DNA from: Deltaproteobacteria bacterium
GTDB lineage: Bacteria > Desulfobacterota > Desulfobacteria > Desulfobacterales > Desulfatibacillaceae
Reading direction: 5' to 3'
Assembly: GCA_016235345.1 (NCBI GenBank)
Contig: JACRLG010000011.1
Coordinates: 99,172-163,171 of the forward strand
Length of the DNA stretch: 64,000 nt
A program made the translations under genes and the position numbers. The notes below the pieces were generated by a model. That model ran no database searches. It saw nothing but the letters and a program-made list of their open reading frames with translations, and was not told where the DNA came from. Shown here in pieces: positions 1 to 64,000 of the stretch. The stretch's first letter is position 1; each line of letters opens with the position of its first letter.

Positions 1-1
1 G

Positions 2-391
2 GCAACCGATTACCTGGCGGCCCTTGGGCTTTCGTCCGAACCTGCCCGCCTGGAAATATCCGCAACTTATCACCTCCCATGCCATCGGGGTTTTTCAGCC
101 ACCTGCGACGACGCGCCCCGGAAACTTTTAAGACAGGTTCCGGGCATTGACTGGCGGGAAATGGCGCACCCGGACGCCTGCTGCGGGGCGGGAGGGCTTT
201 TCTTTGCAAAAAACCGAAAAATGTCGGAAAATATAAAAAGCCGGAAAATGGCCGATATTTCAAAAACCGGGGCGGAATGCGTGGTGACAGCCTGCCCCAT
301 GTGCAACAGCTTTATTAGTGGCCCTTTCAGGCAGATAAAAACAATGCACCCATTGAGCCTTTTGGCCAAGGCATACAATAACAGCCGTTGA
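2..391 (+). CDS. CCG-domain Fe-S protein (HdrB/GlcF-like), C-terminal part
   Basis: Open at the left window edge, so only the last 129 residues are visible. They hold the second half of a cysteine-rich CCG domain: a YHLPCH motif, then DACCGAGG about 40 residues later, then VVTACPMCN near the end. In heterodisulfide reductase subunit B, GlcF and GlpC relatives these cysteines bind a noncubane Fe-S cluster used in thiol/disulfide or quinone-linked electron transfer. The next gene on the same strand is an FrhB-type flavoprotein, so the two may belong to one electron-transfer unit; the missing N-terminus prevents choosing between the HdrB, HdrD and GlcF subfamilies. The stop TGA is followed at once by a hairpin repeat. 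Confidence 0.8.
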   Translation, partial: ATDYLAALGLSSEPARLEISATYHLPCHRGFSATCDDAPRKLLRQVPGIDWREMAHPDACCGAGGLFFAKNRKMSENIKSRKMADISKTGAECVVTACPMCNSFISGPFRQIKTMHPLSLLAKAYNNSR

Positions 392-404
392 AGACGGCTA
401 ACAT

Positions 405-533
405 CAAGCCTGGATAAAAACGATGAAGTGCAAGGAGTGCGAAAAGCCAATGAGTAAGCGTACTAAATGTACGTGACGGAATTGGCTTTGAAGCACGACA
501 CAGCAATTCGCGTTTTTAGACGGGCTGATAAGG
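405..533 (-). repeat. Interspersed hairpin element, copy 1
   Basis: Imperfect palindrome between the CCG-domain gene and the frhB-like gene, in reverse orientation relative to the family consensus. The outer arms pair through AAAAACG/CGTTTTT and AGCC/GGCT. An inner arm AAAGCCAAT pairs with ATTGGCTTT, and a tip GTAC pairs with GTAC. It carries the constant blocks shared by other copies (TGCTGTGTC and TTCATCG on the opposite strand). Confidence 0.8.
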
Positions 534-540
534 AGGCAAA

Positions 541-1659
541 TTGAAAATCAAGGGACAGAAAGAACTTCTGGCGGACGTCGTGGCCAAGGGGCTTTGCGTG
601 GGCTGCGGTGGCTGCGTCAACCTGTGCCCCTATTTCGTGACGTACCGGGGAAAGACCTCCATGACCTTTCCCTGCACCCGTGAAACCGGGCGCTGTTACG
701 CCCACTGCCCGAAAACCGAGGTGGACCTTCACGAACTTTCCGAGGCGATCCACAACGAGCCCTACCGGGGGAGCCCGGTCGGCGAGTACCGCCGGGTTGT
801 GGCGGCCCGGGCGGGAAAAAAGGCGGGTGAAGGCGCTTTCCAGGGCGGCGGCACGGTCTCGGCCCTCCTGGCCGCAGCCCTTGCAAAGGGCCTCGCAGAA
901 GGGGCGCTGGTCACCAAAAGCGACAACGTTCTTGGCGATCCGGTGGTTGTCACCGATCTTGCCGGAATACTTGAGGGCGCGGGCTCCAGGTACGCATGTT
1001 CCCCGGTTGTGGCGGCCCTCAACAAGGCACAGGCCGAAGGCGCGAAAAAGCTCGCCGTGGTGGGCACCCCCTGCCAGATGACGGCAATCGCGGCCCTTCG
1101 GCAAAATCCCCTGGAAAAGCCCGGTTTCGCCGATCCGGTTGCCATAACCATCGGCCTTTTCTGTACCTTCGCCCTGGATGGCCGGGCCCTTGAGGCCCTG
1201 GTGAAGGAGGAAATCGGCGACGAGCACGTAATAAGCATGGACATTCCACCCCCGCCCGCAAAGGTGCTGGTTGTTTCCACCGCCACCCGGAAAGTGGAAA
1301 TCTCCCTGGACCGCCTTCGCCCCATCACCCCAAAGGGCTGCGCCATCTGCCCGGACATGACCGCCGAGTGGGCCGACCTTTCGGTGGGCATGGTGGAGGG
1401 CTGTCCCGGCTGGAACACCCTCATCATCCGCACCGAGGCCGGGGACGAGCTGGTCAAGTGGGCGATCAAGCAGGGCTTTCTGGAAGCGGGCAAGGTGGAG
1501 TGCGAAAACCTGGATCACCTTATGCTCGCCTCCAACAACAAGAAAAAACGGGCCATAGCCGCAGCCGAGGCGGAAGGGCTTTTGAAAGGCCCCGGCGAGG
1601 AAGGCCAGGCGGCGCTCAGAATCCGCCCCGAGGTAGTAGCGCGCATCAAAACCGCTTAG
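541..1659 (+). CDS. Coenzyme F420 hydrogenase/dehydrogenase beta subunit (FrhB/FdhB) family protein
   Basis: 372 residues, starting with TTG 5 bases after a strong AAGGAGG ribosome site. The N-terminus carries a ferredoxin-like cluster motif CVGCGGCVNLC (Cys 19, 22, 25, 29), followed by Cys 45, 52 and 56. The middle has the family signature GTPCQM near residue 180, and a later GCAICPDMTAEWADLSVG segment typical of the FrhB_FdhB C-terminal domain. Members bind FAD and Fe-S clusters and pass electrons between F420, NAD(P)H or ferredoxin and a partner; in sulfate reducers they commonly accompany Hdr- or Qmo-type subunits. The upstream CCG-domain protein fits that pattern. The actual electron donor cannot be read from sequence. 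Confidence 0.85.
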   Translation: MKIKGQKELLADVVAKGLCVGCGGCVNLCPYFVTYRGKTSMTFPCTRETGRCYAHCPKTEVDLHELSEAIHNEPYRGSPVGEYRRVVAARAGKKAGEGAFQGGGTVSALLAAALAKGLAEGALVTKSDNVLGDPVVVTDLAGILEGAGSRYACSPVVAALNKAQAEGAKKLAVVGTPCQMTAIAALRQNPLEKPGFADPVAITIGLFCTFALDGRALEALVKEEIGDEHVISMDIPPPPAKVLVVSTATRKVEISLDRLRPITPKGCAICPDMTAEWADLSVGMVEGCPGWNTLIIRTEAGDELVKWAIKQGFLEAGKVECENLDHLMLASNNKKKRAIAAAEAEGLLKGPGEEGQAALRIRPEVVARIKTA

Positions 1660-1660
1660 C

Positions 1661-1781
1661 AGCCTGGCTAAAAACGCGAACTGCTGTGTCAGGCATCGCT
1701 AAAAAGTCGGTCACGTACAAAAGCGTACGCTCCCTCCTTTTTAGCTCGCCTTCCTTGCATTTCATCGTTTTTAGCCAGGCT
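1661..1781 (+). repeat. Interspersed hairpin element, copy 2
   Basis: One base after the stop of the frhB-like gene. The outer arms are a perfect 16-bp inverted repeat (AGCCTGGCTAAAAACG and its complement). The inner arms GCTAAAAAG/CTTTTTAGC are perfect over 9 bp, and the tip is GTAC..GTAC. Left constant block GCGAACTGCTGTGTCAGGC; right block CCTTGCATTTCATCG. Confidence 0.9.
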
Positions 1782-1825
1782 GCACTTGCGGCCCAATGGT
1801 TGGGTTGCTCGACCCTAAAAAGGTA

Positions 1826-1868
1826 GTAGGTTGGGTGGTTCCGGTCCGAAGGACCGGGTTCACCCAAC
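1826..1868 (+). repeat. REP-like palindrome (TTGGGTGGTTCC family)
   Basis: Inverted repeat with outer arms GTTGGGTGGTTCC..GGGTTCACCCAAC and an inner stem GGTCC-GAA-GGACC. The same outer arms with a different but still complementary inner stem occur at 50173-50213, and a decayed copy follows at 1891-1929. Confidence 0.75.
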
Positions 1869-1890
1869 AATTTTAATATGATTCAAGTGT

Positions 1891-1929
1891 GTTGGGTGAA
1901 CCTGCCCTTGGGCTTAAACCACCCGACCT
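1891..1929 (+). repeat. REP-like palindrome, degenerate copy
   Basis: GTTGGGTGAACC followed by CCACCCGACC, related to the copy at 1826-1868 in the opposite arm order. It lies inside an artificial upstream extension of der, which argues against the far-upstream ATG as the der start. Confidence 0.55.
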
Positions 1930-1991
1930 GCCGGTGTTGTTTACAGCCCGGCAAGCTGGTTTTTTTCACGCAGCAAAAAAAGGAAAGTAAA

Positions 1992-3320
1992 GTGGGAGCA
2001 GTGGTCGCAGTTGTGGGCAGGCCCAACGTGGGCAAGTCCACGTTTTTCAACCGTCTCACCAAGAGCCGCAAGGCAATGGTGGACGACATCGCAGGCGTCA
2101 CCAGGGACAGGCTTTACGCCAAGGTCACCCATGAGGACACCACCTTCACCCTGGTTGACACGGGCGGCTTTCACCGAAACGACCCGGACGGGTTCGTTTC
2201 CCAGATTCACCACCAGATGAAGGAGGCCGTTTACGAGGCCGACTGCGTGGTGATGCTCCTGGACGGCCGCCTGGGCCTTTCGCCCTATGACCGGGACATG
2301 CTGGACCTTCTGCGGCCCCTTCAAAAGCCCAAGTTCTTCGTGGTGAACAAGGTTGACGACCCCGGCCAGGAACACCTTTCAGCCGACTTCGCCGAACTCG
2401 GCCTGGAGCGCCTCTACACCCTCTCGGCGGCCCACGGCTACGGCGTGGACTACTTTCTGGACCGGCTCGTAAAGGCGCTTCCCCGCCACGACCCGGACCC
2501 CGAACTTGAAAACGTCCCCAAGATCGCAGTGGTGGGACGGCCCAACGTGGGCAAAAGCTCCTTCATCAACCGCATAGTGGGCGCAGAGCGCATGATAGTA
2601 AGCGACGTTCCGGGCACCACGCGGGATTCGGTGGACAGCACCGTGAAGCGCGACGGCAAGAGCTACGTCTTCGTTGATACCGCAGGCATACGCCGCAAAA
2701 GCAAAACCAGCCAGCGGCTCGAAATCTTTTCCATCATGCGGGCCTTGAAAAGCCTTGAGCTGTGCGACGTGGCGATGATCCTCTTAGACGCCTCGGAGGG
2801 CATCACCGACCAGGACGTGAAGGTGGCGGGCTACGCCTACGAGCGCGGCTGCGCCGTGATTTTGGTCGCCAACAAGTGGGACCTTCTGGAAAAGGACAAC
2901 AAGACCTCAAAACGCTTCGAGGAAAAGGTGAGGGACATGACCCGGTTTCTGGGTTTCGCGCCCTTCCTCACCATGTCCACCCTCACCGGCCAGAGGATTT
3001 CCAAGCTCTTTCCGCTCATCGACGAGGTTTACGCCCAGTATTCCGCAAGAACCGGAACAGGGGCCTTGAACCGCGTAATGGAGGCTGCCTTTACCCGGCA
3101 CGTTGCGCCCATGGTGAAGGGAAAGCGGATCAAGTTCTTCTACACCACCCAGGTGGCCACCAAGCCGCCCACCTTTGTGGCCTTCGTGAACTACGCCGAA
3201 GACATTCATTTTTCCTACGAGCGCTACCTCATAAACCACATAAGGGCCGAGCTTGGCCTTACCCACACGCCCATACGTTTGTTTTTCAGGCAAAGGGATC
3301 GCAGATCGAGAGACCAATAA
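1992..3320 (+). CDS. der: Ribosome biogenesis GTPase Der (EngA)
   Basis: Tandem GTPase needed for late 50S subunit maturation. Two G domains each begin with GRPNVGKS(T/S) (near residues 8-16 and 180-190) and carry NKVD and NKWD base-recognition motifs. A KH-like domain fills the last ~120 residues. I start it at GTG 1992, preceded by AGGAAAG; this gives 442 residues, the usual length. An in-frame ATG at 1878 would add 38 residues encoded by palindromic repeat DNA and no recognisable domain. Flanked on both sides by hairpin elements, so probably transcribed by itself. Confidence 0.95.
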   Translation: MGAVVAVVGRPNVGKSTFFNRLTKSRKAMVDDIAGVTRDRLYAKVTHEDTTFTLVDTGGFHRNDPDGFVSQIHHQMKEAVYEADCVVMLLDGRLGLSPYDRDMLDLLRPLQKPKFFVVNKVDDPGQEHLSADFAELGLERLYTLSAAHGYGVDYFLDRLVKALPRHDPDPELENVPKIAVVGRPNVGKSSFINRIVGAERMIVSDVPGTTRDSVDSTVKRDGKSYVFVDTAGIRRKSKTSQRLEIFSIMRALKSLELCDVAMILLDASEGITDQDVKVAGYAYERGCAVILVANKWDLLEKDNKTSKRFEEKVRDMTRFLGFAPFLTMSTLTGQRISKLFPLIDEVYAQYSARTGTGALNRVMEAAFTRHVAPMVKGKRIKFFYTTQVATKPPTFVAFVNYAEDIHFSYERYLINHIRAELGLTHTPIRLFFRQRDRRSRDQ

Positions 3321-3322
3321 AC

Positions 3323-3482
3323 GCCCGTCTAAAAACGCGAACTGCTGTGTCACGCTTCAAAGCCAATTTCGGTCACGTACAAACATCCTGACATAGCCCA
3401 GGAGCTCTGCGATTTCCTGGGCGGGTACGCTCCCTTATTGGCTTTTTGCGTTCCTTGCATTTCATCGTTTTTATCCAGGCTT
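3323..3482 (+). repeat. Interspersed hairpin element, copy 3 (long form)
   Basis: Begins 2 bases after the der stop. The inner arms AAAGCCAAT/ATTGGCTTTT match copy 1. The tip between the two GTAC half-sites is enlarged by 44 bp (3381-3424), which itself folds (CCCAGGA/TCCTGGG). Copy 4 carries the same 44-bp tip. Confidence 0.85.
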
Positions 3483-3578
3483 GTATCAAGCCTTTTTCGA
3501 CAGACTGACAGAAATGATTATCTCATACAACCCACAAAGAAATCCCATCCATGAACATCAAAAACAAGGCCGCCTTTC

Positions 3579-4839
3579 ATGGATGACATCTTCGAGCAGA
3601 AGGCCGCGGAGGAGCTTCAAAGGGACGCTCCTTTAGCCGAGAGGATGCGGCCCAGGACCATTGACGAGGTGATGGGCCAGGAGCACCTTCTGGCGGACGG
3701 CGGGCTTTTGCGCCAGGCCGTGGAAAAGGACCGGCTGTTCTCGCTGATATTCTGGGGACCGCCCGGCTGCGGCAAGACCACCCTGGCCCGCCTCCTTGCC
3801 CTTGGCACGAAATCCCGCTTCATCCAGTTTTCGGCGGTGGGCGCGGGTGTGGGCCAGATACGCGAGGCGGTTGTTGAGGCCAAAAAGGAAAGGGCGCAAT
3901 CCCGCCGCACCATTGTTTTCGTGGATGAAATCCACCGCTTCAACAAGGCCCAGCAGGACGGCTTTCTTGGCCACGTGGAAAGCGGCCTCATAACCCTTGT
4001 GGGCGCGACTACGGAGAACCCCGGCTTCGAGGTCATCGCTCCCCTTCTGTCCCGTTGCCGGGTGCTCACCGTAAAGGCCCTTTCGGCTGAAAGCCTGGCC
4101 GCTCTTCTGGATCGCGCAGTAACCGACCCCGAACGGGGCCTTGGAAGCCAGGGCCTTTCCCTTTCAGCCGAGGCCCGCGATATCCTGGCCGACGCCGCAG
4201 GCGGCGACGCAAGGAAGGCCCTGAACAGCCTGGAAACCGCCGCCTTCCTGGCCAGGAGCGACCCTGCGGCGGAAGGGGCCATAAGCCCTTCCCACGCTGC
4301 GGAGGCCCTCCAGAAAAAGACCCTCTCCCACGACAAGGCGGGCGAATCCCACTACAACTTAATCTCGGCACTTCATAAGAGCCTCAGGGACTCCGACCCG
4401 GACGGGGCGATTTACTGGCTTTACAGGATGCTTGACGCGGGCGAGGACCCCCTCTACATCGCCCGGCGCATGGTGCGCTTCGCCACCGAGGACGTGGGCA
4501 ACGCCGACCCCAACGCGCTATCCGTAACCATCGCAGCAAGGGATGCCTACCACTTTCTCGGCTCCCCGGAGGGCGAGCTGGCCCTTTGCCAGGCGGCCTG
4601 CTACCTTGCCACGGCCCCCAAGAGCAACTCCCTCTACATGGCGGAAAAATCGGTGAGGGCCGCCATTGCCCGCACCGGGGCGCTGGACGTTCCCCTGGTC
4701 ATAAGAAACGCCCCCCCCCCCCCCCATGCGCCAGCTCGGTTACGGAAAGGGCTACCAATACGTGAAGGACCGCCTCTCCCGCTGGCGTGAATATCTTGCG
4801 GCCAAAGGCCGTGCGGGCGCGCCGGAAAAACAGGACTGA
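3579..4839 (+). CDS. rarA: Replication-associated recombination protein A (RarA/MgsA), frameshifted at a poly-C tract
   Basis: AAA+ ATPase of the clamp-loader type that acts at stalled forks. Walker A GPPGCGKTT lies near residue 60, Walker B IVFVDEIHRF near 112, then GATTENPGF and the tetramerisation domain with VRFATEDVGNADP. The family C-terminus NAP-x3-M-x2-LGYGKGYxY is present, but a run of 15 C (4711-4725) puts it out of frame: as given, the frame ends at 4790 with an unrelated tail. With 14 C the reading continues as NAPPPPMRQLGYGKGYQY to a stop at 4837-4839 and the spacing matches the family exactly. Either a homopolymer sequencing/assembly error or a slippage-prone on/off tract. Confidence 0.9.
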
Positions 4840-4985
4840 GGCCGCGCCGCAATTTTCCTTCCATTGGCAGGCCTTCAATATTTGCCCTTTACAATTCCCG
4901 CAGCAATACTGTTTAATTTCAGCAATAATTACAGGTTGGTTCTTCAGCCGGTTTTCCGCCGAAACCCAAGGGAGCAAAATCCGAA

Positions 4986-7199
4986 ATGGCCATTTCCGCC
5001 GAAAAGGATTTGAGCCTCGATATCGAGGCCGAACGGCTCGTCAACGAGGCGTCAGGCAGGTCGGCCAAGGGTTTTTCCGTTCCCGGCCTTTCCGAGCGCC
5101 TGCACGAGGAACAGAAAATGGCCGACGCCAGAAGCGTTCTTCTGGTGAGGTTCATGGTTGACTGCGCGGACGCCATTTCAGCGGCGTCCAAAGGAAACAT
5201 GGAAAAGGCCGGCCAGTTGAAGGCGCGGATGAAGGAGGCCCTGGACACAATGGGCCGGATGCCCGAACGGCCCGGCGGCCTGGTCATCCGCTTCCGTGGC
5301 CGACACCTGCCAAGCGAGGGCAAGGCAAGCGCCAGGAACGATTACGAGGTGCTTCTGGGCTCGGCCCGCCTGGACGCGGTGGCTGTGGCGGGAGTGGCCA
5401 AAAGGACGGCCTCGGAAAGCCTCAAGGCCGACTTCCTGCGGGCCGCCTCGGTTTTCACCTCCCTTGGCATCAACACCCTGCACTTCACCCTGTTCGACGA
5501 GGACGATGACCTTGACGGGATGGCCGAGAGGTCCCTTTCCGCCCTTTTGGGTTACTGCTACTCGGTTGCCGTGGATGAGGGCGTCTGCGCCGATGAGGCC
5601 GGGGCCTGCATAACCGTTTTACGGGACCCCCTGGGCGAGCCGGTGGCCGATCTTTCCATACTGGCCGCAGTGAACGGCGTGAAGCCAACTGCCATAAACG
5701 AGATGGCGGAAAAGGTCCGGGCCCTCATGGACAGGGCAGCCCCGGACAGCCCCCTTCTCCAGTACGTGTCCGTGTCCGCCGCCGCCTTCGCCTTCGACAA
5801 GCTGAAGGCCCAGCTCAAAAAGCCCTCGGTGTCCGTCAACAACATGCGCTGGCTCTTTGCGGCGGACGACTCCGACGCCCTTCCCCCCCCCAGCGCGGCG
5901 GTCGTAAGGTTCTCGTCGGTGATTTTCGGAAGCGACTCCAGAAAGGCCGCCCGCCTGGCCACCAGCCTCTACGCAGACGACTACGGGCGCATAGACTCGG
6001 TGGAGCTCGTGGAGCGCTTAAAGCTCGCCTCGGACCTTCTTGCGGCCCTGGACCGCCACGCGGCATCCAGGGACGTCCTTACGGGCCACGTGCTTTCCAC
6101 ACTCCGGGCCGACATGGAGCTGGTGCCTGATAACATTCTGGAATCCATCTCTTTTTCCAACAGGCAGGCCGAGGCATCGGCCCCCGGAACAGGCCCGGTG
6201 AGAAGACTTCTGGACGAGCGCGTTTTCGACCTCTGCCTCTTTTTCCAGAGCCGGGCCACGGTGCGGAAAAAAATGAAGGCCATGGTGAAGGAGCCGGTGC
6301 GCTTCGACAACGCGGACTGTGAGGCCCTTTCCAGGGATTTCGACTCAAGCCCGGAAGCGGCCCGCGAACTCCTGGAACTGGTGGGCTCCTGTTTCGACAA
6401 GGGCGGGCATTTCCAGAGGTCCGTCTTTGACATGAACATTCCGGCCTTTGCCCGACATCACAAGGTGTTCGAGTTTCTGTGGCATTTTTTGAAGGAGCAC
6501 ATGCACCGGGCCGAGCGCATAGCTTTTTTGAACGCCTTGAAGGTGCTCATCGACCAGATGAAGGAGCCCAAGCGGGCCTTAAGGGTTCTTCTGGGCGATT
6601 TCGCCCACGACCCCCAGTCGGTGAATTTTTACGACAGAAACGGCCTCATGCTGGCCAACCTCCTCTTGCGCACCTTCACCAAGGAGCTTCACCAGAACAT
6701 CGAAACCACCCCCGAAGAGGTCCTCCAGGTGGTGAAGGGCCTTGACCCGGACCGCACCGGCTTTGCCCGGAGCATCATAGACGCCGAAAAGGAGCGCTTC
6801 TTTCTAAAGGTGAAAACCATACACCGGGAGCGCCAGGAGGCCCTGGACCCCAAGACCGCGTCGTTTTCCATGCCGCCCGCTTACCTGCTCTCGCTGGAGC
6901 GGGAAATCTACATCTTCTTCTCCCTCATCGGGGGCGTGGCCGCCGTGGCCACCTTGCGAAGCGCCCTCCGGGAATACGGAGACCCGCACTCGGAGCTCTA
7001 CCGCCTGGCAAAGGGCGGAAAGCACCTTTTGGACGTGTTGGGCATACTCCAGATAATTCTGCGCGGCGTGAAAAGGATAGGCGAGCGGAGCGACCAGGTG
7101 TACGCCAGCCAGATCAAGGCCCAGACCCTGGAGTTCATGGACCTTAAAAAGACCCCGGAAACCGCCGATGCCGTGAAAAAGATGATGAAGTGGCTGTGA
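4986..7199 (+). CDS. Conserved hypothetical protein, 737 residues
   Basis: I do not recognise a family. The protein has no signal peptide and no clear transmembrane segment apart from one weakly hydrophobic stretch near residues 635-655. It is rich in Ala, Leu, Arg and Lys and looks mostly helical, with repeated amphipathic segments, reminiscent of a helical-repeat scaffold. No catalytic motif stands out. GGGAG lies 11 bases before the ATG. It stands alone: the neighbours are rarA and a decayed HD-domain gene, and a hairpin element follows. Codon use matches the surrounding genes, so it looks native. Confidence 0.75.
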   Translation: MAISAEKDLSLDIEAERLVNEASGRSAKGFSVPGLSERLHEEQKMADARSVLLVRFMVDCADAISAASKGNMEKAGQLKARMKEALDTMGRMPERPGGLVIRFRGRHLPSEGKASARNDYEVLLGSARLDAVAVAGVAKRTASESLKADFLRAASVFTSLGINTLHFTLFDEDDDLDGMAERSLSALLGYCYSVAVDEGVCADEAGACITVLRDPLGEPVADLSILAAVNGVKPTAINEMAEKVRALMDRAAPDSPLLQYVSVSAAAFAFDKLKAQLKKPSVSVNNMRWLFAADDSDALPPPSAAVVRFSSVIFGSDSRKAARLATSLYADDYGRIDSVELVERLKLASDLLAALDRHAASRDVLTGHVLSTLRADMELVPDNILESISFSNRQAEASAPGTGPVRRLLDERVFDLCLFFQSRATVRKKMKAMVKEPVRFDNADCEALSRDFDSSPEAARELLELVGSCFDKGGHFQRSVFDMNIPAFARHHKVFEFLWHFLKEHMHRAERIAFLNALKVLIDQMKEPKRALRVLLGDFAHDPQSVNFYDRNGLMLANLLLRTFTKELHQNIETTPEEVLQVVKGLDPDRTGFARSIIDAEKERFFLKVKTIHRERQEALDPKTASFSMPPAYLLSLEREIYIFFSLIGGVAAVATLRSALREYGDPHSELYRLAKGGKHLLDVLGILQIILRGVKRIGERSDQVYASQIKAQTLEFMDLKKTPETADAVKKMMKWL

Positions 7200-7272
7200 A
7201 CGGTTGAGATGGAAACAGCTGGCCCTTCCGCTGCCAGCAGCTTTTCGCCAGTCTGTTGGAAAATCATGATAC

Positions 7273-7440
7273 GACAGGCTGATGAAAAACGATGAGCCGT
7301 GAAGGAGTGCGAAAAGCCAATGAGTCAAGCGTACCCACCCAAGAAATCGCAGAGTTCTTGGGCTAAATCAGGATGGCCGTACGTGACGGAATTGGCTTTG
7401 AAGCAGAACTCTGCCGGATCGCGTTTTTCGACAGCCTGTC
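7273..7440 (-). repeat. Interspersed hairpin element, copy 4 (long form)
   Basis: Termini GACAGGCT and AGCCTGTC, inner arms AAAGCCAAT/ATTGGCTTT. A 44-bp tip extension (7335-7378) is the reverse complement counterpart of the one in copy 3, with its own stem CCCAAGAA/TTCTTGGG. Confidence 0.85.
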
Positions 7441-7527
7441 AGGCATCGTCCTTGACAACAGTATTAATAGATTGCTATTGAATCTAATCAATCCACAGTC
7501 TTTCTTTTCAACCATCGGGAAAAGCGC

Positions 7528-8363
7528 ATGAACCGGAAAGCCAAGGCTCTTGTTCCTGGCGAAAAGGCCGCTTCACCCAAACTAGCCGACTTGGTCACCA
7601 TGGAAGACCCGGGCGCGGTTTTGGGCGAGACCCTCGCCGTGGCCCGGCTCATAAGCCCCTCAATTGACACGGTTTTTGTGCGTCATGTTTTCGGTGATGT
7701 CCGGTCCCTGTTCGAGGGCGTCTATCCCCACTACCGGCGCTGCAACACCGATTTCCACGATTTCCAGCACACCACCGACTGCCTTCTGGCAATGGTCAGG
7801 CTCATGCACGGCGCGCATCTGTCCGGTATTGATCTCACCGAAAAGGAAGTGCGGCTGGGACTTGTGACCGCTTTGATGCACGACACCGGCTACATACAGA
7901 AGGACACCGAAACCAACGGCACCGGAGGTTGCTACACAAAGGTGCACGTGGACCGCTCCATCGACTTCATGGAAAGCTACTTCAACCTGCACGGGCTTTC
8001 CGAGGCGGATTTTCACCTGTGCCGCAGATCGCCAGCCGCACCTACCTTGAAAAACTGGTTTTTCTTTACAAGGAATTCTCCGAGGCCGGAATCCCCGGAT
8101 TCAGGGACGAATATGACCTTCTGGTAAAGACAGCCAATTTCTACGACATCACCAAAAAGCGCCTGAAAAACGAGCTTTCCGGGATGAATCATTACGTCAA
8201 GGCCCATTTCCTGTCCAGGCACGGGATAGACTCCGACCTCTACGCAGAGGCCATGGAAAACAACATCAGCTACCTGGACCACGTGCTCGCCTCCTACGGC
8301 GACGACTACAGAAACCACCTGCGCCGGGGCGGGCTGGTCCGTCCAGCTGAAAACCCGGGCTGA
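7528..8363 (+). pseudogene. HD-domain phosphohydrolase remnant (internal deletion and frameshift)
   Basis: The first part (from ATG 7528) encodes an HD-domain protein with HDFQHTTDCLLAMVRLM and ALMHDTGYIQ, the metal-binding His/Asp pairs, then a conserved HVDRS segment. At about 8022-8026 the sequence jumps from ADFHLCR straight into QIASRTYLEKL in another frame, which continues to a stop at 8361-8363. In intact relatives known to me some 40-45 residues, including the second metal-ligand region, lie between these segments. The deletion plus frameshift make this a probable pseudogene. A TTGACA at 7452-7457 with TATTGA 18 bases on may be its old promoter. Confidence 0.75.
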
Positions 8364-8461
8364 TACGCCCCCATCCCCGTTTCCAGGTCTTTCGCCATCC
8401 TTTCCGCCGTCGCCCTTTTCCGGCCTTCATGCCCGCCATTGCCTTTTCCGGGCCTGCGCTA

Positions 8462-8490
8462 TTGCAAAAGGGGCTCCCGCGCCTTATATA
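8462..8490 (+). promoter_or_regulatory. Putative sigma-70-type promoter of the PAP2 gene
   Basis: TTGCAA at 8462-8467, 17-base spacer, TATATA at 8485-8490, about 50 bases before the start. The same arrangement (TTGCAT-17-TATATA) precedes the next gene at 9705-9733. Confidence 0.45.
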
Positions 8491-8538
8491 AGACGGCTGG
8501 AGGAGTTTTCGTCTTCATTAGGGCGGGAGGCAGTTTTC

Positions 8539-9672
8539 TTGTGGGATGAAACAAAAAACCCGGATTGCGCCCCAAGGTCCCGGAAAAAGATCGTGCTGGC
8601 CATGGCCGCCTTTTTTCTGGGCCTTGTGCTGATAAGCCTCGTTTTCGCGCACTTCAACCTTGACCGAAGGATCAGCGGCGTCTTCCACCATCCCCAGGAA
8701 GGCTTTTTCCTGGAGGACCACGCGCCCTGGATTTGGCTGTACCGCTTTGGCACCATCCCCGGCCTGGTTTTCATAGCGCTTTCAATTTTCGCCTTTTTCA
8801 TGTCCACCCTTTCCCCAAGGTGGGCCGACATCAGAAGGCCCGCCGCCATAGTGGTCCTTACGGCGCTTCTGGGAAGCGGCATAATGGCCAACGTGGTGCT
8901 GAAACCCTACTGGGGACGCCCAAGGCCCAGCCAGACCACGGACTTCGGCGGGGAGTGGGCCTACAGAGACGCCCTTTCCCCCGGAACCCCCGGCAAGGGC
9001 CAGTCCTTTCCCTCCGGCCACTGCACCATAGCCTTCCTTTTCGTAAGCGCCTGGGCAGCCCGCAAAAATTACCCGCGAGCCGCTTTTGCAATAACGGTTT
9101 TCGGACTTACCTACGGCCTTTTCATGAGCGCGGCCCGCATCGTTCAGGGGGCCCATTTCGCAACGGACACCATGTGGGCCTTGGGGGTGATAGTCCTTTC
9201 CGCCGGGTTCTGGGACGTGGTCCTCCCGGACCCCCTCTTTGGGCGTGAACAGGCGGCTGGCCGTATAAGGCCGGTCCCGGCGATTATCGCCCTTGCCGCC
9301 CTTCTTGTGCTCGGCTTCGATTTCGCGGCGCACAGGCCCTTTTTCGAGCATCACAGAAGGTACGTCTACCTCGAACCCGGCATAAAAAAAATTGTGATAA
9401 GGACGAACGTGGCCCTTACAAAGGAGCAGGTGATAAGGGACGCCCAGGGGCTGCCCAGGATATTGCTTGATTCCCAGGGCTTCGGTTTTTTCAGCGCCCG
9501 GAGGGTTCTTACCGACAGGCGCGAGGTAAAAGGGGACACACTGATCCATCATTACGACATAAGGGCGACCGGCTGGTTTTCCGAGCTGAACCACTCGGCC
9601 AGGGTGATCCTGCCCCCCTCGGTTCCAGCCGGCCTTTCGGTGGCCTTTGAAACCCCCGAAGCTGCCCGATAA
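8539..9672 (+). CDS. PAP2-family membrane phosphatase with C-terminal extension
   Basis: Integral membrane phosphatase of the type-2 phosphatidic acid phosphatase superfamily. All three signature motifs are present: K-x6-RP as KPYWGRPRP (near residue 122), PSGH (near 157), and S-x-x-R-x5-H-x3-D as SAARIVQGAHFATD (about 197-210). Six hydrophobic segments surround them. After the last one (near 255) comes a roughly 110-residue non-membrane tail with no family I recognise. Likely substrates are lipid phosphates such as PA, PGP or undecaprenyl-PP. Start TTG follows GGGAGG by 8 bases. The neighbouring CDP-alcohol phosphatidyltransferase-like gene suggests a lipid head-group role. Confidence 0.85.
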   Translation: MWDETKNPDCAPRSRKKIVLAMAAFFLGLVLISLVFAHFNLDRRISGVFHHPQEGFFLEDHAPWIWLYRFGTIPGLVFIALSIFAFFMSTLSPRWADIRRPAAIVVLTALLGSGIMANVVLKPYWGRPRPSQTTDFGGEWAYRDALSPGTPGKGQSFPSGHCTIAFLFVSAWAARKNYPRAAFAITVFGLTYGLFMSAARIVQGAHFATDTMWALGVIVLSAGFWDVVLPDPLFGREQAAGRIRPVPAIIALAALLVLGFDFAAHRPFFEHHRRYVYLEPGIKKIVIRTNVALTKEQVIRDAQGLPRILLDSQGFGFFSARRVLTDRREVKGDTLIHHYDIRATGWFSELNHSARVILPPSVPAGLSVAFETPEAAR

Positions 9673-9704
9673 GCCGCATGAGCCGCTTTCAGGTTCTTTT
9701 CCTT

Positions 9705-9733
9705 TTGCATGAGGGGCCAATAGGGTATATATA
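9705..9733 (+). promoter_or_regulatory. Putative promoter of the CDP-alcohol phosphatidyltransferase-like gene
   Basis: TTGCAT at 9705-9710, 17-base spacer, TATATA at 9728-9733, about 75 bases before the start codon. Confidence 0.4.
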
Positions 9734-9809
9734 CGGAATTCCGTTCGCAATACGGCTTGGACTCCCATAAAAACCAAAAGATTTTAAGGACTTTTCAAGG
9801 AATCACGAA

Positions 9810-10469
9810 ATGGACAGGAAAAAAATACTCCAGCTGGTCAAGTCCCCCCCGGCCCTTTCGGACACGCCGGTGGCCCAGCCCTATTATCGCCTTCTGGAGG
9901 AGGGCCTTTGGCCCCTCACGTCCAAGGTCGCAAGAGACCCCGACATCTACACGGCGGCGTCCCTTTTGGCGGCCCTCCTGGTTCCCATGGGGTTCTGGCT
10001 TCATCCGCTCGTGGGCGCTTTTCTCATGATGGCCTCCGGCCTCTTCGACACCATGGTGGAGGTTGCGGCCAGGGAATCCGGGCTCGATTCCCCCCTTGGG
10101 GCCTTTCTCAACTCTTGCATGGACCGGGTGAGGGACTTTCTCTTCCTTTTCGGTTTCTGGGTGCTCTTTTTCGGGGCGGACGACCCTCTTCCGGGCTCCG
10201 GCCTCATTTTCTCCAGCTTCCTTCTGATCTCCCTTTTCAATTACACCCGCACCAGGGCCACGGCCCTTGGGGTGGAGATTCCCCCCGGATTCATGGAGCG
10301 CGGTTTCCGCACCATCTATCTCATATTCTGGGCCGTGCTCCTGGGGTTCTTCCCCGCCTCACGCGACTCCGTCCTGTGGGGGGGGCTTTTCCTGTTCGAT
10401 CTTCTGATAATGGCCGCCCTGGCTGGCCGCATAGTGCTGATCCAGGCCGAGCTTCAGGTCCGTAAATAG
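9810..10469 (+). CDS. CDP-alcohol phosphatidyltransferase-like membrane protein with degenerate active site
   Basis: 219 residues with several membrane helices and the layout of the CDP-OH-P transferase family (phospholipid head-group transfer from CDP-diacylglycerol). The family motif D-x2-D-G-x2-A-R-x8-G-x3-D-x3-D is recognisable as FDTMVEVAAR...GAFLNSCMDR near residues 79-110. Asp-1 and Asp-4 remain, but Asp-2 is Val, the following Gly is Glu, and Asp-3 (the usual catalytic base region) is Asn. So the fold is likely kept while canonical catalysis is doubtful. It is followed 27 bases later by the epimerase gene. Confidence 0.75.
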   Translation: MDRKKILQLVKSPPALSDTPVAQPYYRLLEEGLWPLTSKVARDPDIYTAASLLAALLVPMGFWLHPLVGAFLMMASGLFDTMVEVAARESGLDSPLGAFLNSCMDRVRDFLFLFGFWVLFFGADDPLPGSGLIFSSFLLISLFNYTRTRATALGVEIPPGFMERGFRTIYLIFWAVLLGFFPASRDSVLWGGLFLFDLLIMAALAGRIVLIQAELQVRK

Positions 10470-10496
10470 CCTGAGGTTCAAACGGAGAATCGCCCC

Positions 10497-11396
10497 ATGA
10501 AAATCCTGATAACCGGCGGACTCGGATTCGTGGGAACCTGCCTCACCGGGCGCTTTCTTGAGGAAGGCCACTCGGTGACCTCCCTGGACCGAGCCCCCCA
10601 CGCGAGACTTGCACATCCCGGCTACGCCTATCTGAGCGCCGACACCACCCTCCCCGGCCCCTGGCAGGAGGTCGTGGCCACCCACGACGCCGTCGTGAAC
10701 CTGGCCGGGGCCACCATATTCAAACGCTGGAACGATGCGTACAAAAAGGCCGTCTGGGACTCCCGGATACTCACCACCAGGAATCTGGTGCAGGCCATTC
10801 CCGAAGGAAGCGGAATCACGCTTTTGAGCACCTCGGCGGCGGGCTATTACGGATTTCGGGGGGACGAGGAATGCTCCGAGGACACCCTGCCCGGCGACGA
10901 CTTTCTGGCCAGGGTGTGCGTGGGCTGGGAAACGGAGGCGAAAAAGGCGGCTGACAGGGGCGCGAGGGTGGTTATCACCCGCTTCGGGGTGGTTTTCGGC
11001 AAAAACGGCGGGGCCCTAAGCCAGATGGCCAAAACCTTCCGCCTGGGAGTCGGAGGGCCGCTGGGAAGCGGCAACCAGTGGTTTTCGTGGATTCATATCG
11101 AAGACCTCGCTTCCGCCATGCTCTTTTGCCTCAATAACAAGGCGGTTTCCGGGCCGCTCAATTTCATGGCCCCCTACCCGGTCCGCAACCGCGACATGGC
11201 AAAGGCCCTGGGCCGCGTCCTCAAGCGCCCGGCGGTGATCCCGGCCCCGGCATGGGCGGTGAAGCTCGCCCTGGGCGAGTTCGGGGACGCCATTCTTCAC
11301 GGCCAGCGCGGAGTTCCCACGGGCCTTTCAAAACTCGGCTTTACCTTCAAATATCCCGAAATCGAAGGGGCCATGCGGGAGGTCCTTTTCTCCTGA
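10497..11396 (+). CDS. TIGR01777-family NAD(P)-dependent epimerase/dehydratase (YfcH/SDR39U1-like)
   Basis: Extended short-chain dehydrogenase of 299 residues. The N-terminal nucleotide motif is GGLGFVGTCL, followed by VVNLAGATI and the family hallmark KAVWDSRILTTRNLV. Then come STSAAGYYG with the Tyr, and the C-terminal DUF1731-type segment PAPAWAVKLALGEF...GQRGVPTGLSKLGFTF. The substrate is not established for the family. The stop TGA overlaps the ATG of the next gene by one base, implying translational coupling. Confidence 0.9.
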   Translation: MKILITGGLGFVGTCLTGRFLEEGHSVTSLDRAPHARLAHPGYAYLSADTTLPGPWQEVVATHDAVVNLAGATIFKRWNDAYKKAVWDSRILTTRNLVQAIPEGSGITLLSTSAAGYYGFRGDEECSEDTLPGDDFLARVCVGWETEAKKAADRGARVVITRFGVVFGKNGGALSQMAKTFRLGVGGPLGSGNQWFSWIHIEDLASAMLFCLNNKAVSGPLNFMAPYPVRNRDMAKALGRVLKRPAVIPAPAWAVKLALGEFGDAILHGQRGVPTGLSKLGFTFKYPEIEGAMREVLFS

Positions 11397-12427
11397 TGGA
11401 CTCCCGGAAGGCCATCTGCGACCCCGCAACCCTTGCGGCCATAAAGGGCGCGAACCCGGACTCCGCAACCCTTGTGGTCCGCCGCCATCCCATGCGCATC
11501 CCCGGCCACTTCGCCGCCCTCATCCGTACGCACGACGACCCCCTGGGCCTACAGGCCGTTCCATCCATCAGCGAGCTTCTATGCGACGGCGAAGACGACC
11601 CCCTTTGCGAGGAGGCACAGTCGCCCGTTCCCAACCTGGTCCACCGCTACCCGGACCGGGTCCTCTTCCTGGTGGAAAACCGCTGCGCCCTCTACTGCCG
11701 CCACTGTATGAGAAAGCGCCGCACGGGGGCAACCGGGCCGGTCGCCCCCGTTATCCTGGATCGCGGGATAGGCTACATAAAGGAAAATCCGGCGGTGCGC
11801 GAGGTGGTGCTTTCGGGCGGGGACCCCTTGATGATGGACCGGGACAGCCTTTTGGGGCTTCTGGGGGAGCTTCGGAAAATCCCCCACTTGAAGGCGCTTC
11901 GCATCCACACGAGGGTTCCGGGAGCAGACCCCGCGCGGGTGACGGAAAAACTCGTTTCCGGGCTTGGACGGTTTTCGCCCCTTTTCATCAACATCCAGTT
12001 CAACCACCCGGCGGAGCTGACCGATGAGGCGAAAGAGGCCGCAAGGAGGCTGGCCAAGGTCGGAATCCAGCTTGGGTCCCAGAGCGTTCTTTTAAGGGGG
12101 GTGAACGATGATTCCGAAACCCTGGCCGAACTTTTCACCGGTCTTCTGGGAATGGGGATAAGGCCCTACTGCCTGCACCACCCGGACCCCGTGGCGGGAA
12201 CCGGGCATTTTTCCGTGCCGCTCTCAAGGGGGCTGGAACTGGCGGCCTCGCTTAGGGGCAGGATATCCGGCATGGCGGTGCCCCACTACATGCTGGACAT
12301 TCCGGGCGGGTTCGGGAAAACCGCGCTTTTGCCGGGCTCGGTGGAAATACTCGGAAACGGAAGCTACAGAATCAGGTGCTTTCGGGGGATATGGCGCGAT
12401 TATCGGGACCGGGTTTCCCCCGCCTGA
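11396..12427 (+). CDS. KamA-family radical SAM aminomutase (EpmB/lysine 2,3-aminomutase-like)
   Basis: Radical SAM/PLP enzyme. The cluster motif CALYCRHCMRKR lies near residue 97, the SAM-binding SGGDPL near 140, and the PLP-lysine region DIPGGFGK near 302-308. It is 343 residues from ATG 11396, the first start after the overlapping epimerase stop and close to EpmB length. Classical lysine 2,3-aminomutases are longer (about 410-470). EpmB converts alpha-lysine to beta-lysine for elongation factor P modification; no epmA or efp gene is visible here, so the substrate is open. The 3' end overlaps convergently with rseC by 56 bases. Confidence 0.85.
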   Translation: MDSRKAICDPATLAAIKGANPDSATLVVRRHPMRIPGHFAALIRTHDDPLGLQAVPSISELLCDGEDDPLCEEAQSPVPNLVHRYPDRVLFLVENRCALYCRHCMRKRRTGATGPVAPVILDRGIGYIKENPAVREVVLSGGDPLMMDRDSLLGLLGELRKIPHLKALRIHTRVPGADPARVTEKLVSGLGRFSPLFINIQFNHPAELTDEAKEAARRLAKVGIQLGSQSVLLRGVNDDSETLAELFTGLLGMGIRPYCLHHPDPVAGTGHFSVPLSRGLELAASLRGRISGMAVPHYMLDIPGGFGKTALLPGSVEILGNGSYRIRCFRGIWRDYRDRVSPA

Positions 12428-12851
12428 CGATTCTTCCCATCTTCGGGGTGAATTTTCCGCCCGCCCCCATCCTTCTTCCCAAAATCCTCACCACCAGAAG
12501 ACCTATGGCCAGAAAGCCAAAGCCCACGGCCACCGAGGCTGTTTCCGGGTCAACGCCGAGCCTTCCCGAAAGCGCCTGCCCAAGGAAGGTTCCGCAGAAA
12601 AGGGCCGCCACTGGCGTAAGGTAAACGAAATACGCCCCGGCCAGAACCCGCCTGCTGGAGAGAACGAGGCTCACGGTGTCTCCGGGCAGGGCGCCAAGGC
12701 TGTTATCAACCAGCACGTCAACCTCGTTTCCGCCCCCTAAAGAATGGCAGCCCGACCGGGCCGTGCATGACTCTCAGGCCCCTGTGCGGCACGTGCGCAC
12801 AAGGGCCATGCCGCCGGAGAGCCTCACCACCGTTCCTTCTTCTTCAGCCAT
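12372..12851 (-). CDS. rseC: SoxR-reducing system protein RseC, with in-frame UGA (candidate selenoprotein)
   Basis: Read from ATG 12851 to TGA 12372, with one internal TGA at 12774-12776 taken as an amino acid, it gives 159 residues, the same length as E. coli RseC. Residues 1-50 contain ALVRTCRTGA-U-ESCTARSGCHS, which lines up with the RseC cysteine motif C-x2-C-x5-C; UGA falls at the first Cys of that trio (position 26). Two membrane helices follow (about 73-120), as in the family. RseC helps Rnf-type complexes keep SoxR or other redox centres reduced, and the gene follows rnfB by 41 bases. A small hairpin starts 7 bases after UGA. If UGA is a stop, only GTG 12716 onward (114 residues without the cysteines) could be made. 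Confidence 0.7.
12747..12776 (-). promoter_or_regulatory. UGA codon with candidate bacterial SECIS hairpin
   Basis: Downstream of the UGA (12776-12774) the transcript can form GCA/UGC (3 bp), a 2-base bulge, GCCC/GGGC (4 bp) and a GGUC tetraloop at 12757-12754. The loop starts 17 bases after UGA, i.e. 16 intervening bases, and opens with G. Known bacterial SECIS elements have the apical loop roughly 16-37 bases after UGA with an early G, and the E. coli fdhF element also carries GGUC in its loop. The stem is short, so the fit is suggestive, not proof. Confidence 0.5.
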
Positions 12852-12892
12852 GCCTGTTCATTTCCGATAGGAGAACGACATCCGCCCCGAAA

Positions 12893-14908
12893 TCAGGCCG
12901 CCTCACCGGCCTTGGCGGTTTTTTTGTAACATACAAGACCGCACTGAAGGCAGCGGGACGCCTCGGCCAAAACGGTTTCGGCGTTATAGGCCGCTTCCCG
13001 CTCGCCCGAACCGGGCGCTCCGGCAGGCGTCGGGTTCCTGGGCGCGGGCCTGACCCCCGAAACCTCGAAAACCTTCTGGACAAATGAGGCCGGGGTGCGG
13101 AAATTTTCCACGCGCTTAAGGTCGCCGCCTTCGGAAAGCACGTGCATGGCCGCAGCCGCCCTTCGACCCGCCCCCACTGCGGCGACCGCCGCGAAATAAT
13201 CGGTGCCCGCGTCCGACGGGGCGCAAAATCCAAGGCCGGTGGCTGTGGCCGGGTTCTTGTAGGAGGCCAGGGCCTCCCAGACCACGGGGGAAGCGGCGCT
13301 TGCATCAGGCGCGGCCTCTTCGGAAGCGGCCTTTTCGACAGCCTCATCCACGGGCTTTCTGCGAATAACCAGTTCGGGCACCCGGCCCGATGCGAAGACC
13401 ACGGAAGTGGCCGGAATCTCAACGGTTCCCTCAAGCCCCTCCACCCGCACCGCCGCCAGGGCATCACCCTCGCCAAGAAGCGCGGTGACAGCGCCTGTAA
13501 CGATCCTCACTCCCTCGCCCGGCTTTTCGTCCGGTTCATTCCTCAAGACCGCCACAGAGCCTTCGGGCGCGGCGGCCAGAGCCGCCTTTGAGCCCCCCAC
13601 GAAAACAGGGCGCTCGCCCAGGCCTTCCGGCCCATGCCTCATGACGTCCACCAGCAGAAACACGCCCGGAACCGCAGGACCCGGCCTTTCCCCGCCAAGG
13701 AGCGCAAGCCTCGCGTCCCAGCCGCCAAGGGCCGTGAAGACCGATTCATACCCATCCGCCAGAAGCTGCGCCACGGTCACGTCCAGGCCCAGGACTGTTT
13801 CGGTGCGCACCGTAACGCCCATGGCCGTTACGTCTTCGATCTCGTGATCCAGAACCTCGCGGGGGAGGCGATCCGGGGCAATGGCCATGCGCAAAAGCCC
13901 GCCAGGCATCTCCGTCGCCTCGAAAACCGTGGGGGAATGGCCCAGCCGGGCCAGGAAGTAACCGGTTGAAAGGCCCTCTATGCCGCCGCCCGCCACCGCG
14001 AATTTTTTCCCGGTTTCCGGCGCCTTGCGGGGAAGGACCCTTTCGGTGACCGCGTACTGGCGGTCGGCCAGGAAGCGCTTTACGCAGTTGATGGAAACGG
14101 CCTCGTCGGCAAGGCTTCTGCGGCAGGCGGTTTCACAGGGACGGGGGCAGATGCGGCCTATGATCCCCGGAAAGGGCATCCTCTCCTTGACTACGCGCAG
14201 GGCCTCGTCGAACTTTCCTTCGGCTGCCAGCCCAACGTAGCCGCTTATGGAAAGCCCCGCCGGGCAGGCCGCCTGGCAGGGGGTGACGCACTGGTCCTCG
14301 GTGAGTTCGGCAAGTATCCGGCGCGTGAGGGAGCTTAGGCGGATGATGTGCTTGGGGCAGATTCTCTCGCAGGTTCCGCAGCCGGTACATTTGGCCTCGT
14401 CCACAACCGGGATGCCGTCCGGCCCCATGGAAAGGGCGTCGAAGGGGCAGGCCCTGATGCAGGTGCCAAGGCCCAGGCAGCCGATCCTGCACACCTTGGC
14501 CCCGCCGTGAAGCACGGCGGCGGCCCGGCAGTCCGTAAGGCCCATGTAACGGAACCTGGTTTCGGCCTCTTCCATGCCGTATGTGCAGTCGGGCCGCGCG
14601 AAATCAGGCTCCCTGGCAACCATCGAGACGCCAAGGGCGGCGGCGATGGCAAGGGCCACGTCCTCGCCGCCCGCGACGCAGGAGGTGGCCGTGCTCTTTC
14701 CTTCCACAATGGCAATCGCGTTGGCCGAGCACCCGGCAAAGCCGCAGCCTCCGCAGTTGGCTCCTGGCAGGGCCGCTTCCACGGCGGCTATGACAGGGTC
14801 AACGTAAACGTAGAAAACCTTGCTGGCCACGGCAAGCCCAAGGCCCAGAACAAGGCCCAGAATCCCCATCACCAAAACCGCGATCAACACGAAGGATAAT
14901 GTCATCAA
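12893..14908 (-). CDS. rnfB: RnfB-type ferredoxin subunit fused to a GltD-like flavin oxidoreductase module
   Basis: 671 residues. The first ~35 form the RnfB membrane anchor. A four-Cys Fe-S domain follows (CGGCGFAGC near residue 52, with a further Cys near 77), then two 4Fe-4S motifs (CIRACP and CTGCGTCERICP, roughly 150-185). From about residue 205 it continues as a GltD/NuoG-like module: an Fe-S lead (CVTPCQAACP, CPRPCETACRR) and an FAD-binding stretch (AGGGIEGLSTGYFLARLGH). The second nucleotide-binding region (FVGGSKAALAAAPEG) is eroded compared with GltD. A late CLQCGLVC closes it. Rnf couples ferredoxin:NAD oxidation to ion pumping; no other rnf gene is here, and it follows lptG instead. 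Confidence 0.85.
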   Translation of the reverse strand: MMTLSFVLIAVLVMGILGLVLGLGLAVASKVFYVYVDPVIAAVEAALPGANCGGCGFAGCSANAIAIVEGKSTATSCVAGGEDVALAIAAALGVSMVAREPDFARPDCTYGMEEAETRFRYMGLTDCRAAAVLHGGAKVCRIGCLGLGTCIRACPFDALSMGPDGIPVVDEAKCTGCGTCERICPKHIIRLSSLTRRILAELTEDQCVTPCQAACPAGLSISGYVGLAAEGKFDEALRVVKERMPFPGIIGRICPRPCETACRRSLADEAVSINCVKRFLADRQYAVTERVLPRKAPETGKKFAVAGGGIEGLSTGYFLARLGHSPTVFEATEMPGGLLRMAIAPDRLPREVLDHEIEDVTAMGVTVRTETVLGLDVTVAQLLADGYESVFTALGGWDARLALLGGERPGPAVPGVFLLVDVMRHGPEGLGERPVFVGGSKAALAAAPEGSVAVLRNEPDEKPGEGVRIVTGAVTALLGEGDALAAVRVEGLEGTVEIPATSVVFASGRVPELVIRRKPVDEAVEKAASEEAAPDASAASPVVWEALASYKNPATATGLGFCAPSDAGTDYFAAVAAVGAGRRAAAAMHVLSEGGDLKRVENFRTPASFVQKVFEVSGVRPAPRNPTPAGAPGSGEREAAYNAETVLAEASRCLQCGLVCYKKTAKAGEAA

Positions 14909-14985
14909 TCAACCTCTCAGAACGCATTTGTCCGTCTGCCATATTCATCCGGCGATAATCCGTAAAAGCCTTCAATGCCGACCCT

Positions 14986-16074
14986 TCAAAGGCTCTCCCT
15001 CAAGCGGAAGAGCAGAAAACCGGCAAGGGCTCCGAAAATGGCGTTGGCGGTCCAGGCCGCGACAGCCGGGGAGTAATACCCGGCATAGCCCACCGAAAGG
15101 GCCAGGCTGTGAACCGCCCAGTAGGCGAAGGCAAGCGTTATGCCGATTACGGCGTTGGCCGCCATTCCCCGGCTTTCGCGGCCTCCCCCGGAAACCGCGA
15201 GCCCCCCGGCGGAAACCGCCATTATGAGTGAGACCCAGGGAAAGGCCAGCTTGGCGGCGGAGTCCACCCTAAGCCTTACGGCCTCGTAACCCTCGGCCTC
15301 TATGCGGTCCGCGTGCTCCGAAAGGTCCCGGTAGGTGCTCTCCTCCGGCCTCCTGACGGCGCTTTTCATGTCCTCCGGGGTGACGGCCAGGGTCACGGAC
15401 CTCTGCCCCAGGGACCGGGCAGTGTCGCCGGTGGGCGAGAAGGTCTGCTCCAGAACCCTGGAGAGCCGCCACGTCTTTCCGTCGAACTCGGCGCTTTCTG
15501 CGTCTATCCGCCTTATAAGCCGGTATCGGGGATCGAAGAAATTCAAGGTCACCCCGAAGGCCGTGCCGGAGGCCGGCACGTAGTGGGCCACGTGGCCCAG
15601 AAGCCCCCTGCTCGAAAACCACAGGTCGGTGCTTTCCTTTCCCGGCTTGGGAAGTTCCTTCTTCACCTCGCCCAGCCAGATCTTGTTGGCCATGCGGGCC
15701 GTGTGGGGAACCACGGACTCGGAAAAGAGCAGAAGCCCAAGGGCCGCCAGAACCCCTAAGGATATCGCCGGAACCAGAAGCCTGACCGGGCTTCCGCCCC
15801 CTGCCCGGAAGGCCGTTATCTCGTTGTTCCGGCTCATTATGCCGAAAACGAAGAGAACCGACAGAAGCACCGCCACCGGGAGCACCTGGGCCGCCACAAA
15901 GGGAACGCGCAAAACGAAAAAGGCGAAGGCCCGCGACATGGGAAGCCCGGCCTCCATGAAATCGTCGATCTTCTCGAAAAAATCCACCGACAGGAAAATG
16001 CCCACCGCCACCAGGAGCACGAAAAAGAGGTACCTGGCGAGATTTTTCGATATGTGGCGCGCGATGATGGTCAA
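14986..16074 (-). CDS. lptG: LPS export permease LptG
   Basis: One of the two membrane subunits of the LptB2FG transporter that moves lipopolysaccharide out of the inner membrane. The layout is typical: paired N-terminal helices, a long periplasmic beta-jellyroll-like domain (about residues 100-255), then three C-terminal helices. I chose TTG 16074 (reading MTIIARHISKNLARY), which lies 4 bases after the lptF stop with AAGGAAG upstream; that gives 362 residues, normal for LptG. Longer in-frame extensions would overlap lptF and read as non-membrane junk. Cotranscribed with lptF. Confidence 0.88.
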   Translation of the reverse strand: MTIIARHISKNLARYLFFVLLVAVGIFLSVDFFEKIDDFMEAGLPMSRAFAFFVLRVPFVAAQVLPVAVLLSVLFVFGIMSRNNEITAFRAGGGSPVRLLVPAISLGVLAALGLLLFSESVVPHTARMANKIWLGEVKKELPKPGKESTDLWFSSRGLLGHVAHYVPASGTAFGVTLNFFDPRYRLIRRIDAESAEFDGKTWRLSRVLEQTFSPTGDTARSLGQRSVTLAVTPEDMKSAVRRPEESTYRDLSEHADRIEAEGYEAVRLRVDSAAKLAFPWVSLIMAVSAGGLAVSGGGRESRGMAANAVIGITLAFAYWAVHSLALSVGYAGYYSPAVAAWTANAIFGALAGFLLFRLRESL

Positions 16075-16078
16075 GTCT

Positions 16079-17266
16079 TCACCGCTTCCTTCCGATTCTC
16101 GCAAGCAGCATGGACCCGATCCTCGCGGGCATGGCTGTGAGGTCCACCGGCCTGTCGTCTGCGGCCCGCATGAACAGGTAGACACCGAGCGCCCCAAGGG
16201 CAAGGTTGGGCGTCCACATGCCCACCGCCGGAGGGTAGTACCAGGCCCCGGCCTCGCCCAGGACCTCGCCCAGGGCCAGCATGATATAATAGACCAGGAA
16301 GAAAAAAATTCCAAGCCCGACCCCGAAACTCCTTCGGGCCGAGCGCGACACTATGCCAAGAGGCACGGCCAGAAGCCCGAACACCACGCAGGCAAAGGGT
16401 ATGGACATCTTCTTGTGAAGCTGGAGCACGGCGAGCCAGTACAGGTCGTCCCTTTCCATGCGGTTTCCTATGAATTCCAGAAGCTCCGAAAAGGTCATCT
16501 CCTCCTCGTCCTTGGGCCGGTTGGAGGCGGTGAGGCTTAGGGCGGATTCCAGGTCCATGTCCAGCCGGTAGGTGTCGAACCTGAAGGAATTGGCCGAGTT
16601 GTCGGCAAGGTTCACATGGTTTATGACGCCGTCGGTGAGCCAGAGCCGCCACACGCCGCGCACCGGATCGCTTTCCAGGGAGCCCGACGATGCAACGATT
16701 ATGCCGGTGACCCCAGGATGCTGGCGGTCCTCGATGAAAACGTGCCGAAGGGTCCGCCTCTTTGGGTCGATCTCGTTGATATAGATGACCACGCCCTTGA
16801 ATTTCGTGTTGAAGGCGCGGGCTTTCAGGGCCACGTCCGCGCTGGTTTTCGCCACCTGCCGCAGAAGGTCCTTCATGGAAACCCTGCCCCAGACCAGGCC
16901 CTTCACCCCCATGAAGGCCGTGAGGCACGCGGCGGCCAGGCAGAAGACCAGGACCGGCGCAAGGAGCCCCGAAAGCCCGTAGCCGCCGGATTTCAGGGCC
17001 GTTATCTCGTTGTCGGAGCTCAATTTGAAAAAGGTGAGCAGAACAGCCAGCATGGCCGACATGGGGATCACGAAGGTGAGGAAAAAGGGCATGGTGTAGA
17101 TGACCAGAAGCACCACCGAAAGCATGCCCACCCGGAAATTTACCACGTAATCGGCCAGTTGCGGCATCTGGGACATGAGGAAAACAAAGGACAGTATCCC
17201 GGCTGAAACGAAGAAGGGACCTATCATCTGCTTTAAAAGGTAAACATGAATAATTTTCAGTTTCAT
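16079..17266 (-). CDS. lptF: LPS export permease LptF
   Basis: 395 residues from ATG 17266 (MKLKIIHVYLLKQMIG). N-terminal helices include the SSDNEITALKSGG segment that is a hallmark of LptF/LptG coupling helices. A periplasmic domain follows, then C-terminal helices with VFGLLAVPLGI. It forms the transporter with LptG, encoded directly downstream, and a LptB ATPase located elsewhere. The ribosome site is weak. In-frame sequence upstream to 17536 has no family match and runs into repeat DNA. Confidence 0.9.
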   Translation of the reverse strand: MKLKIIHVYLLKQMIGPFFVSAGILSFVFLMSQMPQLADYVVNFRVGMLSVVLLVIYTMPFFLTFVIPMSAMLAVLLTFFKLSSDNEITALKSGGYGLSGLLAPVLVFCLAAACLTAFMGVKGLVWGRVSMKDLLRQVAKTSADVALKARAFNTKFKGVVIYINEIDPKRRTLRHVFIEDRQHPGVTGIIVASSGSLESDPVRGVWRLWLTDGVINHVNLADNSANSFRFDTYRLDMDLESALSLTASNRPKDEEEMTFSELLEFIGNRMERDDLYWLAVLQLHKKMSIPFACVVFGLLAVPLGIVSRSARRSFGVGLGIFFFLVYYIMLALGEVLGEAGAWYYPPAVGMWTPNLALGALGVYLFMRAADDRPVDLTAMPARIGSMLLARIGRKR

Positions 17267-17488
17267 GGGCTGTGACCCTGCCGAAAACCGCGTCCCGGTG
17301 CGGATGCGCGCCGCTTCAAGGCGGGCGCGCGGACCCTTCGACCAAACGAATTTTCTTACCACCAAGCCGGTTATTTTCCAAACCAAATAAATGTGCTTTC
17401 TTCCAGGGCTGCCGCAAATGGAATGAAAGGACCAAGGTTCAGTGCCTCTTGGATGAAAAACTGTGCACCTGCTGGAGAGAAGGCTTTC

Positions 17489-17569
17489 GTCGCCCCGGCG
17501 GAGGCCGGGGTCCAGGAAAAATGTTGCAGGCGGCAAAGGACTGGATTCCGGCCTACGCCGGAATGACGG
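17489..17569 (+). repeat. Widespread GCCCCGGCGGAGGCCGGGG / CCGGAATGACG-type repeat
   Basis: Two short palindromes, CCCCGGCGGAGGCCGGGG and TTCCGGCCTACGCCGGAA, separated by about 36 bases, each beside a CCAG or CTGGA motif. I have seen this pairing as an intergenic repeat in many unrelated bacterial genomes. It sits in the 700-bp gap between lptF and lepA, which holds no credible gene. Confidence 0.6.
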
Positions 17570-17715
17570 ATGGCGTGGCTTCCCTGGTTATTACTGCACC
17601 TAACAAAGCTGAAAATTATTCAAAGGCGCTTTTCCTTTTCATATGCGTTCACCCTGCATTTTCTCCCAGGGCAACTGCATATGGAAAATTTCGCCATGAT
17701 TTAAGGGTTAGCGGC

Positions 17716-17785
17716 TTTCCTGGGAGCGCGGGCGTCCCGCCCGCATCGGCGGCAAAAGCGGGCGGGACGCCCGCGCTCCCAGGAA
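17716..17785 (+). repeat. GC-rich hairpin repeat (GAGCGCGGGCGTCCCGCCCGC family)
   Basis: Near-perfect inverted repeat of about 28-base arms around a short spacer, built from CTGGGAGCGCGGGCGTCCCG and its complement. A second copy is at 54111-54175. Read as protein it gives the spurious SAGVPPA..AGGTPALPG peptide often misannotated in genomes. Confidence 0.8.
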
Positions 17786-17859
17786 AAAAACGACTGGGCC
17801 GACTGCCGGTGACGCCTGCTCTTTTCCATATGCGCTCGCCCGATTTTCTCCGGGTTTTG

Positions 17860-17888
17860 TTGACACCCGTTGCGAAAGCGGCTAAATT
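17860..17888 (+). promoter_or_regulatory. Sigma-70-type promoter of lepA
   Basis: TTGACA at 17860-17865, 17-base spacer, TAAATT at 17883-17888, about 90 bases before the lepA ATG. Confidence 0.6.
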
Positions 17889-17976
17889 TTTTAATTCGGG
17901 TTTCCGGGCAAACCGTTTTCCGTCCTGAAACCTGCACCAAAAAAATTCGAGCACGACACCCCGAAGGCGGCGCGCC

Positions 17977-19773
17977 ATGAAAAATATACGAAATTTCAGC
18001 ATAATAGCCCACATCGACCACGGCAAGTCCACCCTGGCGGACCGCCTGATCCAGGCTGCGGGGGTTGTATCCACCCGCGATTTCCGGGATCAGATTCTGG
18101 ACAGCATGGACATCGAACGCGAGCGCGGCATCACCATAAAAAGCCAGACCGTGGTCCTGCCATACAAGGCCAAGGACGGCATTGAATACTCGCTGAACCT
18201 AATCGACACCCCCGGCCACGCCGATTTCACCTACGAGGTCTCCCGCGCCCTGGCCTCCTGCGAGGGGGTGCTTTTGGTGGTGGACGCAAGCCAGGGGGTG
18301 GAGGCCCAGACGCTGGCCAACCTGTATCTGGCCATGGAGCACAACCTGGCCGTGGTTCCGGTCATCAACAAGATCGACCTGCCATCGGCTGACATCGAAC
18401 GCACCTTAAAGCAGATCGAGGACGACCTGGGGCTTGACCCGGAAACCGCCATAGCGGTCTCGGCCAAGGACGGCATCAACATAGAGGCGGTTTTCGAGGC
18501 CGTGGTGCAACACCTGCCCCCGCCCGTGGGCGACCCCGAAGCGCCCCTGAAGGCCCTCATCTTCGATTCCCACTACGACCCCTTCCGGGGCACCATCGTC
18601 CACTTCCGGGTCTTCGACGGATCCATAGCCGCAGGCGACCGCATCATGTTCATGCATAACGGCGCGGTTTACAAGGTTGAAGAGGTGGGCATCTTCAGAA
18701 TAATCCGGGTGAAAAAGGACCGGATTTCTGCGGGCGAGGTGGGTTACTTCATCGCCGGAATCAAGACGGTTTCGGACACCCGCTGCGGCGACACCATAAC
18801 CCTCAAGGACCGGCCCGCGAAAGAGGCCCTTCCGGGTTTCCGGGACGCCAAGCCCGTGGTGTTCTCATCCATCTATCCCGTTGCCTCGGACGACTACGAG
18901 AGCCTTGCCGAGAGCATGGAAAAGCTCAAATTAAACGACGCCTCCCTAACCTACGAGAAGGACTCGTCGGCGGCATTAGGCTTCGGTTTCCGGTGCGGCT
19001 TTCTGGGCCTTCTTCACCTTGAGGTTGTCCAGGAGCGCCTTGAACGCGAGTACGACCTCTCGCTCATCCTCACGGCCCCTTCGGTGCGCTATGAAATCCT
19101 CATGCGCTCCGGCGAGACCATGATCGTGGACAACCCGGCCCTCTACCCGGACCCCTCCCAGATCGAAAAGAGCTTCGAGCCCTTCATTCGGGCCGCCATC
19201 ATAATCCCCGACCGCTACATGGGCGCGGTGATGAAGCTCTGCCTGGACCGCCGGGGCGTCAACAAGGGCTATCAGTATCTTACATCAAACCGCATGGAGA
19301 TGGTCTTCGAGCTTCCCCTGGCGGACGTGATATACGACTTCTACGACCGCCTGAAAAGCGTGACCCAGGGCTACGGCTCCTTCGACTACGAGATCATCGG
19401 CTACCAGGAATCCAGCCTCGTGAAGGTGGACATCCTGATCAACGGCGAGAAGGTGGACGCCCTTTCCCAGCTCGTTCACAAGGACTACGCCGTGGCGCGG
19501 GCCCGGCACGCCTGCGAGAGGCTCAAGGAGGAAATCCCCCGGCAGATGTTCAAAATCGCCATCCAGGGGGCCATAGGCGGCAACATCATAAGCCGCGAGA
19601 CCATAACGCCCTTCCGCAAGGACGTCATCGCCAAGTGCTACGGCGGCGACATCAGCCGCAAGCGGAAACTTCTGGACAAGCAGAAAAAGGGCAAGAAGCG
19701 CATGAAGATGGTGGGAGAGGTGGAAATCCCCCAGTCGGCGTTTCTGGCGGTTCTAAAGACCGACACCGATTGA
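17977..19773 (+). CDS. lepA: Elongation factor 4 (LepA)
   Basis: Ribosome-associated GTPase that acts in translation initiation/back-translocation under stress. G1 motif AHIDHGKST lies at residues 10-18, then [18 protein letters not shown] and NKIDLP; domains II and III follow, and the C-terminus has the LepA-specific basic tail [21 protein letters not shown] (split here only for naming). The full 598-residue length is standard. No partner gene is nearby; it appears to be transcribed from its own promoter just upstream. Confidence 0.97.
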
Positions 19774-19790
19774 GCAGGCTGGCCGTTTAG

Positions 19791-19819
19791 TTGACAATCA
19801 GGCATTACGACAGTATTTT
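19791..19819 (+). promoter_or_regulatory. Sigma-70-type promoter of trxA
   Basis: TTGACA at 19791-19796, 17-base spacer, TATTTT at 19814-19819, about 90 bases upstream of trxA. Confidence 0.6.
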
Positions 19820-19908
19820 AGGGTAATTGACGCCCGGATCAGCGGCGGGCGTTCGGAACAAGCCCTCTTTTGCGGCGCAAGCGAAAAAGATATTGAAAGG
19901 AATCGATC

Positions 19909-20235
19909 ATGGCGGCAGGAATCCTGGAAGTTACCGATCTGTCCTTTGACAAGGACGTGTTGAAGGCCGACAAACCCGTGCTGGTTGACTTCTGGGCCCC
20001 CTGGTGCGGACCCTGCCGGGCCATCGCCCCGGTTGTGGAGGAACTGGCTGCGGCAATGGGCGACAAGGTGGTTTTCGCCAAGGTCAACGTGGACGACAAT
20101 CCCATGAGCCCCTCCAAGTACGGCGTGCGGGCCATCCCCACCCTCATCGTTTTCAAGGACGGGCAGGTTGTGGACCAGATCACGGGCATGGCGCCCAGGG
20201 CCAAGCTAGAAGCAGCGATCAACAAAGCCTTCTGA
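19909..20235 (+). CDS. trxA: Thioredoxin
   Basis: 108-residue cytoplasmic disulfide reductase with the classical active site WCGPC (Cys 33 and 36), the cis-Pro segment AIPT near residue 76, and the conserved buried Asp in VDFWAPW. It passes electrons from thioredoxin reductase to target proteins. The matching trxB lies 300 bases downstream on the same strand, separated by a hairpin element that starts on the very next base after the stop, so expression of the two may be partly uncoupled. Confidence 0.97.
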   Translation: MAAGILEVTDLSFDKDVLKADKPVLVDFWAPWCGPCRAIAPVVEELAAAMGDKVVFAKVNVDDNPMSPSKYGVRAIPTLIVFKDGQVVDQITGMAPRAKLEAAINKAF

Positions 20236-20362
20236 TCCAGGCCGTCCACAAACGCGATCTGCTGTGTCAGGCGGGCGGCGCGGATCGGTCACGTACAAAA
20301 GAGTACGCTCCCTCCCGCGCCACTCGCCTTCCTTGCATCTCATCGTTTGTGATCGGCCTGGA
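20236..20362 (+). repeat. Interspersed hairpin element, copy 5
   Basis: Starts on the base after the trxA stop. Outer arms TCCAGGCCG/CGGCCTGGA, inner arms GGCGCGG paired with CCGCGCC, and the same constant blocks (GCTGTGTCAGGC; CCTTGCATCTCATCG; GTCACGTAC..GTACGCTCC). The A/T-rich arm of copy 2 is here replaced by GC-rich sequence that is still complementary. Confidence 0.88.
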
Positions 20363-20532
20363 TGTGCTTTCGAGCAAGTGCGGGGTGGTTTCAGAATCAT
20401 TCAGAAGACTGCCGGAATCTGCCTGCAAAAGCCCGCTATCAGGGCGAATCTGCGGATAATTTGAGGGATGCTTTTTCAATCATCGGATGAATCCGGGGGG
20501 CCGGGGCCATCCAATCCGGGCGAGGAACAAAG

Positions 20533-21459
20533 ATGTCTAAAGCGGATCATGACCTGATCATTGTGGGCGGGGGCCCTGCGGGGCTTACGGCTGGCATTTA
20601 CGCGGCGCGCGCCCGCATGGACGTGCTTCTTGTGGAAAAGACCGCCCCCGGCGGCCAGATACTTGTAAGCGACCACGTGGAAAACTACCCCGGCTTTCCG
20701 GACGGTATCTCCGGCGCGGAGCTGGCCTTTCTCATCCAGAGGCAGGCGGAAAAATTCGGGCTCAAAACCGATTCCGGCGAAATCGTTTACGCCGATTTTT
20801 CAGGCCCGGTCAAAAAGCTCGTCATGGAGGGCCGCACCCTCACCGCCAAGGCCGTCATCATCGCAACCGGCGCGTCCCCCAGAAAACTGGGCGTTCCTGG
20901 CGAGGACAAACACTACGGACGCGGCGTCTCCTTCTGCGCCACCTGCGACGCCCCCTTTTTCCGGGGCAAGGTGGTGGCGGCGGTGGGCGGCGGGGACACC
21001 GCCATCCAGGAAAGCCTCTTTCTTGCCAAGTTCGCCGAAAAGGTCTACGTGATCCACAGGCGCGACGCCTTGCGGGCCGCCAAGGTGATCCAGGAGCGGG
21101 CCTTTGCGGAGCCCAAGATCGAATTCGTGTGGGATTCGGTGGTGACCGAAGTGAAGGGTGAAAGCGAGGTCGAGGCGCTTTCGATAAAAAACGTCAGGAC
21201 CGGCGCCACAAGCGATCTGGCCGTCTCAGGCTGCTTCGTGTGGGTGGGCATCACCCCCAACACCCAGTTTCTAAGCGGCGTGGTGGACCTGGACAAGGGC
21301 GGCTTCGTGATAGCCGACCAGCGCATGGAAACCAGCGTTGCCGGAATTTTCGCCGTGGGCGACTGCCGGAACACCCCCTTGCGGCAGGTGGCCACAGCCG
21401 TTGGAGACGCGGCCATAGCGGCCGTTTCAGCCGAGCATTACATCGAGTCCCTCACTTAA
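20533..21459 (+). CDS. trxB: Thioredoxin-disulfide reductase
   Basis: 308-residue FAD enzyme that reduces thioredoxin with NADPH. FAD motif GGGPAGLTAGIYAAR lies near residues 12-26, active-site CATC near 136-139, NADPH-binding GGGDTAIQE follows near 155, and a C-terminal FAVGDCRNTPLRQVATAVGDGA-like segment closes the FAD domain. The ATG follows AGGAACAAAG. It pairs functionally with the thioredoxin upstream. bamD begins 33 bases after the stop and may be in the same transcript. Confidence 0.96.
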   Translation: MSKADHDLIIVGGGPAGLTAGIYAARARMDVLLVEKTAPGGQILVSDHVENYPGFPDGISGAELAFLIQRQAEKFGLKTDSGEIVYADFSGPVKKLVMEGRTLTAKAVIIATGASPRKLGVPGEDKHYGRGVSFCATCDAPFFRGKVVAAVGGGDTAIQESLFLAKFAEKVYVIHRRDALRAAKVIQERAFAEPKIEFVWDSVVTEVKGESEVEALSIKNVRTGATSDLAVSGCFVWVGITPNTQFLSGVVDLDKGGFVIADQRMETSVAGIFAVGDCRNTPLRQVATAVGDAAIAAVSAEHYIESLT

Positions 21460-21492
21460 CAGGGGCATTCAACCAGGCCCTGGGAGCGTCAA

Positions 21493-22242
21493 ATGATTCC
21501 ATCCCGTTCTTTTCGGGTTTTCACCATTTTCTGCGCGGTTCTTCTTCTCGCCGGTTTTTCAGCCTATGGCTGCGCCGGGAAAAAGGGCTCAAAGGCCCCG
21601 GAACGCAACGCCGAAGAGCTGGCCCAGGAAGGCATGGCCGCCTACAACAAGGGCGATTACCCGAAAGCCATAAAAAATTTCGAGATGCTCCGGGACTGGT
21701 ATCCCTTCTCCAAGTTCCTGATCCTGGCCGAGCTCAAGCTGCCCGATTCCCGGTTCAAGCTGGGCGAGTACGAGGAGGCCGCTGCGGGATACGAAAACTT
21801 CGAGAAGATGCATCCCGCCAACGAGGCCACCCCATACGTGATCTACCAATTGGGCATGTGCCACTACGAGCGCCTGAGCGCCCCGGACCGGGACCAGACA
21901 TCAGCCGTGATGGCCCTTTCGGCCTTTGACCGCCTGATCTCCGGCTACCCCGACTCGCCCTACGCCAAAAAGGCATCCGAGCCCGTGCGCATGTGCCAGA
22001 TGCGCCTGGCCGAGCACGAGCTTTCCATAGGCCGTTACTACCTCAGGCAGAAAAACTACGCGGCGGCCAAGGCCAGGTTCGAAAACGTCATCACCCGCTA
22101 CCCGGATACCGGCGTTCACCGCGAGGCCCTGGAGCTTCTGGCCGAAATCCGGCCCCATATCAAGGAAGCCGCCAAGCCCAAGGAGCCGGAAGCCCCGAAG
22201 CCCACAGAGCCCGTAGCGCCTGCGACCCCCGAAATCCCTTAG
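21493..22242 (+). CDS. bamD: Outer membrane assembly lipoprotein BamD
   Basis: 249-residue lipoprotein of the BAM complex, which inserts beta-barrel proteins into the outer membrane. Signal peptide with lipidation Cys at about residue 27 (SAYGCAGK), then five TPR-like repeats (for example EGMAAYNKGDYPKAIKNFE and YYLRQKNYAAAKARFENVITRYPDTG). The last 25 residues are a Pro/Ala/Glu-rich tail. A strong terminator follows immediately, ending the trxB-bamD unit. Confidence 0.92.
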   Translation: MIPSRSFRVFTIFCAVLLLAGFSAYGCAGKKGSKAPERNAEELAQEGMAAYNKGDYPKAIKNFEMLRDWYPFSKFLILAELKLPDSRFKLGEYEEAAAGYENFEKMHPANEATPYVIYQLGMCHYERLSAPDRDQTSAVMALSAFDRLISGYPDSPYAKKASEPVRMCQMRLAEHELSIGRYYLRQKNYAAAKARFENVITRYPDTGVHREALELLAEIRPHIKEAAKPKEPEAPKPTEPVAPATPEIP

Positions 22243-22268
22243 CCCGTGCGCTTTTTTCCTTCGCCCCG

Positions 22269-22309
22269 AAAAGCCCGGTTTGAAGCCGAAACCGGGCTTT
22301 TCATTTTTG
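22269..22309 (+). terminator. Rho-independent terminator after bamD
   Basis: Stem AAAAGCCCGGTTT / AAACCGGGCTTTT (13 bp) with a 7-base loop, followed by a T-rich stretch. Confidence 0.85.
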
Positions 22310-22389
22310 ATAAAAAGGGGCGAATTTTAATTTTCGCGGCCCGACCCGGCTAACCGCCCGCCCCTGTTGACTTTTCATTTAAAGTCTCT

Positions 22390-22437
22390 TCTACAACATA
22401 CATTAAATTTTATGCTTGACTTCCACAATATGTGGTG
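22390..22437 (+). promoter_or_regulatory. Paired NrdR-box candidates upstream of nrdD
   Basis: Two similar 16-base sites, TCTACAACATACATTA (22390-22405) and TCCACAATATGTGGTG (22422-22437), lie 32 bases apart, three helical turns, as expected for NrdR operators (consensus close to ACACWATATATWGTGT). The downstream site is a good palindrome (CCACA-ATA-TGTGG), the upstream site weaker. NrdR is the ATP/dATP-sensing repressor of ribonucleotide reductase genes. Confidence 0.6.
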
Positions 22438-22444
22438 GTAATAA
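22416..22444 (+). promoter_or_regulatory. Putative nrdD promoter, overlapping the second NrdR box
   Basis: TTGACT at 22416-22421, 17-base spacer, TAATAA at 22439-22444. The second NrdR-like box occupies the spacer, a position where repressor binding would block polymerase. Confidence 0.5.
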
Positions 22445-22590
22445 AAGATTCATCATCGCGGTAAATGATGACCCCGAAAAATCGAGCCGCCCATCATCTT
22501 CGCCCGAAGACGCACCTTGGGCGGCCAGGACTTCTGTTTCCAAAACCCGATCAAAATGACCCCTGAAACCTTTTTTCCCGTGAGGCCGAC

Positions 22591-24684
22591 ATGTTTGATG
22601 AAATCAAGAAGCGCGACGGACGCATCGTTCCCTTCGACTCTCCCAAAATAACCGAGGCCATAGCCAACGCCGGGAAGGCCACCGGGGAATTCACGGTAAG
22701 GGACGCCAAGAAGCTGACCTTGAAGGTTCTGAACCTCGCCCACGAGCTTCGCCTGGGGCCGGTGCCCGAAGTGGAGGAGATACAGGATATTGTGGAGCGG
22801 GTTCTTCTGGACTCTCCCTACTACAAGAGCGCCAAGGCCTACATCATCTACCGGGAGCAGCACGCCCAGTTGCGCAAGTTCGCGGCGGACGCCCGAATCG
22901 ACCTCGTTGACCAGTACATCGATAAAAGAGACTGGAAGGTGCGGGAAAACAGCAACATGTGCTATTCCCTGCAGGGCTTGAACAACTATATCTCCTCGGA
23001 CATCACCGCCGAATACTGGCAGAACAAGATTTATCCTCCCGAAATAAGGGACGCCCACAAGAGCGGCGACATGCACGTCCACGACCTGTCGCTTCTTTCC
23101 GTGTACTGCGTGGGATGGGACTTGAAGGACCTTCTCATGGAAGGCTTCAAGGGCGTGGCCGGAAAAGTGGAAAGCGCGCCCCCCAGGCATCTGCGGAGCG
23201 CCCTGGGGCAGATAGTGAACTTTTTCTACACCCTGCAGGGCGAGGCGGCGGGGGCCCAGGCCATTTCCAGCTTCGACACCCTCCTGGCCCCCTTCATCCG
23301 CCACGACAGGCTCGATTACAGCGAGGTGAAGCAGGCCCTGCAGGAGTTCGTGTTCAACATCAACATCCCCACCCGGGTGGGTTTCCAGACGCCTTTCACC
23401 AACATCACCCTCGATCTCGTCGCGCCCTCCACACTAAAGGACGAGGCCGTGATCATAGGCGGCAAGCCCCATCCCACGGACACCTACGGCGATTTCCAGG
23501 CCGAGATGGACGTCATAAACCGCGCCTTTGCAGAGGTGATGATGGAGGGCGACGCAAGGGGCAGGGTCTTCACCTTTCCCATCCCCACCTACAACATCAC
23601 CAAGGACTTCGACTGGGACAACCCCAATCTCGAATCCGTGTGGCAGATGACCGGAAAATACGGAATCCCCTATTTCTCCAACTTCGTGAACTCCGACATG
23701 TCCCCGGACGACGCGCGCAGCATGTGCTGCCGCCTTCGCCTGGACAAGCGCGAGCTTTACAAGCGCGGAGGCGGCCTTTTCGGGGCCAATCCCTTAACAG
23801 GCTCCATTGGCGTGGTCACCTTGAACATGCCGCGCATCGGCTATCTTGCGGTGTCTGAAAAGGACTTTCTGGCCCGCACCGACTCGCTTTTGAACCTTGC
23901 CCGCAAGAGCCTGGCCATCAAAAGGAAGATTCTGGAAAAATTCACCGAAAACGACCTTTACCCCTATTCCAGGTTCTATCTCCGTTCGGTCAAGGAAAGC
24001 TCCGGCCAGTTCTGGACCAACCATTTTTCCACTATAGGCGTCATCGGCATGAACGAGGCCTGTTTAAACCTCATAGGAGAGGACATCGGCTCTGGGCCGG
24101 GCCGGGCCTTCGCCGGAAGGGTCATGGACCACATCAGGGAGCGGCTAACCGCCTTCCAGGAGGAAACCGGCGAGATGTTCAACCTGGAAGCCACCCCCGG
24201 CGAGGGCACCTCGTTTCGCCTGGCCATCCTGGACAAAAAGCGCTACCCTGAAATCATGTGCGCCAACGAAAGGGAAGTGGCGGACGGGGCCTCGCCCTTT
24301 TACACCAACTCCACCATGCTTCCGGTCAATTACACCGATGACCTGGTCGAGACTTTGGACTTGCAGGACGACCTCCAGGTGCGCTACACCGGCGGAACGG
24401 TGCTGCACGTCTTTCTGGGCGAGCAGGTCACGGATTCAAACGCGGTGAAAAGCCTGGTAAAAAAGATCACGTCGGGCTACAGGCTTCCCTACATGACCCT
24501 TTCGCCCACCTTTTCGGTGTGCCCGTCCCACGGCTACATAAAAGGCGAGCAGTTCAAATGCCCCACCTGCGAGAGCACAACAGAGGTTTATTCCCGTGTT
24601 GTGGGGTACTTGCGGCCCGTGGGCCAGTGGAACGACGGGAAGCAGGCGGAATTTGCCTTGCGCCGGACCTACAAAGTGGCGTAA
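22591..24684 (+). CDS. nrdD: Anaerobic ribonucleoside-triphosphate reductase (class III)
   Basis: 697-residue glycyl-radical enzyme that makes deoxyribonucleotides without oxygen. The N-terminal ATP cone (about residues 3-90, starting KKRDGRIVPFDSPK) senses dATP/ATP. The barrel carries the paired Cys of RSMCCRL. The C-terminus has a zinc site (CPSHGY...FKCPTC) and the radical loop SRVVGYLRPVGQWNDGK, whose Gly should hold the radical. The activase nrdG is 90 bases downstream. Probable NrdR boxes precede it. No class I or II reductase gene is in the window. Confidence 0.95.
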   Translation: MFDEIKKRDGRIVPFDSPKITEAIANAGKATGEFTVRDAKKLTLKVLNLAHELRLGPVPEVEEIQDIVERVLLDSPYYKSAKAYIIYREQHAQLRKFAADARIDLVDQYIDKRDWKVRENSNMCYSLQGLNNYISSDITAEYWQNKIYPPEIRDAHKSGDMHVHDLSLLSVYCVGWDLKDLLMEGFKGVAGKVESAPPRHLRSALGQIVNFFYTLQGEAAGAQAISSFDTLLAPFIRHDRLDYSEVKQALQEFVFNINIPTRVGFQTPFTNITLDLVAPSTLKDEAVIIGGKPHPTDTYGDFQAEMDVINRAFAEVMMEGDARGRVFTFPIPTYNITKDFDWDNPNLESVWQMTGKYGIPYFSNFVNSDMSPDDARSMCCRLRLDKRELYKRGGGLFGANPLTGSIGVVTLNMPRIGYLAVSEKDFLARTDSLLNLARKSLAIKRKILEKFTENDLYPYSRFYLRSVKESSGQFWTNHFSTIGVIGMNEACLNLIGEDIGSGPGRAFAGRVMDHIRERLTAFQEETGEMFNLEATPGEGTSFRLAILDKKRYPEIMCANEREVADGASPFYTNSTMLPVNYTDDLVETLDLQDDLQVRYTGGTVLHVFLGEQVTDSNAVKSLVKKITSGYRLPYMTLSPTFSVCPSHGYIKGEQFKCPTCESTTEVYSRVVGYLRPVGQWNDGKQAEFALRRTYKVA

Positions 24685-24697
24685 TTGAAGGTATCAG

Positions 24698-24726
24698 AGG
24701 GCGGGAAACCGGTTCCCGCCCTTTAA
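24698..24726 (+). terminator. Hairpin between nrdD and nrdG
   Basis: Stem GGGCGGGAA / TTCCCGCCC with a 5-base loop and a short T tract. It may be an attenuating terminator that lowers nrdG expression relative to nrdD. Confidence 0.6.
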
Positions 24727-24773
24727 CCAAATAATTTCCCCTCCCCAATAAGCCTACAGGATAATTTTTCCTA

Positions 24774-25466
24774 ATGATTTTCGGTGGTATCCAGAAACTC
24801 AGCCTCATTGATTTTCCAGGCAAGGTGAGCGCCGTGGTGTTTGCTGCGGGGTGCGATTTTTCCTGCCCCTACTGCCACAACCCGGAACTGGTGACGGTCA
24901 AATCCGCGCAAACACTGGACGAGGACGAGGTCCTGGCCTTTCTCGAAAAGCGCAAGGTCATGCTGGACGGGGTGGTGGTCACGGGCGGGGAGCCCACCCT
25001 TCAGCCCGGACTTTTGGATTTTCTGCGAAAAATCCGCAAGATGGGCTACAAGGTGAAGCTCGACACCAACGGAGGCCACCCCCAGGCCCTGGTCCAGGTT
25101 TTGCGGGCCAAGCTGGTGGATTACGTGGCGATGGACATAAAAACCGCGCCAAGGCTCTACCCTGAGCTTGTGTGCGAGTCCGTGACCCAGGAAGTGATAG
25201 AGGACAGCATAAGGGTGATCATGGAATCCGGCGTGGACTACGAGTTCCGCACCACCTGCGCTCCGGGTTTCGTGGACCCCGCCCTGGTGGAGGAAATGGC
25301 CAGGGCACTGGACGGAGCCAAGCTGTGGATTTTCCAGAAAATGGCCACCACGAAAATGCTCCGCCCGGAATTTTTCAAAAACCTGCCCCCGGTTCCCGAC
25401 CCGGCGGCCATGGCGCGGTTCTCGGCCCAGGCGGCGGCGCATGTGCGCCGCGCTTCCATCCGATGA
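24774..25466 (+). CDS. nrdG: Anaerobic ribonucleotide reductase activating protein
   Basis: 230-residue radical SAM activase that installs the glycyl radical on NrdD. Cluster motif CDFSCPYC (Cys 27, 31, 34), then GGEPTLQPGL as the SAM-binding loop. This is the longer form related to pyruvate formate-lyase activases (TIGR02495-type), common in delta-proteobacteria, rather than the ~155-residue E. coli type. The ATG has no strong ribosome site (AGGA lies 12 bases upstream). A hairpin element begins on the base after the stop. Confidence 0.92.
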   Translation: MIFGGIQKLSLIDFPGKVSAVVFAAGCDFSCPYCHNPELVTVKSAQTLDEDEVLAFLEKRKVMLDGVVVTGGEPTLQPGLLDFLRKIRKMGYKVKLDTNGGHPQALVQVLRAKLVDYVAMDIKTAPRLYPELVCESVTQEVIEDSIRVIMESGVDYEFRTTCAPGFVDPALVEEMARALDGAKLWIFQKMATTKMLRPEFFKNLPPVPDPAAMARFSAQAAAHVRRASIR

Positions 25467-25590
25467 GAGGGCGTCCACAAGCGCGATCCGCTGTGTCAGA
25501 CTTCGCCGGGCGCGGTGCGCACGTATCTCGATACGCTTACGCCCGCGCCCGACTCGTCTTCCTTGCGGCTCATCGCTTGTGATCGCCCTC
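25467..25590 (+). repeat. Interspersed hairpin element, copy 6
   Basis: Abuts the nrdG stop. Outer arms GAGGGCG/CGCCCTC, inner arms CGGGCGCG paired with CGCGCCCG. The tip here is GTAT-CTCG-ATAC in place of GTAC..GTAC, a paired change that keeps the stem. Confidence 0.87.
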
Positions 25591-25669
25591 GTTACGGTTG
25601 TGGCAATTTTTTTCGGCCTGTCCGAGTCTCCAAAACGGGTTACCTCCGGCTTGATAAAAAGACAAGAAG

Positions 25670-26194
25670 ATGGACAAAGCTAAAAGTCGGCAGGATTACT
25701 TTTTAAGGGCGGAAACGGCCTGCGGGACGGCGGGGCTGACTTACAGGGTTTCGCCCTTCGCCATCACCGGGGTCTTCCTTCCGGGCGGCGCGGATGAAAA
25801 GGCGCTTGCCGGAATCGGGATCGAAAAGGCCCCGTGCGATGACGCAAAACGGGCGGTTTTGTCCCTTGTTGGGTACTTTGCGGGACAATCGCCCGATCTG
25901 TCCCAATTTTTACCCAATCTGGACCTTTCGGGTCTCACTTTGGCCCAGATCGAGGTCTTGAAGGCCACGGCGGCCATTCCCAGGGGTGAAACCCGCTCCT
26001 ACGGCGAACTCGCCAAGGCCGTGGGCCGCCCCAAGGCCGCGCGTTTCGTTGGAAACGTCATGGCCAATAACCCCTTTCCGGTCATCATCCCCTGCCACCG
26101 GGTGGTCCGCGCAGGCGGAGACATCGGCAAGTTCGGCGGCGGCGTGGAGTTAAAAGCCAGAATGCTTGAGCTTGAAAAAACCAAGGATTCCTGA
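25670..26194 (+). CDS. ogt: Methylated-DNA-[protein]-cysteine S-methyltransferase
   Basis: 174-residue suicide repair protein that takes the methyl group from O6-methylguanine onto its own Cys. The active site IIPCHRV (Cys 142) is intact, with the helix-turn-helix GETRSYGELAKAVGRPKAARFVGNVMANNP before it (in pieces: GETRSYGELA, RFVGNVMANN). The N-terminal ribonuclease-like domain is short and divergent. DUF4846 gene follows 26 bases downstream. Confidence 0.93.
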   Translation: MDKAKSRQDYFLRAETACGTAGLTYRVSPFAITGVFLPGGADEKALAGIGIEKAPCDDAKRAVLSLVGYFAGQSPDLSQFLPNLDLSGLTLAQIEVLKATAAIPRGETRSYGELAKAVGRPKAARFVGNVMANNPFPVIIPCHRVVRAGGDIGKFGGGVELKARMLELEKTKDS

Positions 26195-26220
26195 CGGACC
26201 ATGAAGGCCGGGGGAGTCGA

Positions 26221-27108
26221 ATGATCCCGAAAATTATCCGCGTAAATTCCCTCATATTCCTGGCTGTTGCAATTCTCCTGCTTGCCGCCCCTGTTGCACT
26301 TTCCGCCGCCGATCCCTATCCCTGGCCCAAAAAGGAAACCAGGGCGGAAACCCTTTCCGCCCGGATTCCGCCACCGCCCGGATTTACGCGCCTTGCCGCA
26401 AAGGAGGGCTCTTTCGCCGCCTGGCTCCGGGGCCTTCCGCTCCGCCCGGAAGGGACGCCGGTAAGGCTTTACGACGGCGGCAGAAAGTGGCGCGGGGGCG
26501 TCGCCTTTGCAGTGATAGACATCGACGTGGGATCGAAGGACCTGCAGCAGTGCGCGGACGCGGTGATGAGGCTTAGGGCCGAGTATCTGAGGGCTTCGGG
26601 ATGCGCCGACCGCATAAGCTTCAATTTCACCAGCGGCCACCCGGCCCGCTGGGCGGACTGGGCGAAGGGCAAACGCCCGCAGATCAACGGAAACCGGGTT
26701 TCGTGGGCCGTAAAAAGCCGTCCCGACAGCTCCTACGGCACTTTTCGCGGCTACCTGGACACGGTTTTCACCTACGCGGGCTCCAAGTCCCTGTCCCTTG
26801 AGCTGGATAAGGTGAAAGACCCCGCGCAGATTCTTCCGGGCGACGTTTTCATAGAGGGCGGTTTTCCGGGCCACGCGGTCATAGTGGCGGACGTGGCCCA
26901 AAACAAGCAGGGCCGGAGGGCCTTTCTCCTGCTCCAGAGCTACATGCCCGCCCAGGACATCCACCTGCTGAAAAACCCCTCGGATTCCAAAAGCCCCTGG
27001 TACCCGGCCCTTTCGGGCGGAACCCTGGAAACCCCTGAATGGACCTTCACCTATTCGGATTTGCGCCGCTTCCCGGAAACGGATTGCAAGGCGGGCTTGG
27101 TGAAATGA
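26221..27108 (+). CDS. DUF4846-family exported protein
   Basis: 295 residues, signal peptide ending near ALSAAD (residue ~29). The body has the family landmarks GSFAAWLRGLPL near 65, a W-containing NGNRVSW region, LPGDVFIEGGFPGHAVIVADVA (GD...HAVIV) and the LQSYMPAQDIHLLKNP segment close to the end. The GDxF...GHA pattern is reminiscent of NlpC/P60-like or amidase folds, but I see no experimentally established function for the family. GGGGAG sits 4 bases before the ATG. Likely cotranscribed with ogt. Confidence 0.8.
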   Translation: MIPKIIRVNSLIFLAVAILLLAAPVALSAADPYPWPKKETRAETLSARIPPPPGFTRLAAKEGSFAAWLRGLPLRPEGTPVRLYDGGRKWRGGVAFAVIDIDVGSKDLQQCADAVMRLRAEYLRASGCADRISFNFTSGHPARWADWAKGKRPQINGNRVSWAVKSRPDSSYGTFRGYLDTVFTYAGSKSLSLELDKVKDPAQILPGDVFIEGGFPGHAVIVADVAQNKQGRRAFLLLQSYMPAQDIHLLKNPSDSKSPWYPALSGGTLETPEWTFTYSDLRRFPETDCKAGLVK

Positions 27109-27128
27109 TGGAAGGGATGGGCCAGGAA

Positions 27129-27797
27129 CTATTTTTCTTCCTGCGTCGGGTCATTGGTCCATGATGATATAATTTGTTCAATCAGAGTCTTGTCATTTTT
27201 ATAATGTGATGCCGAAGAAATCAGGCCGACAGTATACACTATTTCGCCGTATCCCTCCACCGTTCTGAATGAAACGACAACATCTTCGATAACGGCTTCT
27301 TTTTGATCTTTAGATTTGTAGGTGAAGACCGCCCGTTCAGCGTCAATGCCGCCCAACAGGCAAGGTTTACGCTCCAAGATTGACAATTCAGATCCTTTTT
27401 CCTGGCGATGTTCAATCAACCAGTCAAGCCAACTGGATATTGATGGTTCATCAACTGCATTGTAGCTGCCGTCAGTCCAAATATATCTTTTGGGATTTTC
27501 CGATAATCTGATGCCGCAACCATGATTCGGATTCGGTGCAGGATTGCCCAAGCAAATGAATCCTTCAGGGATTGAAAAAGAAAATAAATAGTTTGCGTTT
27601 GAATACCGACCTTTAAATTCTACATCGTCATATCTGGTGTCCTGATCCGAGGCTTTGACTTCTTTTGCAAGCGCCATTGAAAAGAAGAGAATAAATATTA
27701 TAACACAAGCCGATACAGGCAACATTTCAATATAAAAATTCCTGTTCCGGCTTTTTGACAGTGTCATACAGGATGTTCCTTTTGTATCTGAAATCAT
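27129..27797 (-). CDS. Hypothetical secreted or membrane-anchored protein (AT-rich)
   Basis: 222 residues with one hydrophobic N-terminal segment (about residues 26-46, MLPVSACVIIFILFFSMA) preceded by a basic stretch, so either a signal peptide or an anchor. No family recognised. The body has several Cys and an acidic, Ser-rich composition. The DNA is clearly more AT-rich than its neighbours and uses A/T-ending codons, which suggests recent transfer. It is convergent with the DUF4846 gene, with 20 bases between stops. An internal start at Met 11 is possible. Confidence 0.6.
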   Translation of the reverse strand: MISDTKGTSCMTLSKSRNRNFYIEMLPVSACVIIFILFFSMALAKEVKASDQDTRYDDVEFKGRYSNANYLFSFSIPEGFICLGNPAPNPNHGCGIRLSENPKRYIWTDGSYNAVDEPSISSWLDWLIEHRQEKGSELSILERKPCLLGGIDAERAVFTYKSKDQKEAVIEDVVVSFRTVEGYGEIVYTVGLISSASHYKNDKTLIEQIISSWTNDPTQEEK

Positions 27798-27823
27798 AGG
27801 ATTTTACTTTACCCAACAAAAGC

Positions 27824-27867
27824 CCTCTTGTGCTTCGCACCCCGGCAACGAGTTGCCGGGGCCACCC
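27824..27867 (+). repeat. 44-bp repeat with CCCCGGCAACGAGTTGCCGGGG palindrome
   Basis: Contains CCGGCAACGAGTTGCCGG flanked by CTTGTGCTTCGCA and CCACCC. The same 44 bases occur in reverse complement at 60835-60878 beside another AT-rich gene. Confidence 0.75.
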
Positions 27868-28097
27868 AAAATCAAGCCGCTTGGCTGGCCTTTTCTTGTT
27901 CGATCTTTTATACTTTCATTTTACTGCAAGATACAAGGCAGGGCAATTCTTTTTATCTACCTTCAACTATAGACGCGCATAGGCGATGAAATGCCCGTCC
28001 CATCGAAACCCCGGCTGAGGGGTGTGTGGGGGTCGTCAGGCAAGGCGCAGACATTATGGTATAACTCAGTCTTTCTCCCGCTCCGATATCAGCTCGG

Positions 28098-28225
28098 CAT
28101 AGGCGGCGCAGGGGCGATGAAATGCCAGGAAGGCGGGGAAGGGCGGGAAGGAATAGTACAAAAAGTACATGACGCGCCGCCAGCCCCCGCCTGACGCCGC
28201 AGTTCGCGCCCCTGCGCCGCCTATG
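28098..28225 (-). repeat. Interspersed hairpin element, copy 12 (GC-rich arms)
   Basis: Outer arms CATAGGCGGCGCAGGGGCG and its exact complement (19 bp). An inner stem GGCGGGG/CCCCGCC and a tip GTAC-AAAAA-GTAC are also present. The opposite strand carries the family blocks GCGAACTGCGGCGTCAGGC and GGCATTTCATCG. The right arm covers the stop codon (28221-28223) of the potassium channel gene. Confidence 0.85.
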
Positions 28226-29231
28226 AGTGTTTGCGGGCCTCGGCGATACGATCCATCTCGCCCATGACCACCAGAATGGTTCCCGGCTCCAGGATGTAAT
28301 CCGCGGGCGGGTTGAACACCATGGTTTCCGTGCCCCTGGGCTCCAGGCCAAGGACCATCACTCCGAAGCGCTCCCGGAGTTTCGACTGGTGCAGGGGTTT
28401 TCCGGCCAGGGGGGATTCGGCTGAGATGTGGATTTCGTGGATGCGAAGGGTCTGGGTGGTGCTTCGGAGCATTTTGTCCAAAAAGGTGACGGCTGTGGGC
28501 CGCACCATTTCGCTCGCCATGCGCAGCGCGCCTATGGCGTTGGGGGAAACCACGCCGTTTGCGCCCGCCTTCCTGAGCTTGGCTTCCAGCCTCGAGTTGG
28601 TCATGCGGCTTATGATGCGTATGGTGGGGGCCAGCATCCGGGCTGTCATGGTGATGTAGAGGTTGTCCTTGTCCGAGGGAAGCGAGATCACGATCCCGGC
28701 GGCCCGCTCGATGCCCGCCTTGATGAGATTTTCGTCCTCCGTGGCGTCGTCCTGGATATATGGCACGTCCACCAGGGTCAGGATGTGGTCGATCTGGTCC
28801 TGGTCCTTTTCGATCAGAACCGCCGGTTCCCTGTTTTTGACGAGTTCGGTGACAACGTGGCGTCCGGTCTGGCCGCCGCCGCAGACGATGATGTGGCCGT
28901 GCATCTTTGCGATTTTCTTTTCCATGCCGCGTTTCCGTAGTATGCCGGAGACTTCGCCCTCCACGATGAGGGCCGTCAATGTGGATATGCCGTAGGTGAT
29001 CACCCCCAGGCCGAAGGTGATGACCAGCATTGTGTAAATCTGTGCGCCCGGATGCCCCGATACAGGTATGACCTCGCCGTAACCCACCGAGGTTATGGAG
29101 ATAACCGTCATGTAGACGCAGCTTAGGAAAGATTGCTCGCCCCAGAAAATGAGGTAGTAACCGATGGAGCCGTAGAGCACCACGGAGAGGATGGCGGCCA
29201 CCACGGCCCGAAGCCTTGACTGGATGTTCAT
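28221..29231 (-). CDS. RCK-domain potassium channel (MthK/Kch-like)
   Basis: 336 residues: two membrane helices flanking a pore loop with selectivity filter TSVGYGE (residues 47-53), then a RCK_N domain from about 112 (HIIVCGGGQTGRHV, a Rossmann GxGxxG variant with GGGQTG, followed by acidic DQDQIDHI) and a RCK_C/TrkA_C domain near 245-330. Such channels pass K+ and are gated by ligands bound to the cytoplasmic ring. The N-terminus lacks an extra voltage sensor. The stop codon lies inside a hairpin element. Confidence 0.9.
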   Translation of the reverse strand: MNIQSRLRAVVAAILSVVLYGSIGYYLIFWGEQSFLSCVYMTVISITSVGYGEVIPVSGHPGAQIYTMLVITFGLGVITYGISTLTALIVEGEVSGILRKRGMEKKIAKMHGHIIVCGGGQTGRHVVTELVKNREPAVLIEKDQDQIDHILTLVDVPYIQDDATEDENLIKAGIERAAGIVISLPSDKDNLYITMTARMLAPTIRIISRMTNSRLEAKLRKAGANGVVSPNAIGALRMASEMVRPTAVTFLDKMLRSTTQTLRIHEIHISAESPLAGKPLHQSKLRERFGVMVLGLEPRGTETMVFNPPADYILEPGTILVVMGEMDRIAEARKHS

Positions 29232-29321
29232 GGGGTGGTGTGCGCGCCTTTTGGGTGGTAGCTCTGAAAACCGCGCACAACATGTGGAGGGGGGCGCGGC
29301 CTTATGGACGCAGGATACAAA

Positions 29322-29352
29322 AAAAGCGCCCGATGGTCAATCGGGCGCTTGA
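29322..29352 (-). terminator. Terminator of the tRNA-Gln gene
   Basis: On the minus strand, stem GCGCCCGAT / ATCGGGCGC with a TGACC loop followed by seven T. It starts 7 bases after the encoded CCA end. Confidence 0.85.
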
Positions 29353-29358
29353 AGTCGG

Positions 29359-29432
29359 TGGCTGAGGGACTAGGATTCGAACCTAGGTTAACGGGGCCAG
29401 AACCCGCCGTCCTGCCGCTAGACGATCCCTCA
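29359..29432 (-). tRNA. tRNA-Gln (anticodon CTG)
   Basis: Cloverleaf folds fully: acceptor TGAGGGA/TCCCTCA, D arm GTC..GAC, anticodon stem GCGGG/CCCGT with loop TTCTGGC (anticodon CTG, read CUG), T arm CTAGG-TTCGAAT-CCTAG, discriminator G and an encoded CCA. It has its own promoter and terminator and stands alone. Confidence 0.95.
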
Positions 29433-29442
29433 ACGACCCCGA

Positions 29443-29472
29443 AAGATAGCGGCAACAGGACTTTCTTGTCAA
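29443..29472 (-). promoter_or_regulatory. Promoter of tRNA-Gln
   Basis: On the minus strand TTGACA (29472-29467), 18-base spacer, TATCTT (29448-29443), 10 bases before the tRNA 5' end. Confidence 0.7.
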
Positions 29473-29619
29473 GAAGATTTTGGTCGCATTCGCCCCTGTT
29501 CCGGCCTTTTTCCGCCAGCCCTGCCACATGCGCCTTTGGACTTGCATAGAAGGGTCGCGTGGTGTAAAAACGAAAGAAAATCCGGCGGTGTCTTTCAACA
29601 ATCAAACCAGGAGGCGGGA

Positions 29620-30090
29620 ATGAAAAGGACGGCGACTGTGCTGTTGTGCGCGTTGGTGCTGGTTTCGGCGGCGGGGACCGTATGCGCCGAGCAGAAAAAC
29701 ACCGGCTGCGGCCTTGGAGCCATGATCTTCGGGCATAACGAAAGCCTGGTGAGCCAGGTCGCGGCGGCGGGCCTGAACTGGGTCTTCTGCAGCCAGCCCT
29801 TGGGCATTTCAGCCGGGACCAGCGAGTGCGAGCGGCCCGAAGCCCTTGTAAGAAACCCAAGGGTGAAGGATTTCGTGGCCTCCAACATGGACGCTTTGGC
29901 CTGCGACATGGCGCGCGGCGAAGGCGAATACCTGGATACCCTGGCAGTCCTTCTGGAAGTGCCCGAAGCCTCCCGCGCCGGCTTTTACGCAAGGCTCAAG
30001 GCCGATTTCGCGGGGATTTATTCCAAGGACTCCATTACGCGCGACGAGGTGTTAAGCCGCATCGAGCTTTCCCTCAAAGAAGCCGCCTGA
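29620..30090 (+). CDS. DUF3015-family exported protein
   Basis: 156 residues from ATG 29620, which follows AGGAGGCGGGA. Signal peptide cleaved near TVCAE (residue ~23). The mature part begins with the family signature GCGLGAMIFG and later has GISAGTSEC, followed by a helical C-terminal half. DUF3015 proteins are small periplasmic or outer-membrane proteins of unknown role. It is the first of three same-strand envelope genes, next to a DUF4105 protein; I recall this pairing in other proteobacteria, which implies a shared function. An upstream in-frame ATG (29536) would remove the signal peptide position. Confidence 0.85.
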   Translation: MKRTATVLLCALVLVSAAGTVCAEQKNTGCGLGAMIFGHNESLVSQVAAAGLNWVFCSQPLGISAGTSECERPEALVRNPRVKDFVASNMDALACDMARGEGEYLDTLAVLLEVPEASRAGFYARLKADFAGIYSKDSITRDEVLSRIELSLKEAA

Positions 30091-30196
30091 CGGGCTTGTC
30101 GGGCCTGTTTTTGAGAGGCCCGGACGATTCCGGCCCCGGCGGGGGACCAATTCCCCGCCGGGGCCTTTCCACTTCCTGCAGGTCCGGCGAAAACGG

Positions 30197-32137
30197 ATGA
30201 AAAAAAACATCGCCGTCGCGGTATTGATTCCAGCCCTCTTGTTCCTGTTTCTTGCGTCCGCCCGGTCTGACCCGAACATCCTTGCCGGGCCGGATGCGGA
30301 AAAATCCCCACTGCACATATCCCTCGATGACGCCAAGGCCCGCGCCCGCGCCATGAAATTGTGGGAAGACCCCCTATGGCTCACATTGGGTCATTTTCGA
30401 CACGGAAAGAGCCTGGTTGACGACCCAGGGTTTTTCCTGTCCCAAAACGGGAAGGAAAGTCCCAAAGAGGAGCTTTTCGCCACACTTTCGGCCATTTTTG
30501 ACCCGGAAGCGGACAAGCCGGGAAGCCCGGCCTCCAGGTTCCCGGCCAGGGCCGACTTTCTGGCCGGGCGCCTGGGGCTTGCGCCCGAAGCCGCGCCCGG
30601 AATCCGCTCCCAGGCCTTCGAGGAGATTTTCGCCGCCCTTTCCCCGCAATCGGTGAGCCTGGTTTTCGCATCTTCCTCCATGAACAGCCCGGCCTCCATG
30701 TTCGGCCACACCTTTTTGGTGGCGGACACGGCCTCCGGAAGCCGCCTCACGGCTGGCGCGATAAATTACGCCGCCCTCACCGGGGAAACCTTTGGGTTCG
30801 GATACGCCGCAAAAGGGCTTCTGGGCTATTACAAGGGCTATTACTCCATGAGCCCCTACCACGAAAAAATCAAGGAATACGCCGACATAGCCCATCGGGA
30901 CTTGTGGGAATACCCGGCCAATCTCACCCCCCCTGAAATCCGGCGCATGATGGCCCATCTGTATGAACTGAACGGGATTTACTCCGATTATTTTTTTGTG
31001 GGCGAGAACTGCTCGCTTGGCCTCCTGTTTCTTCTGGATGCGGCCAGGCCGGGGCTCGATCTTGTCGGGAAGACCGGGGCCATCGTGTTTCCGTCCGACA
31101 CGGTGAGGATCGCAAAAGAGGCCGGAATGATCGGAGATGGTGTCCTGAGGCCCTCGGCTGCGGAAAAAATGAGGCAAAGGGCGCAGGGCCTTGCGCCCGC
31201 CGAAAGGAAGCTCGCCATGGACGCCGCCCGTGGCAGGGTTTCGCCGGAAGCAGTGCTTGCCGACCCGGCCCTTTCCGGCCCGGTCAAGGCCCGCGTGCTG
31301 GACCTTGCTGCGGACGCCCTGGGCTATCTCTACACTGCGGAGAAAATCGGAAAGGACGACTATGTTTCGCGCTTCAGGGGCGCGCTTTCCGCAAGAAGCC
31401 TCCTCAACGCGGATGATCCCGGCCCTCCGGCGGAGGGGGTAAGAGACGACGAAGGACGGGGCTCGCCGGAGCAGGGCCACCGGGCATCCATGCTGGCTTT
31501 CGGCTGGGGCGAACGGGACGGCAAGGGCCTTTTCCGACTGGACATCACCGTTGCGGGCCACGGCCTCACCGACCCGGCCCCCGGCTACCCCTTAGGCAGC
31601 CAGGTCCTGGCGGGCAGGCTCGCAATAGAGGCTCCAGAGGACGGCAGCGGTTTATCTCTTGAGCGGCTGGACCTTTTGGACCTGGTTTCCCTGTCGCCCC
31701 GTGACGACCTTTTTTCGCCGGTTTCATGGAAAACCCGCGCCGGTTACAAGAAGGCCGTGTCAGGGGACGGAAAGCGCCTTGGAATGGCTGAAATCGAAAT
31801 AGGAAAGGGCCTGTGTCGGCGCTTTCCCGGCTCCGGCCTTGCCTACGTCTTTCTGGGAGCCCGCGCGGACGCCGGAAAGGGCCTGGACGGGGGCTGGGCC
31901 CTGGGGCCCACCCTGGAGGCGGGAATCCTGGCCCGGCCCCTGCCCTTTCTCACCATTCACGTTAAAGGCGGGGCGGCCCGGTTTTTCCCGGACCCGGACC
32001 ATCACAGGGAGAGCCTTTCCATAGATGCGTCATGGGCGGTTTCCGCCAACGCGGCGGTGGCGGCAGATATCAATTTTTCGCGGGATTACATTTTTTCTGA
32101 GACAACGGCGGGCGCTTGTGTCAAAATTTATTTTTGA
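30197..32137 (+). CDS. DUF4105 (Lnb N-terminal periplasmic domain) protein
   Basis: 646 residues. Signal peptide (about 1-24), a helical N-terminal region, then the DUF4105/Lnb periplasmic core near residues 140-290. The core has SSSMNSPASMFGHTFL (Ser/His), LGYYKGYYSMSPYHEKIKEY split over two motifs, and VGENCSLGLLFLLD with a likely nucleophilic Cys near 270. DUF4105 is a papain-like fold family; in Legionella and Pseudomonas relatives its enzymatic role is unproven. The C-terminal ~200 residues look like beta strands of an outer-membrane or periplasmic barrel, ending in an aromatic residue (VKIYF). Codon use is typical of the region. Confidence 0.85.
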   Translation: MKKNIAVAVLIPALLFLFLASARSDPNILAGPDAEKSPLHISLDDAKARARAMKLWEDPLWLTLGHFRHGKSLVDDPGFFLSQNGKESPKEELFATLSAIFDPEADKPGSPASRFPARADFLAGRLGLAPEAAPGIRSQAFEEIFAALSPQSVSLVFASSSMNSPASMFGHTFLVADTASGSRLTAGAINYAALTGETFGFGYAAKGLLGYYKGYYSMSPYHEKIKEYADIAHRDLWEYPANLTPPEIRRMMAHLYELNGIYSDYFFVGENCSLGLLFLLDAARPGLDLVGKTGAIVFPSDTVRIAKEAGMIGDGVLRPSAAEKMRQRAQGLAPAERKLAMDAARGRVSPEAVLADPALSGPVKARVLDLAADALGYLYTAEKIGKDDYVSRFRGALSARSLLNADDPGPPAEGVRDDEGRGSPEQGHRASMLAFGWGERDGKGLFRLDITVAGHGLTDPAPGYPLGSQVLAGRLAIEAPEDGSGLSLERLDLLDLVSLSPRDDLFSPVSWKTRAGYKKAVSGDGKRLGMAEIEIGKGLCRRFPGSGLAYVFLGARADAGKGLDGGWALGPTLEAGILARPLPFLTIHVKGGAARFFPDPDHHRESLSIDASWAVSANAAVAADINFSRDYIFSETTAGACVKIYF

Positions 32138-32154
32138 GGAAAAGGGGAAGACCG

Positions 32155-32691
32155 GTGGGAACCAAGCGCATCATATATATTATCGGGATGGCGGCGATTA
32201 TCGGGCTTGCGGCTTTGGGCTGCGCCACCGCCCCGCCTTCGACTGCGCCCGCAGAAGACGGGCCGGTTCCCCAGGGCGCGCTCTACCTTCTGTCCAAAAG
32301 CCGCGCAGAAACCTGCGCCACCTGCCGGGCGGAGATGGAAAAGGAGGCCTTTGCCGAGCTTTCCAGGGAACTTGTTCCGGGAAAACGCTTTTCCGGCGAA
32401 TTTCTTGTAAAGGAGGACGAAGCCGGAAAGCGGCTGGTTTTCGGGCAGCTTCCCTCCTGGGTATCCTTCCGTTTTCACATAAGGGGCAGGCGCTGGGTGG
32501 GCATAGCCAACCCCGACCTTTCGCCCCCGGCCCTTGCCAAGCGGCTTTTTTCCGCCCAAAACGGCGCGCGCTTCAACGGCAGCGCGGTCCTTGTCCCCTA
32601 CCCCTACGGCGAAGGCCCCACCTTTGTCTGGTCCGGCAAAAAAGGAATCCTGGAGATCCATTGCAGGCTGGAAAACATGGACCCCCAGTAG
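32155..32691 (+). CDS. Putative lipoprotein of the DUF3015-DUF4105 cluster
   Basis: 178 residues from GTG 32155, which follows AAAGGGGAAG by 4 bases. Signal peptide with lipobox LAALGC (Cys ~22). The mature region has ETCATCRAEMEKEAF, giving a C-x2-C pair, and a hydrophilic mixed alpha/beta C-terminal half with no family I recognise. It begins 17 bases after the DUF4105 stop and is presumably in the same transcript. Role unknown; the lipid anchor would put it in the periplasmic face of a membrane. Confidence 0.7.
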   Translation: MGTKRIIYIIGMAAIIGLAALGCATAPPSTAPAEDGPVPQGALYLLSKSRAETCATCRAEMEKEAFAELSRELVPGKRFSGEFLVKEDEAGKRLVFGQLPSWVSFRFHIRGRRWVGIANPDLSPPALAKRLFSAQNGARFNGSAVLVPYPYGEGPTFVWSGKKGILEIHCRLENMDPQ

Positions 32692-32758
32692 GCGAGCCAG
32701 TCATCCACTCGAATGCACAACCGGCAGTAACCTTAAAATCCCGATAGCACCGCGTCCA

Positions 32759-32929
32759 GGGCGCGCACAAGCGCAGTCTGACACAGCGGTTGGCGCTATC
32801 GACGGCACTGCGTCCAGGCGTTCTGAAAGCGATGAACGGGGAAGCGCGAGCCGGAGGGGGGAACCAAACTACATTATAACCCGACCTCGCCGCGCAGTCT
32901 GACACCGCAGTTCGCGCTTGTGCGCGCCC
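32759..32929 (-). repeat. Interspersed hairpin element, copy 11 (GC-rich arms)
   Basis: Outer arms GGGCGCGCACAAGCGC and its exact complement (16 bp). The opposite strand has the family blocks GCGAACTGCGGTGTCAGAC and TTCATCGC. Part of the left constant block is duplicated near 32773-32795, so the interior is rearranged. It sits in the convergent gap between the lipoprotein gene and trpS. Confidence 0.75.
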
Positions 32930-32935
32930 TTGTGG

Positions 32936-33919
32936 TTAGATTTTCATGGCTGATCGAACCTGCTCCATCGTCTCCTGGGCGGTCTTGCGCGCGCGGGCGT
33001 CGCCGTCGGCAATCACTTCCTCCACGAATCCCGGCTTTGACGCTATCTTCATGCGCTCCTCGGTGATGGGAGCGAGCCATGCGGCAAGGTTGGCGGCCAT
33101 CCTCTTCTTGCAGGCCACGCAGCCTATTCCCGCCACCCGGCATTCCCGGTTGACCTCCTCCACCGTGGCCGCGTCCGAGTACATCTTGTGGAAGGAGAAG
33201 ACGTTGCAGATGTCCGGGTCGCCGGGGTCGGATTTGCGCATCCTCGCCGGGTCCGTGATCATCTCCCCCACCCTTTTGACGATGACGTCCGCCGGGTCCG
33301 AAAGGAAGATTGCGTTCTGGTAGCTCTTGCTCATCTTGCGGCGGTCGAGGCCCAGAATCTTGGGGGTTTCCGTGAGAACCGCCTGGGGCTCCACGAAGAC
33401 CTGGCCGTAGAAGTTGTTGAAGCGGCGCACTATTTCGCGGGTAAGCTCCACGTGGGGCACCTGGTCCACGCCCACCGGCACTCCGTGGGCCTTGTACATG
33501 ATTATGTCGGCGGCCTGGAGAACCGGGTAGCCCAGAAATCCGAAGGTGGACAGGTCCTTGTCTTCGAGCTGGATCATCTGGTCCTTGTAGGTTGGGTTGC
33601 GCTCCAGCCAGGGTACTGGGGTCAGCATACTGAGAAGCAGGAAGAGCTCGGCGTGCTCCTTTATGTGGCTCTGCACGAAAAGGGTGCATTTTTCGGGCGA
33701 CAGCCCCACGGCCAGCCAGTCGGTGACCATCTCGCCTATGCTTGCCGCCACGTTGCCGGTGTCCTCCCAGCCCGTGGTGAGGGCGTGCCAGTCGGCCACG
33801 AAAAAGAAGCAGTCATACTCGTCCTGCATGGATTTCCAGTTGGCGAGCGCCCCGTGGAGGTTGCCAAGATGAAGCGCCCCGGTGGGCCTCATGCCGCTTA
33901 GGATTCGTTTTTTCGCCAT
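32936..33919 (-). CDS. trpS: Tryptophanyl-tRNA synthetase
   Basis: 327-residue class I synthetase that charges tRNA-Trp. The HIGH-equivalent HLGN is at residues 17-20 after RILSGMRPTG, and KMSKS is near 198. The Trp pocket GVPVGVDQVPHVELTREI is present in the middle, and a helical C-terminal tRNA-binding region closes it. Normal bacterial length. It precedes, on the same strand, nothing obviously related; the two M50 genes upstream may share its transcript. Confidence 0.97.
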   Translation of the reverse strand: MAKKRILSGMRPTGALHLGNLHGALANWKSMQDEYDCFFFVADWHALTTGWEDTGNVAASIGEMVTDWLAVGLSPEKCTLFVQSHIKEHAELFLLLSMLTPVPWLERNPTYKDQMIQLEDKDLSTFGFLGYPVLQAADIIMYKAHGVPVGVDQVPHVELTREIVRRFNNFYGQVFVEPQAVLTETPKILGLDRRKMSKSYQNAIFLSDPADVIVKRVGEMITDPARMRKSDPGDPDICNVFSFHKMYSDAATVEEVNRECRVAGIGCVACKKRMAANLAAWLAPITEERMKIASKPGFVEEVIADGDARARKTAQETMEQVRSAMKI

Positions 33920-34022
33920 CGTTTGTTCCTCGATTTTTATTCACGTTCCGCAAATGCGTGGGAGTTCTTCTGGCAGCTTTTTTCGAACTTGAAAAGCATT
34001 TTCCCGGTTTCGCGGCAATTTT

Positions 34023-34700
34023 CTATCTCATTCCTGTAAGTGCATCCAATACACGGCTTCCGAATATCAGGGTGGCCAGCGGCTTTAGAATGTCGGAGAG
34101 AACGCCGTCCAGCTTAAATATTGCGAAAAGGAAAACAAAAAGGGCCAGGCCTGCGGCCTGGACGTATATTCCGGCCTGCTTGAACGAGCGGGGAAGGATG
34201 GCGGCAAGCGCCTTGTGGCCGTCCAAGGGCGGAATAGGAATTAGGTTGATTATTAAAAGGATGAAGTTGATGCGTATTACGAGTATGAAAAATGGCAGGA
34301 CATGGTCATAAACTACCGCTCCAAAAGCTCCTCCCAAAATGGCCGCCAGCTCAAGTATCCGCAGAAAAATTCCTGCTGCCACCGCAAGCCCCAGATTGGC
34401 CGCGACCCCGGCCAAGGACACCATGATCTCCCCCTTGCGGCGGTCATAAAAATAGGCGGGAACTGCGGGTACCGGCTTGGCCCAGCCAAAGATCGGCCCG
34501 TGAATCAAGATGAGTAAAAGGGGAAGGGCCAGGCTTCCCAAAAGATCAATGTGCTTCAAGGGGTTAATGGTGAGCCGGCCCTTGAGTTTGGCCGTCGGGT
34601 CACCCATTCTGTACGCGGCCAGGGCATGAGAGGCTTCATGAACGCTTGCACTCATCATCAAGACAGCGAGGGATATGGGGATCTCTAAGATCGGGTTCAT
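34023..34700 (-). CDS. Site-2-protease family (M50) membrane metalloprotease, copy A
   Basis: 225 residues with about five or six membrane helices. Zinc motif HEASH (residues 21-25) lies in the first helix, and the third ligand Asp is in IPIPPLDGH near residue 168. This is the compact YwhC/Rip-like branch without a PDZ domain, of unknown substrate. The next gene upstream (34854-35546) is a close paralogue sharing MGDPTAKL, INPLKHID/LNPIKHLD and FGWAKPV, so the pair arose by tandem duplication. The DNA is a little more AT-rich than that of copy B. Confidence 0.88.
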   Translation of the reverse strand: MNPILEIPISLAVLMMSASVHEASHALAAYRMGDPTAKLKGRLTINPLKHIDLLGSLALPLLLILIHGPIFGWAKPVPAVPAYFYDRRKGEIMVSLAGVAANLGLAVAAGIFLRILELAAILGGAFGAVVYDHVLPFFILVIRINFILLIINLIPIPPLDGHKALAAILPRSFKQAGIYVQAAGLALFVFLFAIFKLDGVLSDILKPLATLIFGSRVLDALTGMR

Positions 34701-34853
34701 GGGGCTGGTTTCTTTTCAGGAGATTATCATTAAATATAACAAACTGAATTTAGAGGTAATTGCAAAACCTGATTCCCGCAGCAGCGCGTCCCGCCCCAAC
34801 TTGAGATCACAATCTGTGATCTCAAGTTTCCGGCTTTCCTTCCTTCCCCGCCC

Positions 34854-35546
34854 TCAGCCCATGCCGTAACGCATCTGGATAAAGGCGTTCAAGACGTCCG
34901 GCCCGGTTATGACGATGAAAAGGGGCCTTACCACGGCTGATATGAAGCTGTCCAGACTTCCCGTCACCATTAAAATGATCAGAAGGGCGAGGCTTGCCGC
35001 CTGGAAGTGGCGGGCCACCGCCTGATAGGAATGCGGGAAAAGCGCGGACACCACGCGCCCGCCGTCCAGGGGCGGCACGGGAATCAGGTTGAACACGAAA
35101 AGGATGAGATTGAGATATATGAAGGTGATGAAAAAGGGCAGCATCCGCCATATCAGTTGAAGGGCGGAGAAGGTCTGGCGTCCGTCCACGGACAAAAAGA
35201 GGAGCCGCAGGAAAAGGCCCGTGACGATTGCAAGCCCAAGGTTGGCCATGACCCCGGCCAGAGACACGATTATGTCGCCCTTGCGGAGTTCCCGGAAATT
35301 GGCCGGGTTCACCCGGACCGGCTTTGCCCAGCCGAAGGCGGGAAGGCCCATGAGGGAGAGAATGACGGGCAGGGCCACGCTCCCCACGGGGTCCAGGTGT
35401 TTTATGGGATTCAAGGTGATGCGCCCCATGAGCTTGGCCGTGGGGTCGCCCATACGCCAGGCTGCGTAGGCGTGGGCGGCCTCGTGAAACGATACGCTTA
35501 TTACAAGGGCCGAAACGGCCATGACGATGTCGATTATTCTGTCCAT
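34854..35546 (-). CDS. Site-2-protease family (M50) membrane metalloprotease, copy B
   Basis: 230 residues; HEAAH zinc motif at residues 21-25 and VPPLDGG near 168, both catalytic elements intact. It begins 37 bases after the DHH-CBS-nucleotidyltransferase stop, an arrangement often seen for this M50 subfamily with trpS and scpA-type genes in delta-proteobacteria, as I recall. Likely cotranscribed with copy A and trpS. Substrate unknown. Confidence 0.9.
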   Translation of the reverse strand: MDRIIDIVMAVSALVISVSFHEAAHAYAAWRMGDPTAKLMGRITLNPIKHLDPVGSVALPVILSLMGLPAFGWAKPVRVNPANFRELRKGDIIVSLAGVMANLGLAIVTGLFLRLLFLSVDGRQTFSALQLIWRMLPFFITFIYLNLILFVFNLIPVPPLDGGRVVSALFPHSYQAVARHFQAASLALLIILMVTGSLDSFISAVVRPLFIVITGPDVLNAFIQMRYGMG

Positions 35547-35583
35547 ATCGGCTTTCGTGATACGGGACTTACTTACGGGCGGC

Positions 35584-38262
35584 CTACGGAAAGTCCCCGG
35601 CTATTTTTCCGGCCAGGGCGATCTCGTCATCCAGCGTTTCCACGTGGCCGTCCAGGCGGGCGCAGATAAGGGCATCCAGAATTTTTCCGTAAAGCGGGCC
35701 TGCGGGAAAACCCATTTTTTTAAGGTCGTTTCCGCGAAGAAGGGTACTCGTGCGGGAAAGCCTTGTAATGTATAGGCTTACGCCCTGGCGCACGGGCTCC
35801 TTTTCGGTAACCGCCATCATGTAAACCAGCATCTCGTGGGAAAGGCCGGAAAGAGCCTTGTAAAGCTCGCTGGGCAGAGGGTCTTTTTTCCGCTCAAGAA
35901 GGCCCAGCCTTTTTTTCGCATCCAGGCGGTCTTCCGTAAAAATGGCGTTGAGCCTGGGCGGAATCTCCATCCGGCGACAGGCGCTTGCGGCCTCCCTGGC
36001 CCCAAGTCCGTGGAGAAGCACGCAAAAGACCACGTTCCACTTGGTGAAGGGCCGGTTGAGGTACAAGAGCTCGTACCAGGCCAGGGCGTTCTTGGCCCGC
36101 GAAAGCCGCGCGTCCAGGGCGTCGTCGTATACCAGGGACGGATGGACCAGGCGCAGGAGCCCCAGCTGGTGCATCCGGCGAAGGGGGTTCTGGGGGGTCT
36201 CCTCGGAGAGGATGAGCCGAAGCTCGGTCATTATCCTCCGCCCGGAAAGGCGCTCCACGAAACCGCGCTTCACCGCGTTGGATATAAGGCTTGCGGTGAG
36301 CTTTCCCAGGGTGAAGCCGAAGCGCTGCTCGAACCGTATGGCCCGGAAAATCCGGGTGGGGTCTTCCACGAAACTTAAGTTGTGCAGAACCTGGATGGTC
36401 TTTTTTTTCAGGTCCTCCTGGGCCCCAAAAAAATCCAGGAGCGCGCCGAAGCGGTCGGGGTTGATCTGGATCACCAGAGTGTTGATGGTGAAATCCCGGC
36501 GGTAGAGATCGAGTTTCAGCGAGCTTTTCTCCACTTCGGGAAGGCTTGCGGGCGACTGGTAATACTCGAACCGGGCCGAGGCCACGTCCACCTTGAAGCC
36601 GTCGGGAAGCGTCAGAACCGCCGTTCCGAAGATTTCGTGAACGTGGACCCGTCCTCCAAGCCGGCCTGCGGCGCGTTTTGCGAAGGCCGGGCCGTCACCC
36701 TCCACCACCACGTCCACGTCCTCGTTTTTGGAGCCGATGACCAGGTCCCGCACGAAGCCGCCCACAAGATAGGCCGAAACCCCGGCCTCATCCGCCGCCC
36801 TGCCCAGGTTTTCGATTATGTCCATGATGTGCGCTGGCAGGCGCTCCTTCATGATGGAGGCAACGCTGCGGGTGCGGCTGCGGGAGCGGTATTCGTGGTC
36901 GGCCTTGTCGTCCCTGGCCGCGCGCAGGGATTCCCCCGCCATGATGTTCAAAAGGTCGGTGCGGGTGACCACCCCTATGAGCATTCCATGCTCCGCCACG
37001 GGGAGTATGCGCTGCTTGTGATCCAGCACCGTGCGCTGGATTTCGGCGAGCTCGGCGTCCGGCCCCACGGTGGCCGGGTCCGTGGTCATGTACTCGGAGA
37101 CCGGGGCATCCGAAAGGTCGTGCTGAAGGGCCTTTTCCACCACCTGGCGGCTTATGTAGCCCAAAAGCCTGAGTTTTTTGCCCACGCCCGGCTCGGCCAC
37201 CACCAGGGCGTTTATGTTGTAATGGGTGAGCATCCGCCCGGCCTCGGCTATGGTGGTTTCAAGGCCCGTGTGAATCACCGGGGTGCTCATGATGTCGATG
37301 GCCTTCTGCCTGGGCTTCACGTTGCGCAAAAGCTGGCGCTCCACCCTCTGGGACACCTTGTGGAGGTCGCTGTCCTTCACAACCGCGCTTGCGGCCTGCC
37401 TGTGCCCGCTGCCGCCGAAGGCCGCGAGAATCCTGCCTGCGTCCACCTCGTTCAGCCTGCTTCGCCCTATTATGTAAATGGTCTGCCCCATGCGGGCGAT
37501 CACGAAGAGCGCGTCCAGGTTCTCCATGCGGGCGAGCTTGTGCACCAGAAAGGAGAAGTCGGCGATGTATTCCTCTGTCGAGATTACGGCGAGTGCGATT
37601 TCCACCCCGTGCACGGTCTTCTTGGTCATGGACTCAAGAAGCTCGTTCAAAAGCTTTATCTGGAGCGGGCTGAACTCCTTGATGATGAGGCTTGAAACCA
37701 TGTTCAGGTTGGCCCCTTTTTTAAGGAGCCAGGCGGCGGCTGCAAGATCGTTGGGCGTTGTGGAGCTCTGGGTGAAACTTGCAGTGTCCTCGTAAATGCC
37801 AAGGCACATCACCGTGGCCTCTTCCGCCGTGACGTGGATGCTGTTCGCCCGCAAAAGCTCCACCAGTATGGTGACGGTGGCCCCGTAGGGCAGGCAGTGG
37901 CAGACGTTTCCCGCGATGTCGTTTTCGGCGTCCGGGTGGTGGTCGAAAATGTGCACCGCAACATCCGTGCGGGGAAGAAGCCTCGCCAGGGGGCCTATGC
38001 GCCCGGCCTTTCTGGTGTCAACCAGAACAAGGGTGGTGACGAGGTCCAGGTCCACGTCCTCCGGGCTGACTATGGTGAATTCATCCAGCATTCCGGGCGG
38101 GATCAGGTCGCGCACCCCGCCCTTGTGGATTGAGGGCAGAACCACCATCGCGTCCGGGTAGAGCTTCCGGGCCGCGAGGCAGGAGGCGAAGCCGTCGAAG
38201 TCCATCCCTGCGTGGGTGGTGATGACGGTGAGGCCCGATTTGTCGCGGGGAATGGGCGACAT
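35584..38262 (-). CDS. DHH/DHHA1-CBS-tRNA nucleotidyltransferase fusion protein
   Basis: About 892 residues. N-terminal DHH phosphoesterase domain (MDFDG near 20, FDHHPD near 106-111, glycine-rich GGSGHRQAAS near 290), then two CBS domains (about 325-450). A class II nucleotidyltransferase head follows (VGGFVRDLVIG and DVDVVVEGDGPAFAKR) with RRDFTINTL and the neck/body helices to the end. This architecture is known in delta-proteobacteria and Aquifex-like lineages, where the transferase adds A or CC to tRNA 3' ends. The DHH domain may be an oligoribonuclease or nucleotide-monitoring module. ATG 38262 is my choice; ATG 38313 is the alternative. Neither has a strong ribosome site. Confidence 0.9.
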   Translation of the reverse strand: MSPIPRDKSGLTVITTHAGMDFDGFASCLAARKLYPDAMVVLPSIHKGGVRDLIPPGMLDEFTIVSPEDVDLDLVTTLVLVDTRKAGRIGPLARLLPRTDVAVHIFDHHPDAENDIAGNVCHCLPYGATVTILVELLRANSIHVTAEEATVMCLGIYEDTASFTQSSTTPNDLAAAAWLLKKGANLNMVSSLIIKEFSPLQIKLLNELLESMTKKTVHGVEIALAVISTEEYIADFSFLVHKLARMENLDALFVIARMGQTIYIIGRSRLNEVDAGRILAAFGGSGHRQAASAVVKDSDLHKVSQRVERQLLRNVKPRQKAIDIMSTPVIHTGLETTIAEAGRMLTHYNINALVVAEPGVGKKLRLLGYISRQVVEKALQHDLSDAPVSEYMTTDPATVGPDAELAEIQRTVLDHKQRILPVAEHGMLIGVVTRTDLLNIMAGESLRAARDDKADHEYRSRSRTRSVASIMKERLPAHIMDIIENLGRAADEAGVSAYLVGGFVRDLVIGSKNEDVDVVVEGDGPAFAKRAAGRLGGRVHVHEIFGTAVLTLPDGFKVDVASARFEYYQSPASLPEVEKSSLKLDLYRRDFTINTLVIQINPDRFGALLDFFGAQEDLKKKTIQVLHNLSFVEDPTRIFRAIRFEQRFGFTLGKLTASLISNAVKRGFVERLSGRRIMTELRLILSEETPQNPLRRMHQLGLLRLVHPSLVYDDALDARLSRAKNALAWYELLYLNRPFTKWNVVFCVLLHGLGAREAASACRRMEIPPRLNAIFTEDRLDAKKRLGLLERKKDPLPSELYKALSGLSHEMLVYMMAVTEKEPVRQGVSLYITRLSRTSTLLRGNDLKKMGFPAGPLYGKILDALICARLDGHVETLDDEIALAGKIAGDFP

Positions 38263-38403
38263 GGTTTTCCCGTTGAAGAAGGTGTTGGAGCCCGCAGGCC
38301 GGTTCCGGCCCATAACATAATATTATCGCCTTTTTTACCTTACAATACAAGAAAATCCCGTCTTGGGGCAGGGAGGGCGCATACGAAAAGCAAAAGATGA
38401 AAA

Positions 38404-38454
38404 GCTTTTCCGGCGGCTGGGGGAACTCAAGTTCCCCCAGGCCCCCTTTTATCT
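38404..38454 (+). repeat. CCGGCGGC-TGGGGGA hairpin repeat
   Basis: Palindrome CTGGGGGAACT..AGTTCCCCCAG followed by GCCCCCTTTTATC. Related to the copy at 45495-45550 in the opposite orientation (CCGGGGGAGC..GCTCCCCCGG). The rest of the 38263-38660 gap shows nothing gene-like. Confidence 0.55.
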
Positions 38455-38660
38455 GACGGCGCTTTTGCTGCGCAAAATCGCCGCAGTTTTCATGCAGGCG
38501 ATGCCAACGTGCCTTCATGTTTTTCTGCGCGGCAACCGGACGCTTAAAAACGAAGAGTCTTGTGAAAAGCCGCCGAATCTGATAAGCGAAAAAGCCCTTG
38601 GGGGGGCCTTACGGACATCTATGCTGATTACCGGCCTTTCTCCCCGGAAGGAATTCGCCC

Positions 38661-39428
38661 ATGCTTTTCAGACGCCTTAACCTCCCGCGCACCTTCACCG
38701 GGTCCAAACTCGCCCGCATTCTTTATCTTCCGTACAAGTGGCTGGTCTTCATGCCGGGCCTGGCATTCTTCACAATGCTCTGCGGCCTTACCGCCATAGC
38801 CCTGGCCTCCACCGCCGGGCCCAAAAGGGCCAACGTGATGGGCGTCATCTGGAGCCGCATCATGGCGAAGCTCACCCCCATGCACGTTACGGCGGAGGGG
38901 CTTTCAAACGTGAGGCCGGGCAAAAGCTACGTGATATGCTGCAACCATTCCAGCCACTTCGACGTGTTCGTGCTGTACGGCTGGTTTCCCGCCCCCTTCA
39001 AGTGGGTGATGAAAATGGAGTTGAGGAAGGTTCCCTTTCTGGGCGCGGCCTGCGACAGGCTCGGCCACATCTACATAGACCGCTCCAACCACGAAAGGGC
39101 CGTGGCCTCCATCAACGCCGCCAAAGAGAGGCTTTCGGGCGGCGAAAGCGTGCTGTTCTTTCCCGAAGGCACCAGGAGCCGGGACGGAAAACTCGGAAAT
39201 TTCAAGAAGGGGGCCTTCAAGATGGCCTGCGACATGGGCCTTCCCATCCTGCCGGTAACCATCATCGGCACCGCCAAAATTCTGCCCGCCTTCACCATGG
39301 AGCTCTTCCCCGGGGACGCCCATATGGTCATCCACCCGGCCATCGAAACTGCGGGCTATGACGACGGCAACATGGAGATTCTCATGGAGAAGGTGCGTCG
39401 GGCGATCGCCTCGCGAGTCCCGGACTGA
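38661..39428 (+). CDS. plsC: 1-acyl-sn-glycerol-3-phosphate acyltransferase (PlsC family)
   Basis: 255 residues. One or two N-terminal membrane segments, then the acyltransferase motifs NHSSHFD (HX4D near residue 95), the GAACDRLGHIYIDR region, FPEGTRSRDG (near 166) and LPILPVTIIGT. It acylates lysophosphatidic acid, or a related lysolipid, at the inner membrane face. GGAAGGA is 8 bases before the ATG. Flanking genes do not narrow the substrate, so a PlsC-type role is a family-level call. Confidence 0.88.
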   Translation: MLFRRLNLPRTFTGSKLARILYLPYKWLVFMPGLAFFTMLCGLTAIALASTAGPKRANVMGVIWSRIMAKLTPMHVTAEGLSNVRPGKSYVICCNHSSHFDVFVLYGWFPAPFKWVMKMELRKVPFLGAACDRLGHIYIDRSNHERAVASINAAKERLSGGESVLFFPEGTRSRDGKLGNFKKGAFKMACDMGLPILPVTIIGTAKILPAFTMELFPGDAHMVIHPAIETAGYDDGNMEILMEKVRRAIASRVPD

Positions 39429-39621
39429 AATGCCCCGCCCCCGGCCTCAAAATTTTCCATTCAACGCGGCCCTGTGGCTGATTTGCCCTTGACACCCGGC
39501 CAACCATGCGGCTAAGGTTGACGATACGGTCAAATTTTCGGGGGGACCGGCGCTGCTGCCCGTTTTCCCCCGATTCGCCATTTTTTCCTCTTCAAAAATC
39601 TCATCTCGCCAGGGAGCCGCC

Positions 39622-40761
39622 ATGGAAGACAAGCGTAATCTCCTCGTTGGTTCAATGCCTTCGGCCTTTTTCTTCGTAGTGTTCTTCTCGGCCCTATTCG
39701 TGGTCACCTTCCTGGTGGCGCGCGGCCTTGCCTCGGTGGCGGAAATCGACAACATCGTAAGCATCCGCTTCATCCTCATGTACGTCACCCTGTACGGGCT
39801 TTTGACCGGAGTGATACTGGCCGCTTTTCAGAAAAGGGTCGGACTGATAGCCGTCGGGGCCATTTCGGGCGCGGTGGGCTCATGGATCAACTGGGCCGCA
39901 GCCGCCATGCTCTGCATCTGGATGGTATGCTACGGAGCCATCCTCACCGTGGTCAGCCTTGTGAAACAGGATTCGCCGGTCTGGACCATGATGAACGCCA
40001 AGACGGAAATGGTAGAAGCCCTGGCGAAATACCCCATGCTGATTTTCGGCGCGGCCTTCGTGGTGGGCGTCCTTTTTCTGATCGCCTACGCAAGAATCAA
40101 GTTCGACGCCGTTTATCCGGCCTGGGCGTCCATCAGGCTCACTGTGGCCGTCATGGTGGGCGTGGCGGTGATAGTGGGCGTGGTGCTGGCCCTTCTCGCC
40201 CCCAGAGTGACCCAGAAGCAGTTCATCAGCGCTTCCTTCGCCACTTTGCCCGACAGGGTGAACATGGCCGCCGTACAGGGCGTGAACGCCTCCATCGGGG
40301 TGCGCCTCATGAAATTCGCGGGCATGGAGGAGGCGGGGAAAAGCGACTTCGCCATGCCGGGCCAGGAAGCCCCGGAGGCAAAAAAGCTGCCTGACATCTT
40401 CTTCGCCGATTACACCATAAACATTGAGGACGGCGCGGTCAGCGTGGTTCCGGGCCTCGGCCCCAAGACCCAGGCCAACGTAGCCGTCTACCTCGACCAC
40501 TGGATGCAGATAGCACGCGGGGAGCACACCATAGGCTCGGTGCTGGACATCAGCATGGCCTCCTTCACAGGCTCCGAGGAAGTGCTCCGGGCCACCGACC
40601 CCTACTTCAAGGCTTACCAGCCGCCCCTTCACCAGGCCTTCACGGACATAGTCATAATAGCGGTGATACTGCTTCTGGGCTCTTTTTCCATCGCCCCCAT
40701 GCTCTGTGTCTATGACGCGTTCCACTATTGGTCCCAGGAGTGGGCCAGCGAAGCCGTCTAA
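39622..40761 (+). CDS. Hypothetical multi-spanning membrane protein, 379 residues
   Basis: Five or six membrane helices: four in the first ~120 residues, one near 140-165, one near 170-195, then a ~150-residue soluble stretch, and a last helix near 350-370. No family recognised. The soluble part includes DFAMPGQEAPEAKKLPDIFF in two halves and shows no catalytic pattern. AGGGAG precedes the ATG by 5 bases. The stop TAA comes from the first bases of hairpin element copy 8, so the C-terminus may have been set by that insertion. Confidence 0.7.
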   Translation: MEDKRNLLVGSMPSAFFFVVFFSALFVVTFLVARGLASVAEIDNIVSIRFILMYVTLYGLLTGVILAAFQKRVGLIAVGAISGAVGSWINWAAAAMLCIWMVCYGAILTVVSLVKQDSPVWTMMNAKTEMVEALAKYPMLIFGAAFVVGVLFLIAYARIKFDAVYPAWASIRLTVAVMVGVAVIVGVVLALLAPRVTQKQFISASFATLPDRVNMAAVQGVNASIGVRLMKFAGMEEAGKSDFAMPGQEAPEAKKLPDIFFADYTINIEDGAVSVVPGLGPKTQANVAVYLDHWMQIARGEHTIGSVLDISMASFTGSEEVLRATDPYFKAYQPPLHQAFTDIVIIAVILLLGSFSIAPMLCVYDAFHYWSQEWASEAV

Positions 40762-40817
40762 AAACGCGAATTGCTGCGTTGTGCATCGCCTCGCACTTCA
40801 TCGTTTTTATCCAGGCT
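40752..40817 (+). repeat. Interspersed hairpin element, copy 8 (short form)
   Basis: Only 66 bp: AGCCGTCTAAAAACG and CGTTTTTATCCAGGCT arms with an abbreviated interior (TGCG..CGCA). The inner arms and tip are missing. The stop codon of the upstream gene (TAA at 40759-40761) lies in the left arm. Confidence 0.75.
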
Positions 40818-40875
40818 TCGCATCCTGGCTGTTATTCAGCCTGACCGGCGTACGACATGTGTTACTAACAAACAC

Positions 40876-40918
40876 GAACGAGCCGACCGGAGACAATCTC
40901 CGGTCGGCTCGTTCTGTT
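40876..40918. terminator. Bidirectional terminator between convergent genes
   Basis: Perfect 18-bp stem GAACGAGCCGACCGGAGA and its complement, loop CAA, followed by TGTTT on the plus strand. It separates the 379-residue membrane protein gene from the reductase gene on the minus strand. Confidence 0.85.
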
Positions 40919-40933
40919 TCAGGCGGGAAGCGG

Positions 40934-42937
40934 TCAGCCCAGGGCGGTCACCGCCAAAAAGCCCCCGTGAATGGCGTCGTCAATCTTCCCGATTTTGCCT
41001 CCGTCTCCCACCACGCTCATGGGCACGCCCGTTGATGACAGGGCCTCGGCAAGGCTCTTGCGGCTTTTGGAGCCCGATGCCAGGATGAGTGTGTCGAATT
41101 GTCCCGACAGGACAGCCCCGTCCTTTTCCCAGGAGAGCTTGCCGTCTTCAAAGGAAAGGACTTTGGTCCCGGTGTTGATTTCAACCCCGTGGCGCTTCAG
41201 GTTGTCCAGAAGCACCCACTTGGTGGAGCGGCCCACGTCCTTGCCCGCCTTGTCCAGCATCTCGAAAACGACCACCGAGCAGGAGCCCTTGAAAATGAGC
41301 TCCCTTATGCGTTCCGGAGGCTCCGCCTCGTAGGCCAGCAGGAAATGAACCACCTCTGGCGTCAGGGTCCCCTTCTGGGCCACGAAAATGGCCGTTTCCA
41401 GGCCCACCGCCCCGCCGCCCACTATGGCCACGTTGGGGCCTATGGGCGGATTGTTCGAGAGCACCTCCCAGGCTGTGAGAACATTGGGGCCGTCGATTCC
41501 CTTTATTGGCGGAACCAGTGGCTCCGCGCCTTCGGCCACTATCACGTGATCCGGCTTTTCGCGCGCAACCAGGGCGGCGTCCACCTCGGTATTGAGAAAC
41601 ACCGGGATGTCGAGCTTTTTCAGCATGGCCCGATAGTAGCGGATGAACTCCAGGATTTCGTGCTTGTGGGAGGGAGCGCCCGCAAGCCAAAGCTGGCCGC
41701 CTATCCTGCCCGATTTTTCGTAGAGCGAAACCGCGTGGCCCATCTGGGTTGCGGTGACGGCAGCCTCAAGGCCGCCCGGCCCGGCACCCGCCACCAGAAT
41801 CTTTTTGGGGGATTTCGTCCTTGGAAGGCCGCGCTCGAACTCGTAGCCCGCAAGGGGGTTTCCTATGCAATAGACCGGCCTGCCGGAAAAGACCATGTCG
41901 GTGCAGCCCTGGGAGCAGGCCACACAGGGGCGGATTTCATCCTCCCGGCCTTCCTGGGCCTTATTCGGCCATTCCGGGTCCGCTATCAGCACCCGGCCAA
42001 GATTCACCATGTCGGCGCAGCCGTCCCGTATTATGGCCTCGGCGGAAACCGGATCGGCTATGCGGTTGGAGGCCATGACCGGAACCTTCACCGCCCGCTT
42101 CACGTTTAAGGCCAGAAACGCGAAGCCCGCGCGGGGAAGCTCCATGGGAAGCTGGGGAACGCGGGTCTCGTGCCAGCCGCCCGTCACGTTCAGCACGTCC
42201 ACGCCCGCCTTCTCGTACACCACGGCGATCCTGGCGGCCTCGACATCCGTGTTGCTTCCGGGTATGAAGTCGTTTCCGGCCATTCTTATGCCCATGGGGA
42301 AATCCGGCCCTACGGATTCCCGCACGGCCTCCAGAACCTCCCTCGGAAAACGGGTGCGGTTTTCAAAAGAGCCGCCGTACTGGTCGGTGCGGATGTTTGT
42401 TACCGGCGAAAGGAACTGGGTGATGAGATAACCGCCCGATCCTATTATCTCCACGCCGTCGAAGCCCGCCTGCTTCACCCTAAGGGCCGCCGCCGCGAAG
42501 GCCTTCCTGGTGCGCTCGATGTCCTCCAGGGTCATTTCCCTTGGAGTCGCCTTGGAATAGCGGGAGTAGACCGGGCTTGGGCCTATGGGCACACCGTTAT
42601 TGATGAGAATGGGATGGGAATACCGGCCCGCGTGGAATATCTGCACCCAGGGGCTTGCGCCGCCTTCGCGGATGACCTGGGCCAGCCTGGCGAAGGCCGG
42701 GATGGCGTCGTCATCGGCCAGGGACAGGGCCACGAAGCCCGCGCCGATAAAGTCGATGCCCACCGGGCCCACGGTTACTATGCCCGCGCCGCCAGCCCCG
42801 CGCGCCCTGAAAAACTCGTAATAACGGTCGTTCAAAAGTCCGTCGTAGGAGTACAAAAGCCCAAGGGACGGGTAGGCTATGCGGTTTTTCACCGTAAGAC
42901 GCCCGATTTTCAAAGGCGAAAAGAGGTATGGATACAT
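40934..42937 (-). CDS. NADH:flavin oxidoreductase / 2,4-dienoyl-CoA reductase-like enzyme
   Basis: 667 residues with the three-part layout of E. coli FadH and trimethylamine dehydrogenase. First an Old Yellow Enzyme TIM barrel with FMN (about 1-330; HAGRYSHP, QFLSPVTNIRTDQYGGS, NLGRVLIADP). Then a 4Fe-4S motif CVACSQGC with a further Cys in YCIGNP, then FAD (LVAGAGPGGLEAAVTATQMGH) and NADH domains (IVGGGAVGLETA). Typical reactions are reduction of enoyl-CoA, enoates or steroids. In sulfate reducers such genes are often multiplied for aromatic or fatty-acid degradation; the substrate here is unknown. AAGGAG lies 6 bases before the ATG. Confidence 0.93.
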   Translation of the reverse strand: MYPYLFSPLKIGRLTVKNRIAYPSLGLLYSYDGLLNDRYYEFFRARGAGGAGIVTVGPVGIDFIGAGFVALSLADDDAIPAFARLAQVIREGGASPWVQIFHAGRYSHPILINNGVPIGPSPVYSRYSKATPREMTLEDIERTRKAFAAAALRVKQAGFDGVEIIGSGGYLITQFLSPVTNIRTDQYGGSFENRTRFPREVLEAVRESVGPDFPMGIRMAGNDFIPGSNTDVEAARIAVVYEKAGVDVLNVTGGWHETRVPQLPMELPRAGFAFLALNVKRAVKVPVMASNRIADPVSAEAIIRDGCADMVNLGRVLIADPEWPNKAQEGREDEIRPCVACSQGCTDMVFSGRPVYCIGNPLAGYEFERGLPRTKSPKKILVAGAGPGGLEAAVTATQMGHAVSLYEKSGRIGGQLWLAGAPSHKHEILEFIRYYRAMLKKLDIPVFLNTEVDAALVAREKPDHVIVAEGAEPLVPPIKGIDGPNVLTAWEVLSNNPPIGPNVAIVGGGAVGLETAIFVAQKGTLTPEVVHFLLAYEAEPPERIRELIFKGSCSVVVFEMLDKAGKDVGRSTKWVLLDNLKRHGVEINTGTKVLSFEDGKLSWEKDGAVLSGQFDTLILASGSKSRKSLAEALSSTGVPMSVVGDGGKIGKIDDAIHGGFLAVTALG

Positions 42938-42987
42938 TAAGGGCTCCTTTTTCTATGCCAGCGTTTGGCCTCGTGGATCATTTTACC

Positions 42988-43106
42988 AGCCTGTCTAAAA
43001 ACGCGAACTGGCAGCGCCAGCGCTTCAAAGCCAATTCCGTCACGTACCTTAAGTAGGCTTACTCATTGGCTTTTAGCGCGCCGTGTTCATCGTTTTTATT
43101 CAGGCT
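42988..43106 (+). repeat. Interspersed hairpin element, copy 9
   Basis: Outer arms AGCCTG..AAAAACG / CGTTTTT..CAGGCT, inner arms AAAGCCAAT/ATTGGCTTTT, tip GTAC. It is the only copy found upstream of both flanking genes (divergent gap). The left constant block is changed to GAACTGGCAGCGCCAGCGC. Confidence 0.82.
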
Positions 43107-43201
43107 TTGCATCTTGCCTTTTCAACAGGCTGTTACCGAGCGTTCGCTTTTATCCGGTTTCGGATGATGGTCCTCCTGCAGTGGTGTAATCAAGTTCATT
43201 A

Positions 43202-43218
43202 ATTGAATCGTGTTCAAT
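43202..43218. promoter_or_regulatory. Short inverted repeat, possible operator
   Basis: ATTGAA-TCGTG-TTCAAT in the divergent gap between the reductase and the lipoprotein gene, within an AT-rich stretch. Could be an operator for either gene. The rest of 42938-43456, apart from the hairpin element, holds nothing I can name. Confidence 0.3.
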
Positions 43219-43456
43219 AACATTAGGCGAGGTTCACGGGAATTGCAAGTCTAATTTTTTTGCATGTAAAAGGAATTGCAAAGCCCGTGGAATTTGTATT
43301 ATTCTGATTATTCCGACACGATACGGGTAGGCGGGAACCAATCCGTAAAAAAGACTTACGCCCGCCGCTTCATTTTTCGGCCATCTGCGGGCTTTGAATC
43401 CAAACCAGGCAACAGGGTCACATAAAAACGAAATCAGCCGAAAGGATTTCAAAATC

Positions 43457-44313
43457 ATGGGGCGTTGGAACAGTAACCGGATCATCGCGCTGTGCGCTGT
43501 CGTCGCCGTCACGGTTATATTCGCAGGGGGTTGTTCGGGCAAGCCCAAAAAGAAGCCTTTGAATGAAATTCCCATAGAGGTGAGCGCCTTCGGGAAAACC
43601 GAAACCATGCACTACGCCTTGGGCCTTAACGCAGACCCCAAAACATGGGACTGGAAGAGCAAGTCCAATTTCCTTTACAGCAGGACCACCACGATCCTTG
43701 CCACCGCAGTTGAAATGTTCGACACCGTGACAGCAGGCGCGAAAACCTACAACATGCGCCTCACCTGCAAAAAAAGCCCCTATCTGGACGTGGTCCGCAG
43801 CCACGTAACCGAGGAGCAGGGCGGGAAAATCCTGGACGAGTCCAGGGTCGAGGTGAAAAACGGCAAGCTCCATCAGAGTTTCCTGAAGGCCAAGCCCAAC
43901 GTCATCGACTATCCCGACAATATCGTGTCCCAGGCCGGGCTCATGAGGATCGTGGAGGTTCTGCCCAGGGAAAAGGGCGTCCTGTACACCTTTCCCGGCT
44001 ATTTCGACCCCCAGGAGCCCAGGCCCGAAACCGGAGAGGGCATCGGTCTTGAATGCATGGGCGAGGCCGAGATAAAGGCCGCCGACCGCAAGCTAGCCTG
44101 CACCCTGTTCGTTTTAAGGGGCGTGCGCCGGGAATGCCGGTTCTACGTGGACGACAAAGGCGTTCTCCAGTTCGTGGAAATGGACGGCGGCTACACCCGC
44201 ATGGCCCTTCTGACCTCCGCCGAACTGGCCAGGTTCCCCTTTGTTCCGAGGCCCACGGGCGCAAGCCCGGTTGCGGCGGCCCCTGAAACCGCCCAGGCTT
44301 TAACCCTAGCGCC

Positions 44314-44317
<4 letters not shown>
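43457..44317 (+). CDS. Hypothetical lipoprotein, 286 residues
   Basis: From ATG 43457 (AAAGGA 10 bases upstream) a signal peptide with lipobox VIFAGGC (Cys ~25) leads into a mature domain rich in charged residues. The mature domain has no family I recognise, and the C-terminus is Ala/Pro-rich. The stop overlaps the thioesterase ATG (ATGA), so the two are translated together. The body has a repetitive beta-like look (several VEV, YTF, CRFYV segments), which may suit a lipid- or peptide-binding role; this is guesswork. An upstream in-frame ATG at 43394 would bury the signal sequence. Confidence 0.65.
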
Positions 44318-45188
<871 letters not shown>

Positions 45189-45225
45189 AAACCGAAAGAT
45201 ACTTAAACACAGGACTTGCGATTTT

Positions 45226-45281
45226 GTGGGGGAGGGCGGGAAAACCTTTTTTGAAAAAAAGGTTTTCCCGCCCTCCCCCAC
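45226..45281. terminator. Perfect 56-bp palindrome after glnB, probable bidirectional terminator
   Basis: Two arms of about 26 bases are exact complements. The centre is T6-G-A7 and the outer part is a G/C run. The arms end on A/T tracts at the loop and not beyond the stem, so as a terminator it is unusual; it may instead be an inserted palindrome. Confidence 0.6.
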
Positions 45282-45494
45282 ACCCCCTCCCACCATTTCC
45301 AAAAAACTTTAAATATTAGAGGGTTATTGAACCAATACCTGTTGTCGGCCAATATTTTCAAGATGATCTGCAATTTTGAGTATCCCGAAAAACACGGCAT
45401 CCATAGTAGCCTGGATGAAAAATACGATGCCCCCGAAGTTCGTAGCGCCTTTAAAAAACCGCGCAAGCGTGCGAAGCACGCGTAGCGTAAGATA

Positions 45495-45550
45495 AAGGGG
45501 GGTCCGGGGGAGCGACGCTCCCCCGGCCGCCGGAGGCGCTTTAGCTTTTA
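45495..45550 (-). repeat. CCGGCGGC-hairpin repeat, second copy
   Basis: CCGGGGGAGCGACGCTCCCCCGG with GGGGGG upstream and CCGCCGGAGGCGC downstream. It is a counterpart of 38404-38454 with a different loop. The remaining part of 45189-45607 has no gene. Confidence 0.55.
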
Positions 45551-45607
45551 CATGGCCAAAAGCCCCGCCTTGCGCCCAAGGCGGGGCAAACATCCGCGAG
45601 GCGAGGC

Positions 45608-47908
45608 GTGCCGCGAAAAAATATCCTTCTGGCCCTTTTTCTGGCCGCGCTGGTGATCACGGCCTATATCCCTGCCTTAAAGGCCGGTTTCATCTGGGAC
45701 GACGACTCCTATCTCACCGCCAACAAAACCCTTGCCTCGCCGGACGGCCTTTCCCGGACCTGGTTTTCCCTTTCCGCCAATCCCCAGTATTACCCCTTGG
45801 TTTTCACGAGCTTTTTGCTGGAGCGCTCGCTGTGGGGCGTAAATCCCCTGCCATATCACGCGGCCAACGTGCTTTTGCACCTTCTGGGAAGCCTCATCCT
45901 GTGGCGGGTTCTTAAACGGCTCGGCCTTCCCGGAGCCTGGCTCGCCGCCGCAGTATTTGCCCTTCACCCCATGAACGTGGAATCCGTGGCCTGGATCACC
46001 GAGCGCAAGAACGTGCTTTCCGGATTTTTCTATTTTTCCTCTGCCTTCTGCCTTGCGCGTTTCTTCGGGTTCGGCCCCAAAACCGGCAACAGGACCCCCT
46101 CCTTCTGGTACGCGGCGGCCCTCTTGCTCTTTCTGGCGGCGCTTCTGTCCAAGACCGTCACGTCCGTTCTTCCAGCCGCCTTTGTGGCGATTCTGTGGTG
46201 GAAAAACGGAGCGGTGAAAAAGACCGACTGGGCGAGGCTCGCGCCCTTCTTCGCCCTGGCCCTGGCCTTCGGGAGCATCACCGCCTGGGTTGAGCGCCAC
46301 CACGTGGGGGCCGCCGGGGGCGAGTGGGACCTGACCTTCCCGGAACGCATCATAGTGGCGGGAAAGGCCCTCTGGTTCTATATCGGAAAAATTCTCCTGC
46401 CGGTAAACCTCTGCTTCATCTACCCAAGGTTTTCCACAGACGCCGTAAATTTCGTCTCCTGGCTTTTTCCGGCGGCCTTCATCCTCTTTTTCGCGGCCCT
46501 TTTCGCCTTTCGCGGAAAAATCGGCAGGGGACCGGCCACGGCCATAGCCTGTTTTGCCATGGCCCTTTTCCCGTCCCTGGGCTTTTTCAACGTCTTTCCA
46601 CACCGCTATTCCTTCGTTGCGGACCACTTCGCCTATCACGCGCTTCCCTTCTTCATCGCCCTTGTCGTCTGCGGGGGGGCTGGGCTTCTGGAACGCTTGC
46701 GTCAAAAGCCCCCAAGGGCGGCCATGATCGCTCCCGCAGCGCTTCTGGCCTTCCTCGCCGCTTCGTCGTCGGGCCACGCCGGGGTGTTCACGAGCCTGGA
46801 GACCCTCTGGAGCAGGACCATAAAGTCGAATCCTTCGGCCTGGATCGCCCACAACAACCTTGGGGTGTACCTCGATCAGGCGGGCCGGGAGGCCGAGGCC
46901 CTGGCGCATCTTGAAAAATCCCTGGAAATCCGCCCGGACCTGCCCGAAGTGCACTACAACCTGGCGGGTTATTACGGCCGGAAGGGGAACAGGGCCAAGG
47001 CGGCGGAGCACCTGGAGCAGGCCCTTTCCCTTGAGACCTCCAAGGATGACGTGCATTACCAGCTTGGCCTTCTGCTATTGGAAAAGGGCCGTAAACAGGA
47101 GGCCCTTGTGCGTTTCCTGAAGGCCGCCAAGGCCAACCCTTCGCACGCCCAGGCCCTTTACGAGGCGGGAGCGCTTTTTTCGGAGGCTGGCGACAGGCGG
47201 GCTCTCTATTATTTTCAAAAGGCCCTTGCGATAAAGCCAACCATGGCCCAGGCCCATCACGGCATAGGCCGCGTGCTGGCCGCCTCAGGGGACGCAAAGG
47301 GCGCGGAAAAAAAATTCCGCACGGCCCTTGTCGGCCTTCCGGGCGAGGCCACCATCCATAACGACCTGGGCGCGATACTTGTGGCAGAGGGCAGGGAATC
47401 CGAGGCCATGGAGTCCTTCAAAAGGGCCGTTTCGCTCAATCCGCGCTACGCAGAGGCCATCACCAACCTGGCCCTTCTGCTTGTGAAGGCGGGTGAAAAA
47501 GACGAGGCCCTGGCCCGCTACAGGCAGGCCCTTCATGTGGAGGAGAAAAACCCGGAAACCCACTACAACATCGGGGTGCTCCTAATCGCCAAGGGCGGCG
47601 GCGGGGAGGCCTTCGCTCACTTCGCAAGGGCCGCCGAACTTGCCCCGAATTTTCCCGAGGCCCGGTTCGCCCTTGGCCGGGAGCTTTTCGCCCGGAATCG
47701 CTTTGCCGAGGCCGAGCCCCATCTGAAAGCGGCGGTGGCGCTGGCCCCGGATTTTCTGAACGCCCGCGAGGAGCTTGTGAAATTCCTGTGGATGACCGGA
47801 AGGCCCGACCGCGCAAGAAAAGAACTCGCCGATATGAACAGGCTCGACCCCGCCCTTTCCGCCGACCTCGAAAAATGGATGAAAAAAAACCGCCCGGAAA
47901 AAGGGTGA
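45608..47908 (+). CDS. TMTC-like membrane glycosyltransferase with C-terminal TPR domain
   Basis: 766 residues. The first ~390 form a GT-C-type membrane domain with about ten helices: FIWDDDSYL in the first loop (the Asp pair is the typical catalytic site), ALHPMNVESVAWITERKNVLSG, then FPHRYSFVADHFAYHALPF. The remaining ~360 residues are at least nine TPR units (NLGVYLDQAGREAEALAHLEKSL, HYNLAGYYGRKGN and others). Bacterial relatives of eukaryotic TMTC O-mannosyltransferases have this layout. Likely periplasmic protein glycosylation or polysaccharide ligation, but the sugar donor is unknown. GTG start with GAGG close by. Confidence 0.82.
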   Translation: MPRKNILLALFLAALVITAYIPALKAGFIWDDDSYLTANKTLASPDGLSRTWFSLSANPQYYPLVFTSFLLERSLWGVNPLPYHAANVLLHLLGSLILWRVLKRLGLPGAWLAAAVFALHPMNVESVAWITERKNVLSGFFYFSSAFCLARFFGFGPKTGNRTPSFWYAAALLLFLAALLSKTVTSVLPAAFVAILWWKNGAVKKTDWARLAPFFALALAFGSITAWVERHHVGAAGGEWDLTFPERIIVAGKALWFYIGKILLPVNLCFIYPRFSTDAVNFVSWLFPAAFILFFAALFAFRGKIGRGPATAIACFAMALFPSLGFFNVFPHRYSFVADHFAYHALPFFIALVVCGGAGLLERLRQKPPRAAMIAPAALLAFLAASSSGHAGVFTSLETLWSRTIKSNPSAWIAHNNLGVYLDQAGREAEALAHLEKSLEIRPDLPEVHYNLAGYYGRKGNRAKAAEHLEQALSLETSKDDVHYQLGLLLLEKGRKQEALVRFLKAAKANPSHAQALYEAGALFSEAGDRRALYYFQKALAIKPTMAQAHHGIGRVLAASGDAKGAEKKFRTALVGLPGEATIHNDLGAILVAEGRESEAMESFKRAVSLNPRYAEAITNLALLLVKAGEKDEALARYRQALHVEEKNPETHYNIGVLLIAKGGGGEAFAHFARAAELAPNFPEARFALGRELFARNRFAEAEPHLKAAVALAPDFLNAREELVKFLWMTGRPDRARKELADMNRLDPALSADLEKWMKKNRPEKG

Positions 47909-47974
47909 GGCGCGTCGCAAGGGGATGCTGAATTTCCTCCCTGGCTGGAGACCTTTAAAAAAGGGAAAAAGGCC

Positions 47975-49141
47975 ATGCGCCGCGCGATATCAGGAACTCT
48001 TGGGTTCAAAATTGCTGCGGTTGCAATATCTGCGGCCCTTGGCCTCGTTATCGCCGAAATCGTAATGAGAACCCTAAGCCCGGTGCAGGTGGTCATTTTC
48101 CCGGAGGGCCTGATAGCGCCGTCTGCCGACCCCGCCGTCTGTTACGAGCTTAACCCAAGGTGGCCGGAACACGACCGGGACGGACTAAGGGTATCCGGCC
48201 CCCAAACCGGCAAAGGGCCGCACGGGAAAAAAATTCTCGTAACGGGCGATTCCATTGCCTACGGGCTCGGGGTCGGCCCCGGCCAGACGATTTCTGCAAC
48301 AATGGGCCGCATTCTGAAAGGCTGCGGGCTGACCGATGATTGGGAAGCCCTCAACCTGGGGGTGCCGGGCCACGGAATAGGGCAGATTTGCGCGCGGCTC
48401 GAAAACAAGGGCGCAAAATACGAAGCGGATTATCTGGCATACATATACTGCCTCAACGATATCTTTGATGACGCAGGACAGGCCGGAAATTTTTTGATCG
48501 CCAACAACGATAAATTGATATTGCCCGAACAAATGTTGGAAACAAAATATATCGATCTGTTGCTGCGGCTACAAATGGCGCAAAGGGGCGTTCTTCTGTA
48601 CAGAAAATTGAAATACGGAAAAGCGGTAAAAACCGGCGTTCAAGCCGATTTCACTTATTTGAAAAACCGAACCGACGATACGGCGTTAAAAATAATCAAC
48701 GGCTTTTTATCCAGGCAATACAAACATCATTATGTCGACGTGAACTGGGGCAATGCGGAACATTCTTATTATCCCGATTATTACAATAAGCTGTATTACC
48801 TGCTGAAATTGAACGCCGGGTTATCCGGCATCGGCAGGTTCTGCAGAAAATCGAAAATATCGCCGTATATATTCATCGTCCCGATTTTCACCCCCGATAA
48901 AACGGACAGTTACGTTTTCGCCCACATACACGGCCTGATAACCGCGCTTTCCAGGCATCACGGCCTCTACGTAAAGGATTTGCAGCCTCTTTTATCCGCG
49001 CATCCGTCAAGCCTTGTCAGCCAGAAGGATTATTCTCATCCGAGCGCTTACGGAAACGAGGTCATTGCAAGGGAAGTTCTTAAGACTATCGGATTTTCAC
49101 GATGCCTTGCCGGGAACAGGATGAAACCAACAGGCGCGTGA
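47975..49141 (+). CDS. SGNH/GDSL-type hydrolase, membrane-anchored
   Basis: 388 residues. N-terminal hydrophobic segment (about 8-30), block I VTGDSIAYGLGV with the nucleophilic Ser, LNLGVPGHGIGQ (block II-like Gly), CLNDIFDD (Asn/Asp), and a C-terminal DYSHPSAYGNEV giving the Asp-x-x-His pair. This is the periplasmic SGNH group often encoded beside polysaccharide or glycosyltransferase genes, acting as an acetylesterase or acyltransferase partner. The middle of the gene (about 48480-48950) is visibly more AT-rich than its ends, so it may be a mosaic. It follows the TMTC-like gene by 66 bases. Confidence 0.8.
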   Translation: MRRAISGTLGFKIAAVAISAALGLVIAEIVMRTLSPVQVVIFPEGLIAPSADPAVCYELNPRWPEHDRDGLRVSGPQTGKGPHGKKILVTGDSIAYGLGVGPGQTISATMGRILKGCGLTDDWEALNLGVPGHGIGQICARLENKGAKYEADYLAYIYCLNDIFDDAGQAGNFLIANNDKLILPEQMLETKYIDLLLRLQMAQRGVLLYRKLKYGKAVKTGVQADFTYLKNRTDDTALKIINGFLSRQYKHHYVDVNWGNAEHSYYPDYYNKLYYLLKLNAGLSGIGRFCRKSKISPYIFIVPIFTPDKTDSYVFAHIHGLITALSRHHGLYVKDLQPLLSAHPSSLVSQKDYSHPSAYGNEVIAREVLKTIGFSRCLAGNRMKPTGA

Positions 49142-49166
49142 CAGCCTTTAAAGGGCGGGACCAGAC

Positions 49167-49673
49167 ATGGACCAGAAAATGTCGCCGGGAATGCGTTTTT
49201 TCTTCGGAAGGTTGTTCCCCCTGCCCTTTTTCATCGCAGGGGCCGTAATCCTGTTCTTCGGACTTAGGGATCTGAACCGGGCCATGGAAAGCGCTTCGTG
49301 GCCCACGGCGAAGGGTGTGATAGAGCGAAGCTCCGTCGAATACCATTCCGACAGCGACGGCAGCACGTACAGCGCCGAAATCGTTTATGATTTCATCATA
49401 AACCGGGTTACGTACAGCGGCGATTCCGTCGGCTTCGGCGATTTGAGCACAAGCTCGGTGGCCCGCGCCCAAAACATTGTGAACAGGTATCCTAAAGAGG
49501 CGAGCGTAACGGTCCATTACATGCCGGGAAGGCCGGAGGTGTGCGTGCTGGAGCCGGGAGTCAAGGGCCAGACCCTGTTCATGCCCATATTCGGCCTTGT
49601 CTTTTTCGTAACAGGTGCGGCGATGCTGATATATATGCCGAGGCTCATGAAAAGCCAGGCTGACAGAGAATAG
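49167..49673 (+). CDS. DUF3592 domain membrane protein
   Basis: 168 residues with an N-terminal helix (about 12-32), a soluble beta domain with SSVEYHSDSDGSTYSAEIVYDF and the NRYPKEASVTVHYMPGRPEVCVLEPG hallmark (in pieces: NRYPKEASVTV, HYMPGRPE), and a C-terminal helix near 135-155. DUF3592 proteins are single-domain membrane proteins of unknown role. It is 25 bases after the SGNH gene, so perhaps in the same operon. No strong ribosome site. Confidence 0.85.
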   Translation: MDQKMSPGMRFFFGRLFPLPFFIAGAVILFFGLRDLNRAMESASWPTAKGVIERSSVEYHSDSDGSTYSAEIVYDFIINRVTYSGDSVGFGDLSTSSVARAQNIVNRYPKEASVTVHYMPGRPEVCVLEPGVKGQTLFMPIFGLVFFVTGAAMLIYMPRLMKSQADRE

Positions 49674-49759
49674 GCAGGCGGCGGCTGACCTGGCAGCATA
49701 CTTGTAATGATTTGACCAGATAAGCTGAAGCACAGTGCCCACTTAAGAGGACAACTTAT

Positions 49760-50155
49760 ATGAAGCCCAAAAAACTAACTTTTGCGTGCGCGACATGCAT
49801 CTTTTTTCTAATTATTATATATAGTATTGTTATTATATTTTTGGGTGATAGACCAGGAGGACAGGTATTATTTGCTTCACAACAGCCACCAAATATTCAT
49901 TATGAGTCTTTTGACCCTTATATATTTAAAATTATTCAAGGATCAATCAAATGGAATACCATTGGTTGGCCTCGCAGAACAATTATCATGATAATGCGTA
50001 ACAAAGACGACTCATATGGTCATTTCATCGAGACAGATTTATTTCAAAAAGGTGATAAAATTTCTGTTTTTTGGACCAATAATGCAATAGAAGTTATTTT
50101 TCCGCTTGGGCACAAATTGATTATACCTAAAAAAGTATTTATTGGGGGCAGATAA
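49760..50155 (+). CDS. Small AT-rich hypothetical protein with one membrane helix
   Basis: 131 residues: a basic start, one N-terminal helix (about 8-30), then a soluble domain with no family recognised. AGAGGA precedes the ATG by 8 bases. The gene is much more AT-rich than anything around it and uses A/T-ending codons, and a REP-like palindrome lies just after it, so transfer is likely. Confidence 0.6.
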   Translation: MKPKKLTFACATCIFFLIIIYSIVIIFLGDRPGGQVLFASQQPPNIHYESFDPYIFKIIQGSIKWNTIGWPRRTIIMIMRNKDDSYGHFIETDLFQKGDKISVFWTNNAIEVIFPLGHKLIIPKKVFIGGR

Positions 50156-50172
50156 TGCTTATCGGCCTCCAT

Positions 50173-50213
50173 GTTGGGTGAACCCGCACTTCGCGCGGAA
50201 CCACCCAACCTAC
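50173..50213 (-). repeat. REP-like palindrome (TTGGGTGGTTCC family)
   Basis: Outer arms GTTGGGTGAACCC..GGAACCACCCAAC, inner stem GCGC-GAA-type. It matches 1826-1868 in the opposite orientation with a replaced but paired inner stem. Confidence 0.75.
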
Positions 50214-50239
50214 TGAAATCAAATGCTAACCGTTACATA

Positions 50240-50914
50240 CTAAGGCCGCGCAAGCTCAACCACGTCCGCCGGGGTCTTGGCGAGGTGGGCCGCGCCGGAT
50301 GAGGCCAGCTCATCCTGGGTGCGGAAGCCCCAGAGCGCCCCCACCGGGTGCATTCCGGCTGCGATGGCGGTTTTCATGTCTATGGATGTGTCGCCGAGAT
50401 AGAGGATTTCGGACGGGGATAGCCCCAGGCTTTCGGCGATTTCAACGGCCCCGGCGGGATCGGGCTTTTTGGGAACCCCAAGGCGCTCGCCCAAGATCAT
50501 CTTAAAGGGGATGCCCGGAAAAAAGAACTTCACCGTCTCCTTTGTGTTGGCGTCCGGCTTGTTGGAGAGCACGGCAAGCATAAGTCCCGCCCGGTCAAGC
50601 TCCGAAAGCATCTCGACGATTCCTTCATACGGCTTTGTTTTGGCGTTCCAGGTTTTTCCGTAGATTTCGCGGAGAAGCGCCACGCATTCCTCCACGGTTT
50701 TTTCGTCCTTCGCTCCTTCGGGAAGCACCCGGCGGACGAGCATCACTATCCCGTCCCCCACGAAATAGCGCATCTCCTCCCTTGTACGCCCCGGAAATCC
50801 GCGCATGGCCAGCACCGTGTTGACCGAGTCCGTGAGATCGTCCAGGGTGTCCAGAAGGGTTCCGTCCAGGTCGAACACCGCCGCCTTGAAATGATTTTTC
50901 GCCGATTGGGGCAT
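50240..50914 (-). CDS. gph: HAD-superfamily phosphatase, Gph/PGP type
   Basis: 224 residues from ATG 50914. Motif I is VFDLDGTLLDT (both Asp present), motif II is VLSNKPDANTKE with the Ser/Asn, the Lys is in VPKKPDP, and motif IV is LYLGDTSIDMKTA. The helical cap sits between motifs I and II (C1 type), as in phosphoglycolate phosphatases; the substrate may be 2-phosphoglycolate or another small phosphate. Longer in-frame starts run into hairpin element copy 7 and are not used. The ribosome site is weak. Downstream of the element and sppA on the same strand. Confidence 0.87.
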   Translation of the reverse strand: MPQSAKNHFKAAVFDLDGTLLDTLDDLTDSVNTVLAMRGFPGRTREEMRYFVGDGIVMLVRRVLPEGAKDEKTVEECVALLREIYGKTWNAKTKPYEGIVEMLSELDRAGLMLAVLSNKPDANTKETVKFFFPGIPFKMILGERLGVPKKPDPAGAVEIAESLGLSPSEILYLGDTSIDMKTAIAAGMHPVGALWGFRTQDELASSGAAHLAKTPADVVELARP

Positions 50915-50958
50915 TTTTCGTCTTTCGTTACTGAAAATTTGCCGGGGCCACGTACCGA

Positions 50959-51079
50959 GCCCGTCTAAAAACGATGAAGCGCGAAGGTTGGCGAGAAGCG
51001 CGGGGAGATATAATACTGTTCGTATATGACCGACCCGCGCTTTGAAGCCTGACACAGCGATTCGCGTTTTTAGACGGGC
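50959..51079 (-). repeat. Interspersed hairpin element, copy 7
   Basis: Outer arms GCCCGTCTAAAAACG and its exact complement (15 bp), inner arms AGCGCGGG/CCCGCGCT. The tip is ATAC..GTAT in place of GTAC..GTAC. It lies 2 bases past the sppA stop, between sppA and gph. Confidence 0.9.
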
Positions 51080-51081
51080 GA

Positions 51082-52071
51082 CTACTCAGCGCCTGGAAGC
51101 CACATATAGTAGAAGCCCGGCGAGAGACTGGCCGGGGCCAGGGGCGGAATCCCCAGGTCCACCAGGGAGGCCCTTGCGGGTGCGCTCATGGTGGAAGGGT
51201 TGTAGACGTTGTCGTCCGGGTAGTCCGCCCGGCGGTAGGCCACCACCTTTGCGTCCTCCGGCAGTCCGGCAAGGGACCTGGCCTTGGCGATGGCGTCTTT
51301 CATGTAGCCCACTTCATCTATTAGGTTCAGTTCCCTTGCCCGCGCGGCTGTGAAAATGCGGGCGGTGGAGACCTCGGCTGCGGCTTCGGTGGTGAGCCTG
51401 CGGCGCTCCTTCACGAGTCCCATGAAACGCGCGGCCATGTCGTCGGTTATATCCTGGAACAGGGCCTTTTCCTCGTCCGTGGCGGGCCTGAAAGGCGAGC
51501 CCATGTCCTTGTTGCGGCCTGAGGTGTGGGCGGTGACGTCCAGGCCCAGCTTGTCCATGAGGCCGGTGACGCGGGCGCGGGCCATTATGACGCCCACCGA
51601 GCCGGTGACGGTTATGGGATGGGCCACGATCCAGTCCGCAGGAAGGCTTATGTAGTAGCCGCCCGAAGCGGCCAGGTCCAGCATGGACACCACGAGCTTG
51701 GCCCCGGTCTTTTCCTTGAAGTCGGTGAGTTCCTTGTAGATGATGTCGGAGGCCATGGCGCTTCCGCCCGGCGAGTTCACCACAAGAACCACTGCCCGGA
51801 CCTTGGGGTCTTTGGCCGCCATGTCAAGCTGGGAGACGAGTTCCTGCATCATGCTGGGCTTGGAGCGCAGCATTCCCTCCTGGGGGGCGTCGGAGATTTT
51901 GCCCTTGACCGGTATGATGAGCACCTTTTGGGCGGACTTGCCGGAAAGCAGGCGCTCCCGCAATGGGTCCTGGGCGTCGGTGAAAAGTTTCACGTTGGGG
52001 GCCACGCATCCCTGAAGAATCAAAAGGACGCCAAGACTGATTAATAGGAACGCCGATTTTTTCGCTTTCAC
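51082..52071 (-). CDS. sppA: Signal peptide peptidase SppA-type serine protease, lipoprotein form
   Basis: 329 residues from GTG 52071, which lies 6 bases after AAGGAG; the in-frame TTG at 52086 would place the ribosome site inside the gene. N-terminal lipobox LLILQGC makes it a lipoprotein, where many SppA have a membrane helix. Clp/crotonase-fold core: VNSPGGS, DLAASGGYYIS with the nucleophilic Ser, and SGRNKDMGSPFRP with the Lys region of the Ser/Lys dyad. It degrades cleaved signal peptides or membrane fragments. Hairpin element copy 7 follows its stop. Confidence 0.9.
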   Translation of the reverse strand: MKAKKSAFLLISLGVLLILQGCVAPNVKLFTDAQDPLRERLLSGKSAQKVLIIPVKGKISDAPQEGMLRSKPSMMQELVSQLDMAAKDPKVRAVVLVVNSPGGSAMASDIIYKELTDFKEKTGAKLVVSMLDLAASGGYYISLPADWIVAHPITVTGSVGVIMARARVTGLMDKLGLDVTAHTSGRNKDMGSPFRPATDEEKALFQDITDDMAARFMGLVKERRRLTTEAAAEVSTARIFTAARARELNLIDEVGYMKDAIAKARSLAGLPEDAKVVAYRRADYPDDNVYNPSTMSAPARASLVDLGIPPLAPASLSPGFYYMWLPGAE

Positions 52072-52212
52072 CGATTTCTCCTTCAATTATCGTTTTTTGG
52101 CCCGGTCCGCCGCAAGGCCGCCGAACCGGTTCCATCGAGCCGGGACGCACTATAAGCCCGGCGTTTTTTCAAGTCAATTCAATGCCGGTGGATAGAGTGC
52201 AACAAACCATGC

Positions 52213-52241
52213 TTGACAGTATCGCCCGCTAATCATAATCT
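52213..52241 (+). promoter_or_regulatory. Sigma-70-type promoter of the transglutaminase gene
   Basis: TTGACA at 52213-52218, 17-base spacer, TAATCT at 52236-52241, about 96 bases before the start codon. Confidence 0.65.
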
Positions 52242-52336
52242 GAAAAAATGGAATGAAAACATCGGCGAAACGAATTGGCGTCAGATTCCCCCTGTCCCAC
52301 GGCCTTTTCCATTGCAAAGGCAAGCAAGGAGAAACC

Positions 52337-54046
52337 ATGAAACGTTCCGCACGGTTCTTTTTTTTGGCCCTGATCCCCGCGTTTTTCGGCCTTTACGGCG
52401 AAGCCCTTGCCGAAACCTACCTTCTTAACGGCGGCCAGACGGCAGAGATCAATTACATGATGGTGCAGGAGGTGGAGCCGCATCCTGGGATAAAGACATT
52501 AACCTTGAAGTTCGCCGTGCCGCGAGGCTTCGACTCTGCCACCTACAGCCAAGCGGTGAGGGAGGAGGGATTTTACTTCTACCCTCAGCCTGCATCCCAA
52601 AGGCGGGTGACGGACCAGCGCGGAAACGAATTCGTGGAGGCCGTGTTCAACGAGCCTCAATCCACCATACGCAGCACGGTGCGCTTCGTGGCCGAAAACA
52701 CGGTGAAGCTGGACACCCTGGAAACCAAGGCGCCCTTTCCCGTGGCCGAGGTCCCGGAGGAGGTCCGGCCCTTCCTGACCCCCACCCGTCTGGTCCAGAG
52801 CGAGGACCCTGTGGTGGCGGCCAAGGCCCTTGAGCTTACGAGGCAGGCGAAAACCGAATACGACGCGGTTTCAAGCATCCTCACCTGGCTTGTGGATTAC
52901 ATGCGTTACGAGTCCAGGCCCCAGAGCCGTGACGCCCTAAGCGCCCTTTCCTCCGGGCGCGGCAACTGCCAGAACTACGCCCATCTCGCAGCAGGCCTCA
53001 TGCGGAGCGTGGGCATTCCGGTAAGGATCGTGACCGGCGTCACCCTGAAATGGCCCTACCGGGTGAAGGCCAAAAACGCCATCATCACCATGAACATGGC
53101 AATGGGCCGCCACGCCTGGATAGAGGTCTATTTTCCCGATCTCGGCTGGGTCCCCTTCAATCCGCAGAACTCTGTGCTTTTCGTCTCCAACCGCTTCATC
53201 CGCATGGAATCGGGCCGGGACAACGACGAGGCGGCCAAGGACGGCTTCATCCAGTGGACCCAGCCCAAGGGGACCACCGGCCAGCCCAGGCCCTCGGAAA
53301 TCTTCCACGTGGATTTTCTGGAGGACCGGGTGGACATGCGGGCCGACAAGGCCGGTTACGGCCCCCGCGCCCTTTATCTCACCCCGAACGTGGAGGGCAC
53401 CTTCGCCAAGGTGAAGGCCGCAGCAGCCGCAGGCCCGGTCTTCGCCTGCCCGGTCGCCCTTCCGCCCGCCTCGGCCCTGTCAACCCCGGTGGCCTTCGGA
53501 AACATGGATTTCCCGGAGGGGCTCGATTTCGCAACCTGGCAGGGCGAGCCCGTGATTGCGGAGGACGGCTCCCTGAGCTACCCCCGGACCTTTCTGGCGG
53601 AGACCGCCGAATACGTCACAACCAAGGGCGAGCAGTACGCCCAGGCCTTCGTGACCGACCAGCCGCTGAAACTTTCCGAGGCGGGCCTGGCCCTTCACAG
53701 CTTCGGCGGCGAGGGCCAGATATGGCTTGAGCTTTACAGGGACGCCAAAAACGCGCCGGGCGAGCTGATCGGCACCAGCGAGGTGGCCGAGGTGGAGCGC
53801 ATACCCTACAAGCCGGGCTACAACTGGGAGAACTTCAACTTCGCAGGGGACGTGGTGCTTGGTCCGGGCCAGTACTGGCTTGCCCTGGGCTTCACCGGAA
53901 GCCCCATCGTGAACTGGTTCTACACCTACGGCACACCGGTGGGCCCCCAGGACGGAACCAGGATGAAAAGCATGTTCGCGCCGGATTGGAAAACGGTCCT
54001 GGCCAACGAGTTCAATTACAGGATAAAGGGGCTTACCACCGAATAA
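52337..54046 (+). CDS. Secreted transglutaminase-like cysteine protein
   Basis: 569 residues from ATG 52337 (AAGGAG 5 bases upstream). Signal peptide cleaved near ALAE (about 26). After an N-terminal beta domain the transglutaminase core holds Cys in GRGNCQNYAHLAAGL (about 210), His in MGRHAWIEVYF (about 258) and FNPQNS with a polar third residue. A C-terminal ~130-residue beta domain (LYRDAKNAPGELIG, PGQYWLALGF) resembles choice-of-anchor/carbohydrate-binding modules. Role could be peptide-bond hydrolysis or crosslinking in the periplasm or outside. It is alone in its unit, downstream of its own promoter. Confidence 0.85.
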   Translation: MKRSARFFFLALIPAFFGLYGEALAETYLLNGGQTAEINYMMVQEVEPHPGIKTLTLKFAVPRGFDSATYSQAVREEGFYFYPQPASQRRVTDQRGNEFVEAVFNEPQSTIRSTVRFVAENTVKLDTLETKAPFPVAEVPEEVRPFLTPTRLVQSEDPVVAAKALELTRQAKTEYDAVSSILTWLVDYMRYESRPQSRDALSALSSGRGNCQNYAHLAAGLMRSVGIPVRIVTGVTLKWPYRVKAKNAIITMNMAMGRHAWIEVYFPDLGWVPFNPQNSVLFVSNRFIRMESGRDNDEAAKDGFIQWTQPKGTTGQPRPSEIFHVDFLEDRVDMRADKAGYGPRALYLTPNVEGTFAKVKAAAAAGPVFACPVALPPASALSTPVAFGNMDFPEGLDFATWQGEPVIAEDGSLSYPRTFLAETAEYVTTKGEQYAQAFVTDQPLKLSEAGLALHSFGGEGQIWLELYRDAKNAPGELIGTSEVAEVERIPYKPGYNWENFNFAGDVVLGPGQYWLALGFTGSPIVNWFYTYGTPVGPQDGTRMKSMFAPDWKTVLANEFNYRIKGLTTE

Positions 54047-54110
54047 AAAACGTGCGGGACATTAATGAAGTTTGTTTGAAGCCTAAACCCCATCGCAAAG
54101 GGATGGCGCA

Positions 54111-54175
54111 CCTGGGAGCGCGGGCGTCCCGCCCGCTTTTGCCTTTAATGCGGGCGGGACGCCCGCGCTCCCAGG
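54111..54175 (+). repeat. GC-rich hairpin repeat, second copy
   Basis: CCTGGGAGCGCGGGCGTCCC arm and its complement, spacer TTTTGCCTTTAAT-like. Same family as 17716-17785. It lies in the convergent gap between the transglutaminase gene and the coiled-coil gene. Confidence 0.8.
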
Positions 54176-54213
54176 AAAGATTCTCCTTTCACTGTATTCA
54201 TTCAAGATGACGA

Positions 54214-55089
54214 CTATTCCATCAGCTTCTGAAGGTCGAAACCGAAAACGCTGCCGAACCTGTCGGCTATAACCATCCTGTAGCGGAAAACCAGGTAGAC
54301 CAGAACTATGAGGTAAATCAGCTTGCGGATGGGCGCGGTGTCGCGCCAGAACTTGCCGAAACTTCTCAGCCACTGGTAAAGGAAGTCCAGGCGCTCGCGG
54401 CGGCGGCGCGCCCGCTCCTTGGCTATCATGATCTTTTCCATCATCTTGTAGTGCCGGGCCCGGATCTTTTCATCCTGCATTCCCCGGTCCTTGTTCATCA
54501 TCTCGGCAATCTTCTTCCGGCGCTCCTCTACAATGGCCTCCCTTTTGCGGAGCATCTCCATGTAAGGGGCCAGGAGGAAGTCCTTCAAGTCCACTCCCAG
54601 GCGGTCTATCCTTTTAAAGGGCGTTGCGATCACCTGACCCGCCGCAGACAAAAAGTCCTGCAACACCGCAAGGCGCATGGAAAGGGCCACCTGCCGGGTT
54701 TTCCGCTTTTCCCACTTTTTGCGGGCAGCCTCCTCGCGCTCCGGCTCGATGGACTTGAGATAAGCTATCTCCTTCTGACGTTTTTCCTCGCGCTTGGCCT
54801 CCATCTTGAGCAGTATGTCGTCAAAGGGCTCACGAATGCGCCTGCCGATCAACTCAAGCTGGTATTCCACCTTTTTCCAGGGATTGGCCACGGCGTTGCG
54901 CAGCTTCCACAGACGCCTTTTCCAGCGTTCCAGGCGGGCCTTGCGCCGGGCCTCTTTTTCCCTGGCCTTCATCCATTTTTCCGCAACCCTGGCCATTTCC
55001 GCCGCGTCCGGCACGGGCAGGGTTTCCATGACAGCCCCGATGGCGGGCTCTTTGGCTGGTTGTTTTACGCCGTTTAGCTTTTCGGCCAT
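54214..55089 (-). CDS. Hypothetical highly basic coiled-coil protein with C-terminal membrane helix
   Basis: 291 residues. Residues 30-230 are dominated by Lys, Arg and Glu in helical, coiled-coil-like stretches (EKWMKAREKEARRKARLERW, KERARRRRERLDF). One hydrophobic segment near 252-268 (LIYLIVLVYLVFRY) could anchor it, with the basic bulk in the cytoplasm. No family recognised and no catalytic pattern. The ribosome site is weak (GGGTGA). It stands alone between a repeat and a 578-base gene-free region. Confidence 0.65.
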   Translation of the reverse strand: MAEKLNGVKQPAKEPAIGAVMETLPVPDAAEMARVAEKWMKAREKEARRKARLERWKRRLWKLRNAVANPWKKVEYQLELIGRRIREPFDDILLKMEAKREEKRQKEIAYLKSIEPEREEAARKKWEKRKTRQVALSMRLAVLQDFLSAAGQVIATPFKRIDRLGVDLKDFLLAPYMEMLRKREAIVEERRKKIAEMMNKDRGMQDEKIRARHYKMMEKIMIAKERARRRRERLDFLYQWLRSFGKFWRDTAPIRKLIYLIVLVYLVFRYRMVIADRFGSVFGFDLQKLME

Positions 55090-55346
55090 TTTGTTTCACC
55101 CGATGTTGATTTGAACGGAATTCTTTTGAACGGCCCCGATCTCTCGATCAGGCCCCTGATGAGATCCGGTTTCCATAAGTAAAACAAGCCCTTCGGCCCA
55201 TACGCCGTGGACTGAACTGCGATAGGGCAGTCCCTATGTCCGGTGAGGGGCAAGGTTTGCGCCCCCGCAGAAAAATTTGATGGGCAATGCTATCACGCCG
55301 CTATCTGCTTATGCAACGGGCTTGTTGAGGATTTGCATGATCGCCC

Positions 55347-55377
55347 TATGTGAAAAAGGTTACCCGTATTTCACATA
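55347..55377. promoter_or_regulatory. Inverted repeat, possible operator
   Basis: TATGTGAAA and TTTCACATA, 13 bases apart, in the 55090-55667 gap. The half-site GTGAAA/TTTCAC resembles several dimeric regulator sites. A possible promoter TTGCCT-18-TACAAT (55501-55530) for the M48 gene lies downstream, and a GGGCC..GGCCC hairpin (about 55562-55597) lies in the leader. No gene is visible in the gap. Confidence 0.35.
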
Positions 55378-55667
55378 ATACCCCATGCCCGTCAAAAAAC
55401 GTTCCTCCCATACGGCCCATTTTTCACTGGAGACGCCGTTCCCGCCTCAGGGGACTTTTAGGGGCTGCATACTTGCTCCGTACCGGCAGAAAAATATCTC
55501 TTGCCTTGCTTTAAGTCTATGTAATACAATATATAAATTCATTCGATCCACCTTATAAGGGAAAGACGGGCCAGGGGGAAGGCCCTTCGTCTTTCTTTGT
55601 CCTCCTGCGGCCCTGTGCCGGGAAAGCACCCGGGGCCGCCAGAAACCTTAATTTCGAAAGGGCGCAC

Positions 55668-57176
55668 ATGGATCTCGTCTACAAGAAGGAAAAAACGCTT
55701 TATGCAATTCTTCTGATAATCTCGATTATCGCATGGCTTGCCATTATCGTCGGAACAATCGGCATCGCGCTGGCATACCTGCTCATTTTTTTCATATTCT
55801 ACCTCTTCGCCCAGTCGGCCCTTATTTCATATCTCAAGGGAAACGGCGTCCTGATCACCCAGGATCAGTTCCCGGACATCCACGAGCAGCTTGTTTCATG
55901 CTGCAACACCCTTGGGCTTAGGGAAATTCCGGAAGCCTATCTGCTTCACGCGGACGGGGCCTTCAACGCCTTTGCCGCCCGCTTTCTGGGCCGCAACTTC
56001 CTGGTCCTTTTCTCCGACGTGGTGGACGCCCTGGCCGAACGCCCCGAATCCCTGAAATTCTACATCGGCCATGAGCTTGGACACATCGCCCGCAAGCACA
56101 TGCTGATTTCCCCGATTCTCGCGCCCGGAAAAATCCTGCCCCTTCTGGGCGCGGCCTATTCCCGCGCGCGGGAGTACACCTGCGACAATTACGGCCTGCA
56201 CTGCTGCCCGAACCCCGAAGACGCCGCCATCGCACTTTCGGCCCTGGCCGCTGGCGGGCAGCGCTGGAAAACCCTTTCGGTTTCAAGGTTCGCGGAGCAG
56301 TCCTTTGCAACCGGCGGATTTTTCATGTCCTTTCACGAGCTTACCGCCGGCTACCCCTGGCTGGTCAAGCGCGTTGCCAGGATTCCCGGCGTAATGCCCC
56401 CAAGGCTGGCCTTTCCCACCCGCCACCCCCTGGCCTTTGTTTTCGCTGCTTTCGTTCCCAACGTGGGCGCGGGCAACCCCATCGCCAACGTAATGGTGAC
56501 CGCCGCGATAATCGGCGTGTTGGCCGCCATCGCCATTCCCAATTTCATCGCCTACCAGAAAAAAAGCTACGATGCCGCCGCCAATGCGGACATCAAAAAC
56601 GCCTACATTGCAGCCCAGGCCTTTTTTACAGATAATCCAGGCGGAGCGGTAGACGAGAACCTGCTCAAACAAAGCGGTTATGTCCCCACTCCGGGCGTGA
56701 GCCTTGAGATAATGGACGGAACCAGGGAAAACCTCATGCTTGCCGCCTTCCACGAAGAGGGCAAAAACACCTATACGGTGAATGCCGAGGGTAACATTTC
56801 AAGCGACGAGGATGAAGCTTCGGAGAAAGATTCGGAAAGCGGCATGGATTTGCAGGCGCTCATGAAACAGGCAATGTCCCAGCAGAACGGGGGGCAGGGG
56901 GCTTCCGATGAATCCTCGGAGATGATGGAGGACAGCGATCCGGCCAGTAACGACGCCAAGATGGCCTATATGGCGGCCCAGGCGTATTTCGTCCAGAACC
57001 CGGACGCCCAGGCTTCCCTTGAGGCCCTTGCGCAGGTGGGCTTTACGCCCTCGGAAGGCGTTGAAATCTCTGTATCCGGCAATCAGGCCGGGCTTGCCAT
57101 AAGCGCCAGCCAAAAGGACGGCGAAAAGGTTTACAGCCTGGATGCAAGCGGCCAGATCACAACCACCGACAAATAG
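55668..57176 (+). CDS. M48-like membrane metalloprotease fused to tandem pilin-like domains
   Basis: 502 residues. Two N-terminal helices (about 10-55), then a zinc metalloprotease domain with HELGH (135-139) and the downstream acidic AREYTCDNYGL that supplies the third ligand Glu. From about 285 a pilin-type hydrophobic helix (AAIIGVLAAIAIPNFIAYQKK) leads into a ~70-residue domain. The domain is repeated after an acidic Ser/Glu/Gln linker: NADIKNAYIAAQAFF... and SNDAKMAYMAAQAYF... match along their length. So the protein looks like a protease plus two type IV pilin or pseudopilin-like heads, an unusual fusion. Membrane location is inferred. Confidence 0.8.
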   Translation: MDLVYKKEKTLYAILLIISIIAWLAIIVGTIGIALAYLLIFFIFYLFAQSALISYLKGNGVLITQDQFPDIHEQLVSCCNTLGLREIPEAYLLHADGAFNAFAARFLGRNFLVLFSDVVDALAERPESLKFYIGHELGHIARKHMLISPILAPGKILPLLGAAYSRAREYTCDNYGLHCCPNPEDAAIALSALAAGGQRWKTLSVSRFAEQSFATGGFFMSFHELTAGYPWLVKRVARIPGVMPPRLAFPTRHPLAFVFAAFVPNVGAGNPIANVMVTAAIIGVLAAIAIPNFIAYQKKSYDAAANADIKNAYIAAQAFFTDNPGGAVDENLLKQSGYVPTPGVSLEIMDGTRENLMLAAFHEEGKNTYTVNAEGNISSDEDEASEKDSESGMDLQALMKQAMSQQNGGQGASDESSEMMEDSDPASNDAKMAYMAAQAYFVQNPDAQASLEALAQVGFTPSEGVEISVSGNQAGLAISASQKDGEKVYSLDASGQITTTDK

Positions 57177-57335
57177 CCTTTTCCAACCCGTGTTCCGCGT
57201 TCGCCGGGGCGCTCATTCCTGCCCCGGCGGACCGGCCCCCAAGCCGTCCTTTCTTACCGCTTAAAACCCGCCGCCCCCCCCTTGAAAACCTGCCCGGCCT
57301 GTCTTATATTATAGAGGTAAAACCTTGGAGGCGGC

Positions 57336-57851
57336 ATGGGAGAGCTTCTTCATTTCGATGAGGGCCAGATAAGCACCGTGGCGGAAGCCGGGGCCATCGC
57401 CGAGGAGCTTGTGGCGGAAGCCTACAAGATGAGCGCGGCCCAGTGGCGGAAGCACCTCTACGACGTGAAGACCCTCTCGGAGCTTTCCCCCGAAGAAGTG
57501 GCACCCGGCAGGCTTGCGCACCTGGTGCGCTACGCCGGAAAGCGCAGGGACTCAACCCTGGCCTCGGCGGCCTTCGATTTTTACCGCATCTGCCTCATGG
57601 ATCACTCCATGCTCTCGGTGCTTGCAACGAAAAAAAATTTCACGCTGTTTCCGCTCGCGGTTTACGTGCTCTGCCACGAGCTGGTTCATGTGGTGCGCTT
57701 TTCGCGCTTTCTCCAACCCTTCGAGACCCCAAGGGAAAAAAGGGACGAGGAGGAAAAGCGGGTCCACGAGAAAACCCTGGACATTTTGGGCGGAATCCGC
57801 ATGGATGGCCTTAGCCCCATAGTGCGGCACTATCAGCGCCACGGGCCTTGA
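57336..57851 (+). CDS. Hypothetical protein with HELVH motif, possible small metalloprotease
   Basis: 171 residues. A single HELVH motif in LCHELVHVVRFSRF (near 113-118) follows a hydrophobic turn, and an EEEKRVHEKT stretch about 27 residues later offers a possible third ligand. That is the minimal gluzincin pattern, but the remaining sequence does not resemble a known protease family, so the call is tentative. TTGGAGG is 6 bases before the ATG. It is flanked by a degenerate hairpin element downstream and the M48-fusion gene upstream. Confidence 0.55.
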   Translation: MGELLHFDEGQISTVAEAGAIAEELVAEAYKMSAAQWRKHLYDVKTLSELSPEEVAPGRLAHLVRYAGKRRDSTLASAAFDFYRICLMDHSMLSVLATKKNFTLFPLAVYVLCHELVHVVRFSRFLQPFETPREKRDEEEKRVHEKTLDILGGIRMDGLSPIVRHYQRHGP

Positions 57852-57942
57852 TGGATTTTTATCCAAGCTTTGCATTAAGCCTTTTTCAATGGGCGGTTAA
57901 ATCAGGTGCAGTGAACGGATCGCGTTTTTGGACAGCCTGAGG
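57845..57942 (+). repeat. Degenerate interspersed hairpin element
   Basis: Retains GATTTTTATCCAAGCTT and CGCGTTTTTGGACAGCCTG ends, but the interior constant blocks are lost. Likely a decayed family member. Confidence 0.45.
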
Positions 57943-57944
57943 CC

Positions 57945-57972
57945 TTGACACCAGGTTTTTTATGCCTATAAT
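57945..57972 (+). promoter_or_regulatory. Consensus sigma-70 promoter of the FmdB-type gene
   Basis: TTGACA at 57945-57950, 16-base spacer, TATAAT at 57967-57972: both hexamers perfect. 46 bases before the start codon. Confidence 0.75.
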
Positions 57973-58017
57973 AAGCCGGTTACGGCACGAACCTTTTTAA
58001 TCTGGGGGAGAAGTACA

Positions 58018-58314
58018 ATGCCCATCTACGAGTATGAATGCGAAAAATGCGGCGCGAACCTGGAAGCCCTTCAAAAGTTCTCCGACGCGCCCCTTTCGGT
58101 TTGCGACAAATGCGGGGGCGGCCTGCATAAGCTCATGAGCCAGACCAGTTTCCATCTAAAAGGCACCGGCTGGTACGTCACCGACTACGCCGGAAAGAAA
58201 ACCGGGGCCGCCCCGGCCAAGGATGCGCCCGCCGAAAAGACGGAGACCCCCAAGGCCGCTCCGGTAAGCCCGTGCGCCTCAGGGGCCTGTTCAAAGGCTC
58301 CTTCCGCCGACTGA
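58018..58314 (+). CDS. FmdB-family zinc ribbon protein
   Basis: 98 residues. Zinc ribbon with two Cys pairs (Cys 8 and 11 in CEKC, Cys 29 and 32 in CDKC) and the family opening MPIYEYEC; after residue 45 a low-complexity Ala/Pro/Lys tail with a further SPCASGACSK. FmdB-type proteins are putative regulators or small metal-binding proteins of unknown role. GGGGGAG is 7 bases before the ATG. The unit ends in a strong terminator. Confidence 0.88.
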   Translation: MPIYEYECEKCGANLEALQKFSDAPLSVCDKCGGGLHKLMSQTSFHLKGTGWYVTDYAGKKTGAAPAKDAPAEKTETPKAAPVSPCASGACSKAPSAD

Positions 58315-58339
58315 TCAAAAATTCCGGTCTATGGCCTTC

Positions 58340-58380
58340 TCCGCCCGCAGGAAAAACTGTCCTGCGGGCGGATTTTTGTT
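58340..58380 (+). terminator. Terminator after the FmdB-type gene
   Basis: Stem TCCGCCCGCAGG / CCTGCGGGCGGA with a 9-base loop followed by TTTTT. Confidence 0.88.
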
Positions 58381-58581
58381 GAACCGGGTTTCAGAATTTT
58401 TATTGGCGGCTCTTTACAAGGCGCATTTGGTGATTAATTTTCACCATCAAAACCGAGCGAATGCCCGAAGGCTCATTTAAGGCTTTGAAAGCAACAGTTT
58501 CAATCGTGCGCCCAAAAGCGTCAAAGTTTGCTGCGGCGCAAAAATCCTGGTGATAAAATCCGAGAAGGAGGAAAGTAACGC

Positions 58582-58869
58582 ATGAAAATCAAACCGTTGG
58601 CCGATCGTATCATCGTAAAAAGGCTTGAAGAGGAAACCAAGACCAAGGGCGGCATCATCATTCCCGACAGCGCCAAGGAAAAACCCGCAGAGGGCAAGGT
58701 CGAGGCCATCGGCTCCGGCAAGATGAAGGAAGACGGAACCCGCATCGCAATGGAAGTGAAAGTGGGCGACCGCATTCTCTTCGGCAAGTACTCCGGCACC
58801 GAGGTCAAGATCGACGGTGAGGAGTTCCTCATCATGCGGGAAGATGATGTTTTAGGGATTGTAGGCTAA
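58582..58869 (+). CDS. groES: Co-chaperonin GroES
   Basis: 95-residue heptameric lid of the GroEL folding chamber. It has the mobile loop [19 protein letters not shown] and the C-terminal [14 protein letters not shown]. The ribosome site GAAGGAGG is 9 bases before the ATG. groEL follows 45 bases downstream, so they form the usual bicistronic unit. I looked for a CIRCE element (TTAGCACTC-N9-GAGTGCTAA) upstream and see none, so HrcA control is not evident. Confidence 0.97.
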
Positions 58870-58914
58870 TCAAAAGGGAATCCCCCTCTACCTATAAAAG
58901 GAGTTTCAGAGAAC

Positions 58915-60573
<1,659 letters not shown>

Positions 60574-60575
60574 TA

Positions 60576-60697
60576 AGACCGTCCAAAAACGCGAATCGCG
60601 GTGTCAGAGCAAAGCGGGCGGGTCGTCATGTACGGCAAGTACTATTCCTTCCCGCCCGCTTCCCTCTTCCTTGCATTTCATCGTTTTTATCCAGTCT
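60576..60697 (+). repeat. Interspersed hairpin element, copy 10
   Basis: Two bases after the groEL stop. Outer arms AGACCGTCCAAAAACG / CGTTTTTATCCAGTCT, inner arms AAGCGGGCGGG/CCCGCCCGCTT (11 bp perfect), tip GTAC..GTAC. Constant blocks GCGAATCGCGGTGTCAGAGC and CCTTGCATTTCATCG. Confidence 0.88.
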
Positions 60698-60745
60698 TTT
60701 GCTCGGTATAAAACCGCATGTTTTGTTTATTGCGGATAGATACAA

Positions 60746-60787
60746 GAAAGCCCCCGCCGGGATATTCCCGGAGGGGGCTTTGTTTGT
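60746..60787. terminator. Terminator downstream of groEL
   Basis: Stem AAGCCCCC-G-CCGGGA / TCCCGG-A-GGGGGCTT, loop TAT, followed by TGTTTG. It faces the convergent minus-strand gene, so could serve both. Confidence 0.8.
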
Positions 60788-60789
60788 TC

Positions 60790-60801
60790 ATCGGCGCACT
60801 A
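60790..60801 (+). repeat. 12-bp direct repeat ATCGGCGCACTA, left copy
   Basis: The same 12 bases occur at 61852-61863. The two copies bracket the AT-rich deoxyribosyltransferase-like gene. Confidence 0.5.
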
Positions 60802-60834
60802 ATTCCGTTCTGCTTTGATCGGTCACCCTGCTGT

Positions 60835-60878
60835 GGGTGGCCCCGGCAACTCGTTGCCGGGGTGCGAAGCACAAGAGG
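60835..60878 (-). repeat. 44-bp repeat with CCCCGGCAACGAGTTGCCGGGG palindrome, second copy
   Basis: Exact reverse complement of 27824-27867, including the CTTGTGCTTCGCA flank. It sits just downstream of groEL and the next gene's stop. Confidence 0.75.
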
Positions 60879-60923
60879 TCAACCGGCGCGGATTTATGAC
60901 AATCGCTATAATACAGTTAGCCA

Positions 60924-61778
60924 TTAGGGGCGTTCATCTTCCATACGAAGCAGGAAATCCCGGCAGCCAACTGAAGTGAAAATTCGCAATATAAGGTCGA
61001 CACAATCAGGCCAATTGGCTCCCTTTGTGTTAAGTCCAAAGTGAGCAGAACAATACCCGCCCGGGAAGAGCTTTTCAAATTCGGGAAATACATGTAGATA
61101 TTGGCCCGTCGGTAACTTCGTTGAATCCACCATAGGAATTGACGTAGAATGTTTAATACAGTACGCATGATTGACTGGTGGTGTAGAAATAATACCGAGG
61201 CGGAAATCACCGGGGTTGTAAGTAATTGAAGACGAGTTATAGATCGATATTTTTATATTTGGTCTCTGATTTTGGCCCCTTTTCACTATTACACATCCTG
61301 AGGCAAGTGGCTGAGTTTCATGAAATATCTCAAGCCCAATTTCAGTACGTACAGTTCGATCAGCTTCAAAAGCGAAATGCTTTATCCGCTTGGCCAACTC
61401 TGGACGCAATTCTTTTATCTGCGAGTTGTATACAATATGAAGAAAATGCTTGAGATCAAAAGGTATATCCTCAGCTCGCTGAGTCAGCAAAATAACAACT
61501 TTACCCAAGGCGTGTGCATAGCCGACCTCATAAAATACATTTGGATTTCTTGCAGTCATATCAGCGACAATTATATCAGCCCGTGATATCTGGTTGTAAA
61601 TGCGATCAAGCATTGATCCGGGAAAAATCTGCTCATCAACACGTTCGCAATATACGCCAACCTCTTCACATGCGCCTTTGATTCCATACTCGTATATATC
61701 ATCGAAGCTCTTATCAAAGGGCATCAATACAAAGCAGAACGGCTTGGGGCTTGTTTGGGTGGTTTGCATTTCTTCCAT
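60924..61778 (-). CDS. Nucleoside 2-deoxyribosyltransferase/TIR-like domain protein
   Basis: 284 residues from ATG 61778 (AAGGTG 6 bases upstream). The first ~125 residues have FCFVLMPFDKSFDDIYEYGI, YNQISRADIIVADMTARNPNVFYEVGYAHALGK and VVILLTQ (read in pieces): the Rossmann-like fold of nucleoside deoxyribosyltransferases that also hosts TIR-type effectors. FYEVGYAHA places a Glu at the usual catalytic spot. The C-terminal ~150 residues are a beta-rich domain I do not recognise. Such stand-alone proteins are often linked to defence or nucleotide signalling, but no partner gene is nearby. The DNA is markedly AT-rich and flanked by 12-bp direct repeats, suggesting transfer. Confidence 0.75.
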   Translation of the reverse strand: MEEMQTTQTSPKPFCFVLMPFDKSFDDIYEYGIKGACEEVGVYCERVDEQIFPGSMLDRIYNQISRADIIVADMTARNPNVFYEVGYAHALGKVVILLTQRAEDIPFDLKHFLHIVYNSQIKELRPELAKRIKHFAFEADRTVRTEIGLEIFHETQPLASGCVIVKRGQNQRPNIKISIYNSSSITYNPGDFRLGIISTPPVNHAYCIKHSTSIPMVDSTKLPTGQYLHVFPEFEKLFPGGYCSAHFGLNTKGANWPDCVDLILRIFTSVGCRDFLLRMEDERP

Positions 61779-61851
61779 GGCAGGCACCTTACCGAAAGTG
61801 TTAACTCCCTTATATCCAATCTATAATTTCATGTCCAGCACAATATTTTGT

Positions 61852-61863
61852 ATCGGCGCACTA
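61852..61863 (+). repeat. 12-bp direct repeat ATCGGCGCACTA, right copy
   Basis: Matches 60790-60801, 1,062 bases apart; the AT-rich gene lies between them. Confidence 0.5.
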
Positions 61864-61891
61864 TAGAAAGCACAAAAATGGATACCCTTTC

Positions 61892-62590
61892 TTATTGCTG
61901 GGATAGCGGAATGTAAAATCTGGCCTTTTTGGTTCCAGGGTCGATTATCTTGTGCACGCCCTTATAGCCGATGCCAATAACTTTTTTTGTCAGTTCGAAT
62001 GATTCCTTCTCCCATATTACAGGCTTATGCTCCTTGCTTATTGTCAAAACCAAGCCCGAAGAGCATTGCGACCAGCTATCGGATGCCTCACAGCCGGGGT
62101 ACACCAATATTTTGTCCTTGTCGAATTTGAGGGGAGGCGCATAGACTTCAAGAGTCTTGGCTATGGCGATTTTTTTGGCATCCACGAATACCAAATACGT
62201 CATTGAACCGGAGTAGCAATCGAATAACAGAGTATCTGTGCTATCATGGTAATAAACTGCGGACACCAGTTCAATATCAAGAGTTCCAACCTTGCCCGAC
62301 TCCGTGTCTTTAACTGTTACAGGCCCTTCCCAACTTTCATGTTCGTCAACTTTGGTCGAAGTGGCCTTTTCACCCCCTGCAGGATACATCATTGTAACTT
62401 CATAATGCTTGATATGGCCGACCGATTGAATGACGGGCCTGGCCATGACGTGGGTAAATTGAAGCCTTGTGAATGATGATCTGGGCTCGCTCTTTACTTT
62501 TGACGCAGATTCGCAATAGGCATTAGTGCTTAATACCAGGGACATGGCGATGGCCGTGGAAATCAAGATCAGGCAATACGGCCTTTTCAT
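61892..62590 (-). CDS. Hypothetical exported protein, 232 residues
   Basis: From ATG 62590 (GGATGG upstream). Signal peptide (about 1-28, AIAMSLVLSTNAYCES). The mature part is beta-rich with a conserved-looking CYSGSMTYLVFVDAKK and two Cys near 190-200, no family recognised. Composition is mildly AT-rich compared with groEL but less than the neighbouring gene. The adjacent transglutaminase-like gene lies 34 bases upstream on the same strand and may be cotranscribed. Confidence 0.6.
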   Translation of the reverse strand: MKRPYCLILISTAIAMSLVLSTNAYCESASKVKSEPRSSFTRLQFTHVMARPVIQSVGHIKHYEVTMMYPAGGEKATSTKVDEHESWEGPVTVKDTESGKVGTLDIELVSAVYYHDSTDTLLFDCYSGSMTYLVFVDAKKIAIAKTLEVYAPPLKFDKDKILVYPGCEASDSWSQCSSGLVLTISKEHKPVIWEKESFELTKKVIGIGYKGVHKIIDPGTKKARFYIPLSQQ

Positions 62591-62624
62591 GGCTGTCCAT
62601 CCTTGTTTAGAGGTTGCCAACCGG

Positions 62625-63359
62625 CTAAAAATTCTCCCGAAACTCTTTCCAGGCGATGTCCGGCACCATGTCGAAGGGGGGGTAGAAGCGCCCGTGACGA
62701 GAGTAGAGACCGTAAACAATGGTGAAGGGCTTCCGGTAGAAGGGGTTCATGGCGGCGGCGTAGGTTTTGGAATAGATGATCTGGCGGCTTTCGGCGTCTT
62801 GGGCCATGTGGGCCAGGGACACCGGGAAGCCCTTGGCGTCCAAGGATATAAAGGGCGCGTTGGGGTCAACCAGTATCCAGCCCTTTGAGGTTTTGACCTC
62901 GGTCACCGCGTGGGAGGCCGCGCCGGGCTTCATGAGCACGGCGAGCGCCGATGATCTTTCGCTTTTAAGGGTGTACAGCGCCGCGTGGCGCACGGTGAAG
63001 CCGTAAGCGCGGAAGATTTTTTCCAAAAGGCGGCTTCTGTCGTAGCAGAGCCCGGAGCGGGAGCGCAGAAGGTTGACCGGCTCCCGGCACATGTTTAAGG
63101 GCACCCCCTCGTTTCCGGGCACCGCCTCCAGAACCGCCGCCTGGACAGCCCCAAGAAAGGCGATCTGCCGGTCGTAAGGGGTGGGGCCGGAAGGCAGCCG
63201 GGTGAGGCCGCTTTCCGCCATGAAGCTCGCAATGGCGGCCCGGTCAGCCCTTGTTACGGACGTATCCACCCTGTGGCTGAAAAAGACAAAAACAGCCCCC
63301 GCCGAAAGCAGGACCCAAAGAACCAGGGCCGCAGTCAGGAGCTTTTTCGTCCTTGTCAT
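62625..63359 (-). CDS. Transglutaminase-like membrane-anchored protein
   Basis: 244 residues. One N-terminal membrane segment (about 8-28), then a transglutaminase/papain-like core: Cys in SGLCYDRSRLLEKIFRAYGF (about 105), His in ASHAVTEVKTSKGW (about 150) and Asp in ILVDPNAPF. Similar proteins are encoded beside hydrolases in many proteobacteria and are thought to act in the periplasm. The alpha/beta hydrolase gene upstream (63387 onward) is 27 bases away, likely the same operon. Confidence 0.82.
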   Translation of the reverse strand: MTRTKKLLTAALVLWVLLSAGAVFVFFSHRVDTSVTRADRAAIASFMAESGLTRLPSGPTPYDRQIAFLGAVQAAVLEAVPGNEGVPLNMCREPVNLLRSRSGLCYDRSRLLEKIFRAYGFTVRHAALYTLKSERSSALAVLMKPGAASHAVTEVKTSKGWILVDPNAPFISLDAKGFPVSLAHMAQDAESRQIIYSKTYAAAMNPFYRKPFTIVYGLYSRHGRFYPPFDMVPDIAWKEFRENF

Positions 63360-63386
63360 GTGAACGTTTTCCCCGCATAAGGTCGC

Positions 63387-64000
63387 TTATTTGGAAAAAA
63401 ACCTCGCCACGGCCCGGCCCACCTTCTTGGGGTATTCCAGGAGCACGAAGTGGGTCCCAAACGGCAGGTGAAGGGTCTCAACGTTTTTCAGCTTCTTTTT
63501 CATGCGCTTTGAAAGGTAGGCCGGGGTGAGAAAATCCAGGCCGCCGTAAATTATAAGGGTGCGGTGGGGGATGTTTTTCAGGTGATGAAAGGAATAATGG
63601 GCGTCAAGCTCCTGGAACAGCCTGAGATAATTGAAGAAGCTCTCGCCCAGCACGTCTTCCATATAGACTTCCAGGATGTCTTTTATGCGCGGGTTGCGGC
63701 GCACAGCCCCGTAGAGGGCCCCAAGGGGGCGGATGATGGACTTGGACCCGGCGACGCTGGTTACGAGCCTGGCCGCCCTGGGATGCTCGCGGGCGGTATC
63801 GATGGCAAAATGCAGCAGGTGATCCACACCCGGCACGGTGCCCAAGGGCTGGAACCCGGTCATGAGCGCCCGTCCGTAGGTGCCGTTTATGAGCACCATG
63901 CTTTCCAGGTTTTCAGGGTACAGGACGGCGAACTCGAGCGCCACCTGGACCCCCATGGACCAGCCCACCAGCTTCACCTTGTCTATGCCCTCGGCGTCCA
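63387..64000 (-). CDS. Alpha/beta hydrolase, C-terminal part
   Basis: Runs off the right window edge; the visible 204 residues continue in frame upstream of GTG 63977 (the codon before it is also coding), so that GTG is an internal Val. Nucleophile elbow GWSMG, an acidic residue in GGLDFLTP and the catalytic His in PFGTHFVLLEYP complete the triad. Substrate unknown; the fold includes esterases, lipases and dehalogenases. The start lies outside the window. Confidence 0.87.
   Translation of the reverse strand, partial: DAEGIDKVKLVGWSMGVQVALEFAVLYPENLESMVLINGTYGRALMTGFQPLGTVPGVDHLLHFAIDTAREHPRAARLVTSVAGSKSIIRPLGALYGAVRRNPRIKDILEVYMEDVLGESFFNYLRLFQELDAHYSFHHLKNIPHRTLIIYGGLDFLTPAYLSKRMKKKLKNVETLHLPFGTHFVLLEYPKKVGRAVARFFSK

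Follow-up and report, generated by a model that had tools for sequence, protein, structure and literature searches.

The gene rseC, encoded on the minus strand of the window (the whole stretch of 64,000 nucleotides that was analysed), very probably codes for a selenoprotein: the in-frame UGA at its codon 26 would be read as selenocysteine (Sec) by means of SelB and a downstream hairpin, and a full-length RseC would be made. Strong comparative evidence, based on sequence, also points to RseC as a new selenoprotein family. An earlier note on this DNA had interpreted the gene as a candidate selenoprotein, an interpretation that is supported here, as the checks run among those it had proposed favoured selenocysteine. 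The coordinates of the features are collected in Table 1, and genomes and loci are referred to below by G and L numbers, the window belonging to genome G000.

Table 1. Coordinates in the window of rseC, its motif codons, the putative hairpin and the upstream gene.
Feature	Position	Strand	Details
rseC (RseC_MucC family), read through the UGA	12851-12372	minus	159 codons plus terminal TGA
ATG start of rseC	12851	minus	
In-frame UGA, codon 26, proposed Sec	12776-12774	minus	first Cys of C-x2-C-x5-C
Codon 29 (TGC), second motif Cys	12767-12765	minus	UGA in the C-x2-U genomes
Core of putative bacterial SECIS hairpin	12763-12748	minus	6-bp stem CGGCCC/GGGCUG, loop GGUC at 12757-12754
Codon 35 (TGC), third motif Cys	12749-12747	minus	
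Terminal TGA of rseC	12374-12372	minus	
RnfB-like N-terminus fused to glutamate-synthase-small-subunit-like NAD(P)-dependent oxidoreductase	12893-14908	minus	adjoins rseC upstream

The earlier note had claimed that the rseC frame is broken by one TGA alone, that this TGA falls at the first cysteine of the C-x2-C-x5-C motif and that similarity to RseC continues on both of its sides, and all three claims were borne out. Read through the UGA, the frame gives U as residue 26, in the context R-T-G-A-U-E-S-C-x5-C, and the resulting protein matched the Pfam family RseC_MucC (PF04246) over residues 8-138, with 102.5 bits (curated cut-off of 24.4) and an E-value of 2.1e-29. The NCBIfam equivalog for E. 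coli-type RseC (NF008115) gave 52.5 bits, under its cut-off of 184, and the protein is therefore considered a member of the family and not the E. coli equivalog. The AlphaFold2 model (mean pLDDT of 78.1) placed helices at residues 66-98 and 102-130 and was of low confidence near the motif (pLDDT of 51-59 for residues 21-40). Two helices lying between an N-terminal and a C-terminal domain, the arrangement expected of RseC, were thus found in the model, and the membrane topology is predicted from it. Moreover, the RseC profile gave no match among PDB sequences up to an E-value of 1, and a Foldseek search with the model gave nothing with an E-value below 0.001, the weak matches to S1-, IF5A- and cold-shock-type barrels being set aside.

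Some other elements of the window were also observed. The convergent neighbour of rseC (11252-12427, plus strand) is a radical SAM gene, lysine-2,3-aminomutase-like, whose 3′ end overlaps that of rseC by 56 bases. Two overlapping frames on the plus strand (7528-8127 and 7929-8363) look like one frameshifted gene, HD-hydrolase-like by eye, with no Pfam match to either piece. The region around 17700-17870, with the translations GGTPALPGK and RDARAPRKA, one per strand, resembles a common dispersed palindromic repeat.

RseC homologues were searched for in four overlapping sets, comprising 96 relatives (83 with RseC), 395 genomes of the phylum (121 with RseC), 389 genomes of the order (332 with RseC, of which the best 150 matches were listed) and 46 genomes of one further family (40 with RseC). 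The rest of the order's genomes, beyond the best 150 matches, was covered by two UGA patterns alone. At least 10 genomes carried a UGA in place of one or the other CxxC cysteine. Three of them (G000, its congener G001 and G056, which belongs to another family) have the form U-x2-C, and seven have the form C-x2-U, namely G777 and three pairs, each from a single genus (G064 and G142; G156 and G176; G517 and G803). The occurrence of UGA homologues in other species, which is used as a criterion for selenoproteins, thus extends to nine genomes besides G000. The UGA patterns matched no further RseC over the genomes of the order; their Cys version matches 27 of the 45 Cys homologues, and they would have missed G517, G803 and G777, so that further UGA cases may exist unseen. 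In addition, a UGA-first pattern scan of the contigs gave at least 120 stretches, one of which was convincingly RseC (L107, from G001).

Forms with both cysteines were present in close relatives of the UGA-bearing genomes, such as G104 (genus of G056), G110 and G164 (family of G064), and G036, G095 and G131 (family of G176). The codon at the UGA position was TGC or TGT in all 45 Cys homologues with the motif, and the exchange among TGA, TGC and TGT that had been proposed as a check was found both at the UGA codon and at its CxxC partner. Among the non-Sec loci, 45 of 46 held the full motif; the exception, L047 of G023, has lost both CxxC cysteines and kept the third, and was excluded from the codon, hairpin and tree counts. 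The three Cys positions of the motif did not vary in two alignments, one of 13 and one of 32 sequences, in which UGA was written as C. Across the ten genes, Sec would occupy the first or the second cysteine and never the third, which gives a hint, and only that, of a dithiol-type pair.

A tree of 70 RseC sequences was built from the genes at hand and not from all matches, with 10 Sec and 60 Cys forms. The sequences left out were L082 (a second copy in G131), L259, L260 and L263 (from G216, G092 and G272, respectively), the broken copy of G774 and the partial L085. Six changes between Sec and Cys were needed in this tree (bootstrap range of 6-6), at least four of them being forced by the starred branches, in a topology with a largely unresolved backbone, an unsettled bootstrap and a long branch for G777. 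A single ancestral Sec followed by many losses is compatible with the number of changes taken alone, but the two different Sec positions argue for more than one gain.

The reading frame past the UGA was kept like coding sequence in four pairs of orthologues. In the 24 residues that follow the UGA, 16 were identical between G000 and G001, 22 between G064 and G142, 21 between G156 and G176, and 22 between G517 and G803. The differences in these codons, summed over the four pairs, numbered 10, 10 and 34 at the first, second and third positions, respectively; three pairs showed this third-position excess clearly, and G000/G001 showed it weakly (7, 6 and 10). Over the whole stretch past the UGA, the counts for the three pairs first tested were 47/29/63, 9/5/42 and 17/5/41. 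These data bear on the possibility of a true stop, either followed by a restart at the GTG at 12716, which would give a protein lacking the Cys motif, or acting as a regulatory UGA with no Sec inserted. An open reading frame of 114 codons does begin at that GTG, and an in-frame ATG or GTG occurs 9-22 codons past the UGA in seven of the ten genes. However, no ATG, GTG or TTG occurs in frame within 45 codons past the UGA in G056, G156 and G176, which disfavours restart as a general explanation. Furthermore, in-frame conservation covers the residues from the UGA to the restart, C29 and C35 among them, and the UGA falls exactly on a motif cysteine. A true stop of either kind is consequently regarded as highly improbable.

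The same in-frame conservation, with changes mostly at third positions, also stands against a nonsense mutation in a decaying gene or an error of sequencing or assembly, an explanation to which we assign an extremely low probability. Most of the genomes are drafts, and broken copies do occur, as in the second RseC copy of G774 (L271, contig 42), a broken paralogue with a TGA outside the motif and the frame lost. However, in the ten genomes the stop is invariably TGA and invariably falls on one of the two cysteines of CxxC; the genomes of G156 and G176 consist of a single contig each; and the remaining stops inside the listed RseC matches, once fetched and read, were each the gene's own end, except for the G774 copy. 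In the 45 Cys homologues, the single-base changes creating some stop averaged 43.8 per gene, of which 2 lie at the CxxC cysteines (4.8%), while this share rises to 18% when the changes creating TGA alone are counted. The probability of random hits at these sites would be about 1e-8 for six independent lineages (about 4e-5 for TGA only) and, using powers of the same fractions, about 5e-6 for the four changes forced by the tree (about 1e-3 for TGA only).

Of the genes for Sec decoding that the earlier note had proposed to look for, selB, selC (tRNA-Sec) and selD were present in G000. Its tRNA-Sec scored 74.9 bits, over the Rfam cut-off, with ARAGORN in agreement (anticodon tca); selB scored 360.6 bits, above the curated cut-off; and selD contains a TGA in its own UxxK motif. 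As for selA, it was not among the two other long open reading frames beside selB in G000, one of which is a heme b synthase and the other without match. Seven genomes with Sec-RseC (G000, G001, G056, G064, G142, G156 and G176) were covered by the machinery tests. Among them, selB exceeded its cut-off in G000, G056, G064, G156 and G176, with a partial match below the cut-off in G001 and no match in G142, and tRNA-Sec was found in G000, G001, G064, G142 and G176 and not found in G056 and G156. The estimated completeness of G142, G001, G056 and G156 varied from 72 to 86%. For selD, a match was obtained in all 18 genomes tested (7 with Sec-RseC and 11 Cys-only), each holding one TGA, which sits in UxxK in the five genomes where it was inspected (G000, G001, G056, G156 and G176). 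As Cys-only relatives also hold the Sec machinery, its presence is permissive and not diagnostic. The idea that reassignment or a suppressor tRNA makes the UGA a codon for Cys, Trp or some residue other than Sec can be given almost no credence: homologues do carry Cys at the UGA position, but TGA terminates 15 of the 38 non-overlapping open reading frames of at least 200 codons in the window, as well as rseC itself and its upstream gene, so it also serves as an ordinary stop and there is no wholesale reassignment, and the genome holds the Sec machinery together with a Sec-type selD.

Regarding the hairpin, the rule given for bacterial SECIS elements in the available text of PMC13188914 comprises a loop of 3-9 nt with a G in its first two positions, situated 16-37 nt from the UGA, a stem of 4-16 bp and a minimum free energy of -7.5 or lower. 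The window hairpin agrees with every term of it, having 16 nt from UGA to loop, a loop of 4 nt, a stem of 6 bp and -9.4 kcal/mol, and the core in G001 consists of the same 16 letters. The GGUC loop and its distance of 16 nt had been correctly described in the earlier note, but the hairpin was said there to begin 7 bases past the UGA, while the paired core starts after 10 nt (a longer fold begins earlier). A hairpin fitting the position rule followed all ten UGAs, the search being restricted to loops with a G in the first two positions. Conservation among homologues, one of the checks proposed, was thereby found in part: contiguous cores of -8.3 to -10.6 kcal/mol were obtained for G064, G142, G517, G803 and G777, but those of G056 (-5.0), G156 (-3.7) and G176 (-4.5) were weak and fell short of the -7.5 rule, their folds reaching -9.9 to -11.3 with bulges allowed.

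With a limit of -3.7 kcal/mol, chosen after the UGA genes were seen, a hairpin was present in six of six Sec lineages versus 5 and 6 of 45 Cys genes at the two positions (P-values of 3e-5 and 5e-5, respectively). Compared with codon-randomised versions of the same protein, single genes gave P-values from 0.0075 to 0.36, the combined value being 2e-4 for G000, G056, G064, G176, G517 and G777, and 0.007 when G001, G142, G156 and G803 replaced their partners. Moreover, the codon was retained at conserved residues in 14 of 16 hairpin codons versus 184 of 296 elsewhere (three ortholog pairs, P-value of 0.03). Against dinucleotide shuffles, the hairpin was not unusually stable by RNAfold (z of -1.21 for the window and -0.71 for G001). 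An Rfam search of the window stretch and nine other loci matched no SECIS family; as two of these loci hold selD, which was likewise unmatched, this negative is uninformative. Overall, the hairpin evidence for Sec is supportive and not decisive. As a separate observation, the Cys-only rseC of G074 (L033, 1501-1929) contains GCAAGA-GGU-UCUUGC, nearly the same hairpin as in the UGA gene of G056, and the peptide S-A-R-G-S-C can thus encode a SECIS-like hairpin with no UGA; the hairpin of L033 could ease a change from Cys to Sec, or be a relic.

The gene preceding rseC had been named rnfB in the earlier note. Its N-terminus is indeed RnfB-like, but it is not a plain rnfB, being fused to an oxidoreductase. 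An upstream gene of this RnfB-oxidoreductase type was found at all eight Sec-RseC loci scanned (G000, G001, G056, G064, G142, G156, G176 and G517). Ferredoxin-type domains and Fer4_20 appeared in seven of the eight, an RnfB-type FeS domain in five, and a pyridine nucleotide or FAD oxidoreductase domain in most of them; the copy of G056 starts near the contig end, and its oxidoreductase part alone is visible. In G156 and G176, the upstream reading frames, as given to Pfam, were cut at a UGA in place of the first cysteine of an Fe-S motif, which when read through gives GAN-U-GGCG-x3-C-SANAEAI (part of this stretch reads N in G156), while the same site is GAN-C-GGCG in G000, G001, G064, G142 and G517. 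A hairpin also follows this UGA (RNAfold values of -17.5 in L067 of G176 and -17.1 in L068 of G156). In the genus of G156 and G176, rseC and the adjacent RnfB-like gene therefore both look like selenoprotein genes, judging from their sequences.

In the mechanism proposed, SelB and Sec-tRNA(Sec) would decode the UGA at codon 26 as Sec, directed by the hairpin 11-26 nt past the UGA, inside the coding sequence. In the product, the U-x2-C-x5-C site would lie in the N-terminal domain, followed by two membrane helices and a short C-terminal part, and the partner of this protein would probably be the RnfB-like NAD(P)-linked oxidoreductase encoded immediately upstream. By analogy with E. coli RseC, in which Cys26, Cys29 and Cys35 bind an oxygen-sensitive [4Fe-4S] cluster, as reported for the N-terminal domain in the available part of PMC11729352, Sec would stand in the place of Cys26. 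Its most likely role would be that of an Fe-S cluster ligand or of one half of a U-C selenenyl-sulfide pair or switch, which would protect or reset the site after oxidation. On a broader reading, which is possible but tentative, the new family would bind an oxygen-sensitive Fe-S cluster through a selenolate in place of a cysteine ligand, and would serve in the membrane as a partner of Rnf-type electron transfer. Sec would stand at either CxxC position in separate lineages, and in one genus also in the Fe-S motif of the neighbouring RnfB-type subunit, so that two adjacent genes would form a selenium-tuned electron path.

If RseC does contain Sec, a membrane electron-transfer factor joins the selenoproteins. 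The repeated occurrence of Sec at exactly the two CxxC cysteines would suggest that redox or metal chemistry takes place there, and it touches the question in RseC biochemistry of whether the protein holds a cluster, a thiol switch or a regulator. In Clostridium ljungdahlii, rseC is required for autotrophy, according to the text available of PMC9124969. With the standard code, translation stops after 25 to 30 codons, and Sec-rseC genes are therefore likely to be overlooked in ordinary annotation.

Concerning previous descriptions, the statement of the earlier note that RseC is not known as a selenoprotein family agrees with the sources as far as available: neither RseC nor MucC nor PF04246 appears in the 119-entry table of prokaryotic selenoproteins of 2026 (PMC13188914), in the 87-entry table of 2022 (PMC9312934) or among the nine new families of deep-Sep (PMC12013277). 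A literature search for RseC or MucC with selenoprotein or selenocysteine gave nothing relevant by title and the start of the abstract, RseC appearing in the available text of PMC10684804 only inside a reference, and a prior mention is possible.

Compared with known systems, E. coli RseC (the SoxR-reducing system protein) belongs to the same Pfam family as the window protein and is alike in having C-x2-C-x5-C at positions 26, 29 and 35, two helices and a partnership, predicted for the window protein, with an Rnf-type system (PMC11729352, as far as available, for E. coli). They differ at residue 26, which is Cys in E. coli and UGA, predicted Sec, in the window, and in the gene order, since E. 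coli rseC lies in rpoE-rseABC (same source) whereas that of the window follows the RnfB-oxidoreductase fusion gene. The selD of the same genome, a UxxK selenoprotein gene, likewise has an in-frame TGA with a hairpin close behind and would share the decoding machinery, although its protein family is unrelated to RseC. RseC is a small two-helix membrane protein, and none of the 119 families or subfamilies listed in PMC13188914 is RseC/MucC; the closest parallels in the available text are the RnfB-type ‘Fe-S cluster domain-containing protein’ NF005503 (UxxC) and a DUF1858 protein, predicted selenoproteins of the UxxC/CxxU kind in which Sec likewise replaces one Cys of CxxC; in G156 and G176, a gene of the RnfB type with UGA lies directly upstream of Sec-rseC.
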